Shown here: one piece after another, positions 1-64,000 of the stretch
Numbering within the stretch: the stretch's first letter is position 1
How the letters are laid out: every line of letters starts with the position of its first letter
Assembly: GCA_019358835.1 (NCBI GenBank)
Contig: JAHHIH010000011.1
Coordinates: 1 to 64,000, forward strand
Direction of reading: 5' to 3'
DNA length: 64,000 nt
From: Tildeniella torsiva UHER 1998/13D
Lineage (GTDB): Bacteria > Cyanobacteriota > Cyanobacteriia > Phormidesmidales > Phormidesmidaceae
Notes under the pieces: model-generated
Databases searched by the model: none
The model's input: only the letters and a program-made list of their open reading frames with translations
What the model was told of the DNA's origin: nothing
Translations under genes and position numbers: made by a program

Positions 1-462
1 AACCTGCTCTCCCGAGAATCCTCGGCCAAGGTTGGCAAAAAGGCGAAACGCCTTAAAGCTGGCTGGGATAATACATATCTCACCAAAGTCCTAGCCGCAG
101 CAGGGTGAGTATGCGTTTGCCCTGGCCGTCTGCCCGTTAAAACCATTAGCAACGACATCGACTCCCTCAACGGCCTCGGCACCGTCGAAGGCTATCTCCC
201 CGTTCGCACCGATGCCTCGCCCGAAGCCCTCAAGGCTAATTTTGACGCCATGCTGGCCATGCAGCAAAAAGAAACCGAGCTGCAAGTGATGGTCAAAGCC
301 GCCGCCGATGCCGCTCGCCAGGCCGAATGGGAGTTTCACAACTCGATTTTGGGCATGAAAGAAGCCGTGCGGGCTCAGTTTGGCCCCGACAGCAACGCCG
401 CCCAGGCGATCGGCTACAAGAAAAAGTCAGAGCGCAAGCGCCCCCGCCGCCGCAGCGCCTAG
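1..462 (+). pseudogene. Broken hypothetical gene, C-terminal part
   Basis: One forward frame is open from position 1 to a TGA at 106-108 and open again from 109 to the TAG at 460-462. The first ATG after the TGA is at 250 and has no convincing ribosome site, while the codons before it (109-249) read like normal protein. Removing one G from the run at 103-105 would bypass the TGA, although a second shift would then be needed near 140 to return to frame. The C-terminal part is helical and charged and ends in a basic KKKSERKRPRRR tail. I do not recognise a function. I infer a frame-disrupted gene; a short real CDS at 250-462 is the alternative. The 5' end lies outside the window. Confidence 0.4.
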
Positions 463-510
463 CGAAGCGTCCGTGCCGCCGCCGCAAACGCCAACAAAAT
501 TCCCTCCTAC

Positions 511-541
511 AGACCTGTGGTTTAGACCACGGGTCTTTTTT
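511..541 (+). terminator. Rho-independent terminator
   Basis: The arms AGACCTGTGG (511-520) and CCACGGGTCT (527-536) pair over 10 bp with one G-U pair, around the loop TTTAGA. A run of T follows to 541. It lies about 50 bases after the broken gene and before the toxin-antitoxin pair. Confidence 0.7.
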
Positions 542-644
542 GATGAGTCGAGCATGCCGCTTAGCCACACCAGTTGGAAGTAGAACGGGCAAAAGAGAGA
601 AAGCTACTATATAAAACAGCCTCCCAGTTCTAAGGATGGTATGC

Positions 645-899
645 ATGGCTATTCAACGTCCAACCTACCGAGCCATCCTGCAAGGCTCAACGTTAATTTG
701 GCTAGATTCTCCCCCTGAGCTGCCCGCCGACACCGAGGTATATGTAACTCCCAGGTCAAGCTCTTCGGGGCAATCTAAGGGAGCAGCAATGGCTGCTGCC
801 CTCGAGAAGCTGGCTCAGATCAATGCCTTTCATGGCGTTGATCCGGTCAACTGGCAGCGGGAGATGCGCCAAGACAAGCCTCTACCTGGGCGAGACTGA
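645..899 (+). CDS. VapB-type antitoxin candidate
   Basis: This 84-residue protein is encoded directly upstream of a PIN-domain toxin; the A of its TGA stop is the A of the toxin ATG. ATG 645 is preferred over ATG 636 because AAGGA at 632-636 sits 8 bases upstream of it. The N-terminal half (residues 1-40) has a short beta-rich pattern as in small antitoxins, and the C-terminal half is helical with a basic end, suited to wrapping around a toxin. No strong DNA-binding motif is visible, so the role rests mostly on position and size. Autoregulation of the pair is expected from the family. Confidence 0.6.
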   Translation: MAIQRPTYRAILQGSTLIWLDSPPELPADTEVYVTPRSSSSGQSKGAAMAAALEKLAQINAFHGVDPVNWQREMRQDKPLPGRD

Positions 900-1270
900 T
901 GCTGCTCGATAGCAATATCATCATCTATGCCGTTCAACCTGGCCAGTCAGCACTACGTCAGTTTATTAGAGAAAACGAACCAGCTGTTTCTCTGGTTAGC
1001 TATGTCGAGACCCTCGGTTATCATCGTTTGAGTGCTGACGAAAAGCAGTTTCTTGAAGAGTTCTTTGCGGCATCCAGCATTCTGCCCATCACGGATGATA
1101 TCGCCGCACAGGCTGTGCGCTTGCGCCAGCAGCGCCGCATGTCCTTGGGGGATGCGCTGATTGCAGGCACCGCAATGCTATATGACCTGGTTCTCGTAAC
1201 CCACAATGTCAGCGACTTCGAGTGGATTCCAGACCTGACTATCCTTGACCCCATCGCCCCTCCTCTTTGA
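899..1270 (+). CDS. vapC: PIN-domain ribonuclease toxin, VapC family
   Basis: This 123-residue protein has the full PIN-domain acidic set: MLLDSNIIIY (Asp4), SYVET (Glu near residue 37), LGDALIAGTA (Asp near residue 82) and THNVSDFEWI (a late Asp). VapC toxins are Mg-dependent endoribonucleases that cut tRNA or rRNA when the partner antitoxin is lost. The ATG overlaps the upstream stop by one base, so the two genes are translationally coupled. Length is normal and the catalytic residues look intact, so the toxin is probably active. The RNA target cannot be read from the sequence. Confidence 0.85.
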   Translation: MLLDSNIIIYAVQPGQSALRQFIRENEPAVSLVSYVETLGYHRLSADEKQFLEEFFAASSILPITDDIAAQAVRLRQQRRMSLGDALIAGTAMLYDLVLVTHNVSDFEWIPDLTILDPIAPPL

Positions 1271-1478
1271 AAAGCTTGTCCCGAAGTCTCGGTTATCTTA
1301 CGTTGTGCCTCTAGGGCAATCGCTTTAGCTTGCCGAGAAATAGGCTTAGTTGACTTCGCAATCTGCAATCATCGGTCAAAATAGAAATTCAGGTAGGGTT
1401 GAATATTCACCCTAGAGGTCGAAAGTTCATCCTGCCCTGAAGGCCTGCTCTGGCGAAGATCATCTAGATAATCTAAAT

Positions 1479-1502
1479 GGTGCATCGCTTCGCGGATGCA
1501 CC
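1479..1502. repeat. REP-like hairpin
   Basis: GGTGCATC (1479-1486) pairs with GATGCACC (1495-1502) around an 8-base loop, followed by CTACGG. It lies in the 293-base gap between vapC and alaS. Small GC-rich hairpins of this kind are common in cyanobacterial intergenic DNA. The rest of the gap ends in a low-complexity run of CTCACCCACC-like words (1508-1555) and shows no gene. Confidence 0.5.
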
Positions 1503-1563
1503 CTACGGTTGACCACCCACTTACCCATCCACTCACCTACTCACCCACCCTTTCCCCCGTCCC

Positions 1564-4215
1564 ATGGCAAAGTCCCCCACCTCTTCTACTACGATGACCG
1601 GCGCAGAGATTCGCCAGACGTTTCTGGAGTTTTACGCGGCGCGGGGGCACGCCATTAAACCGAGCGCATCCCTGGTGCCCGAAGACCCCACGGTGCTGCT
1701 GACGATCGCGGGTATGCTGCCCTTCAAGCCCATCTTCCTCGGCCAGCGTCCGGCAGATGTCGATCGCGCTACCACGTCGCAAAAGTGCATTCGCACCAAC
1801 GACATTGAGAACGTGGGCCGCACGGCGCGCCACCACACGTTTTTTGAAATGCTGGGCAACTTTAGCTTTGGGGATTATTTTAAGGAGCAGGCGATCGCCT
1901 GGGCCTGGGAGCTTTCCACCGAAGTGTTCAAACTGCCCGCCGAGCGCCTGGTGGTGAGCGTCTTTCGCGAAGACGATGACGCCTTTGCCATCTGGCGCGA
2001 CCAGATCGGCATTCCCGCCCACCGCATTCAGCGCATGGATGAGGCCGATAACTTCTGGACCTCTGGCCCAACCGGCCCCTGCGGCCCCTGCTCTGAGATC
2101 TACTACGACTTCCACCCCGAGCTGGGCGACGACAAGATTGACCTCGAAGACGACTCACGCTTCATCGAGTTCTATAACCTGGTGTTTATGCAGTACAACC
2201 GGGATGCCGAGGGCAACCTGACGCCGCTGCAAAACCAAAACATCGACACCGGCCTGGGCCTAGAGCGCATGGCCCAGATTTTGCAACAGGTGCCCAACAA
2301 CTACGAAACCGACCTGATCTTGCCCATCATCGACGCGGCAGCGGGGCTGGCCGGGCTGGACTACGGGAAATCTGACGAGAAAACCAAGGTCTCCCTCAAG
2401 GTGATCGGCGACCACGTGCGCGCTGTCGTCCACATGATTGCCGACGGCATTACCGCCTCCAACGTGGGGCGAGGCTACATTCTGCGGCGGCTGATTCGTC
2501 GGGTGGTGCGCCACGGGCGGCTGATTGGCATTGAGGGCGCGTTTATTAGCAAAGTGGCTGAAAGTGCCATTCAGCTAGCGGAAGAACCATTCCCCAACAC
2601 CCGCCAGCGCGAAGTCCAGATCAAAGCCGAACTCGATCGCGAAGAATCCCGCTTTCTCGAAACCCTGGAGCGGGGCGAAAAGCTGCTAGATGAGTTGCTC
2701 AAGCGCGAGAGCGGCTCAAAGACCAAACAAATTGCGGGCACCGACGCCTTTGTGCTCTACGACACCTACGGCTTTCCGTTAGAGCTGACCCAGGAGATCG
2801 CCGAAGAGCAGGGACTAACCGTGGACGCTGCCGGGTTTGAAACGGCGATGGAAGAACAGCGCCAGCGCTCGAAGGATGCTCATGAAACCATTGACCTGAC
2901 GGTGCAGGGCAGCTTGGATTCGCTGGCTGAGCACATTCACTCGACGGAGTTTTTGGGCTACAAAGACATCACTAGCACTAGCAAGGTGGAAGCACTACTG
3001 GTGGGCGGCAAGTCGGTGGAGCGGATGGAGGCGGGGCAGGAAGGGCAGGTGGTGCTCAACCAGACGCCGTTCTACGCTGAGTCGGGCGGTCAGGTGGGCG
3101 ATCGCGGCTACCTATCCGGCGATGACCTGCTAATTCGCGTCCACGACGTTAAAAAGGACGGCGATTTCTTCGTCCACTTTGGCAAAGTCGAGCGGGGTTC
3201 CCTGTCCGTGGGCGACCAAGTCACGGCTCAGATCGATCGCGCCTGCCGTCGCCGTGCCCAGGCCAACCACACCGCCACCCACCTGCTGCAAGCGGCGCTG
3301 AAAAAGTTGGTAGATCCCGACATTTCCCAGGCCGGTTCCCTGGTGGCCTTCGATCGCCTGCGGTTTGACTTCAACTGCCCCCGTGCCCTCACCGCTGATG
3401 AGGTGCAGCAGGTCGAAGAACAGGTGAATAGCTGGATCGCCGAGGGGCACCAGGGGGAGATCACCGTAATGGCATTGGAGGAGGCCAAGGCTAAGGGTGC
3501 GATCGCCATGTTTGGCGAAAAGTACAGTGCCGAGGTGCGGGTGATCGACTTCCCCGGCGTGTCGATGGAGCTGTGCGGCGGCACCCACGTCAGCAACACT
3601 GCTGAGATTGGCCTGTTCAAAATTATCTCTGAGGCCGGGGTGGCCTCTGGCACTCGCCGCATTGAGGCCGTCGCTGGCCCCGCCGTGCTGGAGTACCTGA
3701 ACGTGCGTGATGCGGTGGTGCGCGATCTGAGCGATCGCTTTAAGGCTAAGCCTGAGGAGTTGAGCGATCGCGTCACCACCCTGCAAACCGACCTCAAGAC
3801 CGCGCAGAAAGAACTGGAGGCGCTGAAGTCTGAACTGGCAGTGCTCAAGTCCGATCAGCTGCTCGCCAGTGCTGAATCCGTCGGCTCCCTCAAAATCATC
3901 GTGGCCGAGCTGGAGGGCGTCAGCGCCGAAGCCCTCAAAACCGCTGCCGAGCGCCTGCTGCAAAAGCTGGGGGCCGGGGCTGTGGTTCTGGGATCTGTGC
4001 CTGAACCCGAAAAAGTCAGCCTAGTCGCCGCGTTCAGCCCCGAAGTGATTGAGCAAAAGCTGCAAGCGGGCAAGTTCATCGGCGGCATCGCCAAGCTCAC
4101 TGGCGGCGGCGGTGGCGGGCGGCCCAACCTGGCCCAGGCGGGCGGACGCGATGCCAGCAAACTCCCCGAGGCGTTAGCGAGTGCCAAGGCGCAGCTGTTA
4201 GAGACGTTGGTCTAG
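1564..4215 (+). CDS. alaS: Alanyl-tRNA synthetase
   Basis: This cytoplasmic enzyme charges tRNA-Ala with alanine and clears mischarged Ser and Gly. The 883-residue length is normal. The class II catalytic core covers about residues 10-250 ([30 protein letters not shown]). The editing domain carries the zinc ligands HTATH near residue 570 and CGGTH near 671-675. The glycine-rich C-Ala end carries [15 protein letters not shown]. The start may be ATG 1564 or ATG 1594 (MTGAEIRQ), where homologues usually begin; neither has a strong ribosome site. It is followed by ppk2 after 38 bases. Confidence 0.97.
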
Positions 4216-4253
4216 CGCTAAGCTCATAGCGGCAGTCTATTAGGGCAACACCC

Positions 4254-5198
4254 ATGGGCGATCGCAAAGCCGTAGCCGATCTCGAGATGACCGAAAGCTC
4301 TGTCTCCCCCAAAAAGACAAAGAAAGACAAGAAGAAGGCTAAGCACCAGCGTAAAAAAGATCGTGCGAAAGGCTTAGAGCCCCCTGTCTTTCACTACCTG
4401 TCTGAGTCGGAAGGCAGCTCGAAGCTAACGAGCAAATTCTATGAGAAAGAGCTGGCTCGCCTTCAGGTGGAGCTGGTGAAAATGCAGTACTGGGTTAAGC
4501 ACACGGGCACCCGCATTGTGGTGCTGTTTGAGGGGCGCGACGCGGCGGGCAAGGGCGGCACCATTAAACGTCTCACCGAGCCGCTGAATCCGCGCGGCTG
4601 CCGAGTGGTGGCCCTGGGGACGCCGAGCGATCGCGAAAAAACCGAGTGGTACTTTCAGCGCTACGTAGCCCACCTGCCCGCTGCGGGCGAAATTGTCTGC
4701 TTTGACCGCAGCTGGTACAACCGGGCGGGGGTAGAGCGGGTGATGGGCTTCTGCACCAACGATCAGTATGACGAATTTATGCACACCTGCCCCGAGTTTG
4801 AGCGCATGCTGGTGCGATCGGGCATCATTCTGCTGAAATACTGGTTTTCGGTGAGCGACGACGAGCAAGAGCGGCGGTTTCAGTCGCGCATTACTGACCC
4901 GGCCCGCCGCTGGAAGCTCAGCCCGATGGATCTGGAGTCACGCGATCGCTGGGTGGAGTATTCCCAGGCCAAAGACGCCATGTTTGCCCACACCAACATT
5001 CCCGAAGCCCCCTGGTTCACCGTCGAAGCCGACGACAAAAAGCGGGCGCGGCTCAACTGCATCAGCCACGTGCTCAGCAAAATTGACTATGTGGATATGA
5101 CCCCCGCCCCTCTGGAGTTGACCCCGCGCCGCAGCGCCCCGAAGGACTACGATCGCCCGCCTATCAACGAGCAGTTTTTTGTGCCCCAGCGCTACTGA
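4254..5198 (+). CDS. ppk2: Polyphosphate kinase 2 family protein
   Basis: This 314-residue PPK2-type kinase transfers phosphate between polyphosphate and nucleotides. Walker A is GRDAAGKGG (residues 94-102) and Walker B is CFDRSWYNR (149-157), followed by the lid region with VERVMGFC. A basic Lys-rich stretch at residues 19-37 comes before the catalytic domain and could bind polyphosphate. Class I PPK2 enzymes favour ATP or GTP formation; the single domain fits class I, but substrate preference is not certain. The stop is followed by a 44-base perfect palindrome and a convergent gene. Confidence 0.92.
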   Translation: MGDRKAVADLEMTESSVSPKKTKKDKKKAKHQRKKDRAKGLEPPVFHYLSESEGSSKLTSKFYEKELARLQVELVKMQYWVKHTGTRIVVLFEGRDAAGKGGTIKRLTEPLNPRGCRVVALGTPSDREKTEWYFQRYVAHLPAAGEIVCFDRSWYNRAGVERVMGFCTNDQYDEFMHTCPEFERMLVRSGIILLKYWFSVSDDEQERRFQSRITDPARRWKLSPMDLESRDRWVEYSQAKDAMFAHTNIPEAPWFTVEADDKKRARLNCISHVLSKIDYVDMTPAPLELTPRRSAPKDYDRPPINEQFFVPQRY

Positions 5199-5252
5199 GC
5201 GGTGGAGCTTTCTCCCTGAGGAAGACGCTGCGTGGACAAGTTTGATTCTGGG

Positions 5253-5296
5253 GCTTCGACTGCGCTCAGCAACCGGTTGCTGAGCGCAGTCGAAGC
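5253..5296. repeat. 44-base perfect palindrome between convergent genes
   Basis: Two 22-base arms (5253-5274 and 5275-5296) are exact reverse complements with no spacer; the arms begin GCTTCGACTGCGCTCAGC. The element lies between the 3' ends of ppk2 (+) and the TPR gene (-). It has no T tract, so it is more like a REP element than a classic terminator, though it may stop or protect transcripts from both sides. Confidence 0.75.
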
Positions 5297-5300
5297 TAGT

Positions 5301-6185
5301 CTACAGTTCAGCGATCAAGGCTTTAATGTCGGGCACTTCAAAGAACGCACTGGTAGAGGCCAGCAGGCGATCGCCCCAGAGGTTGGTTTTCAAAAATTCA
5401 ACGTCAGCGTAGCGGCTGTCCTGCTCTAGGGCTTCGGTACCCAGGCGCAGGGCCTCTTGGCAGGCGGCACTGCTGGCTCTGACTACGGCTACGGCACAGT
5501 TCTCTTGGGCATTCAGGGCGGCGGCGATCGCCAGTTTGGGCTCGGGCTCATTGCCCGCCAGCTCCAGGCTAGAGCGCCAGTATTCCACGGCCCGCTGCGC
5601 TTCGCCCTGTTCGTAGAGCACCAGGCCAATGTTGTTCACCGAGGGCCAAAACTCGGGTTCTGCCGCCACCGACTGCTCAAACCGGGCGATCGCCTGGGGA
5701 TATTGGCCCAGCTTAAAGTAGGTGTTGCCCAGGTCGAACAGAGCGCTGGGGTTGTTGGGCTCAATTTGTAGCCCTTGCTCCAGGTAGCTGGCCGCTTGCT
5801 GAGGGTTCTCTTGCTGGAGGTAGGCTGAGCCCAGGGCAAAGAGCACCCTCGCATTGTCGGGCAAGAGAGTACGAGCCTGTTCTAGCAGCGGTAGTGCCTT
5901 ATCGACCTCGCTGTTTTGCAGATAAAGCCCGCCCAGCAGGGCCAGCACCTGGCCATCGTTGGGGGCTAGCTGCGCCGCTAGCTGCGCCAGGGCTAAGGCA
6001 CGGCCAAACTGCTGAAACTCTGCCAGCTGCTGGGCCTCGTTGGCGAGAAACTGCCCCTGCTCAGTCATCAAGTCGTAGTCGAGGGGCAGCACGTAGGGGG
6101 TCAAAGCCTGGGAGTGGGCCGGCAGAGTGGCACCAAGCAATCCACAGAGGGTGAGCAGGGGCAGGAGAGAGAGGCGTTTTAGCAC
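5301..6185 (-). CDS. Secreted TPR-repeat protein
   Basis: This 294-residue protein has an N-terminal signal peptide (a hydrophobic stretch at residues 5-22 and a likely cut after AHS near 26). At least four tetratricopeptide repeats follow between about residues 50 and 200, with the helical pattern GxLYLQNxxxxKALPLLEQA and GNTYFKLGQYPQAIARFEQS. TPRs form protein-binding scaffolds; the export signal places it in the periplasm or thylakoid lumen. The start codon is GTG at 6185. No partner is identifiable from the neighbours, although such proteins are common in cyanobacteria. Confidence 0.85.
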   Translation of the reverse strand: MLKRLSLLPLLTLCGLLGATLPAHSQALTPYVLPLDYDLMTEQGQFLANEAQQLAEFQQFGRALALAQLAAQLAPNDGQVLALLGGLYLQNSEVDKALPLLEQARTLLPDNARVLFALGSAYLQQENPQQAASYLEQGLQIEPNNPSALFDLGNTYFKLGQYPQAIARFEQSVAAEPEFWPSVNNIGLVLYEQGEAQRAVEYWRSSLELAGNEPEPKLAIAAALNAQENCAVAVVRASSAACQEALRLGTEALEQDSRYADVEFLKTNLWGDRLLASTSAFFEVPDIKALIAEL

Positions 6186-6233
6186 GGCAAACTTCGCAGG
6201 TTGGATAGCAGAACTATATAGAGTGTACGTTGG

Positions 6234-7214
6234 TTACGGGCCAGCGTTGGGGGCACCCGACCACTTCTGAGCGGCCTGGGCATTGCGCCGCCACATGGCC
6301 GGTTTAATGCGCCGCAAGGCCGAAGCCCGAAATCGGCTGTCCCAATCCGCTTCTGATAGGTTAGCTAAATCGTCTAGGTTTGGGGCCAGGTTCTCAGGGC
6401 GGGGCTGAAAGTCATCCACGGTGGTGGGCTGGGCAAAGCGCTGGTTCCAGGGGCAGACATCCTGGCAGATGTCGCAGCCTGCCACCCAGTTTTGCAGGTG
6501 GGGGGCGATCGCCTCCGGCAGCGCTTCATCCCGGTTTTCGATGGTGTGGTAGGCGATGCAGCGGTTGGCATCCACCACGTAGGGCTGGGTGATTGCTCCG
6601 GTGGGACAGGCCTCTAGGCAGCGGGTGCAGGTGCCGCAGTGGGCGGTGTGGGGTGCGTCTGGGGCCAGCGACAGGGTAGTCACCACCTCTCCCAAAAACA
6701 CCCAGGAGCCGTACTGTCGGGTGATCAGGTTGCCGTTCTTAGCTATCCACCCCAGGCCCGCCTGCTGCGCCCAGGCCTTATCTTGCACTGGACCGGTGTC
6801 GGCGTAGTAGCGCGCTTGAACCGTTCCATCTCCAGCCGTCGTCAGCCAGTCGGATAGAGACTTAAGGCGCTTGTGCAGCACGCGGTGGTAGTCGCGCCCC
6901 CAGGCGTAGCGCGAGATTTTGCCGTGGCTCGGGTCGGGGGAATGGCGGTGGGGGGTGTAGTAGTTGAGGGCCACGCAGATCAGCGATCGCGCCCCTGGCA
7001 GCCCCTGGCGAATATCTTGCCGTCTGGGGTTTGCCATCCAGTCCATGTCGGCCTGGTGGCCCTGGTTGAGCCAGGTTTGCAGGTGCCCCACAGCGGCAGT
7101 TTCAGCCGCGCTCGGCTCAGGCTCCACCGCAGCAATGCCCACCAAGTGGAACCCCAGGGCTAGCGCCTGGTCAATCACCGCCTGGCGATCGGGCAAACCA
7201 GCCACTTCAGCCAT
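6234..7214 (-). CDS. queG: Epoxyqueuosine reductase
   Basis: This enzyme carries out the last step of queuosine synthesis in tRNA, reducing epoxyqueuosine with cobalamin and two 4Fe-4S clusters. The 326 residues include the conserved YADTGPV segment with Asp139. One cluster uses Cys193/196/199/203 ([12 protein letters not shown]). The second uses Cys219 with Cys247/250/254 ([11 protein letters not shown]). The length matches the short form without the C-terminal HEAT domain found in some bacteria. The start is ATG 7214. It lies 48 bases upstream of the TPR gene on the same strand and may be co-transcribed with it. Confidence 0.95.
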
Positions 7215-7473
7215 TTAAAGGTTCATCCTCAAAATCCTAGATCCCTTCTAATATTAGCTACCGCCTGGTTCTACCAAAACGACCTGAGGCGCAGCCCCAG
7301 AGTAGCCCGCGCAGGGCACCTAGGTTGCGAATCACGAATGCCCCTTGACAAGGTTAGGAACAGAGCATAGTTTGTACCATGCTGTAGTTAGCGTTGGCAT
7401 CGGGTGCTAACCCCCATATCTGCTATTGTCGGTTCCATCACCGTTGGCCCCACTCACCCAGGTAAGGGCGCTT

Positions 7474-8376
7474 ATGTTTAAGTTTCTCACCAAGTTCGAC
7501 TATCTGCTGCGCGAAACCTTTCTAGGGCTGCGGCGCGGCGGCTGGATGAACTGGGCGGCCATCAGCACCATCACCGTGCTGCTGTTTTTATTTGGCATTA
7601 GCCTGCAATCGACCTGGCAGCTAGAGCGGCTGCTCAATCAGTTTGGTAGCCAGCTTGAGGTGTCGGCCTACCTAGAAAGTGGCTTTCAAGCCAGCGATCT
7701 AAAGCCGGTAGTTGAGGGCTTCCCCAATGTAGTGGCGGTTACCCCAGTGACCAAGGAAGCGGCCTGGGAATCTCTGGTGGTCGATTTGGGCCTGTCTGAC
7801 ATTGCCGGGGCCACCGACCAGCTCAAGGGCAACCCCCTGGTTGATGAACTTAAGGTCAAAGCGAAAGATTCTGAATCGGTACCGGCGATCGCCAGTCAGC
7901 TCCAAAGCCTTGAAGGCGTTGACGAGGTGCGCTACGTCGATGAAGCTGTCACCCGCCTGGCCCAGCTCAACGACGGGCTCAAGTGGACGAGCCTGTTTGT
8001 TATTACCATTCTCACCCTCACTGCCACCGCCGTCATCACCACCACCATTCGCCTGATTGTGCTGGCCCGCAAGCGCGAGATCGAGGTCATGCAGCTGGTT
8101 GGGGCCACCCGCATTTGGATCTACCTGCCCTTCATTTTGCAGGGGGCTGCCTTTGGCCTGGCTGGGGCCACCGTGGCCTGGGGGCTGTTGTTTGCCATTC
8201 AGCGCTTTTTAAACGAGTTGGCCACCCAGCAGGCCGACTTTATTCAGTTTGTGGTGCAGGGGCTGAGACTGACCCCTCAGCAGCTCATTCTGCTGCCTGC
8301 GGCCCTGCTGGGGCTGGGTACCCTGGTGGGGTTAATCGGCAGCTTGCTGGCGGTCCGCAAATTTTCGCTGCGATAG
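7474..8376 (+). CDS. ftsX: Cell-division protein FtsX
   Basis: This permease-like membrane protein pairs with the FtsE ATPase to activate peptidoglycan hydrolases at division. It has one N-terminal membrane segment (WAAISTITVLLFLFGISL), an extracytoplasmic domain of about 110 residues with the conserved VSAYLE and ending near DEVRYV, and three C-terminal membrane segments. The cytoplasmic loop carries KREIEVMQLVGAT, typical of FtsX. ATG 7474 (MFKFLTKFDYLL) is preferred over the in-frame TTG at 7426 because homologues begin with this basic helix. ftsE is not adjacent in this window. Confidence 0.93.
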   Translation: MFKFLTKFDYLLRETFLGLRRGGWMNWAAISTITVLLFLFGISLQSTWQLERLLNQFGSQLEVSAYLESGFQASDLKPVVEGFPNVVAVTPVTKEAAWESLVVDLGLSDIAGATDQLKGNPLVDELKVKAKDSESVPAIASQLQSLEGVDEVRYVDEAVTRLAQLNDGLKWTSLFVITILTLTATAVITTTIRLIVLARKREIEVMQLVGATRIWIYLPFILQGAAFGLAGATVAWGLLFAIQRFLNELATQQADFIQFVVQGLRLTPQQLILLPAALLGLGTLVGLIGSLLAVRKFSLR

Positions 8377-8489
8377 CTATTCCCCATACCCTTCGAGATA
8401 CCCTTAAATAAAGTGTTAGAGTCACTCCATTTTGGCCATAATAGCTACGGAGCAATGGGCGGTCTGCACACCGTCAGCGAGGCATCGGT

Positions 8490-8852
8490 ATGAGTACAGT
8501 GCTAATTGTTGATGACAGCTCAACCCTGCGAGAAATGATTGCCGGGCTGCTGATCAAGGCGGGCCTAACCGTAGTGGAAGCCAAGGACGGCGTGGAGGCG
8601 CAGGAAATGATCCAGGCCACCCCTCCCGATCTAGTGGTGCTCGACATTGTCATGCCCAACATGAATGGCTACGAGCTATGTCGGTGGATCAAAAACACCG
8701 CCACCACCCAAAATATTCCCGTCATTATTTGCTCTAGCAAGGCCGAAGAATTTGACCGCTACTGGGGCATGAAGCAGGGGGCCGACGCCTACATCACCAA
8801 GCCCTTTCGCCCCGCCGATATGATCAGCACCGTCAAGCAGCTGCTGCGGTAG
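8490..8852 (+). CDS. Single-domain response regulator, CheY/PilH type
   Basis: This 120-residue protein is a receiver domain only: acidic pocket Asp8/Asp9, phospho-acceptor Asp52 (LDIVMPNMNG) and the conserved Lys104 (YITKPF). There is no output domain, so it works by protein contact, as CheY or PilH does. Cyanobacteria use many such regulators in type IV pilus motility and taxis. It stands alone, 113 bases after ftsX and convergent with the DUF1003 gene; no histidine kinase is beside it. The exact pathway cannot be told. Confidence 0.88.
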   Translation: MSTVLIVDDSSTLREMIAGLLIKAGLTVVEAKDGVEAQEMIQATPPDLVVLDIVMPNMNGYELCRWIKNTATTQNIPVIICSSKAEEFDRYWGMKQGADAYITKPFRPADMISTVKQLLR

Positions 8853-8859
8853 CTCTCGG

Positions 8860-9492
8860 TTAGACATCCTCTACAGATTCTTTAGATTCTTTTTCTACCG
8901 ATACTTCTTCTTCCAAGTTTTCTTTTAGCGCCTCCAGCACCGCCAGGGGATCGGTGGAGATCTGCATGAGGGCGGCCTCGTGGTCGTAGCGCTGCACGAT
9001 ATCGGGCAGGTCTTCCCGCAGCTCTTCTATCAGCGCAATGATTTTGGCAATTTTCTTCTCGGACAGCAGGTTGAGCTGAAGCATCAGCTGGGTGCGCTGT
9101 TCGGCAAAGCTTTCCTGGCGGTTTTGGCGAATCAGCACCCCGGTCGAGATCAGCAGTGACGCTGCATCTAGCCCCTGATCCGCCCAGCTGTAGGTGGGTA
9201 GTGTGAAGGGCAGCAGACTGGTGTGGTTGAGCGCGTCGCCACCCAGCCACAGGCCTAAACTCAGCAGCAGCAGGTACAAAAAAGTGGGTCGACTAAACCA
9301 CGAAGCCACCACCTCCAAAATTTGCTCGGTGGCTGAGGCCTTCTCGGCCTCCTGGCGGTGAAGGGTAATAATTGCCTCAATGTTTTCGGCAATGGGGTCA
9401 GGCAGCGGAGCCGTCAAAATACGCTGCTTGGGGCGACGGCTAAACCAGGTCTTTGACGATGGAGGGGCAGTCGACTCGGTGGAATTAGCCAT
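8860..9492 (-). CDS. DUF1003 membrane protein
   Basis: This roughly 210-residue protein has two membrane segments around residues 80-130 (PTFLYLLLLSLGLWLGG and a following helix containing DAASLLISTGVLI). A cytoplasmic coiled stretch rich in Glu and Arg follows (QNRQESFAEQRTQLMLQLNLL). This layout is that of DUF1003, whose function is unknown. The C-terminus is very acidic. ATG 9492 (MANSTEST) is preferred to the in-frame TTG at 9519. It is convergent with the response regulator, 7 bases apart. Confidence 0.8.
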   Translation of the reverse strand: MANSTESTAPPSSKTWFSRRPKQRILTAPLPDPIAENIEAIITLHRQEAEKASATEQILEVVASWFSRPTFLYLLLLSLGLWLGGDALNHTSLLPFTLPTYSWADQGLDAASLLISTGVLIRQNRQESFAEQRTQLMLQLNLLSEKKIAKIIALIEELREDLPDIVQRYDHEAALMQISTDPLAVLEALKENLEEEVSVEKESKESVEDV

Positions 9493-9883
9493 GGCAAACA
9501 GGATAAACGGTAGGGGCAATCAGCGTTCTATCTCGGCAGAGCGATTTTGTAGCTCCAAATAGCGATCGCCTTTTTGCGGCCACAGCCGGTTACGGCATGA
9601 GGCTGTCGCCAGGGAGCTGCTATAGAACCAATCTTGAGCAGGGTGGCTGTATTTTATCAAGGGGGTAGGGGATAGGTGGAGGTAGGCGACGAGGTTTTTA
9701 GGGAATAGGGCCAATCTGGATATGCTGTTCGCGCAAGCTTGCAGTACTATTCCGTAGGTTGGCGCGTTGTCGCGGCTTGGCTCAACAAGCACGGCAGCGT
9801 TTGCGCTAGCTGATCTGTCTTCAAAATTCCTGGTAGACAGTTTGATAGAGGCTTTGGCCGCATCTCCTAGGGAGGAACTTTGA
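9493..9883. other. Divergent intergenic region
   Basis: This 391-base gap lies between the divergent DUF1003 and ParA genes, so it should hold both promoters. It contains a purine-rich run (GGGGGTAGGGGATAGG near 9660-9680) and the imperfect arms GTCTT and GTAGAC near 9814-9838. I see no credible coding sequence; reverse ORFs here run into the ParA gene and are shadows. No RNA gene is recognised. Confidence 0.5.
9870..9876 (+). promoter_or_regulatory. Ribosome site fixing a TTG start
   Basis: GGGAGGA lies 7-8 bases before TTG 9884, the only start that retains the whole Walker A region of the ParA protein. No ATG or GTG fits upstream without losing this spacing. Confidence 0.65.
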
Positions 9884-10525
9884 TTGGCTAGCCCAATTGT
9901 GTTAGCGGTGTTTAACGGTAAAGGAGGGGTGGGCAAAACCACCACCGCCGTTAATTTGGCAGCGGTGTTTGCGGAGACGCGATCGGTGCTGCTGGTCGAT
10001 GCTGACCCCCAGGGGTCGGCTCTGTGGTGGACAGGCCGCAGCCCGGTTGATCTGGGCTTTGAGGTAAAGCCAGAGACTAACCCCGCTCGGTTGAAGCGAC
10101 TCAAGCAGGAGCACACCCATGACCTGATCGTGGTAGATACCCCGCCAGCGCTGGGGTCAGCGACTCTGGCGGCGGTAATTCCAGCGGCGGATTATTTACT
10201 GCTGCCCACACCCCCCGCACCGATGGATCTGGCCGTGCTGATTACTACAGTGAATGAAGCAGTATCGTCCAGCGGGGTATCCCATCGAGTATTGTTGACG
10301 AAGGTGGATTCCCGCAGTGTCGGCGAAGCCATTGAAGCCCAGAACACCCTGCTGGAGCTAAAAATTCCCGCCTGTAATGCGTTTATTCGTGCCTACAAAG
10401 CTCACGAGCGGGCCGCATTAGAGGGGCTGCCGGTGCTCAAGTGGCGCGGCAAAAACAGCCAGGAGGCCCGTTCTGACTACTGCCGAGTTGCCGAAGAACT
10501 ACAGCGAGACTGGACCCAGCCATGA
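9884..10525 (+). CDS. mcdA: ParA/McdA-type partition ATPase
   Basis: This 213-residue ParA/MinD-family ATPase has the deviant Walker A KGGVGKTT (residues 13-20, signature Lys13), Walker A' [12 protein letters not shown] and Walker [10 protein letters not shown]. Such ATPases bind nucleoid DNA as ATP dimers and position a cargo through a partner protein. The next gene overlaps by four bases (ATGA) and encodes a coiled-coil, disordered protein with a Trp in its last four residues, the arrangement known for the McdA/McdB carboxysome-positioning system. Retention of the signature Lys would fit the type 2 form. No parB and no plasmid genes are nearby. The symbol is an inference from gene context; an orphan ParA is the alternative. 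Confidence 0.65.
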
Positions 10526-11235
10526 CGAAAAAAAGCCTTTCCGACCTATTGAAAGAAGAAGTGAATAAGGCTGACGCCCCAGACCCGGCGGCTACTCCCC
10601 AGGCTGAATCTGATGAGGCCACCCCGGCGGCGGCCCCTAAGGCCACGGCTAGCCGCCGCGCCTCTCGCTCTAGCTCATCTCGTCGCACTGCTACCAGTCG
10701 TCAATCCGTTAAGGCCGAGAGCAAGGCGACGACCGCTGCTAAGGCCAAGGCGGCGGCAGAGGCCGCTCCGGCTAAGCCTAAAACCGAAGCAGTTTCCCCC
10801 GTTGCCGATGCCGACCTAGCTCAGCGGGTGAGCGCCCTCGAAAAAGACTTAGCCGCGGCCCAAAAAGATAAGTCACAGCTGGAAAAGACTATTGCCGGGC
10901 TTCACAAAGATTTGGAAACCCAGCAGGGGAGACTGTTTGAGCTAAAAGACAGCTTAGATCAGGCGGAGGCGGCCACTAAGGCTAAGGCTGAAGCACTGTC
11001 TAAAACCCAGGCCGAGCTAGATGAGGCGAAGGCAACCATTCTGAAATTGGCGGAGACCCCGACCTCGGCTGCGGCCCCAACCGCCCGCCGGATCTCTGGG
11101 GTAGATATTACTCCCCGTCGCCCGTCGGAGACTAAGGATAAGCCCACCTATCACCGGGGCGTGCCGGAGTACAGCCCTCAGACAGGACAACCCAACCCCA
11201 TGCTGACCGATGCCGACATTGGCTGGGTTGATTAG
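10522..11235 (+). CDS. mcdB: Coiled-coil partner of ParA ATPase, McdB-like
   Basis: This 237-residue protein has no enzymatic motif. Residues 1-15 are a charged helix ([14 protein letters not shown]). About 16-95 is a disordered Ala/Pro/Ser/Lys/Arg-rich stretch, and 95-170 is a heptad coiled coil ([15 protein letters not shown]). The end is flexible and closes with ADIGWVD, placing a Trp at the third position from the C-terminus. McdB proteins are low-complexity, phase-separating adaptors that load onto carboxysomes and carry an invariant C-terminal Trp. The ATGA overlap with the ATPase shows translational coupling. The family assignment is inferred from architecture, not alignment. Confidence 0.55.
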
Positions 11236-11241
11236 GCCTTT

Positions 11242-11457
11242 CTAATGGGTGTAGTCGAACAGGGCGTCGAGGTAGATGCGGTTGACATCGCGATCGCATT
11301 TACTGTCCTGCATTAAAAACAGCGACAGCGCCGCGCAGAAGACGCGGTGCTGATTCCAGGCAGGGTTACCGTCTAGGTACACCTGAAGCGCATTAAAGAG
11401 ATCTTCGGGAACTTCGGCCATCAGACTAACCTTAGGGGTGGTCGTGTTGAGGGTCAT
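11242..11457 (-). CDS. DUF2811 family protein
   Basis: This 71-residue protein begins at ATG 11457 (MTLNTTTPKVSL). Extending upstream adds unlikely low-complexity sequence. The core pattern VPEDLFNALQVYLDGNP and ALSLFLMQ resembles the small cyanobacterial DUF2811 family, whose function is unknown. It is convergent with the McdB-like gene, 6 bases apart. A long non-coding stretch with repeats lies upstream. Confidence 0.7.
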   Translation of the reverse strand: MTLNTTTPKVSLMAEVPEDLFNALQVYLDGNPAWNQHRVFCAALSLFLMQDSKCDRDVNRIYLDALFDYTH

Positions 11458-12115
11458 AGGGCGCTGCCTTGGTAAGGGGAGAGGGACTGGAGCGATCGCG
11501 GCGGGACACAACAGCGTAGACCGGCACTCAAGCCAGTCATCGGGGCGGGCGGCACCATAGTCGCCCGCAACCGCCGGGCGTGAGAGACTCAACGCCCGCC
11601 GATGCAACATTTTGTCTAGTAAAAGAACACGGGAACTCACCTGGGCAAACCTCAGCCCAGGGCAAAGCGGCTGTACTACACGCTGACCTGCAAACCACCC
11701 AGAGGCGGGCTTTTCAGATCGGGAGGCGCGGTACTCAGCTCTGCCAGTCGCACTATTCTGCCGAACTCTCTGGATACTGTCAATCTTGCCCTATGGGGCT
11801 GTTTGAGCTACCGGCGGTAGGGCACCAACGATGGCATAGGGGTTCTAGCGATCCCCAGGGGTAGGCAAGCAGGTCGGCACAGGACTGGGCGATCGCCCCT
11901 GGAACAGATGCCGTTTTCCCCAGGGTTGCCTCAGCCTGCGCCCCGGCGTAGGTGCCTGGGGAAAACCTGGGGAAAAGTCGGCCAAGCCTGGGGAAAACCT
12001 GGGGAAAATGCCCCCGCAATATTTTGTTTTGTAACATCTTGCCGGAGGAGCCGTTGACAATTTGCTGAGGCGCTGATCTAGCTGATGGTTTGGCTGTTTG
12101 GGCGATCGCGCCCAG
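11458..12115. other. 658-base non-coding region with repeats
   Basis: This gap lies upstream of the DUF2811 gene and downstream of the membrane-protein gene at 12116, both on the minus strand. It holds one inverted and four direct copies of an 11-base word (11914-12008). On the minus strand a TTGTCA box near 12060 comes before it and could be a promoter element. ORFs here have unlikely composition. A long leader or a small RNA is possible but not identified. Confidence 0.45.
11914..12008. repeat. 11-base repeat array, one inverted and four direct copies
   Basis: CCTGGGGAAAA occurs exactly at 11955-11965, 11966-11976, 11987-11997 and 11998-12008: two head-to-tail pairs separated by 10 bases. 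Its exact reverse complement, TTTTCCCCAGG, lies at 11914-11924. The inverted copy can pair with any of the four direct copies, giving alternative hairpins. Confidence 0.85.
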
Positions 12116-12670
12116 TTAATCCTTTGTATCAATGGCGCGGCGCGCGGGGGTTGCCCCATCGAGGGCCAGGGGTGACGGCGGCACAGGCGGCCAGCGCACA
12201 TCCCACAGCGCCCAGGTGGCAACTAAAAGCAGCCCAGCAATGCCTACAGTACGCCAGGGAACGTTTCCCCCTGGGCTAGACCAGCTCAGCCGCGGGCTGC
12301 CCTCACCCTCCACAAACTGGCGCAGCTGCTCTCTGATAGCCGCCGCCGATAGGGGTGTGCGCACTTCGGGCAGCGTGACCTGATGCCCTGCTCCCAGCAG
12401 CGTCAGCCGGTGGCAAAAGCGCACGCCGCCGCGTGGATTGTTGTCGCACAGCTCTGAGGTCATAGCGACATCGTCGAGCAAAAGGCTCTGGCCCGGCAGC
12501 CAGGCCCAGGGGGGCGGTAGCGTGGCCCGGCAGTAGACTTGGCCGGGGGCGGTGCGATCGCACACCACCACACTGGGGCTGGGCCGAATCATTCCCCCTA
12601 AGCCCCCCAGAGCCAGGCAAAGGACTACTACCACCGGTATTTGCCGTAGCCTCAAAGTCCAGTTGTCCAT
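12116..12670 (-). CDS. Membrane protein, unknown function
   Basis: This 184-residue protein has a membrane anchor at about residues 9-28 (IPVVVVLCLALGGLGG) and a second segment near 140-157 (VGIAGLLLVATWALW). Between them is a domain of about 110 residues with four Cys (VVCDRTAP, VYCRATL, SELCDNN, RFCHRLTLLG) that could form two disulfides outside the cytoplasm. I do not recognise the family; similar small proteins occur in cyanobacteria. The start is ATG 12670. It is divergent from the SDR gene. Confidence 0.65.
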   Translation of the reverse strand: MDNWTLRLRQIPVVVVLCLALGGLGGMIRPSPSVVVCDRTAPGQVYCRATLPPPWAWLPGQSLLLDDVAMTSELCDNNPRGGVRFCHRLTLLGAGHQVTLPEVRTPLSAAAIREQLRQFVEGEGSPRLSWSSPGGNVPWRTVGIAGLLLVATWALWDVRWPPVPPSPLALDGATPARRAIDTKD

Positions 12671-12853
12671 CGCGGATTTTTCCCTATCTCGGGACTGGGC
12701 TGTGTCCCAAGTTCAGTACCATCCTGCCATAGGGCCTGCCCCAGGGTCAGCCGCCCGCCCCTTGCGCCCATGGCCAGATTAGGGCATGCTCAGCCATAGT
12801 TGGGGCCGGGGTGCTCCGGTCGGACTGTTCCGCACATACTTTTTGCACGCACT

Positions 12854-13537
12854 ATGGGCAAACATATCGTCATTACTGGGGTGAGCCAGGGTCTAGGCCA
12901 AGCGATGGTCGCAGGCTTTGTTGCATCAGGCCACAGGGTATCGGGCTGTGCTCGCCGGGGCTCGGCGATCGCTGAACTGGCGGCCCAATACCCCACGCCC
13001 CACCAGTTCACGGCGGTCGATATCCGCGATGACGCGGCGGTGGCGGCCTGGGCTGAGGGGGCGATCGCCGCCAGCGGCCTGCCCGACTTGGTAATCAACA
13101 ATGCCGGTCTGGTCAACCATCCGGCCCCACTGTGGAGGGTGCCTGCTGAAGAGTTTGATGCTGTGGTAGCGGTCAACCTCAACGGCACCGTCAACGTCAT
13201 TCGCCACTTTGCGCCGCCCATGGTCGAGCAGCGATCGGGCATTTTTGTCAACTTTAGCTCGGGCTGGGGCCGCTCTACTTCCCCAGAGTTTGCCCCCTAC
13301 TGTGCGACCAAGTGGGGCATTGAGGGGCTCACCCAGGCCTTCGCCCAGGAGCTACCCGCTGGTATGGCGGCGGTAGCCCTCAACCCCGGTATTATTCACA
13401 CCGCTATGCTCGAAACCTGCTACGGCGACGATGCCGCCGCTTACACCCCGATCGCCACCTGGGTGAAGGCAGCGGTGCCCTACATTCTCAGCCTTCAGCC
13501 CTCGGACAATGGGCGGGCGTTGACGGTGCCGGGGTGA
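12854..13537 (+). CDS. Short-chain dehydrogenase/reductase
   Basis: This 227-residue NAD(P)-dependent oxidoreductase has the Rossmann motif TGVSQGLG (residues 8-15), the structural VINNAG and the catalytic Ser (NFSSGWG) with YCATK (Tyr-x-x-x-Lys). The substrate-binding C-terminal part is short. ATG 12854 (MGKHIVITG) is chosen because the upstream extension from 12800 has no fold-compatible sequence. The substrate cannot be predicted, as SDRs are too diverse. No functional partner gene adjoins it. Confidence 0.9.
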   Translation: MGKHIVITGVSQGLGQAMVAGFVASGHRVSGCARRGSAIAELAAQYPTPHQFTAVDIRDDAAVAAWAEGAIAASGLPDLVINNAGLVNHPAPLWRVPAEEFDAVVAVNLNGTVNVIRHFAPPMVEQRSGIFVNFSSGWGRSTSPEFAPYCATKWGIEGLTQAFAQELPAGMAAVALNPGIIHTAMLETCYGDDAAAYTPIATWVKAAVPYILSLQPSDNGRALTVPG

Positions 13538-13826
13538 GCCGTAAGGGGGGAGATCGGTCATGGAGTGGATGGGGTCAGACGAGTCAGAGAAAGCCACCCA
13601 GAGAATTTGGCCGTTTAGGGCTTGCCGACAAAATCTGGATGTCCCCCAGAGATAAATCGGTCTCGTTCCTCGTGGTAGACAGAACAACGCCCCATCTGAG
13701 CCTAGAACTGACGGCCACCGGCCCGAGTCTGTGAAACTAATTGGCCCGCACCCCTCCCTGGGCAGATGTCCTAGGAGCAAAAGATGGTGCTATATGATAG
13801 GCCGTGGTGAGAGTGGGGAATGCAGG

Positions 13827-15122
13827 GTGAACCAAGTTTTACGCGTCAACCGGGCTACGGTGCTGGTGTTGAGGCCCGAGCCGCCGGGGCAACTGGCCGC
13901 TAACGAGAAGGTCGCGATCGCGGCGGGCAGCGTCTACCCGCTGCAATCCTACGCCTACGCCGATATTGACGGTGGGTTTAACGGCCATATTAAAGTGGCC
14001 TTTCGCGACAGTGCTCCCAATGGCTTTAACACCTGGTTTGTGCCCAGCCGCGATACCCAGGTTGAGGCCGACGGCGTTGTGGTCTACCCCCACGAAGACC
14101 AAGAGGGCATGCCCGTGCTATGGATTAACACCGGCACCCTGCTCAAGCGTCGCCCCCTTGACTCGGGCCTGCTCGACCCCAGCGAAACCGTGGCGGTGTC
14201 TCGGGGCCAAACCTACAATCTGCACTCCTACGCCTTTGCCGACAGCCAGGGCAACTTTAACAACCACATTAAAATCGCCATTCGCAGCCCCGAAGATTTC
14301 GTCAATGGGCTGAGCACCTGGTTTGTGTTCACCCCCCACGCCTTTGTCACCCTCGATGACGACGTGGTGTTTCCGCGCCCAGACCCCAACGCTTTTGTGC
14401 TGCGGGTGACCGCCAACACGCTGTTTAAGCGTCGCCCGGTCGATAGCAGCCAACTGGCTCCTAACGAGCAGGCTACCGCTTCACCAGGCACAACAATTGT
14501 GCTCAGCAGCTACGCCTTTGCCGATGCTCAGGGGTCATTTAACGGCCACATTCGCTTTGCCATCAAGTACGTCAAAGACGACATCAATGGGCTGAATACC
14601 TGGTATGTGTTCCAGGGCCATGCGCGGGTCGAGCGGGCCGGAGTCGTGGTGTATCCGCCCCCGACTACCCCACCCCCCACCCCACCGCCCCAGTACGTGG
14701 GCCGTCCCTTTCGCCTGCCGGGCAATACCTCGACGTTCTACACCGACCAGCCGATTATTCCTGGCGGTAGCTTTACCTGGGGCGAAGCCACGCGAGACGC
14801 CACGCGCATTCCCGAGACCCAGGCGATCGTTGACAACATTATTGGCCTGGCTCGGGCACTTCAGGGCGCGCGCGATCGCCTCAACCGCCCCTTTCAAATT
14901 ACCTCCTGGTATCGCCCGCCTGCGGTGAATGCAGCAGTGGGAGGGGCTTCTCGCAGCCAGCATCTGTTTGGCCGTGCCGCCGACATTCAGGTGCAGGGGC
15001 TGAGCGGTCGGCAGGTGGCTAACGCGCTGATGCTGAGCTGGCCGGGGGGTATGGGCATCTACGGCAATATTCCCAACATCATTCACCTCGATACCGGCCC
15101 CAAGCGCACCTGGGGGTTTTAG
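13827..15122 (+). CDS. M15-family peptidase with three N-terminal repeat modules
   Basis: The C-terminal domain (about the last 130 residues) matches the peptidase M15A/M15_3 type: FQITSWYRPPAVNAAVGG, SQHLFGRAADI (zinc His and Asp) and a late IIHLDTG. Such enzymes are D-Ala-D-Ala carboxypeptidases acting on peptidoglycan. Three modules of about 90 residues come before it, each with the pattern YAFADxxGxFNxHIK and NGLxTWxVF. A Pro-rich linker (PPPTTPPPTPPP) follows them. The start is uncertain: GTG 13827 (VNQVLRVNRA) begins right at the first module and is preferred, ATG 13794 and ATG 13731 are also in frame. No signal peptide is evident, which is odd for a cell-wall enzyme. Confidence 0.85.
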   Translation: MNQVLRVNRATVLVLRPEPPGQLAANEKVAIAAGSVYPLQSYAYADIDGGFNGHIKVAFRDSAPNGFNTWFVPSRDTQVEADGVVVYPHEDQEGMPVLWINTGTLLKRRPLDSGLLDPSETVAVSRGQTYNLHSYAFADSQGNFNNHIKIAIRSPEDFVNGLSTWFVFTPHAFVTLDDDVVFPRPDPNAFVLRVTANTLFKRRPVDSSQLAPNEQATASPGTTIVLSSYAFADAQGSFNGHIRFAIKYVKDDINGLNTWYVFQGHARVERAGVVVYPPPTTPPPTPPPQYVGRPFRLPGNTSTFYTDQPIIPGGSFTWGEATRDATRIPETQAIVDNIIGLARALQGARDRLNRPFQITSWYRPPAVNAAVGGASRSQHLFGRAADIQVQGLSGRQVANALMLSWPGGMGIYGNIPNIIHLDTGPKRTWGF

Positions 15123-15267
15123 AGCTAGCCAACGTTAGCTTTGCCACTAAGAGCCATCCCCGCAGTCTATATTGACCGTAGCTGCGGCTGGAATGGACGG
15201 GCACCTGCAATGGAATGCGATCGCTGGTTATGATAAAAGCGATTAAATCGATTTTTGCTAGATTGCT

Positions 15268-15516
15268 ATGCCCCAGCCCAAACATACCCAGGCCCACCTA
15301 TCGCGCACGGTGCCCAAAGATCAGTCTGAGTTTTTCAAAAAGCGCACCCGTGACTCGATGGAATACTACATGGGGGCGAAGCTGCTAGAGGTGGGGGTGA
15401 ACCCTAAAAACACCGTCTACCGCTGGGCTTCGGAGATTAAGGGCAGCCAGGAAGTGATTACCGTGAGCGCCTACTGGGGCGATTCGCGCCAGAAGCTTGA
15501 GGCGGAAGAGTCCTGA
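15268..15516 (+). CDS. Small conserved-looking hypothetical protein
   Basis: This 82-residue soluble, charged protein is rich in Lys and Glu and has an FFKKRTRDSMEYYMGAKLLE segment. I do not recognise its family. A TATGAT box near 15230 could serve as a -10 element 35 bases upstream. It lies between the M15 peptidase gene and the convergent rsmB. Codon use resembles its neighbours, supporting a real gene. Confidence 0.7.
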   Translation: MPQPKHTQAHLSRTVPKDQSEFFKKRTRDSMEYYMGAKLLEVGVNPKNTVYRWASEIKGSQEVITVSAYWGDSRQKLEAEES

Positions 15517-15590
15517 CCTGACTATAACCGTGGCATAGCGTCTTGCCGCGCGGATGCGCCCGACGACAGCGAACTCACACCGACAGAGCA

Positions 15591-16949
15591 CTAGCTTTCT
15601 CGAAGCTTCGCCATAAAGAATCCATCCATGTTGTGGCGATGGGGCCAAATCTTGACCCAACCCTGGGGAGCTACCTCTAGCCCATCGCCAAAGCCAGGCT
15701 CCGGAGGCTGAACCTGCCAGGTGGGATGCGCCTGACAGAAGGCACTGATAACCGCCTCGTTTTCGGCGGGGTGCAGGGTGCAGGTGGCGTAGACCAGAGT
15801 GCCACCGGGTTTAACGCAGCGGGCGGCTTCGGCCAGTAGGGCACTTTGCAGTTCGGCCAGCGTGGCGATGCTGGCCGGATTTTGCCGCCAGCGGGCGTCG
15901 GCGTGGCGGTGCAGAGTACCCAGGCCCGAGCAGGGAGCATCGACCAAGACCCGATCGGCCAGGCCGTAAAACTGGGCTAGGTCAGTGCTGTCGCCCGCGT
16001 GGGTGTGCAGGTTCGTAAAGCCCAATCGGGTGGCATTGGCAGTAATTTTTTTGAGCCGAGAGGGGGCGCGATCGCACGCCCAAACCTTCCCTTCATTCCC
16101 CACTATCTCTGCCATCTGCGTGGCCTTGCCCCCCGGTGCCGCACAGACATCCAGTATCGTCTCTCCGGGCTGCGGATCGAGCAGCAGCCCCACCAGCTGA
16201 GCGCTGGCATCCTGCACGCTCCACCAGCCCGCCTCATAGCCGGGTAGGTCAGTGAGCGAACCCTGGTGGTTCACCAAACGCAGCCCAAAGGGAATCCCAG
16301 CCAGAGGGTTCACGGCAATGCCCGCCGCCTCAAAAGCAGTGTGTAATGCTTCGACAGTGGTGCGATCGCGGTTTACCCGCAGGTCAATCGAGGGCACCTG
16401 GTTAAACCACTGGCAGAGTCGGTCGGTTTCTTCTGCGCCAAGCTGGTCGAGCCATAGGGCGATCAGCCAGTCGGGGTAGCTGTGGCGGATTCCTAGAGCG
16501 ATCGCGGGTTGATCGGGCAGCCGTAAGGGATCGGCATCCTGATCGGATTGGCGGAGGTACTGGCGCAGCAGGCCATTTACTACCCCAGAAAGCTTACCTA
16601 ACCCGTTCGCTTTGGCCAGATCAACACTGGTATTCACCGCCGCCGAGTCGGGCACGGCGGTTAGGTAGCGCAACTGATAGAGCCCCAGGTGCAGCACGAG
16701 GCGCAGCACCGGGGGCTGTTTATCTGCGGGGCGAGTGCCCAGCTGATCGATAAGGGCATCTAGGGTGCGCTGGCGGCGAACGGTGCCATAGACCAGCTCA
16801 GTGGCAAAGGCGCGATCGGTTTCGCTCAGCCCAGCCTGACCTAAAGTGCGGTGCAGGGCTACATCGGCATAGGCCCCAGCCTGTACCTGAAGCAGCACGT
16901 TCAAGGCCAGTTGCCGTGCCCCAGCAGGGGCAGCAGCCCGATTAGTCAC
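15591..16949 (-). CDS. rsmB: 16S rRNA m5C967 methyltransferase
   Basis: RsmB makes 5-methylcytosine at position 967 of 16S rRNA. An N-terminal NusB-like RNA-binding domain (about 1-140) comes before a Rossmann methyltransferase with ILDVCAAPGGKATQMAE (SAM site). The two active-site Cys motifs are DAPCSGLGTL and YATCTLHPAENEAV. The start could be GTG 16949 (chosen, giving MTNRAAAPAG) or TTG 16961, which lies only one base after the upstream stop codon; neither has a clear ribosome site. It is the third gene of a petN operon-like run. Confidence 0.95.
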   Translation of the reverse strand: MTNRAAAPAGARQLALNVLLQVQAGAYADVALHRTLGQAGLSETDRAFATELVYGTVRRQRTLDALIDQLGTRPADKQPPVLRLVLHLGLYQLRYLTAVPDSAAVNTSVDLAKANGLGKLSGVVNGLLRQYLRQSDQDADPLRLPDQPAIALGIRHSYPDWLIALWLDQLGAEETDRLCQWFNQVPSIDLRVNRDRTTVEALHTAFEAAGIAVNPLAGIPFGLRLVNHQGSLTDLPGYEAGWWSVQDASAQLVGLLLDPQPGETILDVCAAPGGKATQMAEIVGNEGKVWACDRAPSRLKKITANATRLGFTNLHTHAGDSTDLAQFYGLADRVLVDAPCSGLGTLHRHADARWRQNPASIATLAELQSALLAEAARCVKPGGTLVYATCTLHPAENEAVISAFCQAHPTWQVQPPEPGFGDGLEVAPQGWVKIWPHRHNMDGFFMAKLRES

Positions 16950-16962
16950 GAGTTTAGCCAAG

Positions 16963-17151
16963 CTACGATTTTGCGCGGCGCTTGCCGATTTGCGGATCGC
17001 GCTTGGCGGTCTGCTGGTCGTTTTTGCGGCGGCGGCGATCGCGCCAGTCGGCGGCGGTTAAATAAACCACGCCACCGGTCACCACGACCATTAGCACCAG
17101 GGCAATGGTGGCCAAAATACCAAAGGCTTGGGCTTGTACAGTTGCTTCCAT
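16963..17151 (-). CDS. Small single-span membrane protein next to petN
   Basis: This 62-residue protein has a hydrophobic segment at residues 9-31 (FGILATIALVLMVVVTGGVV) followed by a highly basic cytoplasmic tail (ADWRDRRRRKNDQQ and KRRAKS). It starts 18 bases after petN and ends 13 bases before the chosen rsmB start, consistent with one transcript. The size and shape are those of small photosynthetic-membrane subunits, but I do not recognise it as a known subunit. Confidence 0.75.
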   Translation of the reverse strand: MEATVQAQAFGILATIALVLMVVVTGGVVYLTAADWRDRRRRKNDQQTAKRDPQIGKRRAKS

Positions 17152-17169
17152 AGCTTATAGACGCTGGGT

Positions 17170-17259
17170 TTAGAAACCGTTGCGACCCCAGATCACCATC
17201 GACAGAGAGAAGGTAAACACCACCAGCAGCGAAACCCAACCGAACGACAAAATATCCAT
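17170..17259 (-). CDS. petN: Cytochrome b6f complex subunit PetN
   Basis: This 29-residue single-helix protein, [15 protein letters not shown] followed by [14 protein letters not shown], is the small subunit VIII of cytochrome b6f in the thylakoid membrane, which carries electrons between photosystem II and I. The MDI start, the central hydrophobic helix and the WGRNGF end are the family signature. It is too short for ordinary ORF calling. The 62-residue membrane protein gene follows. Confidence 0.95.
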
Positions 17260-17297
17260 AGGTGCTTTCTACGACTCAAGACGACACAGCTATTTTT

Positions 17298-17328
17298 ATC
17301 ATAATGCCATGGCGTTTCCCCGCTTCAA
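17298..17328 (-). promoter_or_regulatory. Candidate petN promoter
   Basis: On the minus strand TTGAAG (17328-17323) and TATGAT (17303-17298) are separated by 19 bases, a little long, about 39 bases upstream of the petN ATG. No mapped start is known. Confidence 0.35.
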
Positions 17329-17369
17329 CGTCTTGCTCATCTAGGGGGAGAGATTTATGGTGAGGAATC

Positions 17370-18428
17370 CTAGCAGCCCTGAGCAGCTCTCGGCAGCCCC
17401 ATGAGGCAGCACAGCTTGTAGACCGCCCTGGCCCCCACGTTGCCGTCCCACTCGCCGTCCCCCACCTCCGAGAGATCAAAGCCGATGATCTGTCGCCCGC
17501 TGCGCACCACCTGGCGCAGCAGGCAAAACACCTCTTCTAGCTCCAGCCCGCCGGGGACGGGGGTACCCGTATTCGGGCACAGCTTGGGGTCAAGGCCATC
17601 GGCATCGAAGCTGACGTAGACTTTCTCAGGCAGAGCCGCGACGATCGCCTCACACTGCTGCATCCAGGAAATGCCCCGGTAGGTATTTTCTTTCACCAAT
17701 GAGTCGTAGTGGGTAACAACGCGCCCCCCCGACTGTTTGATCAGCGCCACCTCGTCGTGGCACAGATCGCGAATGCCCACCTGCACCAGCTTGCTCACCT
17801 GGGGCAGCTCTAGCAGGTTGTACATAATCGACGCGTGGGAGTAGCGAAAGCCCTGGTAGGCGTGGCGCAGGTCGGCGTGGGCATCGATGTGCAGTACGCC
17901 AAAGTCGGGATAGCGATCGGCTAACGCTTGCAGGTAGCCCAACGGCACACTGTGGTCACCGCCAATCACCCCCACCCGTTTGCCAGCGTCGAGGGCGGCA
18001 GCGGTCTGGGCATAGAGCCAGCCGGTCATCTGTTCGCAGGCGTGGTTAACGTTGTCGAGGTCGGTTTGCAGCAGGGGCTGGGTGGCGATCGCCACGCCTT
18101 CCTCCGTTGCCTGAATGACGCGATTTGCCGCCTCTCGCACCTGCTGATTGAGCGTGAGCAAATGCTGGGGAATCGGCGGCATGAAAATGCCCTGTCGCCA
18201 GCCCTCGGGGTTGTCGCGATCGTATAGATCAAGCTGGGGGGATGCCTCCAGCACCCGCTGGGGTCCCTGGGCGGTGCCCTGGTGGTACGACACCGTCACT
18301 TCCCAGGGTACGCCAAAGATGACAATGCCCGCTGTGTCGTAGTCGCAGGGCAGCCCGTAGAGGTTGCCGTTGTCGAGGCCCACGCCGCTGGGGTCAAAGT
18401 TTTGTAAATTGGCGGTTGAGGTGGTCAT
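17370..18428 (-). CDS. Arginase/agmatinase/guanidinase family ureohydrolase
   Basis: This 352-residue enzyme has all six manganese/nickel ligands of the ureohydrolase fold: His159 (GGDHS), Asp182/His184/Asp186 (DAHADL) and Asp275/Asp277 (FDADGLDP). Members hydrolyse arginine, agmatine, guanidine or related compounds, releasing urea. The length is nearer to agmatinase-like proteins with an N-terminal extension than to arginase (about 300). A spermidine synthase fusion 0.8 kb away hints at polyamine metabolism, but the substrate cannot be fixed from the sequence; guanidinase is a serious alternative in cyanobacteria. A divergent toxin-antitoxin pair follows. Confidence 0.85.
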   Translation of the reverse strand: MTTSTANLQNFDPSGVGLDNGNLYGLPCDYDTAGIVIFGVPWEVTVSYHQGTAQGPQRVLEASPQLDLYDRDNPEGWRQGIFMPPIPQHLLTLNQQVREAANRVIQATEEGVAIATQPLLQTDLDNVNHACEQMTGWLYAQTAAALDAGKRVGVIGGDHSVPLGYLQALADRYPDFGVLHIDAHADLRHAYQGFRYSHASIMYNLLELPQVSKLVQVGIRDLCHDEVALIKQSGGRVVTHYDSLVKENTYRGISWMQQCEAIVAALPEKVYVSFDADGLDPKLCPNTGTPVPGGLELEEVFCLLRQVVRSGRQIIGFDLSEVGDGEWDGNVGARAVYKLCCLMGLPRAAQGC

Positions 18429-18485
18429 AGAGCAGATACTAGCGATAGCGTAAGGTTAGCGGTACTGAACTTACGGGAGAGTTGT

Positions 18486-18725
18486 ATGCAGGCGGTGGAA
18501 TTTGAAACCAAAATCGAAAATGGCGCGATCGCGATCCCTCCTCAGTACCAGCAGACCTTTGGCAACAGCGTTCAGGTAAAAGTCATTCTGCTCAGACCAG
18601 AGCTCTTAGTCCTCGACGAGGAAGAAGACATAATTGCGAACTTGCTCGATCATCCCCTCGATATCGACAACTTCATGCCCCAAACCCGCGAAGACCTCTA
18701 TGACCGGTGCCGTGCCACAACCTGA
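18486..18725 (+). CDS. Antitoxin candidate (VapB/AbrB-like)
   Basis: This 79-residue protein overlaps the start of the downstream PIN toxin by 26 bases. The N-terminal half (VEFETKIENGAIAIPPQY) resembles the swapped-hairpin AbrB-like antitoxin fold. The C-terminal half is acidic and helical (EEEDIIANLLDHPLDIDNF), suited to toxin binding. It is divergent from the ureohydrolase gene, with a shared 57-base promoter region. Confidence 0.65.
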   Translation: MQAVEFETKIENGAIAIPPQYQQTFGNSVQVKVILLRPELLVLDEEEDIIANLLDHPLDIDNFMPQTREDLYDRCRATT

Positions 18726-19134
18726 CAACTGCTTCATCGATTCCAATGTTTGGCTCTATGCGTTCAACCGTCGGCAAGATGACGTTAAGCACCAAATCGC
18801 AAAAGCTATTGTTGCCAAACCGGGCTTGTTAGTCAGTACCCAGGTAATTAACGAAGTCTGCAAAAACCTGCTTCAGAAGGCTAGATTTAGCGAAGCTCAA
18901 ACTTCGAAAGTCATTACAGCCTTTTATAAGCGCTGTCAGGTAACGCATTTATCCAAAGAAATTTTGCTTCAGGCCTCGGCTTTACGAACTCGATATCAGC
19001 TTTCATTTTGGGATAGCCTCATCTGCGCTGCTGCGTTAAATGCTGACGCGACTATTCTCTACAGCGAAGATATGCAGAGTGGCTTGATCATTGAGAATCA
19101 CCTCACAATCACCAATCCATCTAGCCAGAATTAA
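18700..19134 (+). CDS. vapC: PIN-domain toxin, VapC family
   Basis: This 144-residue PIN protein has FIDSNVWLYAF (first Asp), VINEVCKNL (Glu), LSFWDSLICAAAL (Asp) and LYSEDMQSG (final Asp). ATG 18700 lies inside the antitoxin gene and is chosen because the longer frame to 18634 has no sensible N-terminus. Such enzymes cleave RNA when the antitoxin is degraded. Base composition here is lower in GC than in the neighbours, which may point to horizontal transfer, as is usual for these modules. A terminator follows. Confidence 0.85.
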   Translation: MTGAVPQPDNCFIDSNVWLYAFNRRQDDVKHQIAKAIVAKPGLLVSTQVINEVCKNLLQKARFSEAQTSKVITAFYKRCQVTHLSKEILLQASALRTRYQLSFWDSLICAAALNADATILYSEDMQSGLIIENHLTITNPSSQN

Positions 19135-19159
19135 CTACTATTGGCAACGCAGAACCCAA

Positions 19160-19190
19160 AAGATAGGAGAAGCCTAGCCTCTCCTATCTT
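19160..19190. terminator. Bidirectional hairpin terminator
   Basis: Perfect arms AAGATAGGAGA (19160-19170) and TCTCCTATCTT (19180-19190) enclose a 9-base loop. It lies between the 3' ends of the toxin gene (+) and the spermidine synthase fusion (-). T or A tracts at the edges are short. Confidence 0.65.
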
Positions 19191-19202
19191 CTGCAATTCT
19201 CG

Positions 19203-20486
19203 CTACCCCTTCAGCATAGTCTGCACAAAGGTAGGCAGGGCAAACGCCGCCTGGTGCATGCCCACGTTGTAGTACTGCAAGCTGTGCTCAGCCGCAAACG
19301 CTTCCGACTTCACCGCATCCATGCCCTCAAGCGGATGGGCCGCGCCCTTGGTGGCGTAGTTAAAACTCCACATACCCGTCGGGTAGGTGGGGATAAATGC
19401 CAGATAGCAGTACACGTTATCGTCGCCAAAAATGCCCTCTAGACAGTGGTGAATATCCACAAAGGCATGCTGGTTAAACCGGGGCGACTCGCTCTGGGCT
19501 GTAATGGCCCCGCCAGGCTTGAGAATACGATGCACCTGCTGATAAAACGCCGTGCTAAACAACCCCTCCGAAGGCCCTACGGGGTCAGAGGAGTCGATCA
19601 CAATCAGGTCGTAGCTGGCATCGGGGGCATTGGCCACAAAGGCAATGCCGTCTTCGATCCGCAGGTCGAGTTTGGGGTCGTCGAGCGCACCCGACAGCGA
19701 GGGCAAAAACTCCTTCGAGGCCCGCACTACGGCTTCATCGATTTCGACCATGGTGACCTTTTCGACCTGGGGATGGCGCAAGATTTCTCGCACGCTGCCG
19801 CCGTCGCCGCCGCCAATCACCAGCACATCCTTAAAGGCCGGATTCAGCAGCATGGGCACGTGGATGATCATCTCGTGGTAGGCATTTTCATCCTTTTCGC
19901 TGCACATCACCATGTTGTCGATGGTGAGCATTTTGCCGTAGGCAAAGGTGTCAAAAATTTCGACGGTTTGGTAGGGCGATTTTTCGCGGAAAATGCGATC
20001 GCCCTTGTGGCGAATCGACAGCGCAATGTCGTCATTTTTGTCGGTGAACCAGACGCTGCGACTCTGTTTGGGGGTGACCAGCTTATTGGTGGCCTCATCG
20101 CGCAGCTCACCCAGGTCAACGTCGATGCGCTCTAGCAGTTCAAGCTGGCCGCGGTTCATCTCCAGGGCCGAACCGTAGTCGGCCTTAAAGGCGACCTTGA
20201 GCTTGTCAAACGAAACCCAGGGGTTGACGGTGTCGCCGCAGGTAAACAGATCGACCGCCGCGTAGCGGTACTCGGGCCAGGTGTGAATGGCCAGGTGACT
20301 TTCTTGAATCACCACCACCCCCGACACCCCAAAGGGCGAAAAGTGGTGAAACACCGAGCTAATTACTGTGGCTCCGGCATCGGCGGCGGCCCCCACCATG
20401 CTGCTTTCAATCAGCGGTACATCGTTGAGAATGTCTGATGAGCACCCAAAGAACTCAACCAAAATATGTCGTCCGAGCGAATTCAT
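19203..20486 (-). CDS. speDE: AdoMet decarboxylase-spermidine synthase fusion
   Basis: This 427-residue protein has two domains. Residues 1-125 are a class Ib AdoMet decarboxylase: pyruvoyl cleavage site ESHL (Glu62-Ser63), His68 in HTWPE and Cys83, at the same numbers as in the Thermotoga enzyme. From about 144 it is a spermidine synthase: GGGDGG (225-230), the acidic MVEIDE and [10 protein letters not shown]. Decarboxylated AdoMet made by the first domain can feed aminopropyl transfer by the second. The polyamine product, whether spermidine or another, is not fixed. It is convergent with the toxin gene. Confidence 0.92.
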
Positions 20487-20676
20487 GCGCCCTTTCCCCC
20501 TTAAAGTTGGCCCAAAACAAAGATCGACTACTGTATCACTGTTTCAGAGTCTATTTCCCCAGGGCAGCGCGTTGCCCTGCCTTAGGGATCTTGTAATGGT
20601 GTAGACCCTGGTGGGCGTTTTTGAATGTAGGGCAGATCACACTGGGGTCGGGAAGTAGGGGGTAGGGGGCGATCGC

Positions 20677-21228
20677 CTAGGACTTGGCCTGCAACTCATC
20701 CAGCGCTGCCAGCACCTCCCTGCTGTGGATCACCGGCTGCACCCCCAAAAAGCGGGCCTGCATCGTGCCATCGGGGCCAATGATATAGGTGTGCCGCAGC
20801 GACATTGCCCCCAACCATGACCCGTAGGCCTTGCTTACCGCCCCTTTGGGGTCAGACAAGAGCGGAAACTCCAGCCCTTCCGAATCGCAAAACTCGGCGT
20901 GGGACTCAACGCTGTCGGCGCTAATCCCAACAATCTGGGCATTGCGGGCCTTGTACTCGGCGATGTCGCGTTCAAACCGCTGGGCCTCAATGGTGCAGCC
21001 CGAGGTGAAGTCGCGCGGGTAAAAATACACCACCACCCACTGATTGCGAAAATCAGCCAGAGAAATTTCCCCATCGCCCGCGTTAGTCGGCAACGTAAAC
21101 TCGGGAGCCGCTTCCCCGATCGGAATCTGGGTACCCCCCAGGGCCAGGGCCGGGGCTGGCGATATCATCCAGCTCAGCCAGGCAAGACAGAGACCCAGAG
21201 CGGCCCGCAGTAAACGACGGCGATTCAT
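20677..21228 (-). CDS. Exported PrxQ/BCP-type peroxiredoxin
   Basis: This 183-residue peroxiredoxin has a signal peptide (MNRRRLLRAALGLCLAWLSW, twin-Arg-like, cut near PAPALA). The catalytic domain has PEFTLP and the peroxidatic Cys in FTSGCT, but the usual PrxQ resolving Cys five residues later is replaced (GCTIEAQRF). One other Cys occurs in EFCDSEGLEF. It probably reduces peroxides in the lumen or periplasm. ATG 21228 is chosen because MNRRR begins a clean signal. The neighbours show no dedicated reductant. Confidence 0.88.
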   Translation of the reverse strand: MNRRRLLRAALGLCLAWLSWMISPAPALALGGTQIPIGEAAPEFTLPTNAGDGEISLADFRNQWVVVYFYPRDFTSGCTIEAQRFERDIAEYKARNAQIVGISADSVESHAEFCDSEGLEFPLLSDPKGAVSKAYGSWLGAMSLRHTYIIGPDGTMQARFLGVQPVIHSREVLAALDELQAKS

Positions 21229-21396
21229 AAAGAACTGATCCTGTGGAATAGGGGGCATTAGGGAAGGGCAAAACGGGAGAAATCTGCCTTAAGGTCATCC
21301 GACCGACAGGAATTTCTGAAAGCTTTGTTAACCAAAGTTTACAATATTGCTGTCCCCGCCCCTCTCAGCTAACGGCCCCTTCAAGGAACCTTTACT

Positions 21397-22374
21397 ATGT
21401 CTCCCATTGCTGACCTACAAACCATTACCCTTGGCCCTAATGGCCCCACCGTACCGGCGCTGGGGGTGGGCACCTGGGCCTGGGGCGATTCCCTGTTCTG
21501 GGATTACGGCAAGGCCTATAGCGACAGCGACCTGCACGCTGCCTTTGACGCCTGTCTCGATGCCGGGCTAACCCTGTTTGACACCGCTGAGATCTACGGG
21601 CTAGGCCAGTCAGAGCGGCTACTGGGTCGGTTTATGCAGCAGCGGCCTCAGCAGGCCACCCAGAACGCCATAGTCGCCACTAAATACTTTCCGCTGCCCT
21701 GGCGCTGGTCTCAGCAGTCAGTCGCCGATGCATTGGCGGCTAGCCTCGATCGCCTCCAGGTAACCTCGGTAGCCCTCTACCAGGTGCACTGGCCGCTCGA
21801 TTTTTTGCTCAGCCAAAAAGACCTCATGCAGGCCCTGGCGGCAGAGGTCAAGCGGGGCCGCATTGGCGCGGTAGGGGTGAGCAACTACTCGGCCCGACAG
21901 ATGCGCCAGGCCCATGAGTATCTAGCTGAGCAGGGCGTTCCTCTGGCCGTCAACCAGGTGCAATATTCTTTACTAAACCGCAAAATTGAAACCAGTGGGG
22001 TAATGGAAACAGCGCGCGAACTGGGCGTTACCATCCTTGCCTACAGCCCGCTAGCCCAGGGGTTGCTGACGGGTAAATATACTCCCGAGGCCGACCTCAA
22101 ACCCGCTGGTGCCAGACGAATTAGTCCCCGCTTTAGCCAAGATGGCTTGACTAAGCTAAAGCCTGTTGTCGAGGCGCTTAAAGACATTGGGGAGAAGCAT
22201 GAGCGCACCCCCGCCCAGGTAGCTCTCAACTGGCTAGTGGCCCAAGGCAATGTGCTGCCCATCCCTGGCGCTAAGAATGCCCGTCAGGCATCGCAAAACG
22301 CGGGTGCCCTGGGGTGGCAACTGGCGGCGGATGAGCTACAGCGGCTCGATCAGCTCACCCAGGGCTATTGCTAG
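21397..22374 (+). CDS. Aldo/keto reductase
   Basis: This 325-residue NADPH-dependent oxidoreductase has the catalytic tetrad Asp/Tyr (FDTAEIYGLGQSE), Lys (VATKYFP) and His (QVHWPLD), and NADPH-binding segments near the C-terminus (PIPGAKNARQ). The family reduces aldehydes and ketones; the substrate is unknown. It is followed by a hairpin and the AT-rich riboswitch region. Confidence 0.9.
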   Translation: MSPIADLQTITLGPNGPTVPALGVGTWAWGDSLFWDYGKAYSDSDLHAAFDACLDAGLTLFDTAEIYGLGQSERLLGRFMQQRPQQATQNAIVATKYFPLPWRWSQQSVADALAASLDRLQVTSVALYQVHWPLDFLLSQKDLMQALAAEVKRGRIGAVGVSNYSARQMRQAHEYLAEQGVPLAVNQVQYSLLNRKIETSGVMETARELGVTILAYSPLAQGLLTGKYTPEADLKPAGARRISPRFSQDGLTKLKPVVEALKDIGEKHERTPAQVALNWLVAQGNVLPIPGAKNARQASQNAGALGWQLAADELQRLDQLTQGYC

Positions 22375-22382
22375 CATGGGAA

Positions 22383-22433
22383 GGAGGGTGCGATGGTCGA
22401 AAACCGGCCCAAAGGGCGATCGCAACACCCTCC
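22383..22433. terminator. Hairpin after aldo/keto reductase gene
   Basis: GGAGGGTG (22383-22390) pairs with CACCCTCC (22426-22433), extended by CGAT/ATCG and an inner GGCCC/GGGC pair with a small bulge. No T run follows, so termination is plausible but not certain. Bases 22437-22630 after it are AT-rich and non-coding. Confidence 0.45.
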
Positions 22434-22631
22434 TCTACTAGCCCATAAAAAACAAAAAGATATCCCTAACGGAAGATGTTTAAATGAAAAAATTGCCTTT
22501 CTAAAAAAGGTTTTATCCCAAAACAACGCTTTATATTTGAATCAGCAAATTCACCTAAAAAATAAAAATATTTTCTCTAATGCCCTATCTGTGCCAGAGG
22601 ATACAAATGGTCACATAACGCAAAGATTTCG

Positions 22632-22661
22632 TTGACGCTTTTCATTTTTCCCTTCTACAAT
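22632..22661 (+). promoter_or_regulatory. Promoter of the c-di-AMP riboswitch transcript
   Basis: TTGACG (22632-22637) and TACAAT (22656-22661) are spaced 18 bases apart, predicting transcription from about 22668, just where the conserved leader begins. It is the strongest promoter-like sequence in this stretch. Confidence 0.65.
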
Positions 22662-22667
22662 TTAGGT

Positions 22668-22835
22668 GTCGAACAAGTCAGCCTAATTTAGTCGTCCCAA
22701 CGGCTAGAGCGGGGGAACCAGTAAAGGGGCGTGTTTCCGAGTTCTCAACCCCCCATGGAGGGTAATCGGAAAAGGGTATCTCTCAACCCTAGCCCGTCAG
22801 CTAACCTCGTCGGCATTGAGGGAGACTGAACCATC
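22668..22835 (+). promoter_or_regulatory. Cyclic di-AMP riboswitch (ydaO-yuaA class)
   Basis: The leader has the hallmark elements of the ydaO/yuaA c-di-AMP riboswitch in order: GGGGGAACCA (22711-22720); a long arm TTTCCGA/TCGGAAA (22734-22740 with 22766-22772) enclosing GGAGGGTAAT; AGGGT/ACCCT (22773-22777 with 22786-22790); and AGCCCGTCAGCTAACCTCGT (22791-22810) followed by CGGC. The closing P1 stem is only partly clear to me. A hairpin at 22872-22891 and AGGAG at 22917-22921 before the ATG could form the expression platform. The ydaO class usually turns genes off when c-di-AMP is high. The first gene downstream is a universal-stress protein. No other riboswitch class fits. Confidence 0.85.
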
Positions 22836-22926
22836 ACCACTTCGCCCATGCGTTGGTTGTTTCAGTGTCCTAAGTCGTGTTAACACGGCTTGTTCGCTGT
22901 CCATGACTAGGCTCTAGGAGGCTCTC

Positions 22927-23502
22927 ATGCAGCTCAAATCGCGCACCCCTGCCCCATCAAGGCAGCCATTTTCGATTGGTTCTCAGGTTTCCCCCGAGGC
23001 GGCCATCAAGCCCATGATTATGCGGTTAGAGGCAGCCCTAGGTCGCCGCGATCTAGCTAAAAACATTGTTTTATTGCTGCGGCCAAAACCGCCAACTCCA
23101 GGCCCCAACGTAGACGAGCAAACCATCAATTTTGTCGTTGGCTACAGTGGCTCAGCCCACAGTCAGGCCGCCCTCGATTTAGCCCTATGTGTAGCCCACC
23201 AAACCCGTTTAGCTAAGCCTAATCCGGTGATGGTGCATGTGGTTTACGTGGTCGATAAAACTCGCCCTAAAACCATTGCCAATGCTGATCGCATTCTGTG
23301 GCAGGCCCGCTGCCTGGCCAGCGAGTGGCGCGGGTCGCTCAACGCTCACCTGCGAGTCGGCCAGGTGGCGACCGAACTCAGCCAGGTGGCCAAAGAGATT
23401 GGAGCTGAGGTGCTGCTGGTAGGTTGCCACACGGCCAAGCACCAGCTGGTACAGCAGCTAGATTCCCAAACTCCCTGCTCTGTCCTGGGGCTGCCCAAGT
23501 AA
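22927..23502 (+). CDS. UspA-like universal stress protein under c-di-AMP riboswitch
   Basis: This 191-residue protein has an N-terminal basic, disordered part (1-55) and a UspA-like fold: VGYSGSAHSQAALDLAL (about 75-91) and VLLVGCHTAKHQLVQQL near the end, where UspA proteins bind ATP or AMP. The glycine pattern of the nucleotide loop (G-x2-G-x9-G) is only partly kept. It is the first gene after the c-di-AMP riboswitch, so its expression probably answers to c-di-AMP level. A second UspA gene follows 245 bases later. Confidence 0.82.
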   Translation: MQLKSRTPAPSRQPFSIGSQVSPEAAIKPMIMRLEAALGRRDLAKNIVLLLRPKPPTPGPNVDEQTINFVVGYSGSAHSQAALDLALCVAHQTRLAKPNPVMVHVVYVVDKTRPKTIANADRILWQARCLASEWRGSLNAHLRVGQVATELSQVAKEIGAEVLLVGCHTAKHQLVQQLDSQTPCSVLGLPK

Positions 23503-23747
23503 ATCCCTAAGCTCAGCCCGCGTGGATTTGTACTAGATTCAGCTGATACTCCCTGTTCTGCCAGGCAGTCATGGCTCTGGCAGAACCTATGCGGCTGATC
23601 TAGAGTCGCAACCACTATTTATCGTTACTCGGCAGTGGACGCGCTGGCCCTTGGGCCGGTCTTTGACCTCGCGCCTGCCCCACTTGAAGCACCCCGATTC
23701 AACGTTCTGCACTGCGCTACTAGCGCCATTTTTTTAGGAGAAAACCC

Positions 23748-24260
23748 GTGAGCTATCACAACATTTTGGTGGCCCTCGATCGCACAGCGGCCTCCGATCG
23801 CGTCTTTGACTATGCCCTAGAGCTAGCCCAATCTTCCCAGGGGCAGCTGAAACTGGTTCACAGTCTCGCTATCAAGGCCTACGACAACTTAGGAAAGCTG
23901 ATTGATGCTGGAGTAGGCCTACAAAACTCCGCCAAGGTACAGCACGACGCGGAAGCGGCTCAACTACAGCAGGTTCAGGAAGCTCAAGAGTGGCTGGAAC
24001 AACTGCGCGCTGAGGCCCTAAAGCGCGATATCTCGACAGATTTTGTCTGTGAAATGTCTGACCCTGGCTCCTTTATCTGCCAACTTGCTGAGACCTGGGC
24101 CGCCGACGTGGTCGTGATGGGCAACAGCGGCAAAAAGGGGCTGAAAAAGCTCATCTTAGGCAGCGTAAGTGAGTACGTGGCCAAGCACGCCCCCTGCCCA
24201 ACCCTAGTGGTGCCCAATGACAGCGGCTCAGAGGTTGAACTCTTGTCTAAGGCCGGCTAA
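23748..24260 (+). CDS. UspA-like universal stress protein
   Basis: This 170-residue UspA has VALDRTAASDRVFDYAL at the N-terminus and VVMGNSGKKGLKKLILGSV near the C-terminus. The latter fits the ATP-binding consensus of nucleotide-binding Usp proteins (G-x-G-x9-G(S/T)) only approximately. AGGAG at 23735-23739 precedes the ATG. It may be read on the riboswitch transcript or from its own promoter in the 245-base gap. Usp proteins act in survival of stress and energy limitation. Confidence 0.88.
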   Translation: MSYHNILVALDRTAASDRVFDYALELAQSSQGQLKLVHSLAIKAYDNLGKLIDAGVGLQNSAKVQHDAEAAQLQQVQEAQEWLEQLRAEALKRDISTDFVCEMSDPGSFICQLAETWAADVVVMGNSGKKGLKKLILGSVSEYVAKHAPCPTLVVPNDSGSEVELLSKAG

Positions 24261-24273
24261 GTCTGTGGGGCAG

Positions 24274-24927
24274 CTACAGCACCAGGGGGTTACCCCGGTT
24301 GGTGAAGACAACGGCCTCAATTTTCCAGTTGGGCTGGTTGATCAGGGTCTCACGCAGGCTGCCCAGCAGTGCCTTTTGCTCGCACATCGACAGCGAGTTG
24401 AGCACCCGACGAGAGTTGCGAGCCACCCGCAAATCGATGGTGACGGTTTTGGTCTCGGGGTCAAAGCTGGTGCGATAGCCCGACAGAGTCAGCTCTGGAA
24501 TCCTCTGCTCCGCCAGAATCAGATCGACGGTGTTTTCCATGCTCTGCTGACGGGGCACCTGAATGGCTTCGGTTTGGTAGCCTTCGCAGCGATCGTCGAG
24601 GGTGTAGAGATCTACAGCCACCGGGTCGGCGGGCACCATTAGCCGCCGGGCACTGGCCTGCATCAGGCGGCTGGCACTGACCAGGGCATCGGCGGGGTTG
24701 GGAGCTAACTCTAGGGATTGGAACGGGGGGGCGATCGCCGCTTTCGCAGGATCCGCAGGTACCACCAAGTCCGTCGCCTTAGGCATCGGCTCCGCCTCAG
24801 TTCCAGGCTCAGAACAACTCCCCAGCAGCCCCAAAAGTGCCAGGGAAATCGCCCCCGAGATTATTCCTGCGGCCCCCGGCCAGGTATGGTAGGGACGGTA
24901 TTGAACGGGGTTGAGACAACGGGCCAT
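24274..24927 (-). CDS. GerMN-domain lipoprotein
   Basis: This 217-residue protein starts at ATG 24927 with a hydrophobic segment and a lipobox-like LLGSC near residue 34, followed by a Pro/Ala-rich linker. The C-terminal domain (about 95-217) resembles GerMN, the Spo/Ger-type domain: [26 protein letters not shown] and SLRETLI. In cyanobacteria such proteins are of unknown, probably envelope-related function. Its start codon overlaps the divergent pyrB start (see findings). It is convergent with the Usp gene. Confidence 0.75.
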
Positions 24928-25951
24928 GGCAAGTGCTTCCTGGAATCGACGACACGTGCTGTCGCTGGCTGATTTTACGGCGGCGGAGTTTGAAACGGTG
25001 ATGGAGACGGCGGTGAGCTTTTGGCAGGTGCTGTCGCGCCGCACCCGTAAGGTGCCCGCCTTGCAAGGGTTGGTGGTCACCAATATGTTCTTTGAGCCCT
25101 CCACCCGTACCCGCAGCAGTTTTGAGCTGGCCGCCAAACGCCTGTCGGCGGATGTGCTCAATTTTGCCCCCGGCACCTCGTCACTCACCAAGGGTGAGAC
25201 CATTCTAGACACCGCCAAGACCTACCTGGCCATGGGCACCAACCTAATGGTGATTCGCCACCAGGAGGCGGGGGTGCCCGGCGCGATCGCGGCTGAGATG
25301 GATCGCCTACACACCGGAGTCGGCGTGCTCAACGGCGGTGACGGGCTCCACGCCCACCCCTCCCAGGCCCTGCTCGATCTATTCACGCTAGGGCTGACCC
25401 TCGATCCGGATCAACCCACGGCATCCCTGATAAAAGGCAAGAAAATTGCCTTAGTCGGCGACATCCTCCACTCCCGCGTCGCCCGCTCTAACCTCTGGTG
25501 CCTGACGGCCTGCGGCGCTGAGGTGCACCTGGCGGCCCCGCCCACTCTGCTGCCCCCCGGCTTTGCCGACGCCTTTATTACCCAGTCGCCAATCGACATT
25601 CCCCGCGCCATCGTGCAGCACAGCACCCTGGCCCCGGCCCTGGAGGGGGCCGACTTTGTCATGACCCTGCGCCTGCAAAAGGAGCGCATGGCCCAGCACC
25701 TGCTGCCCAGCCTGCGGGAATATCATCAGGGGTTTGGGGTGACGCGCGATCGCATCGCCCGCTGCCAACCCACCGTCAAAGTACTGCACCCCGGCCCAGT
25801 GAATCGCGGCGTCGAAATCAGCTCCGATCTGATGGATGACCCCGACCTGAGCTTGATTAGCGACCAGGTCACCAGCGGCGTCGCTGTGCGTATGGCCCTG
25901 CTGTACCTGATGGGGGTGGGGAAGAAGGGGAGTGAGGGAGTGGGGGAGTAA
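24926..25951 (+). CDS. pyrB: Aspartate carbamoyltransferase catalytic chain
   Basis: This 341-residue enzyme carries out the second step of pyrimidine synthesis, condensing carbamoyl phosphate with aspartate. The carbamoyl phosphate loop [21 protein letters not shown] and HPGPVNRG are intact, and MRQR... would add an unlikely extension, so ATG 24926 is preferred. The C-terminus ends in a Gly/Lys-rich tail. No pyrI-like regulatory chain is adjacent. It is followed by a short AT-rich repeat and a convergent gene. Confidence 0.96.
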
Positions 25952-25972
25952 TGGAGAAAGTTTTGAGTGTTT

Positions 25973-26031
25973 AGTTTTGAATTTTGAGTTAAAGCAGACA
26001 ATTCAAAACTTAAAATTCAAAATTCAAAACT
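25973..26031. repeat. STRR-type heptanucleotide repeat, inverted
   Basis: The left arm AGTTTTGAATTTTGAG (25973-25988) pairs with a right arm rich in ATTCAAA words (26013-26031). Short tandem heptamers of this type are known in cyanobacterial intergenic DNA. It lies between the convergent pyrB and YdcF genes. Confidence 0.65.
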
Positions 26032-26043
26032 CCCATCACGCCC

Positions 26044-26796
26044 CTACGCCCCAAACCCTGGATCTCCCGTTTCTCGCGCAAAATAGCGGCCCATCATGCC
26101 ATAGCCAATCAGTCCGGCCCATTCTCGCAGAACCAAAAATTGGCGTTTGCGATCGCCTAGACTCCGGGGCACGGGGCTGGGGTGGGGGGTGACCTCAAAG
26201 CCTAGACTACGGAAGGTGAGCAGCGATCGCGCCATATGGGGTGGGTCGGTGACCAAAATCAGCCGCTTGATGCCCTGGGGCTGGAGCAGGGCTGCGGTAA
26301 ACAGGGCATTTTCGTTGGTGGTGGCAGAGCATGGTTCGCCGTCGATGGCGGCGGCTGGTACCCCGGCGGCCTCTAGCATCTGGCCAATTTCTGTAGCATC
26401 GCTACGACCGCTGGCAAAGATTAGGGGTGCCCGCTGCTGCTGCCACAGATCGGCGGCTACCTGTACGCGGCTGGGGCGAAAGTCTGCCCCCCGGCCCAGC
26501 ACCACAATGGCATCGGCGGGCTGGCCGCCATCGCGAGGAATCAGCAGGGCCAGGCCTTTCCCTCCAAGGTGAGTGCCTAGGGGAGATATTCCCAACCCGT
26601 AGAGCAGCACAAGCAGCACCCCGGCCAGACTCATCCGACGCTTCCACCGCCGGGGGCGCACAATCCAGGGGGTAACAATCTTTACCGCCAGCACGGGCAG
26701 CACAATGCCGGGCTGTAGGAGCACATTGAGCAGTTGCCAGAGCGATCGCGTCAGATCACCTGCCGATGTAATGTGGCAGGCTGATAGATTCACCAC
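26044..26796 (-). CDS. YdcF/SanA family membrane protein (DUF218)
   Basis: This 250-residue protein has two membrane segments (residues 27-45 and 55-72) before a DUF218 domain of about 170 residues: ADAIVVLGRGADFRP, NENALFTAALLQ and ILVTDPPHMARS. These proteins are linked to cell-envelope and lipid handling but their reaction is unclear. The start is GTG 26796, 231 bases before the divergent moaE. Confidence 0.8.
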   Translation of the reverse strand: MVNLSACHITSAGDLTRSLWQLLNVLLQPGIVLPVLAVKIVTPWIVRPRRWKRRMSLAGVLLVLLYGLGISPLGTHLGGKGLALLIPRDGGQPADAIVVLGRGADFRPSRVQVAADLWQQQRAPLIFASGRSDATEIGQMLEAAGVPAAAIDGEPCSATTNENALFTAALLQPQGIKRLILVTDPPHMARSLLTFRSLGFEVTPHPSPVPRSLGDRKRQFLVLREWAGLIGYGMMGRYFARETGDPGFGA

Positions 26797-26821
26797 AGGA
26801 TACCTCCGGCTTAGCTGGGAC

Positions 26822-26850
26822 TACAGAAGCTGGGTTGCTCACCTTATAAT
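26822..26850 (+). promoter_or_regulatory. Candidate moaE promoter
   Basis: A perfect TATAAT (26845-26850) has a weak TACAGA 17 bases upstream (26822-26827). It is 177 bases before moaE, so it would give a long leader; no riboswitch is recognised in that leader. Confidence 0.4.
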
Positions 26851-27026
26851 GCAAGGCATTGGCCGCAGGGGATGTCGGCCCCAATACCAGACAGGCTCGG
26901 TCATTGGGCCACCCTGGGGCATACAGCCCGTCTAGGGATGGACTCTCTGCCCAACGTAACCGTTCATTACGATAGACGAATCTTTGTGAAGCCTGTGCCC
27001 CTTTTGTTGTTGTTTATGGGTTCTTT

Positions 27027-27512
27027 ATGCAGCTTGCTACGCCTGGGCCTGTTGTAGACTCCACCGCCGCCCCCACCGCTGATAGCCTGCGGATCACCTT
27101 TGCCCCCCTATCCCTAGACGAGGTCTATGGTTTAGCCGATGACCCCGCCAACGGCGCGGTGGTGGTAATGAGCGGCATGGTGCGCAACAACAGCGAGGGC
27201 AAAGCCGTCGTGGCGCTGGAATACCAGGCCTACGAACCCATGGCGCTAGAAGTGTTTAAGCAGATTGCCGCCCAAATTCGCGATACCTGGGCGGAGGCGA
27301 CCCGCGTGGTGATTCACCACCGCACCGGCAAGCTGGCTGTGGGCGATATCAGCGTGCTGGTGGCGGTGGGCTGTCCCCACCGGGCTGAGTCGTTTGCGGC
27401 CTGTCAGTATGCGATCGACACCCTCAAGCACAACGCTCCAATCTGGAAGAAAGAATGGTGGGAGGATGGATCGACCAGCTGGGTGAGTATTGGCAGTTGT
27501 GAAATCGATTGA
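27027..27512 (+). CDS. moaE: Molybdopterin synthase large subunit MoaE
   Basis: MoaE with MoaD inserts sulfur into cyclic pyranopterin monophosphate to make molybdopterin. The 161 residues include VMSGMVRNN, LEYQAYEPMA and the catalytic-site segment HRAESFAACQYAIDTLKHNAPIWKKE in two pieces, with Lys-118-like positions present. MoaD is encoded 16 kb away at 43600. It is convergent with the PAS-GAF-GGDEF gene, 19 bases apart. Confidence 0.94.
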   Translation: MQLATPGPVVDSTAAPTADSLRITFAPLSLDEVYGLADDPANGAVVVMSGMVRNNSEGKAVVALEYQAYEPMALEVFKQIAAQIRDTWAEATRVVIHHRTGKLAVGDISVLVAVGCPHRAESFAACQYAIDTLKHNAPIWKKEWWEDGSTSWVSIGSCEID

Positions 27513-27531
27513 GAAATATTGCAATCGAGGT

Positions 27532-29151
27532 CTAATCACCACAGACTACGCGGTTGCGTCCAGTCTGCTTGGCCTGGTAGAGCGCCCGGTCGGTGATGTC
27601 GATTAGGGTTTGGGGCGAGGTGCTAGGGGCAGGAATCTGACAGGCCACCCCTATGCTCACGGTGACATAGACCGTCTCAGTGCCCGTCTCAAAATTCACG
27701 ATATTGAGATTGCGAATGCTGTGGCGCAGGGTCTCGGCAATGGTAAGGGCACCCGCGAGATGGGTATTTGGCAATACCACGGCAAACTCTTCACCCCCAT
27801 AGCGGGCGACTAAATCGGTGGGGCGATTGACAACTTGCTGACTGGTTTGAGCCACTGTGGTCAGGCAGTCATCCCCAGCTGGGTGCCCGTGGCGATCGTT
27901 GAATTGCTTGAAGTGGTCAACGTCAAACATGACCAGCGAGAGGGGTGACTGGCTGCGGCCCAGGCGTTTCCACTCCTGATGGAGAACGGTGTCAAAATGG
28001 CGACGGTTGGCGATTTTAGTGAGGGCATCTTGGCGGCTCAGTTCGTTGAGGCGTTGATTAGCCTGCTCTAGGGCCTGGTTGGTCTCGGCCAGTCGTTCAG
28101 CTTGGCACTGGAGTCTCGTCAACAGATCGGCCTGCTGCACAGCGATCGCCAATTGATTGGCCACCTGCTCCAGCAACTCGGCTTCCCCTGCACTCCATTG
28201 GCGGTAGTCGCCACAGGTCTGGGCGATTAGCACTCCCCAGAGATGGGTTTCCCCTTCGCCGCGCGACTGGAGCACCGGGGCAACCATCGCAGACTTGGCG
28301 GCGATCGCCCGCATCCAGGGGCTGAGACACAGATCTGCATCCTGCGTCTCTAGATTGGCAATGGTGCTCACGGTGCCCTGACCGTAGTGTTGATAGCAGG
28401 TTAACCGTAGCCCTTGCGATTGCCACTGATGGGCAGCGACGGCCATGGGGCAGGCGGCTTGGGTCGTAACCTGAATCACTTCGCCGCCATCGCTAGAGGT
28501 GAACTGAAAGATCAGGGTGCGATCGACGTGCAGATGGCGCTGCACTTCCTCGGTGGCGGTGGCCAAAATGTCTTGCAGGTCTAGGGTTTGGCGAATGCGG
28601 TGGGTAATCTGCCAGAGGGTACGATCTTGCTCGGCTTTGCGCCGGAGGGCCAGCTCTGCCGCTTTGCGATCGCTCAGGTCTTGCACCAGCGCAAAGTAGC
28701 CCTTCACCACCCCCTCAAGGTCGTAGTCGGGCACCATGGTGGCCTGCACATAACGAGTTCCTGCCGACTCATAGGGTAGGGTTGCTTCATAGACCACCGT
28801 ATCCCCCGCTAAAACCCGATCAATATGGGGCTTGGCTTTTTGGTAGGCGGCAGCGCCGATCACCGACTTTACTGATCGACCATAAAGTTCCTCGGGCGTT
28901 AGGCCAAACCAAGTTTGATACGTAACATTGACGTATTGATAGCAAAGGTTTTTATCGACGTAGGACACACAGGCGGGCAGCGAATCTACAATCTGCTGCA
29001 GCAGATGGAGCTGAGCATAAACCTGAATTTGCCGGTTCACAGTCGCCTCGTGCCGCCACGCCGTTGAGGAGAGGTGGATCTCCGATGACTCTGGGGTAAT
29101 CTCATTCCAAAATCGGGGGGAGTGGCGTTTATCTCTAGGCACCTTGGCCAT
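27532..29151 (-). CDS. PAS-GAF-GGDEF diguanylate cyclase
   Basis: This 539-residue sensor from ATG 29151 (MAKVPRDKRH) has a PAS domain (about 50-165), a phytochrome/CBCR-like GAF (about 180-345) and a C-terminal GGDEF domain (about 375-539) with an active GGEEF motif (ARYGGEEFAVV). It should make cyclic di-GMP in response to a signal. The GAF has Cys275 at the place where cyanobacteriochromes bind a bilin, but the usual following His is Leu. A TTG extension to 29265 is not preferred. No partner gene is adjacent. Confidence 0.9.
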   Translation of the reverse strand: MAKVPRDKRHSPRFWNEITPESSEIHLSSTAWRHEATVNRQIQVYAQLHLLQQIVDSLPACVSYVDKNLCYQYVNVTYQTWFGLTPEELYGRSVKSVIGAAAYQKAKPHIDRVLAGDTVVYEATLPYESAGTRYVQATMVPDYDLEGVVKGYFALVQDLSDRKAAELALRRKAEQDRTLWQITHRIRQTLDLQDILATATEEVQRHLHVDRTLIFQFTSSDGGEVIQVTTQAACPMAVAAHQWQSQGLRLTCYQHYGQGTVSTIANLETQDADLCLSPWMRAIAAKSAMVAPVLQSRGEGETHLWGVLIAQTCGDYRQWSAGEAELLEQVANQLAIAVQQADLLTRLQCQAERLAETNQALEQANQRLNELSRQDALTKIANRRHFDTVLHQEWKRLGRSQSPLSLVMFDVDHFKQFNDRHGHPAGDDCLTTVAQTSQQVVNRPTDLVARYGGEEFAVVLPNTHLAGALTIAETLRHSIRNLNIVNFETGTETVYVTVSIGVACQIPAPSTSPQTLIDITDRALYQAKQTGRNRVVCGD

Positions 29152-29269
29152 AGAGAAAATCCTCTGGCGGTAGAGCAAGTAATTAGAACGCGAAACAAAG
29201 CCAAATTGTTCCCTGTCGTTCTTTGTCAAGGTAGCAAAAGCGCACCTCAAATATGATCCACCCAAAGGA

Positions 29270-30373
29270 TTAAATCACTGCTGCTTCGGTGTGAGGGTCG
29301 AACAGGTGTAGGGCAGTGATGTTGAGGGCTAGTTCAACCGTGTCGCCTAGAGCCAGAGTTGAGCGGCGATCGACCCTGGCTGCGCAGGTCTGGCCATCGC
29401 CCAGGGTGAGGTAGACAATCACCTCGTTGCCCATAGGTTCAAGCAGACTAACGGTGCCCTTGAGCGGAATCGTGACAATGCCGGGCGGCACGTAGCCAGC
29501 ATCGTGAATATCTTCTGGGCGAATGCCGCAGATGACCCGCTGACCCCTGTAGCGCTGGTACTGAGCCGGGGCTGGAGTCGGCAGAGCCACGGTCAGTGCA
29601 TCCGATTTAAACCAGAGCTGGTCGGCCATTTCCACCAGCGCGCCGTCGAAAAAATTCATCGCCGGGCTGCCGATGAACCCGGCCACAAACTTGTTTTTGG
29701 GCGTGCTGTAGATAGCCTGGGGCGTGTCGATCTGCTGCAAGACACCCTGGTTCAAAATGGCGATGCGGGTGCCCATGGTCATGGCTTCGACTTGGTCATG
29801 GGTGACGTAGATAAAGGTGCTCTGTAGCTCGCGGTGTAGGCGGCTGATTTCGGTACGGGCCTGGACGCGCAATTGGGCATCGAGGTTAGAGAGGGGTTCA
29901 TCCATCAAAAACACCGCCGGGTTGCGAACGATCGCCCGACACACCGCCACCCGCTGCCGCTGCCCCCCCGATAAATCCTTGGGCTTGCGGTGGAGCAAAT
30001 CTTCCAGTCCTATCTGCTGGGCCGCCCGCTGCACCCGCTGCTGAATGTCGCCCTTGCCCAGGCCCTGTAGCTCCAGGCTAAAGGCCATATTGTCGTACAC
30101 CGTCATGTGGGGGTACAGCGCGTAGGACTGAAACACCATAGCAATGTCGCGATCGCGGCTAGCCAACTCATTTACCCGGCGATCGCCAATGTAGATATCC
30201 CCCGTAGTCACGCTGTCTAAACCCGCCAGCAGTCGCAGAGTCGTGGTTTTGCCGCAGCCCGACGGGCCAACGAAGACAAGGAATTCGCGATCGCCAATCT
30301 CAATATCTAAATCGCGCAGGGCCACAAACTCGCCGTAGCGCTTAGTAACAGAATTGAAGGTGACCGAGGCCAT
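29270..30373 (-). CDS. Sugar/osmolyte ABC importer ATP-binding subunit, MalK/UgpC-like
   Basis: This 367-residue ATPase has Walker A GPSGCGKTT, signature LSGGQRQR, Walker B VFLMDEP and a C-terminal OB/TOBE domain (about 245-367, FIGSPAMNFF) typical of CUT1 carbohydrate importers. It powers the two permeases encoded upstream. Its nearest functional analogues include GgtA of the glucosylglycerol importer. ATG 30373 is preferred over the longer 30406 start. An inverted repeat separates it from the permease gene. Confidence 0.9.
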   Translation of the reverse strand: MASVTFNSVTKRYGEFVALRDLDIEIGDREFLVFVGPSGCGKTTTLRLLAGLDSVTTGDIYIGDRRVNELASRDRDIAMVFQSYALYPHMTVYDNMAFSLELQGLGKGDIQQRVQRAAQQIGLEDLLHRKPKDLSGGQRQRVAVCRAIVRNPAVFLMDEPLSNLDAQLRVQARTEISRLHRELQSTFIYVTHDQVEAMTMGTRIAILNQGVLQQIDTPQAIYSTPKNKFVAGFIGSPAMNFFDGALVEMADQLWFKSDALTVALPTPAPAQYQRYRGQRVICGIRPEDIHDAGYVPPGIVTIPLKGTVSLLEPMGNEVIVYLTLGDGQTCAARVDRRSTLALGDTVELALNITALHLFDPHTEAAVI

Positions 30374-30413
30374 GGGTGGTTCTGTAGATAATGAAACAGT
30401 TAGCACGAATTTC

Positions 30414-30487
30414 GAGTTTTGAGTTTTGAGTTCTTAGTTTTGAGTTCTCCAGTTAATTCAACATTCAAAACTCAACATTCAAAACTT
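30414..30487. repeat. STRR-type inverted repeat in the ABC operon
   Basis: Left words GAGTTTTGAGTTTTGAG (about 30418-30434) and right words ATTCAAAACTCAACATTC (about 30464-30481) form an imperfect stem. Both flanking genes are on the minus strand, so the hairpin lies inside the transcript and could lower expression of the downstream ATPase. Confidence 0.6.
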
Positions 30488-30496
30488 CATCTGCCG

Positions 30497-31342
30497 CTAT
30501 CCCTTCACCGATCCCGCCAGCAGCCCGCGCACAAAGTACCGCTGGAGGGCAAAAAACACCAGCAGCGGCACCGTCATGGTCACGAAGGCTCCGGCGGTGA
30601 GCAGGTGCCAGTCTTGGCCCCGCGAACCAACCAGGTTGGTGAGGGTAATCGTCAGGGGCGCGACGGTGGGGGTGCCGCCCAAAAATACCAGCGCCACTAG
30701 CAGATCATTCCACACCCAGAGAAACTGGAAGACGGCAAAGGAGGCGATCGCAGGCATCGACAGCGGCACCACCACCCGCGTAAAAATCGCCCAGTGGGTA
30801 GCCCCGTCCATCGCCGCCGCTTCGATTAAATCCCTCGGTAACGCCCGGATGTAGTTGCACAGCAGGTAAATTCCCAGAGGCAAACTGTAGCCCGTGTGAG
30901 CCAGCCACACCCCCGTAAACGTGCCCGTCAATCCCAAATCGCGGTAGGTCCGCAGCAGCAGAATAAACGTCATCTGCAAGGGCACCACCAGCAGCGCCAC
31001 GATCGCCAAAAACAGCCACTGCCGACCAGGAAACTCCATCCAGGCCAGGGCGTAGGCGGCAAAGGCGGCGATCGCGATCGGCATCACCGTCGCCGGAATC
31101 GCGATGGTAAAGCTGTTGAGCAGCGCCTGCCCCATGCCCGCCGCACCCAGCACCGCGCGGTAGTTCTCCAGACTGTACTGGGTGAACTCAAAGGGATGTT
31201 GAAACACCGTCCACCAGCCGGTAGCAAGCACATCAGCCGGGGGGCGGATGGAGCTGATCAGCAGGCCCAAGCTAGGAAGAGTCCACAGCAGGGAGAGGGT
31301 GATGAGGGTGAGGTGGACGGGGGTGCGGGTGAGCCAGGGCAT
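30497..31342 (-). CDS. ABC importer permease, MalG/GgtD-like
   Basis: This 281-residue integral membrane protein has about six segments and the conserved EAAAMDGATHWAIFTRVVVP loop that contacts the ATPase, as in MalG-type permeases. An N-terminal hydrophobic segment is at residues 10-31. It follows the first permease gene and should pair with it to import a sugar or compatible solute. The substrate cannot be fixed from the sequence. Confidence 0.9.
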   Translation of the reverse strand: MPWLTRTPVHLTLITLSLLWTLPSLGLLISSIRPPADVLATGWWTVFQHPFEFTQYSLENYRAVLGAAGMGQALLNSFTIAIPATVMPIAIAAFAAYALAWMEFPGRQWLFLAIVALLVVPLQMTFILLLRTYRDLGLTGTFTGVWLAHTGYSLPLGIYLLCNYIRALPRDLIEAAAMDGATHWAIFTRVVVPLSMPAIASFAVFQFLWVWNDLLVALVFLGGTPTVAPLTITLTNLVGSRGQDWHLLTAGAFVTMTVPLLVFFALQRYFVRGLLAGSVKG

Positions 31343-31398
31343 GGGCGGGTCTGTAAATTGTGGATTTACGATTTGGGATTTTGGGTGGGTTATCGGGC

Positions 31399-31459
31399 GT
31401 AGGGGCAGACCTATGTGTCTGCCCTGGGGTGGGGGGTAGACACGTGGGTCTACCCCTAC
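31399..31459. repeat. Nested GTAGGGG/CCCCTAC hairpin element
   Basis: GGGCAGAC/GTCTGCCC (31403-31410 with 31417-31424) and GGGGTAGAC/GTCTACCCC (31433-31441 with 31448-31456) form two hairpins, closed by GTAGGGG (31399-31405) and CCCCTAC (31453-31459). The element overlaps the TAG stop of the first permease gene at 31456-31458. Confidence 0.7.
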
Positions 31460-32424
31460 GGGTTGCGGAATTCGCGGATGTTGACGACCATGATGGGGAT
31501 GACGGCGAGCAGCAGAATGACGGCGATCGCGCTGCCCCGGCCATAGTGACGAAAGCTAAACATCTCCTTAAACATGCGGCTGGCGATCACCTCGGTGCCC
31601 TGGTTGCCCGCCGTCATCACATACACAATGTCGAACACTTTAAGCACCAGCAGCACGGTGGTAGTCGAGACGACCAGAATGGTGGAGCGAATCATCGGAA
31701 TAATAATGCGCCAGAAAATTTGCACCTCATTGGCTCCGTCCATGCGTGCCGCCTCTAGAATTTCCTGGGGAATGCCCTTGACCGCCGCCGAGAGCAGCAC
31801 CATGCAAAAACCCGTTTGCAGCCAAATCATAATGGCGATTAGGGCAAAGTTGTTGAGCGATCGCTCCACCAGCCAGCCCACCGGTTCAAAGCCCAGGCTG
31901 GTGATCACCCCGTTGAGTAGGCCAATCTGGGCCGTCCCCGCCGGGCGAAAGGCGTAGATAAACTTCCAGATCACGCTGGCCCCCACAAAGGAGATGGCCA
32001 TGGGCAAAAAGATCAGCGTTTTGGGCACCGATTCGTAGCGCACCCGGTCGGCCAGCACCGCGATCAGCAGCCCCAGGCTAACGCTCACCCCCGTCACCCC
32101 CACCAGCCAGAAAATGTTGTTGCGAAAGGCCTCGCCCATACCCTTGTCGGTGAAAAGAGAGATGTAGTTGCTGAGGCCAACGAAAGTTTGCGATCGCGCA
32201 TCCAGCAGGCTGACGTAGACCGTCAAAACTGTCGGTATGACCAGGTAGGCCAGCAGCAGCAGCAGCGCCGGAGCCAAAAAGACCCAGGGCAACAGGCGAT
32301 GCTTGAGCCGGCCCTGGGCAAAGCGCTCCACCAGGGCGATCGCTCCGTAAAATAGCGCGATCACGCCACCGCTGCCGACTAATATAGCCAGCACCGCCAT
32401 CCCTATCTTTGAGAAAACAACCAT
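31456..32424 (-). CDS. ABC importer permease, MalF/GgtC-like
   Basis: This 322-residue permease from ATG 32424 (MVVFSKIGM) has an extra N-terminal membrane segment, then the core with six segments and the loop EAARMDGANEVQIFWRIIIP. This pattern is typical of MalF/GgtC-type first permeases. It should pair with the MalG-like permease and the MalK-like ATPase encoded downstream. No solute-binding protein gene lies in this window. The protein ends with the stop supplied by a repeat element. Confidence 0.9.
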   Translation of the reverse strand: MVVFSKIGMAVLAILVGSGGVIALFYGAIALVERFAQGRLKHRLLPWVFLAPALLLLLAYLVIPTVLTVYVSLLDARSQTFVGLSNYISLFTDKGMGEAFRNNIFWLVGVTGVSVSLGLLIAVLADRVRYESVPKTLIFLPMAISFVGASVIWKFIYAFRPAGTAQIGLLNGVITSLGFEPVGWLVERSLNNFALIAIMIWLQTGFCMVLLSAAVKGIPQEILEAARMDGANEVQIFWRIIIPMIRSTILVVSTTTVLLVLKVFDIVYVMTAGNQGTEVIASRMFKEMFSFRHYGRGSAIAVILLLAVIPIMVVNIREFRNP

Positions 32425-32480
32425 AGACCTTGGGGAGCTTCCGTCAGTCTTGACGTTACCTTGCCCTGGGCCGAATACCC

Positions 32481-32559
32481 AACCCCGAATAAATACCCCT
32501 AATTTGTAGGGGCGTAGCATGCTACGCCCCTACGGGTTTTCTGATTATGAATCGGGGTT
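32481..32559. repeat. Nested palindrome upstream of the ABC importer
   Basis: A perfect 28-base palindrome (32506-32533) starts GTAGGGGCGTAGC and ends with CCCCTAC plus GGG. It sits inside an outer stem AACCCCGA (32481-32488) and TCGGGGTT (32552-32559). It shares its end words with the element at 31399-31459. It lies 57 bases upstream of the ggtC-like start. Confidence 0.75.
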
Positions 32560-32748
32560 TACCAAATCGGATTTCATATAAGTAGTCATCCTCCGTTGCC
32601 CTAGGATGGGTCGCTCCACGCTGAACCTACCCAAGCCACCAGTGGTTGCGGGCCGTCATCCCAGCCAGACTCTCGGCGGCTATAGAGTCGAAACGCCCGC
32701 AACCCTTCAGAAACGCTATGCTGAGGCTGGTTTAACTTGGTCAGGGCA

Positions 32749-33255
32749 ATGGCGCGGCAGCGAGCATTTTCAGGCACTCCGTGGGAAGAAGAGGTCGGCT
32801 ACTGCCGGGCGCTGCGGGTGGGTCAGCAGATTTTTGTTTCGGGCACTGCCCCCAGCGATGGCCAGGGGGGTACCTTTGCCCCCGGCGATGCCTACGCCCA
32901 AACCAAGCGCTGCTTTGAGATCATCCAGCAGGCCCTAGCAGATCTGGATGCCAGCCTCAGCGATGTGGTACGCACCCGCATCTACCTCACCGATATGAGC
33001 CGCTGGAAAGAGGTCGCTCGCGCCCACCACGAGCTGTTTGCCGACCATCCCCCGGTCAACACCACCGTCGAGATTCCGGCCCTGATGAACCCCGATATGC
33101 TGGTCGAGATTGAGGTTGAGGCCCTGTGCGAGACAGCTTTACCCCAAGGGCCACCGGCCATGCGGCCCCAGGGCATGGTTTTGGGCCGCCCGATTCAACC
33201 GTCTGGGCTGCCGCCAATCAACGGATCAGATCTAGATGAAGGCTGCCTCGACTAG
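32749..33255 (+). CDS. RidA/YjgF family protein
   Basis: This 168-residue protein has a RidA fold of about 125 residues followed by a flexible tail. The pattern VGQQIFVSGTA, RTRIYLTDM and VEIEVEALCE matches RidA-like enamine/imine deaminases, including the late Glu. It may detoxify reactive enamines. Arg at the usual substrate position (RTRIY) is present. The start is ATG 32749. It is convergent with the DUF2252 gene, 4 bases apart. Confidence 0.88.
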   Translation: MARQRAFSGTPWEEEVGYCRALRVGQQIFVSGTAPSDGQGGTFAPGDAYAQTKRCFEIIQQALADLDASLSDVVRTRIYLTDMSRWKEVARAHHELFADHPPVNTTVEIPALMNPDMLVEIEVEALCETALPQGPPAMRPQGMVLGRPIQPSGLPPINGSDLDEGCLD

Positions 33256-33259
33256 ACCC

Positions 33260-34687
33260 TTAATTTTCGCAGTCAACCGGAATCTGCCCCTGTTTGGCGG
33301 CGACAACCAGGCGATCGTAGTCGCGCTCGGTCTGATCGGCGTAGGTTTCGGCAAAGGAAACTAGGGCATCGGCCAGAGCGTCGGCTTTGCCGATGTACCC
33401 CGTCAGCATGGCGGCATCGCCCGACTTGGCGTGGGCCAGGGCCAACGCCCAGCCGCAGAGGGTGCAGTAGTCAGGCAGTCTCGACACCGGAAACTTATCG
33501 GGTTCGAGCTTGAATCCGCCCTTCATGTCGCGCAGCTGGCGAATGTAGTAGTGGGTGTCGTTGAGGCTCCCCCAGCCCAGGAAAATATCGGGAGACCCCT
33601 GAATCAGCTTTTGGCCAATCACCACCCGCCGCCCTTGGTGGTGGTCGGGCAATCGGTGGTCACACCGCGCCGTAGAGTAAAGGGCCAAAGCTGAAGGCTG
33701 GGCTTCTTTGACCTGCAAAAACAGGGGGTCGCTGGCATCCTTGCCCTCCAGGTAGAGCACCCAGCAGCGGGTGCCCACGCTGCCTACCCCAACCACCTTG
33801 TGGGCGACATCTACCAGCCGATAGCGCGACAATAAGAAGCGGCGATCGCCGCTCAGAGACATTAAATAGTCTTGCAGCAGCTCCTCCACGGCAGCGACCA
33901 CCGTAGGGCCATCGCTCAGCGTCTCGGCCCGGATCACCAGCGGCGGCGACTCGATGATGTGGTGGCGATCGTCCACCAGGCTGGTCATTTTATCGAGCAC
34001 TTGCAGGTGGTTGCGATCGCGTGCCTTATCCAACACTCGCTGGGCATACTTCTCGGCGCTGTCGGGGAGCTTTTGCAGCAGCTCGGACTCGGTAATGCTG
34101 TCGTACCACAGATCGAGGTAGGGCAGGTCGGCGTAGGTGGCCATGTGCTCGCCATAGGCTTTGACGGCGGCTTGCACCGAGTCTTGGCAGAGGGCGCGAT
34201 CGCCCCCCAAATACCGCCCCGCCACGACAATGCTGGCCGTCAGGCGCTTGAGATCCCATTCCCAGGGGCCGGGGTAGGTTTCGTCGAAGTCATTGATAGC
34301 AAAGACCAGGTTGCGCTCCGCCGAGGCAAACACCCCAAAGTTAGACACGTGCATGTCACCACAGGCCTGCACCTCAATGCCAGTGGTCGGTGCCGGGGCC
34401 ATATCGGCCATCATCACCGCCGCCGAGCCGCGCAAAAAAGCAAAGGGCGATGCCAGCATGCGCCCGTAGCGAATTGGCACCAGGGCCGACACGCGATCCG
34501 CAGCCTGAGCCGTGATTAAGTCCACAGGATCGACGCGATCTTGGGGCGGCCCATACACCCCCAGTTCAGAACGCTTCACCCGCTGTCGCAGCGCTTTGCC
34601 TGCCGCTCTGCGATCGGCCACCGATGGGTAGTTTTGGGCGATCGTCTCGGCCAGGGGCAGCGTGGGCAGGTCTTTAGCAACGGGCAT
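33260..34687 (-). CDS. DUF2252 protein
   Basis: This 475-residue protein is a DUF2252 member: GDMHVSNFGVF (about 109-119) and INDFDETYPGPWEWDLKRL (about 130-148), then a conserved C-terminal region. The HxN...DFD pattern resembles the active site of phosphotransferases of the aminoglycoside-kinase fold, but no reaction is proven for the family. The start is ATG 34687. A separate hairpin follows, then the GDSL hydrolase gene on the same strand. Confidence 0.85.
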   Translation of the reverse strand: MPVAKDLPTLPLAETIAQNYPSVADRRAAGKALRQRVKRSELGVYGPPQDRVDPVDLITAQAADRVSALVPIRYGRMLASPFAFLRGSAAVMMADMAPAPTTGIEVQACGDMHVSNFGVFASAERNLVFAINDFDETYPGPWEWDLKRLTASIVVAGRYLGGDRALCQDSVQAAVKAYGEHMATYADLPYLDLWYDSITESELLQKLPDSAEKYAQRVLDKARDRNHLQVLDKMTSLVDDRHHIIESPPLVIRAETLSDGPTVVAAVEELLQDYLMSLSGDRRFLLSRYRLVDVAHKVVGVGSVGTRCWVLYLEGKDASDPLFLQVKEAQPSALALYSTARCDHRLPDHHQGRRVVIGQKLIQGSPDIFLGWGSLNDTHYYIRQLRDMKGGFKLEPDKFPVSRLPDYCTLCGWALALAHAKSGDAAMLTGYIGKADALADALVSFAETYADQTERDYDRLVVAAKQGQIPVDCEN

Positions 34688-34831
34688 AGAAGTGCAGATA
34701 TGGAGAGGTAAGTCTAAACGTTAGCACTGGGAATATAGCCCACCACCGCCCCTAAGAAAGAGGTTTGTTCATCCCTCCTCTCACCAAACAAACCAGCCTT
34801 AGCAACGGCAGCAGAGGGCCACAAGAACCCT

Positions 34832-35542
34832 CTAGGGAGACCCGACCGGCAAATCCACAGTGGTTTGAAAGGCATCCCAGGTCAAAATGTCGTGCAGCAG
34901 CGCTCGGTAGCCCGCCACATTGGGGTGCAGGCCATCGACAGAAATCAGCGGCAGCCACCAGGGTTCCCCCCGGCCCAGCCAAAGATTGAGCACATCTAGA
35001 TAGGGAATGTTGTGGTTGGTACAGGCCAGGCGGGTGGCCTCGCGGTAGCGCCACTGGTCGCTGTGGGTGTAGTACAGCACCTCCGAGAAAGGCATCGCCT
35101 GCTCGTTAACCGGCGTCATGCCCACAAACAGTACCGGGCACAGCCGCCGCGCCTGGTTCAACAGGGCTGCCATATGCGCTTGAAATTCGTCAAAGTCGGT
35201 GCGGTTGCGGCCCAGGGTGTTGCCTACCCGCGCTGAGTCGTTGAGGCCCACCGACAGCACCAGTAGATCAGGCACTCGATTGCGCAGCTCACCCCGATTG
35301 CGAAACTCATCGTCGAGGCGCTGCCTCACCTGGCTGACCCCATCTCCCCGCACGCCTAGGTTGTAAAACACGGCCCCTTCACAGCCTGGGGCCATCGTCA
35401 ACCGGCGCAGACGCTCAACCCAGCCGCCGCCTTCGGGGTCGCCAAAGCCATACACCAGACTGTCACCCAGCACCAGCACCTTTTGAGGATGGGGCTGCTT
35501 GAGAGTAATTCCTGCGGTGGGGCTGGGGTAGGAAGCAAGCAT
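34832..35542 (-). CDS. SGNH/GDSL-type hydrolase
   Basis: This 236-residue esterase-like protein has the block I motif VLGDSLVYGFG (catalytic Ser), block III VGLNDSA and block V SVDGLHPNVAGY (catalytic Asp and His). No signal peptide is evident. Substrates in this family range from lipids to acylated sugars; none can be predicted here. A stem AGAGGG/CCCTCT (34813-34833) overlaps the stop. Confidence 0.85.
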   Translation of the reverse strand: MLASYPSPTAGITLKQPHPQKVLVLGDSLVYGFGDPEGGGWVERLRRLTMAPGCEGAVFYNLGVRGDGVSQVRQRLDDEFRNRGELRNRVPDLLVLSVGLNDSARVGNTLGRNRTDFDEFQAHMAALLNQARRLCPVLFVGMTPVNEQAMPFSEVLYYTHSDQWRYREATRLACTNHNIPYLDVLNLWLGRGEPWWLPLISVDGLHPNVAGYRALLHDILTWDAFQTTVDLPVGSP

Positions 35543-35775
35543 GGGGTACTTAGCTGAGAGAACAATAGGCTGAGCTAAACCGAATTAGACCTTAAGTGGG
35601 ATTTGTTTAAATTGTTTACATATTACCCTTTAGGGTGTCGAGTTCCAGAGCCAACCTTTACCTGGCCGACAAAAAAGAGCGATCGCCCAAGTCTGAAATT
35701 CGCTGCTTTGCCTTAGGCTGTAGATGGCTGTAACGGCCACACCTCGATTGACCCTAGCCAACCCTAAGCAGACGT

Positions 35776-36954
35776 ATGGAGTACGGTGTAGCCCACGGTG
35801 ACGAGCCCACCGCCAAAAGCTGGCTAGCCCGCTGGTGGGAAGAGCTGAGCCCGATGGCACAGTCAGCCCTAGTGCTACTGGCCACCCCGCTGCTCGTCCT
35901 CAATGTCTGGGCGGTGTCGGTTATCTTTGGCTATTTTCGCTCAATTCTAGTCACCGTGCTGATTGCGGGGCTGCTGGCGTTTTTGCTCAGCTACCCCATG
36001 GGCCGCCTCGAAACCCTCGGCCTCAAGCGCGGTCTAGCCTCTGCCCTGGTGCTGGTGCTGGCCCTCGTCGGCTTCTCGGGGCTGGCCATCATTGTGCTGC
36101 CCTTTGTCATCGACCAGGGCCAGCAGCTTGTGGTGCGCCTGCCCGACTGGTTTGACTCGGGCAAAACCCAGCTCATGGTGCTCGACGGCCAGATGGCCGA
36201 ATGGGGCTGGCCCATCAATCTCGACGGGCTGATTGCTCAAACTAGCGATCGCCTCAAGCGCGAGATTCAGTCGATCGCTGGGGAAGCCCTCAACCTCACC
36301 ATCAACGTGGCGGTGTTTACCGCCAACAAGCTGCTCGACGTGGTGCTGACTGTGGTGCTCACCTTCTACCTGCTTCAGCACGGCGAAGAGGTTTGGGGAG
36401 GAGTTGTGGGCCTGCTGCCCACCCGCCTGCAGCAGCCGTTTTCGGAAACGCTCAGGCAGAGCTTTCGCAACTACTTTTTGGGGCAGTTCATTGTCGCTAG
36501 CTGTTTTGGCACCGCTCTGACGATTATTTTTGGGCTGCTCAACGTACCCTTTGGCTCCCTGTTTGGCCTCACGGTGGGGCTGCTGGCGCTGGTGCCCTTT
36601 GGTGGCACCGTCGGGGTGATCATCGTCACCCTGCTGGTGGCCCTGCGGGATATCAAAATTGCCATCCCCATGCTGATTTCCGCCGTGATTGTGCAGCAGC
36701 TGGTCGAAAACGGCATTGCCCCTCGGGTGCTGGGCAGCGTCACCGGGCTCAACCCCTTCTGGGTCTTTATCGCCATTTTGTCGGGGGCTAGGGTGGGGGG
36801 CCTGCTGGGGGTAATTGTGGCCGTCCCCGCCGCTGTCATTATCAAAGAAGCCCTAGTGGCGCTGCGCAATTCTCGCCAAGCGGTTCCAGCGGCCGAAGCT
36901 CCCATTAACCCCGGCGCTGGCTCGGCCCAGACCAAGGCAGCAGCACTGCCCTAG
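35776..36954 (+). CDS. AI-2E family membrane protein
   Basis: This 392-residue protein has seven or eight membrane segments, starting around residues 30-75 (SALVLLATPLLVLNVW), with the conserved GLNPFWVFIAILSGARVGG and PAAVIIKEAL near the end. This is the AI-2E/PerM family; members are poorly characterised, and transport of quorum signals is not assured. The stop codon overlaps the stop of the convergent kinase gene within CTAG. Confidence 0.85.
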   Translation: MEYGVAHGDEPTAKSWLARWWEELSPMAQSALVLLATPLLVLNVWAVSVIFGYFRSILVTVLIAGLLAFLLSYPMGRLETLGLKRGLASALVLVLALVGFSGLAIIVLPFVIDQGQQLVVRLPDWFDSGKTQLMVLDGQMAEWGWPINLDGLIAQTSDRLKREIQSIAGEALNLTINVAVFTANKLLDVVLTVVLTFYLLQHGEEVWGGVVGLLPTRLQQPFSETLRQSFRNYFLGQFIVASCFGTALTIIFGLLNVPFGSLFGLTVGLLALVPFGGTVGVIIVTLLVALRDIKIAIPMLISAVIVQQLVENGIAPRVLGSVTGLNPFWVFIAILSGARVGGLLGVIVAVPAAVIIKEALVALRNSRQAVPAAEAPINPGAGSAQTKAAALP

Positions 36955-38540
36955 AGCACGCCCCGGCGACCGTTGGGCATCACCGTAGACCAGTTGGTGC
37001 GAGCCGACGCCAGCTGGTCAGCAGAAATCAGCGCTCCCGTCAGGTCGGCCCCGCAGAGGTTGGCCCCCCGCAGGTTGGCATTCGACAGACAGGCGTGGGC
37101 CAGGTTGGCCCCCCGCAGGTCGGCCCCCTCCAGGTTGGCGTAGTGAAAGTAGGCCTTGACCAACTTGGCGTTGCGCAGGGTAGCTTTGCACAGGTTGGCA
37201 CGGCCAAAGTTGGCATTGCTCAGATCAGAGCCCTGAAAATTGGCGCTGGGCAGTTTCGACTGGTTGAAGTTGGCTTCGGTTAGCAGGGTGCGCTGCAAAT
37301 CGAGGTTGGTAAAGGTTTGTAGCGAAAAATCGCGCCGCCCCTTGGTGTACTTCTGCTTGACATCTTCAGACGACAGCGCGGCAGCGGCGGGGGTAGCTTT
37401 CCGCGGTGTGGGCGATCCGTTTTGGGTTGGCACCAGAGGAGCCACGCTCTTAGCCCCCGAATGCGATCGCTCCCGCCGAGCCCGAATGGCCGCCGCCATG
37501 CGAGCCGACGGAGAGCCGCCCGAGTTGCTTATAGCGGGGTGAATCGAGGAACCGCTGAGCGGCCCCTGGCCATTGCTGTAGCCGCTGGTGGCCGACCCCG
37601 ATGACGTTGGAAAGGCCATATTCTGAGCCAGGCTTTCCATGTAGGGTTCGAGGTCTAGGTCACGGTGGATGGCCTCAATGGTCTGGTAGCGATGCTTGAC
37701 CGAAATCTCCAGCATCTTTTGCAGCACGCCAGCGAAGTGGTCGCTAATGTGAACATGCTCACGCCACAGCAGTTCCCCATTGTTGGGGTCGTAGTTGAGG
37801 TCTTTAGGAGCCTTGGCCGATAGCAGATAAATGCAGGTCACCCCCAGGGCGTAAATGTCGCTGGCGTAGACGGGGCGCATGGCCATCTGCTCGGGCGGCG
37901 CGTAGCCGGGGGTACCAATGGCGTAGGCGGTGAGGGCCGTTTGGTCAGAGTTGGCGGCCTGAACCGGATTGACCTTGTCTTTTACCGCCCCAAAGTCGAT
38001 CAGCACCAGTTTCTTATCCTGGTCGCGGCGAATGATGTTGGCGGGTTTGATGTCGCGGTGAATGACGTGGTTGTCGTGGACGTACTGCACCATCGCCAAG
38101 ATTTCGCTGAGGAATTGCTTGACGCCAGCCTCAGTGAAGGGACCACCGCGTTTCACCTCCTGCTGGAGGGTGAGGCCGTTGATATATTCCTGCACTAAGA
38201 AGAACTCTTGGTCGCTCTCAAAATAGTCGAGCAGGCGGGGCAGCTGGGGATGGTTGCCGATCATCCCCAAGATTTTGGCCTCTCGTTTAAATAGATCGCG
38301 GGCCATCTCGAGCACGTGGGGCGCTTCGGCGGAGGGGCGCAGCTGCTTAATCACGCAGGGGGGCTTACCTGGCAGCAGCTCATCGCGGGCCAGAAAGGTC
38401 GCCCCAAAGCCACCCCGGCCTAGGGCGCGAATCATTCGGTAGCGGCCCCGCAGCAGGAGATCTGCCCCACAGGTTTGACATTGGTTAACCGTTGGGGGGT
38501 TCTTAGGCTTAGAACAATCAGGGTTGATGCAGTAGCTCAT
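36951..38540 (-). CDS. SpkB-like Ser/Thr kinase with pentapeptide repeats
   Basis: This 529-residue protein has an N-terminal Cys motif (Cys4, Cys9, Cys21, Cys24) that could bind zinc or act as a redox switch. A Hanks-type kinase domain follows (about 34-290) with GRGGFGATF, catalytic Lys65 (VIKQL), HRDIKPANI and DFGAVKD. The C-terminal pentapeptide repeats (about 425-510, A(N/D)LxX pattern) make a beta-helix. This domain order is that of the cyanobacterial kinase SpkB. Activity looks intact. Confidence 0.92.
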   Translation of the reverse strand: MSYCINPDCSKPKNPPTVNQCQTCGADLLLRGRYRMIRALGRGGFGATFLARDELLPGKPPCVIKQLRPSAEAPHVLEMARDLFKREAKILGMIGNHPQLPRLLDYFESDQEFFLVQEYINGLTLQQEVKRGGPFTEAGVKQFLSEILAMVQYVHDNHVIHRDIKPANIIRRDQDKKLVLIDFGAVKDKVNPVQAANSDQTALTAYAIGTPGYAPPEQMAMRPVYASDIYALGVTCIYLLSAKAPKDLNYDPNNGELLWREHVHISDHFAGVLQKMLEISVKHRYQTIEAIHRDLDLEPYMESLAQNMAFPTSSGSATSGYSNGQGPLSGSSIHPAISNSGGSPSARMAAAIRARRERSHSGAKSVAPLVPTQNGSPTPRKATPAAAALSSEDVKQKYTKGRRDFSLQTFTNLDLQRTLLTEANFNQSKLPSANFQGSDLSNANFGRANLCKATLRNAKLVKAYFHYANLEGADLRGANLAHACLSNANLRGANLCGADLTGALISADQLASARTNWSTVMPNGRRGVL

Positions 38541-38926
38541 GCGGCCCAGAATGGTGGGTATCTAGACGAGGCCCGAAGGCCACGGCAGGCGGTTAGTTAA
38601 CCAGCAGCGGGGCAATAACAGGGAAGCCCCAAGGCCGCGATCGCGACGTTTGGGAGGGCCGACCCCTTTCGGTAATGCCACATTACCCCAATTATTCCCT
38701 GTTTCCGAGAGGGGTTATAGCATTCACCTAAAGGGATATATACTTCAGCCCAAAATCTACGACAAATGTGAAAAGTCGATGAACCCTTGAGCCTCATTCT
38801 CAATAGTGAGGCAGGGGTGCAGCTGGGCGGTGGGCAGCCTTGGGTAGATGCAATGCCCACAGGGTAGAATGTTTGGGCAATAAACCACAGTGTTCTAGCT
38901 TTTTTAACGGTCAAGACAGCCCCACC
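38541..38926. other. Intergenic region between kinase and pheT genes
   Basis: This 386-base gap lies between the divergent kinase and pheT genes. It holds a candidate pair TTGGGT (38840-38845) and TAGAAT (38865-38870), spaced 19, ahead of pheT. No coding sequence is credible and no tRNA or riboswitch is recognised. Confidence 0.4.
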
Positions 38927-41365
38927 ATGCGCATATCCCTGAACTGGCTCAATGAATACGTCAATGTCCAGCTTTCTGCCGAAGAGCTGGCCGATGCCCT
39001 GACCATGGCCGGGTTCGAGGTCGAAGATATTGAAGATAGACGCACCTGGGCCGATGGCGTGGTGGTGGGCCGAGTGGTAGAGCGCACCCCGCACCCCGAT
39101 GCCGACAAACTCAGCGTCTGTCAGGTCGATATTGGCGAAGCCGATACTTCAACTATAGTGTGCGGGGCCGCCAACGTGCGGGCCGACATCTACGTGGCGG
39201 TGGCCACGGTAGACACCTACCTGCCGGTGGTCGATTTGACCATCAAACCCCGCAAGCTGCGCGGGGTGCCCTCCTCAGGGATGATCTGCTCCCTGGCGGA
39301 GCTGGGCTTGGCAAAAGATTCTGAGGGCATCCATATTTTTGCGGCCGACAGCCTGAAGCTGGGGCAGGACGTACGCCCCCTGCTGGGGCTAGACGATGTC
39401 ATTTTGGATGTCACCTCGACCGCCAACCGGGCCGATGCCCTCAGTATGGTGGGCATTGCTCGCGAAGTGGCGGCGATTACGGGGGCAACGCTGCATCTGC
39501 CGGTCACCCAAGCGCCTGCGATACCAAAAAGCGCCCCGGCTCCGGCGATCGCCCTCCCCGATGAGAAAGCTTGCCCAATCTACATCGGCACGGTGCTAGA
39601 GAACATCTCCCTCGGCCCTTCGCCCCAGTGGTTGCAGCAGCGACTAGTGGCGGCGGGCACTCGCCCCATTAACAATGTGGTGGACGTGACGAACTACGTG
39701 CTGCTGGAGTGGGGGCAGCCGCTGCACGCCTTTGACCGCGATCACCTGCTGACGACTGGTAATGCCCTAAATTTAGGTGTCCGCTTTGCCAAAGCAGATG
39801 AAACTCTGGTGACGCTGGATAGCCAAAAGCGCCAGCTTCAGACCGAGACTCTATTAATTACCGCCAACGACCAGCCCGTAGCCCTGGCGGGGGTAATGGG
39901 CGGAGAAGCTACCGAAGTCCACAACGGCACTGTAGCAGTGATGCTGGAGGCCGCCTTTTTTGACGCGGCGGCGATTCGCAAGTCGGCCCGCAGCCAGGGG
40001 TTGCGCACCGAGGCCTCGGCCCGCTACGAGCGGGGAGTGAACCCGGCGGAGCTGGGGCTGGCCTGCGATCGCGCCCTGCAACTCCTACAAGAACTGGCCG
40101 GAGCCACCGTCGTTGCCCAGACCACCGGCACCACCTCTCTCGGGGCGGTCATCCCCGAAAGGGTGATTACCCTGCGGCTGAGCCGGGTGAGTCAACTGCT
40201 GGGTAAAGTGATTAACCTGGGCGACCAGCCCCAGGAGCTGCCGCCTGAAACCATTCAAAAGCTGCTGGAAACTCTGGGCTGTCAGGTAACCTCGACGGAT
40301 CAGGCTGGCGTTTGGGCCGTAACGGTGCCTCCCTACCGCTACCGCGACCTGGAGCGCGAGGTGGATCTAATTGAAGAAGTAGCCCGCCTCTACGGCTACA
40401 ACCACTTTGCCGATACCCTGCCCCACAAGGCGATCGGCGGCTTTTTGTCCGTCGAGGCGGCTCTACGGCGCAGGCTGCGAGAGACGTTTCGCGCGGCGGG
40501 GCTGACGGAGCTGCTGCACTATTCGTTGACTAAACCGATTAGCGATCGCCAGGTCACCCTCGCCAATCCCCTTTTCCCTGAATATTCGGCCCTGCGTCAA
40601 GATCTGGTGGATGGGCTGATTGACGCCTACGAATTTAACCTCAACCAGGGCAACGGCCCCCTCAACGGCTTTGAGATCGGCCATATTTTTTGGCAAGACG
40701 AGGGCGGCATCCACGAGGCCGAAGCGGTGGGTGGCATTGTGGGCGGCGACGGGCGATCGAGCCAGTGGGTGACCAGCGGTCAAGATCAGCCCCTCACCTG
40801 GTATGAGGCCAAGGGCATTCTCGACGGGGTGTTTAATCGCCTCGGTCTGGCGGTTGACTACCGCGCCGACAGCACCGACCCACGCTTTCACCCCGGACGC
40901 ACTGCATCGCTATGGGTGCGGGGGCGAACGGAGCTAGGCCGCTTTGGCCAGCTGCATCCCCAGCTGCGTCAGCAGCGGCAGCTGCCCGCTGAGGTGTATG
41001 TGTTTCAGCTCAACTGGTCGGCGCTAGAGACCTGCCTGGTGCCAGTGCTGCAAAAGTCGGTGAAGTTTGGGGCGTACTCGACCTTCCCAGCGAGCGATCG
41101 CGACCTGGCCTTCTATGCTCCCCTAGAGGTTTCCGTTGCTGACCTAACCACAACCATGACCAAAGCCGGGGGCAAATTGCTAGAGTCCGTCGCACTGTTC
41201 GATGAGTACCGGGGCGAAAGTGTGCCCCTGGGGCAGCGCAGCCTGGCCTTTCGTCTAGTCTACCGCTCCCCCGACCAAACCCTCACCGACGATACCGTAG
41301 ACCCGGTGCACAAAAAGGTGCGCGCCACTTTAGAGAAACAGTTTGGCGTCACCCTGCGGAGTTAG
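38927..41365 (+). CDS. pheT: Phenylalanyl-tRNA synthetase beta subunit
   Basis: PheT with PheS charges tRNA-Phe. The 812-residue subunit begins at ATG 38927 ([12 protein letters not shown]), which is the family start; the upstream ATG adds an odd segment. It has the N-terminal tRNA-binding OB fold (about 40-150), a B3/B4 editing region, the B5 domain and the C-terminal anticodon-recognition domain (ending [11 protein letters not shown]). pheS is not in the window. A GST gene starts 13 bases later. Confidence 0.96.
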
Positions 41366-42001
<636 letters not shown>

Positions 42002-42044
42002 GTATTGGCTTCGAATCAGCGCAGAGCCTAATGTTCTCGTTAAC

Positions 42045-42064
42045 ACGTTCGAACGTTCAAACGA
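42045..42064. repeat. GAACGTTC repeat between convergent genes
   Basis: GAACGTTCAAACG at 42051-42063 matches the words at 62020-62050 in reverse orientation. Both sites lie between convergent genes. Confidence 0.45.
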
Positions 42065-42102
42065 GTGATTCAGCCGGTGCATTCCCCCTTACCCCGACCA
42101 GA

Positions 42103-43068
42103 TTAACCATTCTCGGCGTCAGCGGTCTCGGGTTGAGCGGGGTGATGGTGCCACAGCCGATAGCCGCCGTAGCCGAGCGCTGCCAGCAGCACCCAGTAGG
42201 GGCTAAAGGCGAGCAGCCAGAGTCCCAGCTTTAGCCCGCTAACGGTAAACGCTTTCACCGATTGAGTTGCCGATTCCCAGGTGTTGCCCAGGGTTTCGCC
42301 AACAGGCCGCAGCGGGGTAACTTGCGTCACGGGGCTTTGCAGGGTTAGGTAAATCTGTGAAAAAGCCACCTGCCGCTTCAGGTTTTGCTGTTGGGCAGCC
42401 ATGCGTTCAATCGACTCGCGCACGGTGCTAAGTTCCCGCGCCACCTCTAAAACGTGGGAGATTTCCCCCGATCGCTCCATAATTTTTAGCAGAGCGGCTT
42501 CCGACTGGCGCAGGTTCTTTAGTCGGGCGTCGAGATCGACCAGCTGGCTCGACACATCTTCAGCGGTTAGCGACTGCTGCTGCACAGTACCTAACGGGCG
42601 AAGGGCATTGAGCACATTGTCTAACTCTGCCTGAGGTACTCGCAGTGTCAGCGACACCTGTTGGGCAGTCCCTTCGGGAGAACGATTATCTTGCAGGCTC
42701 AGCAGATCTCCCTGGGACTGCTGAAGAATGGCTTGCACCTGGTCTACAGCAGCATCAATATCCGTCAGCACCAGCACCAGGCTGGCCTGCTTCACGAGCT
42801 GAGGCGCAGGCTGCCCGATGTCGTTGGGGGCTGGTTCAATAATGCCACCGCCCCGCGCCACATCAGAGGCCGCCGATTCTGCCTCGGGGGCGATCGCCCC
42901 GTTGGCGGCGGGCGCAGCATCGCCCAACACCGCGCCAGAGTCAGGGGCCATGGCCTCCTGCTGACGCGCCATGTCGGGCGCACTAGCGCAGCCACCCACC
43001 AGGGCAGCCCCCAGGGCGATCGCTAAAACTTGAGCACGGTGAGCGCGGAGAAAGGTAGAACGGGTCAT
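42103..43068 (-). CDS. DUF4349 lipoprotein
   Basis: This 321-residue protein has a signal peptide with lipobox (GAALVGGC, Cys26) and a DUF4349 domain: a coiled stretch in the middle (about 180-235) and a C-terminal membrane segment near 280-305 (WLLAFSPYWVLLAALGYGGY). Such proteins are of unknown function and probably sit in the envelope. The start is ATG 43068. Confidence 0.85.
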   Translation of the reverse strand: MTRSTFLRAHRAQVLAIALGAALVGGCASAPDMARQQEAMAPDSGAVLGDAAPAANGAIAPEAESAASDVARGGGIIEPAPNDIGQPAPQLVKQASLVLVLTDIDAAVDQVQAILQQSQGDLLSLQDNRSPEGTAQQVSLTLRVPQAELDNVLNALRPLGTVQQQSLTAEDVSSQLVDLDARLKNLRQSEAALLKIMERSGEISHVLEVARELSTVRESIERMAAQQQNLKRQVAFSQIYLTLQSPVTQVTPLRPVGETLGNTWESATQSVKAFTVSGLKLGLWLLAFSPYWVLLAALGYGGYRLWHHHPAQPETADAENG

Positions 43069-43230
43069 CGGGTCGCCTAAGCCAAACTCGGATGGCTTTA
43101 CTATGGCCTAGACGTTTAGAGGCCAGGGCCCAGGTTACCAATACTGAAACCAGGCTGGGCAATCTAACCTGTGGCCAATCTGTCTACCGAGGGAGCTTTG
43201 GCTTAAAATTTGAACATAGCAGGAGTGCTT

Positions 43231-43575
43231 ATGACGACAATCCCTGACAGAGAACCCACCTTGACTGACGTCGTTCAGCAAATTGTGGCGCTGAGAGGCG
43301 ACCTAGAGCAAAGTCGTCAAGAACTCAACGACAAGCTAGAGCAAAGTCGTCAGGAACTCAATGACAAACTAGAGCAAAGTCGCCAGGAGCTAAAAACCGA
43401 GGTGCAGCGCTGGGATGAGCGCTTCTTCCAGTTTCAGCGGGATAATTTGACCACGGCGCGCACCATCATCATTACGGCGGGGAGTGTGGTCATTTTGTCG
43501 CCGGTACTCCAGGCCCTTGCCCCGGCGATTCAAACGGTGGTTTCTCGCCTGGCAGGCGGGGACATAGCTCAGTAG
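43231..43575 (+). CDS. Small coiled-coil membrane protein with an 11-residue repeat
   Basis: This 114-residue protein starts at ATG 43231 (MTTIPD). LEQSRQELNDK repeats three times in tandem (about 25-55), making a coiled coil, followed by a hydrophobic C-terminal segment (IIITAGSVVILSPVLQALAPAI). No family is recognised. The ATG has AGGAG upstream at 43218-43222. The repeats are 33 bases long and the copies nearly identical. Confidence 0.75.
   Translation: MTTIPDREPTLTDVVQQIVALRGDLEQSRQELNDKLEQSRQELNDKLEQSRQELKTEVQRWDERFFQFQRDNLTTARTIIITAGSVVILSPVLQALAPAIQTVVSRLAGGDIAQ
43303..43401 (+). repeat. Three in-frame 33-base tandem repeats
   Basis: Units begin with CTAGAGCAAAGTCG at 43303, 43336 and 43369. 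They are nearly identical at DNA level, so copy number could change by slippage without a frameshift. Confidence 0.8.
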
Positions 43576-43599
43576 TCCACGGCAGGATTTTAGGATTTC

Positions 43600-43881
43600 A
43601 TGGATAGGAGCGATCGCCCCCTAGTGCCAGACGCCATTACCATCACCGTTAAGCTCTTTGCTATCTATCAGGAAGCCTACGGGCTGCCCGAAGTGCAGTG
43701 GCAGTTTCCTGAAGAATCTACCGTTGGAGCCGTGCGCGATCGCGCCCTGACCGAGCACCCCAAGTTGGAGGCTTGGCGCGATCGCACCCGTCTGGGCCTC
43801 AACCTTCAGTTTGTCGCCGACGATACCCCGCTGCACGACGGCGACGAGGTGGTGCTAATTCCCCCCGTGAGTGGCGGCTAA
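43600..43881 (+). CDS. moaD: Molybdopterin synthase sulfur carrier subunit MoaD
   Basis: This 93-residue ubiquitin-like protein ends in the required diglycine (VSGG), which carries the thiocarboxylate sulfur used by MoaE. LFAIYQEAYG and VVLIPPVSGG are characteristic of the family. MoaE is 16 kb away. A rho-independent terminator follows. Confidence 0.9.
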   Translation: MDRSDRPLVPDAITITVKLFAIYQEAYGLPEVQWQFPEESTVGAVRDRALTEHPKLEAWRDRTRLGLNLQFVADDTPLHDGDEVVLIPPVSGG

Positions 43882-43959
43882 GCTAGTACAAGCGCCCTAG
43901 TATAAAATCCCCGTTCTGCAAAGAAAACTTCAAGAATCGTTAGAGTAGCCGCATCCTAT

Positions 43960-43985
43960 ATAGGGTGGGCGATCCCCTATTTTTT
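43960..43985 (+). terminator. Rho-independent terminator after moaD
   Basis: ATAGGG (43960-43965) pairs with CCCTAT (43975-43980), followed by a run of T. It ends the moaD transcript. Confidence 0.55.
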
Positions 43986-44105
43986 CGTTTTTAAAGGATT
44001 GCAAAAGTTCTCGAAAGGTTCATCACGCTCCGGACATTTCCATACCCATAGCGTAGAGTTATTTGTATTGCCCCCACATCTAGCGTTTGTGTTGGAGCGC
44101 TCGTT

Positions 44106-44591
44106 ATGGACTGGTTCCCTCGCCGCCATGCCGTTGTCTTAGCCCGCAGCAGCCCCGGTCGCCTTGCCTATCTCGAAAAGACCGGCATCATCGTACCTCA
44201 GCGAGTGGGAGACTCGCCCCGGACAGAGGTGCTCTACTCTTGGGAGCAAATTCTCGAAATTCGCGCCATTAGCCGCCTGCGCCAGCATTTGTCATTTCAA
44301 ACTATTCGCAAGATTCTACAGTACTTTGACGACCACGGTGTGGGCCGCACCCTGCGCGACAAGCACCTGGTGATCAACCACCACGGGGTCAGCTGGGTAC
44401 AGCCGGGGACGGCGGTGGCTCCTCAGGTTGTTCACTTGGTGGGTCACGGATGCAGCTTTATGGGTCAGTTTGTGCTGACGCCTGTTGAGACTAATGCTTC
44501 AGAACTGGGGTGGGCTAGCGAAGCCGCAAGCCCTGCTGCCCCTAAGGTGGTGGATATCGAACACTTCAGGCAAAAAGTGCGCCCGCGCTAG
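44106..44591 (+). CDS. MerR-family transcriptional regulator
   Basis: This 161-residue protein has a winged-helix MerR N-terminal domain (about 15-75): RLAYLEKTGIIVP and the Trp/Glu/Ile pattern WEQILEIRAI, followed by RQHLSFQTIRKIL. The C-terminal effector region is unlike metal-binding MerR types. MerR proteins usually distort spaced promoters. The target and signal are unknown. Confidence 0.82.
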   Translation: MDWFPRRHAVVLARSSPGRLAYLEKTGIIVPQRVGDSPRTEVLYSWEQILEIRAISRLRQHLSFQTIRKILQYFDDHGVGRTLRDKHLVINHHGVSWVQPGTAVAPQVVHLVGHGCSFMGQFVLTPVETNASELGWASEAASPAAPKVVDIEHFRQKVRPR

Positions 44592-44666
44592 CTCCGGTTT
44601 AGGGTCGGTAGACCTTTCCCAACCTATGGGTATGTTAGGAAAGTCATCCTATTCATCGGTCAAGCT

Positions 44667-44903
44667 ATGGAAAAGCCTGAACTGCCTGGGGGGATGCGAT
44701 CGCGCTCCTACCGATGGGTCACCGCTATGGTTGGGCTGTTGTTTATCGTTTTAGCGATCGCCATACTTGCCACCGCCGACGGCGATCGCAAACTGGGAGC
44801 CACGTTGGCTGCTGTTGTCGTCGGGGGCCTCGGTGTCGATGCGATGGTTAGCGCCGCCCGCAACCGTCTATCGATCCTGGCGCGCATTGGCCCCCTGCCC
44901 TAA
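44667..44903 (+). CDS. Small two-span membrane protein
   Basis: This 78-residue protein has two hydrophobic segments (about 19-36 WVTAMVGLLFIVLAIAIL and 43-61) and a basic end. I do not recognise it. It lies between the MerR gene and a terminator, and may be a single-gene transcript. Confidence 0.6.
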   Translation: MEKPELPGGMRSRSYRWVTAMVGLLFIVLAIAILATADGDRKLGATLAAVVVGGLGVDAMVSAARNRLSILARIGPLP

Positions 44904-44935
44904 GACTTTCGGCCAATTTAAGCTACTGGATGAAA

Positions 44936-44967
44936 AAAGCCGCTGGATCGATTGATCCAGCGGCTTT
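44936..44967. terminator. Bidirectional terminator
   Basis: Perfect 14-bp arms AAAGCCGCTGGATC (44936-44949) and GATCCAGCGGCTTT (44954-44967) are flanked by A and T runs. It separates the small membrane protein gene (+) and the ABC transporter gene (-). Confidence 0.85.
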
Positions 44968-44970
44968 CGC

Positions 44971-46788
44971 TTAGCTCACCATTTCGCCGGTTTCTTGGAG
45001 CACGTGCAGGCGGTGGTAGATGCCACCGTGGGCGAGCAGTTGTTCGTGGTTGCCCACTTCGGCAATGCGGCCCTCTTCTAGCACCACGATTTTGTCGGCT
45101 TCGCGCACCGTACTCAGACGGTGGGCAATGATGATTGTCGTGCGTGTGCCCAGAATCGATCGCATGGCTAGCTGAATCGATCGCTCTGACTCGTAGTCAA
45201 GGCTAGAGGTCGCCTCGTCAAACACCAGCACGTCGGGGTTGACCAGCAGGGCACGGGCAATGCCCAGCCGTTGCCGCTGACCGCCCGAGAGGCGCACCCC
45301 CCGCTCACCCACCACGGTGTAGTAGCCCTTGGGCAGACGGTGAATGAACTCATCGACCCGAGCGATGCGGCAGGCTTCGTTGACCTGCTCCATGGATGCG
45401 GTGGGGTTGCCGTACTTGAGGTTGTCGAGCAGGGTGCCGTTAAACACGTCCACTTCCTGGTGCACGATCGCCAGCTGCTTCCGGTAGCCCGTCACATCTA
45501 GCTGGCGAATGTCTTCGCCGTCGATCAAAATGCGGCCACCGCTGGGGTCGAAGTAGCGAAACAGCAGCTTCACCAGGGTCGATTTACCCGAGCCCGATCG
45601 CCCCACCAGGGCCACCGTTTGGTAGGGCTCGATCAGCAGATCGATGCCTTGCAGCACTGGCTTTTCGGCATCGTAGCCAAAGCTCACCTGGTCGAAGTGC
45701 ACCTTGCCAGTGAACTGATAGGTGGGCAGGCTCTCGGGGGCATCGGTCAGATTCACCACGTCGGTACCCAGGGGCTCTTCCATAAACTCGTGGAAGTGCA
45801 GCATCGAGGCATAGCGGCGGGCAAAGACTTCACCCACTTCGCTAATCGGCCCTAGCTCCGAGTAGGCCATGCTCGACACCGTCAGGGTAGTGATAAAGTG
45901 TCCTAGCGAGATGTGCCCCTGCAACGTCGCCAGCAACGTCATCACCAGTAGACCAAACACACAGCTCTGAACGATCAAATCCTGCCAGGTGCCGAGAATG
46001 ACGTAGCCCTTGTGAATGACGCGAATCACCACGGCGAACTCGCGCTGCAATCGCTGGTTCTGCCGCCGCAGCTCGTCCCGCTCGGTCGCAAAAGCCTTCA
46101 CCGTTTTGATGTTGGTGATGATCTCCGAGGTGCGGCTTTCGGTGTTCTCCATGTAGGTGTCGAGGGTCTGCTCCTTCTTGTTCAGGCGAATCAGATCCTT
46201 CAGACTAAAACTGAGAATGCCGATAAAGGACAACAAAAACACCAGGGCAATGCGCCAGTCAATCCACCAGATCAGAACGAAGATGCCAGTGATGCGCACC
46301 AGCTTGGGGATCAGTTGATTCGCAATTTCGGGATAGGTCCAGGTGTGGTTTGACAGCCCCCGCGCCACCCGTCCGGAAATGCGACCGGGGTTGTGCAGGT
46401 CGTAGTATCCCAGGGGCAGGGTCAGCAGTTTGCGAATCACCGAGTAGCTGTGGTCGCGCCGGGTACGCAGGGCAATGTCCCAGTGGAACCAATCGGCCAC
46501 CCAGGGCTGAATCGGGGCGCGGACTACGGTGGCCAAAAAGATAATGAACAGAAAGAGGGCGATCGCCAATCCTGGCCCAGCCGGATACCTCACCACTGCC
46601 GCTACCCAATCGACCATGCCCTGACTGAGGGGGTCAATGGGCTGGTCTGAGAGCACGTTGAGCAACTGGCCGATGCTGTAGGGCACCACCAAATCCACCA
46701 CCTGAAACAGGCTGCTGGCGGTGATGCTCCAGATTGCGGCCCAGCGGTAGCGACTGTAGTAGCGAAGCACGTGTTGAAAGGAAGCCAT
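44971..46788 (-). CDS. ABC transporter, permease-ATPase fusion
   Basis: This 605-residue half-transporter has a six-segment membrane domain (about 15-315) followed by an ATPase: Walker A VGRSGSGKST, LSGGQRQR and VFDEATSSLD with a D-loop. It acts as a homodimer or heterodimer, probably as an exporter; the substrate is not predictable. An operator-like palindrome is 28 bases upstream of ATG 46788. Confidence 0.92.
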   Translation of the reverse strand: MASFQHVLRYYSRYRWAAIWSITASSLFQVVDLVVPYSIGQLLNVLSDQPIDPLSQGMVDWVAAVVRYPAGPGLAIALFLFIIFLATVVRAPIQPWVADWFHWDIALRTRRDHSYSVIRKLLTLPLGYYDLHNPGRISGRVARGLSNHTWTYPEIANQLIPKLVRITGIFVLIWWIDWRIALVFLLSFIGILSFSLKDLIRLNKKEQTLDTYMENTESRTSEIITNIKTVKAFATERDELRRQNQRLQREFAVVIRVIHKGYVILGTWQDLIVQSCVFGLLVMTLLATLQGHISLGHFITTLTVSSMAYSELGPISEVGEVFARRYASMLHFHEFMEEPLGTDVVNLTDAPESLPTYQFTGKVHFDQVSFGYDAEKPVLQGIDLLIEPYQTVALVGRSGSGKSTLVKLLFRYFDPSGGRILIDGEDIRQLDVTGYRKQLAIVHQEVDVFNGTLLDNLKYGNPTASMEQVNEACRIARVDEFIHRLPKGYYTVVGERGVRLSGGQRQRLGIARALLVNPDVLVFDEATSSLDYESERSIQLAMRSILGTRTTIIIAHRLSTVREADKIVVLEEGRIAEVGNHEQLLAHGGIYHRLHVLQETGEMVS

Positions 46789-46816
46789 GACGGGAACCGT
46801 CCTGCGATCGAGTACG

Positions 46817-46836
46817 TTGTAGTATACATACTACAA
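46817..46836. promoter_or_regulatory. Operator-like palindrome before the ABC exporter gene
   Basis: TTGTAGTATACATACTACAA has nearly perfect dyad symmetry (9 of 10 positions per arm) and lies 29 bases before the ATG, where a repressor would block transcription. It also contains a TATACT-like -10 on the minus strand. Such palindromes often bind small dimeric regulators (MarR, PadR or BlaI type). No such regulator is adjacent, though a Crp-like gene is 0.5 kb away. Confidence 0.5.
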
Positions 46837-46869
46837 CACAGGATTCCGGATTCGGCAAGGCTTTTGTGA

Positions 46870-47307
46870 TCAGAGCTTGTCTTCGGCCTTGCGCTTGAGA
46901 TTGTCTAACCAGGCCACCAGGGAGGTGTCGAGGGTGGTTTGCATCATTCCCTTAGTTAATCGCACCAGCCAGCCCTCAAAGGATTCTGCGGTGGTCACCA
47001 CCACGGCATCGCCTATGGGCTCTAGATCCCAGGTGTGAATGGCATGGGTGCCGATGACTTTACCCGTCCAGCTCAGGTGCCGGTGGGGCTCAACCGTTTG
47101 CAGAGTAGAAAAAATTCCGGTGCCGTTCGCCTTCCAGCGAAAGATGGAGCCAGGCTGCATCGGCCCCGCCAGGGTAGCCGCAGAAATATGGGCGTTCCAG
47201 GTCGGCCACTGATCGATATCGGTCAAGAGTTGCCAGACCGTCTCAATGGGAGCGTTAATGGTGATCTGGTGGCGGGCGCTGACGGGAGCGTTGGGGTTGA
47301 TATCCAT
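46870..47307 (-). CDS. SRPBCC / polyketide cyclase-like protein
   Basis: This 145-residue START-like protein has the pattern ITINAPIETVWQLLTDIDQWPTWN (split) at the start and an end helix, making a hydrophobic pocket. The family binds lipids or small hydrophobic molecules, or catalyses cyclisation. The function is unknown. It lies between the ABC gene and the Crp-like gene on the same strand. Confidence 0.85.
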   Translation of the reverse strand: MDINPNAPVSARHQITINAPIETVWQLLTDIDQWPTWNAHISAATLAGPMQPGSIFRWKANGTGIFSTLQTVEPHRHLSWTGKVIGTHAIHTWDLEPIGDAVVVTTAESFEGWLVRLTKGMMQTTLDTSLVAWLDNLKRKAEDKL

Positions 47308-47370
47308 GGGGTTCCTGCGTTCAATATCCCTATGCTAGAGAACCCCCTACCCAGCACGCCTTGACGTGGG

Positions 47371-47967
47371 TTAAGGCTTTGACGGTTCAGCTAGTTGCCG
47401 CTGGTAAAGCCGACGCTTAAGGCGGCTGAGCGACTCTGGCTCTAGGCCCAGATACGAGGCGATGTAGTGCTGGGGCACCCGCTGCAACAGGTCGGGCTCC
47501 GACTCCATCATCGTTAGGTAGCGCTGCTCTGGGGTATCGCGGTAGAGCGACAGCAAGCGATCGCGCAGTCGAAAGGCCAAAAATTCCACCACCCGCCGCA
47601 TTAGCTGTGGCCCTTCGGGAGCCGATTCTAAAACCTCTAACACCGACCGATTAAGGATTAGCACCTCGGAGTCTTCGATCGCCTGGCAGGAAAAAATCGC
47701 GGGTTGCTGTAGCCGCAGATTTTGGTAGTCGCCCAGGGGAAACCCCTCTGGGCAAAAGAACAGCGTTAGCTCTTTGCTGTCTTTCAAAAAAAACATTCTC
47801 AGACAGCCAGTTAGGGTGAGCCCGACAAAGTCGCAGGGGTCGCCTTCTTGCAGCAAAAAATCGCCTTTTTTGAGCGATCGCGTCTCCAAATACGGCTCCA
47901 CCAGCGACCAATCCATGGTGAACTGGGGAAAGATGTTGTGAATAAATAGACTTAGTGGCTCACGCAT
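47371..47967 (-). CDS. Crp/Fnr-family regulator
   Basis: This 198-residue protein has an N-terminal cyclic-nucleotide-binding-like beta domain (about 20-120, FLLQEGDPCDFVGLTL) and a C-terminal helix-turn-helix (RVPQHYIASYLGLEPESLSR, near 160-185). No Fe-S or heme Cys motif is seen. It may control the genes upstream on the same strand, including the exporter; this is inference from position only. Confidence 0.85.
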   Translation of the reverse strand: MREPLSLFIHNIFPQFTMDWSLVEPYLETRSLKKGDFLLQEGDPCDFVGLTLTGCLRMFFLKDSKELTLFFCPEGFPLGDYQNLRLQQPAIFSCQAIEDSEVLILNRSVLEVLESAPEGPQLMRRVVEFLAFRLRDRLLSLYRDTPEQRYLTMMESEPDLLQRVPQHYIASYLGLEPESLSRLKRRLYQRQLAEPSKP

Positions 47968-48010
47968 GAGGCAGGGGTTTCAAAACTGCTATTGCACAAC
48001 GTTCTGCTGA

Positions 48011-48661
48011 CTAACCGACGAGTGTTTTTCCTAAAAACAGCCAGGCCAACCAGGCAATGTAGTGAATGACAACAATCGCCCAAAACTCGGCTTGGTAGGA
48101 CGGTTTTTGACTCTTATGGCGCAGCACTTGCTGAGCAACAAACCCGCCGGGCCAACCGCCAATCAATTCGCAGAAATGCAGTGTTTGTTCAGAAGTTCGC
48201 CAAACTTTTTTCTTAGCCCGCACCTTGTCGTCGGCATATACAAAATAGGTGACGACACTCATCAGAGGGTAGAGCACCAGCGGCAGCGGGTTGCCGGTTA
48301 GCCCAGCAAAATGAGTTGCACCCGCCAAAGGAAACGCCAACAGCAGAAGTAGTTCAGCGATCGGCAGGCGTGAGTATGACGTTTCGCTGGGCTTGTCATT
48401 GCCCTTGGCGGCAGCCCTTGGCGAAGTCCCCGATGGCCCTCTCGCCCCGGCGATAAACGCATTGACGGCGCGGGGCTTGCCCTCTGAGTTAAGCACGCAG
48501 TGGTAGCAGATCGTGTCATTTTCCCGAGGGCGGCGGGTTATATTTTTTAGCTCAGAAACATGAAGAAAAACATCTTTACCGCCGCCAGCAGGTTGAATAA
48601 AACCAAATCCGCGATCGTCATTCCATTTGGTGAGTTTGCCGCTGCAAAGGTTAGATTTCAT
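48011..48661 (-). CDS. Cold-shock domain fused to DUF1294
   Basis: This 216-residue protein has an N-terminal cold-shock domain (about 5-75) with RNP1-like DRGFGFIQP and RNP2-like VFLHVSEL. A linker follows, then a membrane domain of the DUF1294 type with three or four segments (VTYFVYADDKVRA, WPGGFVAQQ). The CSD-DUF1294 pairing is known in bacteria but its role is unclear. The CSD would bind nucleic acid near the membrane. Confidence 0.85.
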   Translation of the reverse strand: MKSNLCSGKLTKWNDDRGFGFIQPAGGGKDVFLHVSELKNITRRPRENDTICYHCVLNSEGKPRAVNAFIAGARGPSGTSPRAAAKGNDKPSETSYSRLPIAELLLLLAFPLAGATHFAGLTGNPLPLVLYPLMSVVTYFVYADDKVRAKKKVWRTSEQTLHFCELIGGWPGGFVAQQVLRHKSQKPSYQAEFWAIVVIHYIAWLAWLFLGKTLVG

Positions 48662-48698
48662 AGATGAGTTTTATACTTCAGTACCGTCCCTTGAAGCA

Positions 48699-51497
48699 CT
48701 ACACAGAGCGATGCTGCACCAGTGTTGCGATCGCCTCAACTAGCTGGGCCGACTCCATCGGTTTGGGCAGATGCTTTTGGAACCCGGCAGCCAACACCTT
48801 TTGCTGGTCGATTTCGCTGGTGTAGGAGGTCAGGGCGATCGCCGGAATTTGCTGGGTACGGGTTACCGCTCGAATTTGCTGCATCAGCATGTAGCCATCC
48901 ATACCGGGCATGCCAATATCGCTGATTAAAATGTCGGGTTTCATCTGGGAGAGGGCGGTAATCGCAGCGGCGGCTGAGGGCAGGGCCGTTACCCGAGCCC
49001 CCAATTGCTGAAGCGTCGTGGTGATTAAATCGCGGCTGTCGGCGTCATCCTCAACGATTAAAACGTGAATGTTTTGTAAGTTGCCCATCACCACGGGAGG
49101 GCCAGCCTCCGCTGGCATATCTACCGCATCAACCATGATCGGAAACTGCACCGTAAAGGTAGCTCCCTGATTTTCACCGGGGCTGGCGGCCTGAATGGTG
49201 CCATGGTGCAGGTCTACGATTTGGTGGGCGATCGCCAGCCCCAGCCCCAGGCCGCCAAAATCTCGGGTGGTGGTGCTGTCGGCCTGTCGGAAGCGATCGA
49301 ATACGTGGGGTAGAAACTCTGGGGCAATGCCTTTGCCGGTGTCGCTCACCCGAATCTGCGCCCAGCTGTCACCGTAGTCTAGCCGCACATCAACGCGCCC
49401 GCCCTGGGGGGTAAACTTTACGGCATTTGCCAGCAGGTTCCAAACTACCTGCTTGAGTCGATTGGGGTCTCCCAACACTTTAGAGGGGGAACGGTCAAGC
49501 TCGGTGTCAAACTCCACGCCCTTGGCCTCACCAATGGCGCGTACGGTTTCTAGGGCATCTTGAACGACCATCGCCAGGGAAATAGGCAGACTATTGAGCA
49601 CCAGCTTGCCGCGCAAGATCCGTGAGACATCGAGCAGATCGTCGATCAGCTGCGCCTGAAGTTTGGCGTTGCGCTCGATGGTTTCCAGGGCGTATTCGAC
49701 TTTGGCCTCGTTGAGCTGGCCCGTGCGCAGCAGCCTGGCCCAGCCCAAAATCGGGTTGAGGGGCGACCTCAGCTCGTGGGAGAGCACCGCCAAAAATTCA
49801 TCTTTAATGCGGTTGGCGGTCTCGGCGGTCTCTCGGGCCACCCGCTCCTGCTCTAACAGCCGGGCGCGCTGGGCTTCGAGCTGCTTTTGGTCATCCACAT
49901 CGGTGATGGTACCGACCCAGCGGGTGACTTCGCCCCGGCTGTCTTGCACCGGCAGCCCGCGATTGATAAACCAGCGATAAACCCCGTCATGGCGACGAAT
50001 GCGCTGCTCGATTTCAAAGCCAGTGCCCTGATCGATCGCTTGCTGCCACAGCTCCAGGGTGCGCCCCTGCTCGTCGGGGTGAACAATTTGAGCGCCGCCG
50101 ATGCCAGCGGCGGCATCTTTTGAGATGCCGGTATAGTCATACCAGCGCTGGTTCCAGTATTGAACGCCGGTGCGATCGGCCATCCAGACCATTTGGGGCA
50201 TGGCCTCGGCCAACACTCGGTAGCGTTCTTCGCTCTCCCGCAGGGCATCTTCTGCATGCCTGCGGGCGGTGATGTCAATTCCCACCAGGGTCACCGTCCA
50301 GCAGTCCTGAGCCTGGTGGCGGCGGGAGGTGAGGCTGTCGGCAATCCATCGAATCGAGCCATCTTTGTGGCGAAAGCGATACTCCACCGTAATCGGACGC
50401 TGCTCAAACACCGCATCAAACATCCGGTCGGCGTTGGCGGTCCAGTCTTCGGCAAAGGTGCGTGCCGTCCAGATCTCTGGGGTCAGCTCGGCCAGACTAT
50501 AGCCAGTCAGCGCCTCACAGCCAACGGAGCGATAGTCGAGAATGTAGGTGCGATCGGCAAAAAAGCGGCAGCGGGCAATCGAGGCCGGGGCCGTATTGAG
50601 CAAGCTATTGAGCTGATCTTGGGAGGTTTGCAGGGCCTGTTCTAGGTTTTTGCGATCGCTGATGTCGCTCCGCAATAGCGACACCCCATTGTCAAAGGGA
50701 TACACCCGATTTTCGAGCCAGCGCCCCTCAGCGGCAGAGAACAGCTCAAAACTGGTGACGGTCTGAGCCGCTACCGCCCGGTGCAGCTGCTCGTAAAAGG
50801 GGGTGGCGATCGCCTCGGGAAACACAGCCCAGATCGACTGCCCCAGTAGATCTTGACGAGGCTTTTGCAGGGCGGTGACGGCGCGATCGTTGAGGTAGGT
50901 AAAACACCAGTTTGAGTCCAGCATCATGAACTCATCGCTGATGCTGGTTAAGACATTTTCTAAGTTTTCGCTAACGGCCTGGGCTTCGGCCCGCAGCGCC
51001 CGCTCGCGCCGCTCACCCAAGATTTTTTGAGTGGTTTCATTGACGGCAATAAAAATGCCCCCCACCCGGCCCTCCTGATCCCAAATCGGCGTGTAGGAAA
51101 AGGTGAAATACCCCTCCTCAGCTTGGCCATTGCGATTTAAGACCATGGGCTGATCCTCAGACCAGGTGGCCTCCCCCGTAGCCCTCACCTGATCTAGGAG
51201 TGCGCCCGAGAAATCCCAGACTTCCCGCCAGCAATCTTCTCCCCGCTGACCAATCCCCGCCGGATGCTTGTTCCCCGCGATGGGAATATAGGCGTCGTTG
51301 TAGAACTGAATGTAGTCTGGCCCCCACAAAATCTGCATGGGAAACCGCGAAGACAGCAGGATTTGTAGCGCAACGGTAAGGCTGTGGGGCCATGTTTCCA
51401 TCGGCCCTAAGAGCGTATCTGACCAGTTAAAGGCGCGAATCAGAGATCCTGTCTCTCCCCCGTTTCTCAAAAAGGCCAGCCCGCTGGATAATGCCAT
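48699..51497 (-). CDS. Multi-PAS hybrid histidine kinase
   Basis: This 932-residue kinase has at least four PAS-like sensor modules before a HisKA dimer domain with the phospho-His (His574 in FLAVLSHELRSP). An HATPase follows with VWNLLANAVKF, VSDTGKGIAP and GLGLGLAIAH. A receiver at the C-terminus has VLIVEDDADSR and phospho-Asp860 (ISDIGMPGMDG). It should phosphorylate itself and then its own receiver. Signals could be light, redox or small molecules. No partner regulator is adjacent. Confidence 0.93.
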   Translation of the reverse strand: MALSSGLAFLRNGGETGSLIRAFNWSDTLLGPMETWPHSLTVALQILLSSRFPMQILWGPDYIQFYNDAYIPIAGNKHPAGIGQRGEDCWREVWDFSGALLDQVRATGEATWSEDQPMVLNRNGQAEEGYFTFSYTPIWDQEGRVGGIFIAVNETTQKILGERRERALRAEAQAVSENLENVLTSISDEFMMLDSNWCFTYLNDRAVTALQKPRQDLLGQSIWAVFPEAIATPFYEQLHRAVAAQTVTSFELFSAAEGRWLENRVYPFDNGVSLLRSDISDRKNLEQALQTSQDQLNSLLNTAPASIARCRFFADRTYILDYRSVGCEALTGYSLAELTPEIWTARTFAEDWTANADRMFDAVFEQRPITVEYRFRHKDGSIRWIADSLTSRRHQAQDCWTVTLVGIDITARRHAEDALRESEERYRVLAEAMPQMVWMADRTGVQYWNQRWYDYTGISKDAAAGIGGAQIVHPDEQGRTLELWQQAIDQGTGFEIEQRIRRHDGVYRWFINRGLPVQDSRGEVTRWVGTITDVDDQKQLEAQRARLLEQERVARETAETANRIKDEFLAVLSHELRSPLNPILGWARLLRTGQLNEAKVEYALETIERNAKLQAQLIDDLLDVSRILRGKLVLNSLPISLAMVVQDALETVRAIGEAKGVEFDTELDRSPSKVLGDPNRLKQVVWNLLANAVKFTPQGGRVDVRLDYGDSWAQIRVSDTGKGIAPEFLPHVFDRFRQADSTTTRDFGGLGLGLAIAHQIVDLHHGTIQAASPGENQGATFTVQFPIMVDAVDMPAEAGPPVVMGNLQNIHVLIVEDDADSRDLITTTLQQLGARVTALPSAAAAITALSQMKPDILISDIGMPGMDGYMLMQQIRAVTRTQQIPAIALTSYTSEIDQQKVLAAGFQKHLPKPMESAQLVEAIATLVQHRSV

Positions 51498-51536
51498 GCT
51501 TTACTGCAAATGCCTAATCAGCAAATCAACAACATT

Positions 51537-51558
51537 AAAAGCCCCATTGCGGGCTTTT
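51537..51558 (-). terminator. Hairpin upstream of hybrid kinase gene
   Basis: AAAAGCCC (51537-51544) and GGGCTTTT (51551-51558) form a stem with T or A tracts on both sides. It lies 40 bases upstream of the kinase ATG on the strand of the gene, so it could act as an attenuator in the leader or end an upstream RNA. Confidence 0.5.
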
Positions 51559-51895
51559 ATTACGCTACGCCTTAGCGCTAAAACCGTCTACAAGAGGCCC
51601 AGTCACAAACAATTGAACAAGCCCAGCAGCAACATCCCTTCGAGTTACACCCTACGGGAGGCATCCATCAAACTGCATGAACTTTAAGAATTAATTTTGG
51701 CGCAACGTCGAGTGTGCCGCGAGGGAAAACTGCCTTCGGGTAGGGTGTGCTGGGGCAATCTGCCCAGCTCTATCTTAGTGGTTTACCCTAAGCAATGACA
51801 CCTTTCACAAATCGTTAAATTTAGCTTTTCATACCTATTCCTGGTGTTGGTTTATACGGGCTGGCGTTTCGGCAAAAGGTTGTTCTCTAGCGCTA

Positions 51896-51938
51896 GGCAG
51901 GCATTACTGAGTTGTGTAACCAGACGGTAGTGCCTGCC
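51896..51938. repeat. 12-bp inverted repeat
   Basis: GGCAGGCATTAC (51896-51907) pairs with GTAGTGCCTGCC (51927-51938) with a single G-U pair, loop 19 bases. No T tract follows. AGCGGC/GCCGCT (51966-51980) is a second small stem. Confidence 0.5.
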
Positions 51939-52321
51939 CCAAGGGGGGAAATTTACGTATAACTAAGCGGCCCAGCCGCTCAGTCTATTTAACTCAACCG
52001 GCTTGCGGTGCCAGGTCAATCATCCTCAATCAGAACGGCTGCACTCAGCCCATGCCACCCCAGAGCCTCCTAGGCCATAGACAAGGTAGGTTAGCCGACT
52101 CAATTCCTGTGTTGTGGATTGCTTTTCGGGGCACTGCCCGACGGTAAGGCTGTGCCGCGTAGCCCTGCTGGCTCAGCGTAGACACAGCCGTTTCAGCGAT
52201 CGCACCCCAGGGGCTCACCCCAGCCCATCCCCAGCAGCCAGTCTGTCAAAGGTGCGGGGCACCCTCCCCGATCCATTACGCTGAACCTAGTCACCCATGA
52301 CTTCTCCGAGAGAGACCCTAG

Positions 52322-53407
52322 ATGCCCTCTGGCCCCATTCGTTTATTGCTGGTAGAAGACTCCCCCGTGGCGTTGGTGCTCTTGCAGCGCATTTTGAAGG
52401 AGGCACCCGATATGGAGGTGGTAGGGGTAGCCCGCAACGGCCAAGAGGCCCTGGCCCTGATTCCAACGGTGAAACCCACCCTGATCTGCACCGATCTGCA
52501 CATGCCCAAAATGAACGGGCTAGAACTCACCGAAGAGGTCATGGCCCGCTGCCCCTGCCCCATTCTGGTGATCAGCGCCTCGGTGCAAAAAGAAGATACC
52601 CAAACCGTCTTTCGCATCTTAGAAGCAGGGGCGCTCGATATCTTTCCCAAGCCGCGTACCGGCCTCGCCTCGGAGTATGAAAAGACCAAGACCGAGCTGC
52701 TATCAAAAATTCGGGTGCTGGCGGGGGTATCGGTGTTTACCCACCGACGGCGCAGCCCAGCCCCGCCAGCCTTGCCCACTACTCCACCACAAGCACCGTT
52801 GCCTACCGCCCCGCCCGATAGACGCCCCCGACTGCTGGCCCTAGGCGCATCTACCGGCGGCCCCCAGGCCCTGATGGCGATTCTGCAACAGCTGCCTAAA
52901 ACCTTTCCACTGCCCATTGTGTGCGTTCAGCATATTAGCCATGGGTTTTTGCGGGGGCTAGTCGATTGGCTCGACAGCAGCTGTGCCCTGCGGGTCACCA
53001 TCGCCACCCCAGGCACAGTGCCCCAGCCCGGAGTGGCGTACTTTCCCCCCGAGGGCCACCACCTAGAAATTGACGGCGGCGGTCGCTTTCAACTCTCCCT
53101 AGGCGACCCAGTGTGCGGGCACTGTCCTTCGGTGACGGTGATGTTTAAGTCGGTAGCGGCCTATTACCGCCAGTCGGCGGTGGGGGTGCTGCTCACGGGC
53201 ATGGGCCGCGACGGTGCCGACGGGCTCCAGGCCCTGGCCCAGGAGGGGGGGCTGACTATCGCCCAAGACGAGGCGAGCTGCGTGGTGTTTGGCATGCCCA
53301 AGGAGGCGATCGCCCTGGGGGCCGCCCAGCAGGTGCTGCCCCTGGGGGCGATCGCGCCCTTCTTGCTCAGCCAGGTCTTTGTAGCCAATTCCCCTAGAAA
53401 GCTGTAG
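52322..53407 (+). CDS. cheB: Chemotaxis methylesterase CheB
   Basis: CheB removes methyl groups from receptor glutamates. The 361 residues comprise a receiver (Asp13 pocket, phospho-Asp58 in TDLHMPKMNG) and a C-terminal esterase with Ser177 (GASTGG), His204 (VQHIS) and Asp297 (GMGRDGADG). A Pro-rich linker (about 140-165) joins the two. All catalytic residues are present. The gene opens the Che cluster, followed by the pentapeptide protein and cheR. Confidence 0.95.
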   Translation: MPSGPIRLLLVEDSPVALVLLQRILKEAPDMEVVGVARNGQEALALIPTVKPTLICTDLHMPKMNGLELTEEVMARCPCPILVISASVQKEDTQTVFRILEAGALDIFPKPRTGLASEYEKTKTELLSKIRVLAGVSVFTHRRRSPAPPALPTTPPQAPLPTAPPDRRPRLLALGASTGGPQALMAILQQLPKTFPLPIVCVQHISHGFLRGLVDWLDSSCALRVTIATPGTVPQPGVAYFPPEGHHLEIDGGGRFQLSLGDPVCGHCPSVTVMFKSVAAYYRQSAVGVLLTGMGRDGADGLQALAQEGGLTIAQDEASCVVFGMPKEAIALGAAQQVLPLGAIAPFLLSQVFVANSPRKL

Positions 53408-53775
53408 GTATCGTTGGGCACCTTGACCCTAGCACTCACTCTCGGCGGGGCGATCGCCTTCGCAACGGCTGAGGAAATTACGTAACTACATGAACAAGCG
53501 TTAACAAACCCTCCGACCGGGGAAACTTGGGAATGGGGTAAGCTGCTGTGGCACTGGTCTAAGACTGGCCGCAGAGCTTTTTGAGGATCTACTGTTCAGC
53601 CGTAGGCTGAGGCATTTTTTGGCCTGGCACCCATTAACCGGCGGCCCTTCGGGCGTTGCTAGAGTTAGCCACCACCGTATCATCCCCCTTCGTTGACGTC
53701 TCTTTTAGCATCGTCACCTTACGCAGAACGCTCCCGTCGAGCGATCGCCACGCGTAATTTAGGGAGTACCTATCC
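53408..53775. other. Intergenic region between cheB and pentapeptide gene
   Basis: This 368-base gap contains a short terminator-like hairpin (53596-53620) and upstream bases of the pentapeptide gene. No coding sequence is credible. The gap suggests that the pentapeptide gene and those downstream may have their own promoter. Confidence 0.45.
53596..53620 (+). terminator. Terminator-like hairpin after cheB
   Basis: TCAGCC (53596-53601) pairs with GGCTGA (53605-53610), followed after 4 bases by six T. It is short but well placed. Confidence 0.45.
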
Positions 53776-54615
53776 ATGGCAAACGCAGAACATCTAGACA
53801 TTCTCAATAAAGGAGTAGAGACCTGGAATGCTTGGCGGCTTCACAACCCCGGTATTAGGCCAGACTTTCAGGGAGCCGATCTAGGCAAATTGCATCTGCC
53901 TGGCATCGACTTTCGCCACGCCAACTTTTACGAAGCCAATCTGCGAGAAAGTGTTTTTACTCGGGCCAATTTTGAATCGTCAACCCTCTATCGCTGTGAC
54001 CTGTGCATGGCCGATTTAAGAGGTTCAAACCTGAGCATGGTTGACTTTTATAAAACCAATCTCTACACCGCCAACTTGAGCAACGCAAATCTGCGCCATT
54101 CGCACTTTTACAAAGCCGATATGCAAGAGACGCTGCTCAACGACGCGGATCTGGGCGAGTCTAACTTTTACGAAGTCGATATGCGCGAGGCCATTCTGCA
54201 ATCGGCCAACCTGGTTAGAACCACCTTTTACTACTCCAACCTGTGCAACGCCAACCTGTGCCAAACCAATTTGAACTGCGCCAGCCTGATGGGTGCAAAT
54301 ATGGCCAAGGCCAATCTTCGGCGGGCCAGCTGTGTGGGCACTAACCTATTTAGAGCGGTGCTGAGCGGTGCCGACCTAACCGAGGCCGACCTACGCGAAG
54401 CCGTGCTGCGGCTGGCCGACCTCAGCAATGCCTCCCTAGAAAATGCCAACCTATTTCGGGCTAACCTCTCTGAAGCCTGCCTCGACTATGCCCAACTGGC
54501 GGGGGCCAACTTCAAGAAAACCAACCTATGGCGCGTCAACCTGGGCCAGCTCATTTTGACCCACCCAGGCCATGACCGAGACGCGATTACCATTGACTCC
54601 AGCGCCCTCAATTAG
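53776..54615 (+). CDS. Pentapeptide-repeat protein in the Che cluster
   Basis: This 279-residue protein consists almost wholly of pentapeptide repeats of the A(N/D)LxX type (for example ANLRESVFTRANFES and ADMQETLLNDADLGE) between about residues 30 and 260, forming a right-handed beta-helix. It has no transmembrane segment or signal peptide, and no DNA-mimic signature that I can assign. Its ATG has no strong ribosome site and its stop is two bases before cheR, so it is probably co-expressed with cheR. A scaffold role in the signalling array is speculation. Confidence 0.88.
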   Translation: MANAEHLDILNKGVETWNAWRLHNPGIRPDFQGADLGKLHLPGIDFRHANFYEANLRESVFTRANFESSTLYRCDLCMADLRGSNLSMVDFYKTNLYTANLSNANLRHSHFYKADMQETLLNDADLGESNFYEVDMREAILQSANLVRTTFYYSNLCNANLCQTNLNCASLMGANMAKANLRRASCVGTNLFRAVLSGADLTEADLREAVLRLADLSNASLENANLFRANLSEACLDYAQLAGANFKKTNLWRVNLGQLILTHPGHDRDAITIDSSALN

Positions 54616-54617
54616 CT

Positions 54618-56120
54618 ATGGACGATCTGATCCTCAAGGGCATTAGTCAGCTCATCGCCGACCACTCGGGCCTGTGTATACGCCTTCAAGATTTTCAGCT
54701 GCTGTCAGACAAAGTCTGGCTGCGGGCCAGAGTTTTGGGCCTGACCTCCCTGGCCGACTACTACGACTACCTCAAGGCGCTAGACCACAACCCCAGGGTG
54801 CTGGGTCGTGTCAACCCTCGCCAGCCGCGGTCTGAATGGCAAGAGCTGTACTCTGTTTTGACCGTTAACGAAAGCTATTTCTTTCGAGACAGCAACCAGC
54901 TCAGGCTGCTGAGCGATCGCCTCCTGCCCGAGATCCTAGAGCGCAAGCTGGCGACCGCCCCCTTGGGAAGCAAACCACGCCTCCGCATTTGGAGTGCAGG
55001 CTGCTCCACGGGGGAAGAGCTGTATTCGATCGCAATCGCCCTTGACCAGCTCAAGTTTCCGTGGCACCAGTGGGATACCCAGCTGATTGGCACCGACATC
55101 AGCACCGCCGCCATCCAGAGCGCCCAGGCAGGGCTCTACGGTAGCTGGTCGTTTCGGCAGACGCCCGCCGACCTGCGGCAACGGTATTTCCAGGCCCAGG
55201 GGCAGGTCTATAAAATCTGCGATCGCCTTCAGCAGCAGGTAGTCTTTCAGGTCGGCAACCTGCTCCAAGACCCCTGCCCTAATCTGGTACCGGGACAGGG
55301 CGATCTAGACCTGATTTTGTGCCGCAACGTATTTATTTATCTCGATCGCCAGGCGATCGGCCAAATCGTTCAAAAATTTCACAGCGGCCTAATTCCCCAG
55401 GGGTACTTACTCACCGGCCACACCGAACTCTACGGTCAAGACACCAGCCAGTTCCAGGTCACGAGCTTCCCTGAAACCGTGGTCTATCAAAAGCCGCCCT
55501 TGCCAGTCTTAGCCTTGCCCACGGCATCCCTTGCAGAAGGTCTGCGGCGGGGCACGGCAAATCCACAGCCGTCGCACCTGCCCCCCCCGCCAGTCTTGCC
55601 CTCCAGTAGCGACAATTTAGAAGCAGCCCTGCAAGAGGCCGCCGCACTGCTTAAACAAGACGACTATGCCAGCGCCATTCGAGCCGCTAAACAGATCTAC
55701 CAGGCCCACCCGCACTGTATCGCCGCCCGCAAAATTGCCGCCCGTGCCTACGCCAATACCGGCTGCTACAGCCAGGCCAAAGAACTCTGCCAGCAGGTCA
55801 TCCAGAACCACCCGCTCCACCTCGACATGCACTATCTGCTGGCTCAAATTGCTGAAGATGAAAATGATCTAGAAACCGCTAAGCGGCACCTGCGAAAAAT
55901 TATTTATTTAGACCCTGATTTTGTTAAAGCCTATCTCGATCTGGCCAGTATTTATGATCGTGCTAAGCAACCAGAGAAGGCTCAAACGACCCGCGAGCAT
56001 GCCCTCCTTCTACTGTCGAAGCTACCGCCCAGCCAGGTGTTAGACGACCACAGCGACATCACCGTTGTCCAGTGGAAAGAACTCCTTAAAAAGCAGGCTG
56101 TTAGCAGCGATCGCCAATAG
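54618..56120 (+). CDS. cheR: Chemotaxis methyltransferase CheR with TPR
   Basis: CheR methylates receptor glutamates from SAM. The 500 residues comprise an N-terminal helical domain, the SAM domain with WSAGCSTGEELYSIAIAL (near 130) and DLILCRNVFIY, and C-terminal TPR motifs (about 335-470, HPHCIAARKIAARAYANTG and HLDMHYLLAQIAEDE). TPR-bearing CheR proteins are known and may use the TPR for receptor or scaffold binding. It starts 2 bases after the pentapeptide gene. Confidence 0.94.
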   Translation: MDDLILKGISQLIADHSGLCIRLQDFQLLSDKVWLRARVLGLTSLADYYDYLKALDHNPRVLGRVNPRQPRSEWQELYSVLTVNESYFFRDSNQLRLLSDRLLPEILERKLATAPLGSKPRLRIWSAGCSTGEELYSIAIALDQLKFPWHQWDTQLIGTDISTAAIQSAQAGLYGSWSFRQTPADLRQRYFQAQGQVYKICDRLQQQVVFQVGNLLQDPCPNLVPGQGDLDLILCRNVFIYLDRQAIGQIVQKFHSGLIPQGYLLTGHTELYGQDTSQFQVTSFPETVVYQKPPLPVLALPTASLAEGLRRGTANPQPSHLPPPPVLPSSSDNLEAALQEAAALLKQDDYASAIRAAKQIYQAHPHCIAARKIAARAYANTGCYSQAKELCQQVIQNHPLHLDMHYLLAQIAEDENDLETAKRHLRKIIYLDPDFVKAYLDLASIYDRAKQPEKAQTTREHALLLLSKLPPSQVLDDHSDITVVQWKELLKKQAVSSDRQ

Positions 56121-56352
56121 CTCCAGAGCCAACATTACTTCAGCAGTAGCGCAAAACTACCGTAGATGCAGCTCATTAGCAGCCCTTGAGTTGTGTCATG
56201 ACTGGCGCACATCCCCAACATTTTTTTCTAAATTGCTGATTACCTATTCCTCTGGGGAATGCTAAGCCGAAAGCAGTGATTTCTCCCTATTCAGCAAGGC
56301 TGAATGGGGTAATCTGCGCTCTGCCGTGCTTATTTCCCCTCGGGGATTACCC

Positions 56353-57369
56353 ATGATGCCCCCGATATCCTATCTCTTGTTCACGCTAGATGATGCCTAC
56401 TATGGGCTAGCCGCTGAGACCGTGCAGGAAATGTTTTTGCTGCCAGCCCTCACCTCGGTACCCGAATCGGGGCCAGAGGTTGCCGGAGTGCTGAACCTGC
56501 GGGGTCAGCTGCTGCCGGTGATCAATCTCAGGCTGTGTCTAGGCTACCCCCCGCAGCCTAATACCCTCAGTCAGGCCGTCATTATGGTGCAGTGCGGCGG
56601 CGGGCAGCTTGGCATAGTGGTAGACCAAATTCAGAACGTAGAGGCGATCGCCCCCAGCAGCATCACCCCAACCCTAGAAACTCCCTACTTCAGTCAGGCA
56701 GAGCAGCCTTTAACGACCGGGTTCGCCCGCTGGGGAGACATTGTTATCACCTTGATCGATCCAGTGGCCTTGGGACAGGGCTCTCACGATCTGACCGAGT
56801 TTTTCCCAGTGCCAGCGGCCCAGATCAACCCGTTCATGGCGCAGTTTAGCCTAACCGACCAGCAAGTACTACAGGCTCGGGCAGCCGGATTGACCCAGGC
56901 AATTGCCGACGAAAGCACCTCAGATCTGGCGGCCTTGGCGGTCATCGGTTTAGAAGGCGAGCGCTTTGCCCTGGGGCTAGAGACCGTGCACGAGTTTACA
57001 GAAGTGCCTCAAATTACGCCCATTCCCTGCTGCCCGGCGCACATTGTGGGAAACATAAATCTGCGTGGCGAAATTTTAACCTTAATAGATGTGCGTCACT
57101 TTCTGAATCTAGAGCCAGCTGGCCCTCTAAAACCTAAAAAGGCTGTGGTTATGCGGCTTGGTTCTTTAGTGGCAGGGGTTGTGATTGACGATATCTTCGA
57201 TGTGATTTATCTACAGGCTTCGACAATAGCGGCAACGCCAACCGCCGTCTACTCTAGCGACAATCCCTACCTGAGAGGATTCGCCCAGCAGGGCAATTCT
57301 ATGATCACCCTCTTAGACCTACCAAAACTACTGACACAGGGCGATCTCGTTGTCAACCAATTAGATTAA
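56353..57369 (+). CDS. cheW: Double CheW-domain adaptor
   Basis: This 338-residue protein has two CheW-like domains, about 5-150 (VAGVLNLRGQLLPVINLR) and 175-335 (VGNINLRGEILTLIDVRHF). It could link two receptors or kinases at once. ATG 56353 is preferred over GTG 56326. It lies 6 bases before the receptor gene. Confidence 0.92.
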   Translation: MMPPISYLLFTLDDAYYGLAAETVQEMFLLPALTSVPESGPEVAGVLNLRGQLLPVINLRLCLGYPPQPNTLSQAVIMVQCGGGQLGIVVDQIQNVEAIAPSSITPTLETPYFSQAEQPLTTGFARWGDIVITLIDPVALGQGSHDLTEFFPVPAAQINPFMAQFSLTDQQVLQARAAGLTQAIADESTSDLAALAVIGLEGERFALGLETVHEFTEVPQITPIPCCPAHIVGNINLRGEILTLIDVRHFLNLEPAGPLKPKKAVVMRLGSLVAGVVIDDIFDVIYLQASTIAATPTAVYSSDNPYLRGFAQQGNSMITLLDLPKLLTQGDLVVNQLD

Positions 57370-57375
57370 TTAACC

Positions 57376-58911
57376 GTGAAAAACTCCTTAGATCTCAACT
57401 CTAAATTGACTCTTTTTGGCCGCTCATCTACCCGCCCGCTTCAGAGAGATACCGTGAACAATCGAAAGCGCTGGAAGCTACGCCACTGGATTATATTGGG
57501 CAACACGGTACCAGTGCTTGCCCTAATTGCATCGGCGGGGATAACGGTGGTCAATGCACGCCAGTTGGTCAATACTTCTACAGAACTCAAGCGGGCCTGG
57601 GAAACCAAGGAAAACGTTGATTATGTCAATCTGAACATTCAGGTTATGGACCGGGCTACTCGCGGCTATTTACTCCAGAGAAATCCAACTTCGTTATTAG
57701 ATTTCAATAAAGCCAAAACCGACTACCTGGCCGTGATCGAGGAGCTAGGTTCTCAAGTCGTCAACCCAGAACAAAAACAAAATCTGGCCCAATTAATGCC
57801 ACTCATTGATGAATTTATTACTGGGCACCAAAACATGATCAATTTGGTCAATCAAAACCAGACCGAGGCAGGAGTGCAAGTCTGGCGAGAGAGCAATGGC
57901 CGCGCGTTAACTAACGAGATTGCCAATCTGATAACCACCATGGAGGAGCTTGAGGAAGAGATTGTCGCTAAAGATGAGAGCATCCAGGCGGCAGCTCTAC
58001 GCCGCCTGCAAGTCACGCTGCTGACGGCGGCTACCCTCTCACTCCTGTTGTCTGCTCTGATTAGCGGCCTGGTAGTGGTCAAGGCCTCCCGCATTATGGA
58101 TTATGCGGCGGGCGACATTGTTACCTCGGCCAGCGAGATTGCCGCCAGCGTTGAGCAGCAGGAGCGCAACAGCAGCCAACAGGCTGCTTCGGTAAGCGAA
58201 ACCAGCACCACGATGGATGAGCTGGGGGCTTCGTCACGGCAGTCGGCCGAGCAGGCCGAAGCCGCCGCAGCCGGTGCCCAACAGGCCCTGACCCTGGCGG
58301 AAGGCGGCACTCGCGCCGTTGAACGCAGCCTCGACGGCATGACCGACCTAAGAGAAAAAGTGGATGCGATCGCCGACCAGATCCTTCGCCTCAGCGAACA
58401 AACTAGCCAGATTGGCGGCATTTCTGGCCTGGTCAGCGATTTGGCCAACCAGACCAACATGCTGGCTCTCAACGCCGCCGTCGAAGCTGTGCGCGCCGGT
58501 GAACACGGCAAGGGGTTTGCCGTCGTCTCGGGCGAAATTCGCAAGCTGGCCGATCAAAGCAAAAAATCGGCTGAGAAAATCAACGCCCTGGTAGCCGACA
58601 TTCAGACCGCCATCAACTCCACGGTGATGGTTACCGACGAGGGCACCAAAACCGTAGAAGAAGGGGTCAGGATTGCAGAAGAAACCGCCGATGCGTTTGC
58701 CGGGGTCGCCGATGCCGTCAACAACGTGGTGCTCAACAGTCAGCAAATTTCCCTCAACGTCAAGCAGCAGGCGGTCGCCATTCAGCAAGTGGTTAGCGCC
58801 ATGAATAGCCTCAACAACAGCGCCCAAGAAAACGCCAACGGCATTACGCAAATTAAAGTGGGTACCCACCAGCTCAACGAGAGCGCCCTACAGCTCAAAG
58901 TGGCCATTTAA
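57376..58911 (+). CDS. Methyl-accepting chemotaxis protein with CHASE3-like sensor
   Basis: This 511-residue receptor has membrane segments at about 38-60 and 213-236. Between them is an all-helical sensor of the CHASE3 type ([19 protein letters not shown]). Then comes the signalling domain with the conserved tip [29 protein letters not shown] (split) and methylation helices. The C-terminus lacks the NWETF-type tether, so CheR probably works through its TPR. The ligand is unknown. Confidence 0.93.
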
Positions 58912-59047
58912 ACCGGTCATTTGAACAACTGCCCACCTCCCGATCTCAGCGGCAGCGGCAACCTAGCTCGAACAGAATGCCCCTCGGGATTCTAAACGCC
59001 ACGGCCACCACCCTCGCACCCCGTGCCCCGGAGGGCAGCAATTCACC

Positions 59048-61972
59048 ATGATGATTGACGACGCCGAACTTCGCGATATTTTTAAAGCTGCCAGCGAGGA
59101 GCACCTGCAAGCCCTCGACGACGGCCTGCTCCACCTCGAACAACACCCCGACGATCTAGACACCCTCGCCAACCTGATGCGGGAAGCCCATTCCCTCAAG
59201 GGCGACGGCAACATGCTGGGGGTCACCGACTTGGGGAAGGTTGCCCATCAGATCGAGCACATTTTGGGGGCCATTGCGCGCGGGGAACAAGCCCTTTGCG
59301 CCGACCTGTTCGATCGGCTGGCCCACGGCATCGCCGCCATGCGCCAGATTGTCCAGGCAGCGGTAACCGGCGAACCCACCACGGTGCAGGTGTTTTACGT
59401 GTTGGCCAAGCTCATGGGGGCGGAGACCCCTGCTTCGGCTCCAGTTCCGGCCCCAGTGGTAGAGGTAGACGACGCTATTTTCGCCCCGGCGATCGCACCG
59501 GCAGCACCGGCAGCACCGGCAGGACTTGAGGCTGACGCGGTCTTCGCAACGGCATCCTGGGAAACAGACGAGCCTGTGAACGGCAGTCAGAGTGCGGGAT
59601 TGGTAGCCCTCCCGCCTGCTGAGACAACTGGTTTGAGCGATCGCTACATCACCGACAGCGAACTGCGCGATATCTTCAAAACCGCCAGTGCAGAGCGCCT
59701 GCAAGCCCTCGATGACGGGCTGCTGAAGCTTGAGAACCATCCCGATGACCTGGCCCTGCTCGATGGGCTGATGCGCGAAGCCCACTCCCTGAAGGGGGAT
59801 GGCAACATGCTGGGGGTCACCGACCTCGGCAAAATCGCCCACCACATGGAGCAGATTCTCGGCGACCTCAAGCGCGGCGAAGCAGTGCTGTCGGCAGATT
59901 TGTGCGATCGCCTCGCCCACGGCCTCACCGCCATGAAACAGCTAGTCCATGAAGCCACTACCGGCGAACCCACCGGGGTCAACCTGTTCTACGTTGTGGC
60001 CGAACTCATGGGTGCCAGCCCGAACCCCGAATCCCCTAGTCTCGCTGCACCCGCCCCACCTGAACCCCAGAATTTACCAGATTTCTGTCCAGAGCCATCC
60101 CCACCCCCTCACCCACCCACCCCCTCACCCACTCACCCTCACCCGTCTCCAGACATTGACCTCACCACCACCACCGACTACCGCATCGAGACCATCCGCG
60201 TCCCCACCCAGAGCCTTGACGCGCTGATGACCCAAAGCGGTGAGCTAACCGTCACCAAAATTCGCGTCGCCCACCGCCTGGCCGAAATTGACGCCATTAC
60301 CAACCTCTGGGAGGAGCGGAGCCGCGATTTTTTGATGAACCGCTTTTTGCTCCACGACGCCCAGCAGGGTAAGCCCGTCTGGCAACAGCTCGACAGCTTC
60401 CAAAATCGTACTGAGCAGCACCTAGAGCAGTTGGGCACCTTAATTCATCAGCTCAGCAGCGCTCTCCACGCCGACACCGCCCGCCTAGAAACCATTACCG
60501 ATGGCCTGGAGGAAGGCATTCGCACCCTGCGACTGCTGCCACTGTCTACCCTCTTCAACCTGTTTCCTCGACTCGTGCGCGACCTGGCTCGCCAGGAAGG
60601 CAAACAGGTGCAGCTGCTGATCGAAGGGGGCGACACCCGCGCCGACAAGCGCATTCTCGAAGAGATGAAAGACCCGCTGCTGCACATGATTCACAACGCC
60701 ATTGACCATGGCATTGAATCTCCCGCCGAGCGCCTGCGGCTGGGCAAGCCCGAAATTGCGACCATTACCCTGCGCGGCTATCGCACCTCGACCCGCATTG
60801 GCATCGAAGTCAGCGACGACGGCCGGGGCCTCAATGTGGAGTCGATTAAGCAGGCGGCTGTCCGTCGGGGACTGTATCGTCCCGAGGAGCTAGAACTGCT
60901 GACCCCGGCGCAAATTCAAGGGCTGATTCTCAGTCCGGGGTTTTCCAGCCGCACGCTGGTAACCGAGATTTCGGGTCGGGGGGTCGGCCTAGATGTCCTG
61001 CGCACGAATGTGGAGCGGCTCAAGGGCAGTATTGACATTCAGTCTACGCCCGGTGAGGGCTGCACCCTGCGCATTCAGCTGGGCACGACCCTGGCCACCG
61101 CCCATGTACTGCTGGTGGCGGCGGGGGGTCAAACCTTTGCGCTGCCTGCGGAGTATGTGGAAACAGCCTGCCTGGTGCAGGCTAGCGAGATCTTTACCCT
61201 AGAAGGTCACAACACAATTCTGCGGGACGATCGCCCCGTTTCGGTGGTGTGGCTAGCTGACCTGCTCAACTTGCCCAGGGTTGAACCCAAGCAGCGGGGG
61301 CGATCGCAGCAATCCGACGACGGCGAACCGCCCCAACGGCGGCTTTCCTGCATGATTTTGCAGTCTGGCCCCGATCATCTGGGAGTCTTTATCGAGGCGC
61401 TGCTCGATGAGCAGGAGGTGGTGCTCAAACCCCAGAGCCAGCTGCTCAAGCGGGTACGGCACATTGCTGGGGCGACCATTTTGGGCACCGGGGATGTCTG
61501 TATGGTGCTCAACCCCCAGGATTTGATCGCGGCAGTGCGCGATCGCGGCAGTTCCCTAGGGCGATCGGCGGTCAATCTGGCCGAGGCAGATACCCAGACT
61601 GAGGCGCGCCCTCGATGCATTCTGCTAGTCGAAGACTCGATCGCCACCCGCACCCAAGAGAAACGCATTCTCGAATCGGCGGGTTATGAAGTCGTCACAG
61701 CGGTGGATGGCCTAGACGGCTTTAACAAACTGCAATCGCGCCCCTTTGATGCCGTCGTCTCCGACGTGCAAATGCCAAATCTGGACGGACTGGGCCTCAC
61801 CCAGCGCATTCGGCAGCAGCGGGAGTATAGCGAACTGCCCGTAGTGCTAGTGACCACCCTGGCCAGCGAAGACGATCGCCGCCGAGGGGCCGAGGCCGGG
61901 GCCAACGCCTACATCACCAAGGGCAGTTTTACCCAAGACCTGCTGTTTGAAACCCTCAATCGCCTGATCTAA
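59048..61972 (+). CDS. cheA: CheA-type hybrid kinase with two Hpt domains and receiver
   Basis: This 974-residue kinase has two tandem Hpt domains (about 5-120 with His48 and about 200-320 with His246, both in REAHSLKGDGN), joined by a Pro/Ala linker. A second Pro-rich linker (about 340-380) leads into the dimer and HATPase region (HNAIDHGIE, DDGRGLN, GRGVGLDVL), a CheW-like domain (about 675-830) and a receiver (about 860-974) with VEDSIATR and phospho-Asp906 (VSDVQMPNLDG). This is a complete signalling kinase with a built-in output. The duplication of the Hpt part is recent-looking. Confidence 0.95.
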   Translation: MMIDDAELRDIFKAASEEHLQALDDGLLHLEQHPDDLDTLANLMREAHSLKGDGNMLGVTDLGKVAHQIEHILGAIARGEQALCADLFDRLAHGIAAMRQIVQAAVTGEPTTVQVFYVLAKLMGAETPASAPVPAPVVEVDDAIFAPAIAPAAPAAPAGLEADAVFATASWETDEPVNGSQSAGLVALPPAETTGLSDRYITDSELRDIFKTASAERLQALDDGLLKLENHPDDLALLDGLMREAHSLKGDGNMLGVTDLGKIAHHMEQILGDLKRGEAVLSADLCDRLAHGLTAMKQLVHEATTGEPTGVNLFYVVAELMGASPNPESPSLAAPAPPEPQNLPDFCPEPSPPPHPPTPSPTHPHPSPDIDLTTTTDYRIETIRVPTQSLDALMTQSGELTVTKIRVAHRLAEIDAITNLWEERSRDFLMNRFLLHDAQQGKPVWQQLDSFQNRTEQHLEQLGTLIHQLSSALHADTARLETITDGLEEGIRTLRLLPLSTLFNLFPRLVRDLARQEGKQVQLLIEGGDTRADKRILEEMKDPLLHMIHNAIDHGIESPAERLRLGKPEIATITLRGYRTSTRIGIEVSDDGRGLNVESIKQAAVRRGLYRPEELELLTPAQIQGLILSPGFSSRTLVTEISGRGVGLDVLRTNVERLKGSIDIQSTPGEGCTLRIQLGTTLATAHVLLVAAGGQTFALPAEYVETACLVQASEIFTLEGHNTILRDDRPVSVVWLADLLNLPRVEPKQRGRSQQSDDGEPPQRRLSCMILQSGPDHLGVFIEALLDEQEVVLKPQSQLLKRVRHIAGATILGTGDVCMVLNPQDLIAAVRDRGSSLGRSAVNLAEADTQTEARPRCILLVEDSIATRTQEKRILESAGYEVVTAVDGLDGFNKLQSRPFDAVVSDVQMPNLDGLGLTQRIRQQREYSELPVVLVTTLASEDDRRRGAEAGANAYITKGSFTQDLLFETLNRLI

Positions 61973-62019
61973 AAAGCTTTTGAAGAGATAGCTATGGTAG
62001 GCGTCCAAAATCCCTAAAA

Positions 62020-62050
62020 ACGTTTGAACGTTCGGACGTTTGAACGTTCA
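62020..62050. repeat. GAACGTTC-type direct repeat
   Basis: ACGTTTGAACGTTC occurs at 62020-62033 and 62037-62050. It lies between the convergent cheA and response-regulator genes, as does the related site at 42051-42063 between convergent genes. Confidence 0.65.
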
Positions 62051-62070
62051 CGTCCATCTGAACATTGAGT

Positions 62071-62469
62071 TTAATTTGTGGCTGAGGCGTTGGGTAGCAG
62101 CCTGCCCATTACCGCCTTGAGCCGCTCGGGCTGGCAGGGCTTGGTCAAATAGCCTGAAGCCCCGGCCATACGGGCCTCTTGCCGGTCGGCCTCGGTGTCG
62201 CGGGAGGTCACCATGACAATGGGTAGATTCTTGAAGCGAGGCAGACTGCGCACGGTGCGACAGAGTTCAAACCCATCAATGCCGGGCATGGAGATGTCGA
62301 GCAACAGCGCTTCGATCGCCTCTTGGTAAATTACAGACAGCGCATCCACCGCATTGTCGGCCAGCAGCACTCGGTAGCTGTTATCCAGCGCACGTTTGAT
62401 CATTTGCTGGCTAATCAAGCTGTCATCCACCGATAGGACGGTTTGCTTAGTGGAGACGCAGGTGGACAT
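62071..62469 (-). CDS. Single-domain response regulator
   Basis: This 132-residue receiver starts at ATG 62469 (MSTCVSTK). It has the acidic pocket (VDDS), phospho-Asp in LLLDISMPGIDG and the Lys in YLTKPC. It is convergent with cheA and could be its CheY-like target, in addition to the receiver fused to CheA. An N-terminal extension to 62493 is not preferred. Confidence 0.88.
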   Translation of the reverse strand: MSTCVSTKQTVLSVDDSLISQQMIKRALDNSYRVLLADNAVDALSVIYQEAIEALLLDISMPGIDGFELCRTVRSLPRFKNLPIVMVTSRDTEADRQEARMAGASGYLTKPCQPERLKAVMGRLLPNASATN

Positions 62470-62804
62470 ATGCAGAGAACCTCTCGGGGTCAAGGTGAGC
62501 GCTTGCTATAGTTATGCCCAAAAATTGGGTCTTTTCATAACGTACTTACACGTAATGGTTTGAAATTAACCCAAACATCACTGCTTTTAGACCGAAATAC
62601 CGGCAAAACTTCGGTTGTAAGGGCCGTTAAGGGATGCTTTTCCCAGTTTGGCTTAGGAAACCTGACCTAAACAACCACCGTGCTGCCCAGACGGCTGGAC
62701 ATTGTTGGGGTAAAACTCCCCGACAACGGCTGGCGACATCGGTGATTGAGGCATTGGTGTTAAAGTAATAAGTCCTAATTTATCGGTGAGGTCGGGCAGG
62801 GAGG
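62470..62804 (+). other. Upstream region of mtnB with structured leader
   Basis: This 335-base gap lies between the divergent response regulator and mtnB. A short hairpin CCCAA/TTGGG with TCTTTT (62517-62536) is followed by a structured stretch at 62676-62744 close to mtnB. No coding sequence is credible. No SAM-I-type consensus is visible. Confidence 0.45.
62676..62744 (+). promoter_or_regulatory. Stable leader hairpin before mtnB
   Basis: TTGTTGGGG (62702-62710) pairs with CCCCGACAA (62718-62726) in a 9-bp stem with one G-U, inside an outer CACCG/CGGTG (62676-62680 with 62740-62744). The position suggests a leader element for the methionine-salvage genes; no known class is matched. Confidence 0.4.
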
Positions 62805-63431
62805 ATGGAGTTTGAGGCGATCGCGCAATCGTTGGTAAACGCAGGCCGCTTTTTGGCTAGCCAGGGCTGGGCACCGGCCACCAGCGGCAACTACTCAGCC
62901 CGGCTGGCCGATGGCTCAGTCGCCGTTACGGTCTCAGGGCGCGATAAGGGCCAGCTCACCCCCGACGACATTATGGTGGTCACCCTAGCGGGAGAGCCCT
63001 TGAGTGCTGGGCAGCGATCGTCAGCTGAGACGCTGCTGCACACCAGCCTCTACCAGGCCTACCCCGAGATCGGGGCGGTGCTGCACACGCACTCAGTCAA
63101 TTGCGTCAGCCTCTCTCGGTGGCTGCTGAGCCAGGGGCAAACCACCCTGCTGTTAACAAACTATGAATTGCTCAAGGCATTTCCGAGAATCACCACCCAT
63201 GATGGAGAAGTTGCCATCCCCATCGTGGCCAACAGCCAGGATATGGTAGCCCTGAGCGAGACTGTACTGACCCGGCTCCAGGCAGTGCCTGCCCCAGGCT
63301 ACATTATCGCGGGCCACGGGCTTTACAGCTGGGGAGCTACCGTGCCCCAGGCGCGTATGGCCACCGAGGCGCTGGAGGTGCTGGTGAGCTGCGCATTGCA
63401 GGCCATACTGCTCGACCGAACATTTGCTTAG
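62805..63431 (+). CDS. mtnB: Methylthioribulose-1-phosphate dehydratase
   Basis: MtnB dehydrates methylthioribulose-1-phosphate in methionine salvage. The 208 residues resemble class II aldolases: catalytic Glu75 (SSAETLLH) and zinc ligands His94/His96 (LHTHS) and His171 (GHGLYSWG). GGGAGG lies just upstream of ATG 62805, oddly close. The next gene is acireductone dioxygenase. Confidence 0.92.
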   Translation: MEFEAIAQSLVNAGRFLASQGWAPATSGNYSARLADGSVAVTVSGRDKGQLTPDDIMVVTLAGEPLSAGQRSSAETLLHTSLYQAYPEIGAVLHTHSVNCVSLSRWLLSQGQTTLLLTNYELLKAFPRITTHDGEVAIPIVANSQDMVALSETVLTRLQAVPAPGYIIAGHGLYSWGATVPQARMATEALEVLVSCALQAILLDRTFA

Positions 63432-63465
63432 CCCCCAAGACACACTAGTTTCAAGGACACCCTCA

Positions 63466-64000
63466 ATGACCCTACTCCGTATTTTTAGCGATCAGGATGG
63501 CGCAACACTGCTGGATGAGTATCGGGATGCCGATGCGATCGCATCTGCTCTGTCCAGCGCTGGCGTCCGCTTTGAGCAGTGGCAGACCCAAGCACCGCTA
63601 CCCCCTGCCGCCGATCCCGAAGCCATTCTGACCGCTTACGCCAAAGATATCGATCGCCTCAAGCAGGAGGGCGGATACGTCACCGCCGACGTGATTCGCA
63701 TGCACCCAGAGCATCCCCAAAAGACCGAGCTGCGGCAGAAGTTTTTGGATGAGCACATTCATAAAGAAGACGAGGTGCGCTTCTTTGTGGAGGGGCAGGC
63801 GGTGTTTTACCTGCACCTAGGCGACAAAATCTACGCCACCCTCTGCACCGCTGGCGACCTGATCGGCGTACCCGCCAACACCCCCCACTGGTTTGACATG
63901 GGCGATGCGCCCCAGTTCGCCGCCATTCGCCTGTTTTGCAACCCCGAGGGCTGGGTGGCCCACTTTACCGGCAGCCCTATTGCTAAAGGATTTCCTGAAT
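63466..64000 (+). CDS. mtnD: Acireductone dioxygenase, truncated by window end
   Basis: MtnD oxidises acireductone to the 2-keto acid precursor of methionine (iron form). The visible 178 residues contain the full metal set His97, His99, Glu103 (HIHKEDE) and His141 (TPHWF). The frame is open to the window edge, where a few C-terminal residues are missing. It follows mtnB by 34 bases, likely one operon. Confidence 0.93.
   Translation, partial: MTLLRIFSDQDGATLLDEYRDADAIASALSSAGVRFEQWQTQAPLPPAADPEAILTAYAKDIDRLKQEGGYVTADVIRMHPEHPQKTELRQKFLDEHIHKEDEVRFFVEGQAVFYLHLGDKIYATLCTAGDLIGVPANTPHWFDMGDAPQFAAIRLFCNPEGWVAHFTGSPIAKGFPE

Follow-up and report, generated by a model that had tools for sequence, protein, structure and literature searches.

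Upstream of usp1, a gene for a divergent universal stress protein (Usp), the DNA analysed here (the window, a 64,000-nucleotide stretch of the Tildeniella torsiva genome) carries what we take, at a probability of roughly 0.6, to be a c-di-AMP riboswitch that acts through three RNA helices, P0, PY and PZ, to control usp1 translationally and in the OFF direction, within a conserved regulon in which Usp1 is associated with transporters and would act on them. The following gene, usp2, is probably under the same riboswitch. Such a regulon of permease, ABC transporter, antiporter and Usp genes would provide concrete targets for a c-di-AMP route to salt, nutrient and possibly carbon transport, and a translational c-di-AMP switch could be probed directly by mutating the proposed P0 helix.

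The first-pass annotation had read a ydaO/yuaA leader in this region and proposed a check against RF00379. The motifs that it named are present in the sequence, and the Rfam model matches positions 22670–22829 of the forward strand at 67 bits, against a gathering score of 38 (E 2.4e-13, model positions 1–134); this is the sole match to any Rfam family at gathering strength within the 64 kb, and the genome has two further RF00379 matches. The same aptamer scores 142.7 bits with our own covariance model, R1, whose training set included the window sequence. A second, decayed riboswitch in the window was rejected, as R1 gives, besides the known element, only a 13.7-bit antisense match at 22074–22167. 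The genome also encodes a diadenylate cyclase domain (PF02457, 130 bits), and the window's RNA would be expected to bind c-di-AMP.

The promoter that had been placed right before the aptamer, TTGACG-18-TACAAT at 22632–22661 on the forward strand, was likewise borne out as a prediction: it is found by pattern scan, and of the 22 leaders in the order that have a riboswitch before usp1, 20 (including the window's) carry TTGACN-18-TANNNT at the same position. By pattern, two promoter-like sites were found against a mean of 1.1 in shuffled sequences, that is, no more than chance. Transcription from this predicted promoter would be expected to start near 22668. The element CATAACGCAA lies at 22614–22623, upstream of the -35 box, and is possibly an activator site; the corresponding pattern, (C/T)ATA(A/T)(C/T)G(C/T)AA, stands upstream of 13 of the 22 usp1-class riboswitches of the order, at an identical distance in 10 of those 13 (window included), and of 0 of 45 other classified riboswitches.

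In the predicted fold of the leader, the strand at the predicted mRNA 5′ end (CGAACAAGUC, 22670–22679, forward strand) pairs with a distant strand (GGCUUGUUCG, 22887–22896, forward strand) to form P0, both assignments resting on the fold and on strand conservation. Between them and on the same strand, the aptamer is followed immediately by a hairpin, PX (GGAGACUGAA with UUCAGUGUCC, 22821–22870), and then by hairpin PY (AAGUCGUG-UUAA-CACGGCUU, 22872–22891), which competes with P0 because both need 22887–22891. A further predicted hairpin on the forward strand, PZ (22897–22932), adjoins P0 and holds the AUG in its stem, together with part of the Shine-Dalgarno sequence (22916–22921). Across 32 leaders the proportion of paired cells is 97.8% in P0, 97.6% in PX, 98.8% in PY and 90.9% in PZ, percentages that are flattered because these leaders were selected from 36 for presence of the 3′ motif (three without it were skipped and one duplicate was removed). 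Two-sided changes are few, affecting 2 of 10 P0 pairs and 1 of 8 PY pairs. Another RNA family in the post-aptamer module was considered and discarded, the two matches having E 4.3 and lying far below cut-offs.

As far as sequence comparison can tell, a stronger sign for P0 than these pair counts is that both of its strands change together between clades. Within the order, a GAACAAG-like flank and a CTTGTTCG-like partner occur together in 21 of 22 usp1 leaders and 12 of 13 Nrt leaders, and in none of 23 NhaD leaders; in other genera it is a GTGGG flank that accompanies a CCCACC partner, in 18 of 26 usp1 leaders, 0 of 38 Nrt leaders and 0 of 13 NhaD leaders. These counts keep near-identical leaders of one species from two collections and omit leaders that lack the anchor motifs (2, 3, 3, 0, 0 and 4 by group). 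Two leaders have the strands of the other group: a usp1 leader within the order shows GTGGG, and a single Nrt leader from another genus shows the order's strands. Outside the order, the CCCACC strand of usp1 leaders continues into an anti-Shine-Dalgarno hairpin, whose pattern CCTCTC..GAGAGG is found in 20 of the 26.

Partner-swap energies support P0 in the order and hardly do so in other genera. Duplexes of the order reach -13.5 and -13.8 with their own partners and about -7 with partners from outside or from NhaD-class groups, and those of other genera, from which seven leaders were dropped in this comparison, reach -10.5 with their own and -8.3 to -10.5 kcal/mol when swapped; in the latter, own and same-group swapped duplexes have the same energy (-10.5), and duplexes with NhaD regions are weaker by only 1 kcal/mol. 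When flanks were shuffled, the native flank ranked within the best 5 of 100 for most leaders of the order that precede usp1 (18 of 22) or Nrt genes (11 of 13). Of 27 NhaD leaders supplied, 25 were tested and 2 reached this rank; of 53 named leaders from L144 on, 44 were tested and 4 reached it, one of the four, L166, being of the order's type. The results outside the usp1 and Nrt leaders of the order rule out P0 as a general trait of cyanobacterial c-di-AMP leaders. Elsewhere, in L155, the two strands are complementary and represent a third sequence type (-18.7 kcal/mol), and many NhaD-like leaders of the order, such as L002 downstream of 1501–1654, show by eye a different post-aptamer hairpin (GGGAGAGAAC..GTTCTCC). 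Post-aptamer platforms thus seem to differ by target class.

In the mechanism that we propose, transcription would begin at the 5′ strand of P0, a long-range helix closing the aptamer beside PZ. With c-di-AMP bound, the aptamer and P0 would be stable and stacked on PZ, and translation would be low; with no ligand, PY would capture the 3′ strand of P0 and the initiation region would open. Usp1 might then act on transporters as TeaD does on TeaABC, an action that we propose by analogy. We favour OFF over ON as the direction, given that in both clades P0 lies directly against the start-site hairpin; the c-di-AMP switches characterised so far are generally OFF switches. It is rather unlikely, if far from negligible, that the same regulon is instead switched ON, with ligand-bound P0 taking up a strand that otherwise hides the Shine-Dalgarno sequence, such that c-di-AMP raises Usp1. 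In L172, L181 and L191 the 5′ flank GAGTGGG(T) does pair with (A)CCCACCTC, reaching into the anti-Shine-Dalgarno strand CCTCTC; however, the extra GAG is not conserved (the flanks are ACGTGGGT in L193 and TCTGTGGGT in L217, L234 and L241), and the shared part of P0 adjoins the anti-Shine-Dalgarno hairpin with no overlap. Energy modelling separates the P0 and PY states by a mean of 0.7 kcal/mol, with P0 lower in 12 of 32 leaders, and gives a mean start-codon openness of 0.17 with P0 and 0.16 with PY; because losing P0 does not open the start site in the model, it favours neither ON nor OFF.

The position of P0 and PZ at the start site suggests that control is exerted at the level of translation. 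In Firmicutes, such riboswitches usually work by terminating transcription, and an intrinsic terminator in the leader is typical of the Firmicute-type RF00379 platform. The window's leader resembles RF00379 in its full-length aptamer match and differs from it in the terminator-like site, which a simple pattern scan of 22380–24300 did not find in the leader, in the proposed P0 from the mRNA 5′ end, in the start-site hairpin and in the Usp gene downstream. Control on transcription, through termination or RNA stability and with P0, PY and PZ incidental, is improbable: the leader lacks a terminator-like site, and the P0 strands co-change between clades and adjoin the initiation hairpin. In its favour are the Firmicute precedent and the different hairpin that follows the aptamer in NhaD leaders of the order. 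The sole terminator-like site in the scan, at 23714 near usp2, was set aside as a second control point (hairpin 23714–23726). Among 14 usp1-usp2 gaps of the order, counted for T runs only, five have a run of at least 5 T, and three, the window's included, have it within 20 nt of usp2.

We next turn to the genes behind the riboswitch. In a survey of 63 genomes of the order, the window's genome included, the riboswitch is present in 32, with 70 matches in all. Every usp1 match with E ≤ 1e-40 in these 63 genomes (23 of 23) lies behind a riboswitch and within 300 nt of it, 22 of them at no more than 175 nt and the remaining one, whose reading frames are broken, at 295 nt; weaker matches, with E above 1e-40, were left uncounted: a fragment at 6e-15 and five rows, at 2e-5 to 8e-4, that represent other Usp genes or frames. 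The first recognised gene was assigned for 67 of the 70 riboswitches and is NhaD-like in 27, usp1 in 22, Nrt in 13, usp3 in three, and CPA2 and usp2 in one each, with G037:C158, G038:C285 and G038:C10 left unclassified (G038:C285 does count among the 23). A usp2 reading frame was called behind usp1 in 14 of the 22 riboswitch-usp1 loci. In relatives such as G032 and G043, a further riboswitch stands behind usp1-usp2 and precedes usp3 and the gene for a CPA2 antiporter that combines Na_H_Exchanger, Usp and PTS_EIIA_2 domains. At L079 (G030:C96) usp1 is split into several frames behind a riboswitch match, as a pseudogene or through an assembly error. At L102, L084 and L066, c-di-AMP riboswitches are densely clustered, two or three of them lying some 2 to 7 kb from one another with usp1-usp2, usp3-CPA2 and Nrt genes.

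The association extends beyond the order. A riboswitch lies upstream of 63 of 78 named usp1 homologs, as counted with our own model (an Rfam check in six loci passed 9 of 11 matches at the gathering score). The distance to usp1 is within 250 nt at 33 of these loci, 250–1000 nt at 9 and greater at 21, where the genes in between are Nrt genes, of an Nrt/Cmp-type ABC transporter, in 20 cases and an NhaD-like gene in one; for the other 15 homologs no riboswitch was found in the upstream sequence at hand, which spans at least 4.5 kb in seven and less in eight. At 36 of the 78 loci the gene next upstream of usp1 matches NrtD, in four cases partially or in split form. A class-wide search returned a riboswitch match in 195 of 388 genomes. 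At 60 loci outside the order, picked from the best-scoring listed matches rather than at random and with three genomes taken twice, the first recognised family is Nrt (NrtB/NrtA) in 20, NhaD-like in 19, Usp1 in 15, CPA2 in one and another in five, and usp1 occurs somewhere in the downstream run at 24. Back-to-back pairs of c-di-AMP riboswitches on opposite strands were seen at L153:2587-3197 and L172:5161-5783.

These counts bear on two further suggestions of the first-pass annotation, which had regarded the Usp genes as an exception to the usual transport theme and as the mark of a stress link particular to this lineage. Neither survives the comparison: this Usp comes first at 15 of 60 loci outside the order and stands in the downstream run at 24 of 60, and in many relatives it lies behind the Nrt/Cmp-type ABC transporter or beside ion antiporters. 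The Usp recurs in the transport regulon across the class and does not point to a stress link peculiar to this lineage; the label "stress" derives from the family name alone. In the window's genome itself no transporter gene adjoins usp1; pyrB occupies the place downstream of usp1-usp2 where relatives have riboswitch-usp3-CPA2, and a close copy of the CPA2 antiporter gene was not found, the best matches in that genome having 35–37% identity. Its other two riboswitches precede, respectively, a CitM/ArsB/NhaD-like permease, which we take to be of the slr0753 type, and NrtB-, NrtA- and NrtD-like genes. This suggests a conserved cyanobacterial regulon comprising the CitM/ArsB/NhaD-like permease, the Nrt/Cmp-type ABC transporter, Usp proteins and, in relatives, the CPA2 antiporter, with usp1 most likely encoding a transporter-associated Usp that shares its sensor with conserved genes for salt and nutrient transport. 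As separate observations, a CPA2 paralog of the window's genome (L123) has an in-frame TAG inside the match, and the NrtA-like binding protein of the riboswitch-linked operon at L063:4807-6210 (reverse strand) scores higher against NrtC/CmpC than against NrtA or the bicarbonate-binding protein.

It is unlikely, in our judgement, that c-di-AMP directly controls a programme for stress or day-night survival through the Usp proteins, as originally proposed: the recurrent neighbours of usp1 in relatives are transporters, and Usp is the name of a fold. What speaks for a day-night role is that, according to an excerpt of PMC5897029, a Synechococcus elongatus mutant lacking the c-di-AMP cyclase does not survive the night phase of day-night cycles, and that a daytime peak of c-di-AMP is given in an excerpt of PMC13249358; because c-di-AMP peaks by day, the idea is kept as a hypothesis. 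It could also be joined to the regulon proposed above, in that a riboswitch of a new build, working translationally by strand exchange between the mRNA 5′ end and the start-site hairpin, would set the level of a Usp that gates the Nrt/Cmp-type ABC transporter and cation antiporters, and daytime c-di-AMP would thus couple nutrient and salt transport to the day-night cycle. We regard this extended scheme as speculative and, on balance, doubtful.

Several of these elements have precedents. The riboswitch class, its presence in cyanobacteria and the target slr0753 are already known, the last from Synechocystis, where it is a putative chloride efflux transporter with a c-di-AMP riboswitch (excerpt of PMC10117731). 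The likeness is that of a cyanobacterial c-di-AMP riboswitch before a membrane transporter, as before the permease of the window's genome, and the difference is that in the window the genes behind the riboswitch encode Usp proteins. Genes for the synthesis and transport of osmoprotectants are also cited as c-di-AMP riboswitch targets (Nelson 2013, as quoted in excerpts of PMC5986932 and PMC4284465). In the part of the literature covered by our search, no description of a c-di-AMP/ydaO riboswitch paired with a universal stress protein was found, and earlier target lists may contain one. Such lists are said to stand in Nelson 2013 and Block 2010, so the riboswitch-usp pair may already be there.

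Both reading frames that the first-pass annotation had called Usp match PF00582, to different degrees. The product of usp1 (22927–23502, forward strand, 191 aa) is a divergent Usp-fold protein with an N-terminal extension of about 65 aa and a weak match (29.7 bits, cut-off 24); usp2, which starts 245 nt after usp1 (23748–24260, forward strand, 170 aa), encodes an ordinary Usp with a strong one (110.6 bits), and an ATP-type motif can be read in its sequence. Judged by its dN/dS of 0.04–0.10 against nine relatives, usp1 is under purifying selection. It has no match in NCBIfam at E 0.001, and its sequence profiles gave nothing significant against the PDB (best E 0.038 and 0.34). A first AlphaFold model, built from 22 rows, was poor (pLDDT 53.7) and was set aside; the model retained (pLDDT 82) predicts a Usp fold, and the best-ranked structures, by Z and in Foldseek, are Usp chains.

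One structure of relevance to a role in transport is that of TeaD (3hgm) from Halomonas elongata, a stand-alone Usp that is linked to the ectoine transporter TeaABC and reportedly has a role in regulating it. It aligns with usp1 at Z 15.4 (117 aligned, rmsd 2.5, 18% identity), tied for first place by Z with a dAMP-bound Archaeoglobus Usp, and ranks third in Foldseek. The fold does not single out TeaD, because other Usp structures score within 1 Z (3qtb at 15.4, 4wny at 15.0) and Foldseek puts 4wny first. Unlike TeaD, usp1 has no ATP-type motif, and its putative partner would be an ABC transporter or antiporter rather than a TRAP system. Among the glycines of the ATP motif GX2GX9G(S/T), only the first (G166) was seen across 22 aligned homologs.

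That Usp1 is itself a c-di-AMP receptor, with c-di-AMP acting on both its synthesis and its activity, appears quite unlikely. The Usp domain of KdpD with c-di-AMP (7ji4) shares the fold with usp1 (Z 12.1, 113 aligned, rmsd 2.7) and part of the binding motif, and usp1 differs in being stand-alone, with an incomplete motif and no kinase. The KdpD motif, given as (A/G/C)XSXSX2N(Y/F) in an excerpt of PMC8214093, is matched in its first part by G72-x-S74-x-S76, and the lack of an ATP-type motif in usp1 would also fit such a receptor; however, usp1 reads GYSGSAHSQ, so that N(Y/F) is replaced by S79-Q80 and the full motif is absent. S79 is invariant in the alignments, and S74, the first serine, varies across the wider family, represented by an alignment (A5) with 50 rows. 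The 78 named loci supply 39 of these rows; L160 and L174 (whose frame from the match start stops early) were omitted, as were others for redundancy. In the structure list 7ji4 is preceded by 22 entries, of which 14 exceed its Z by at least 1.
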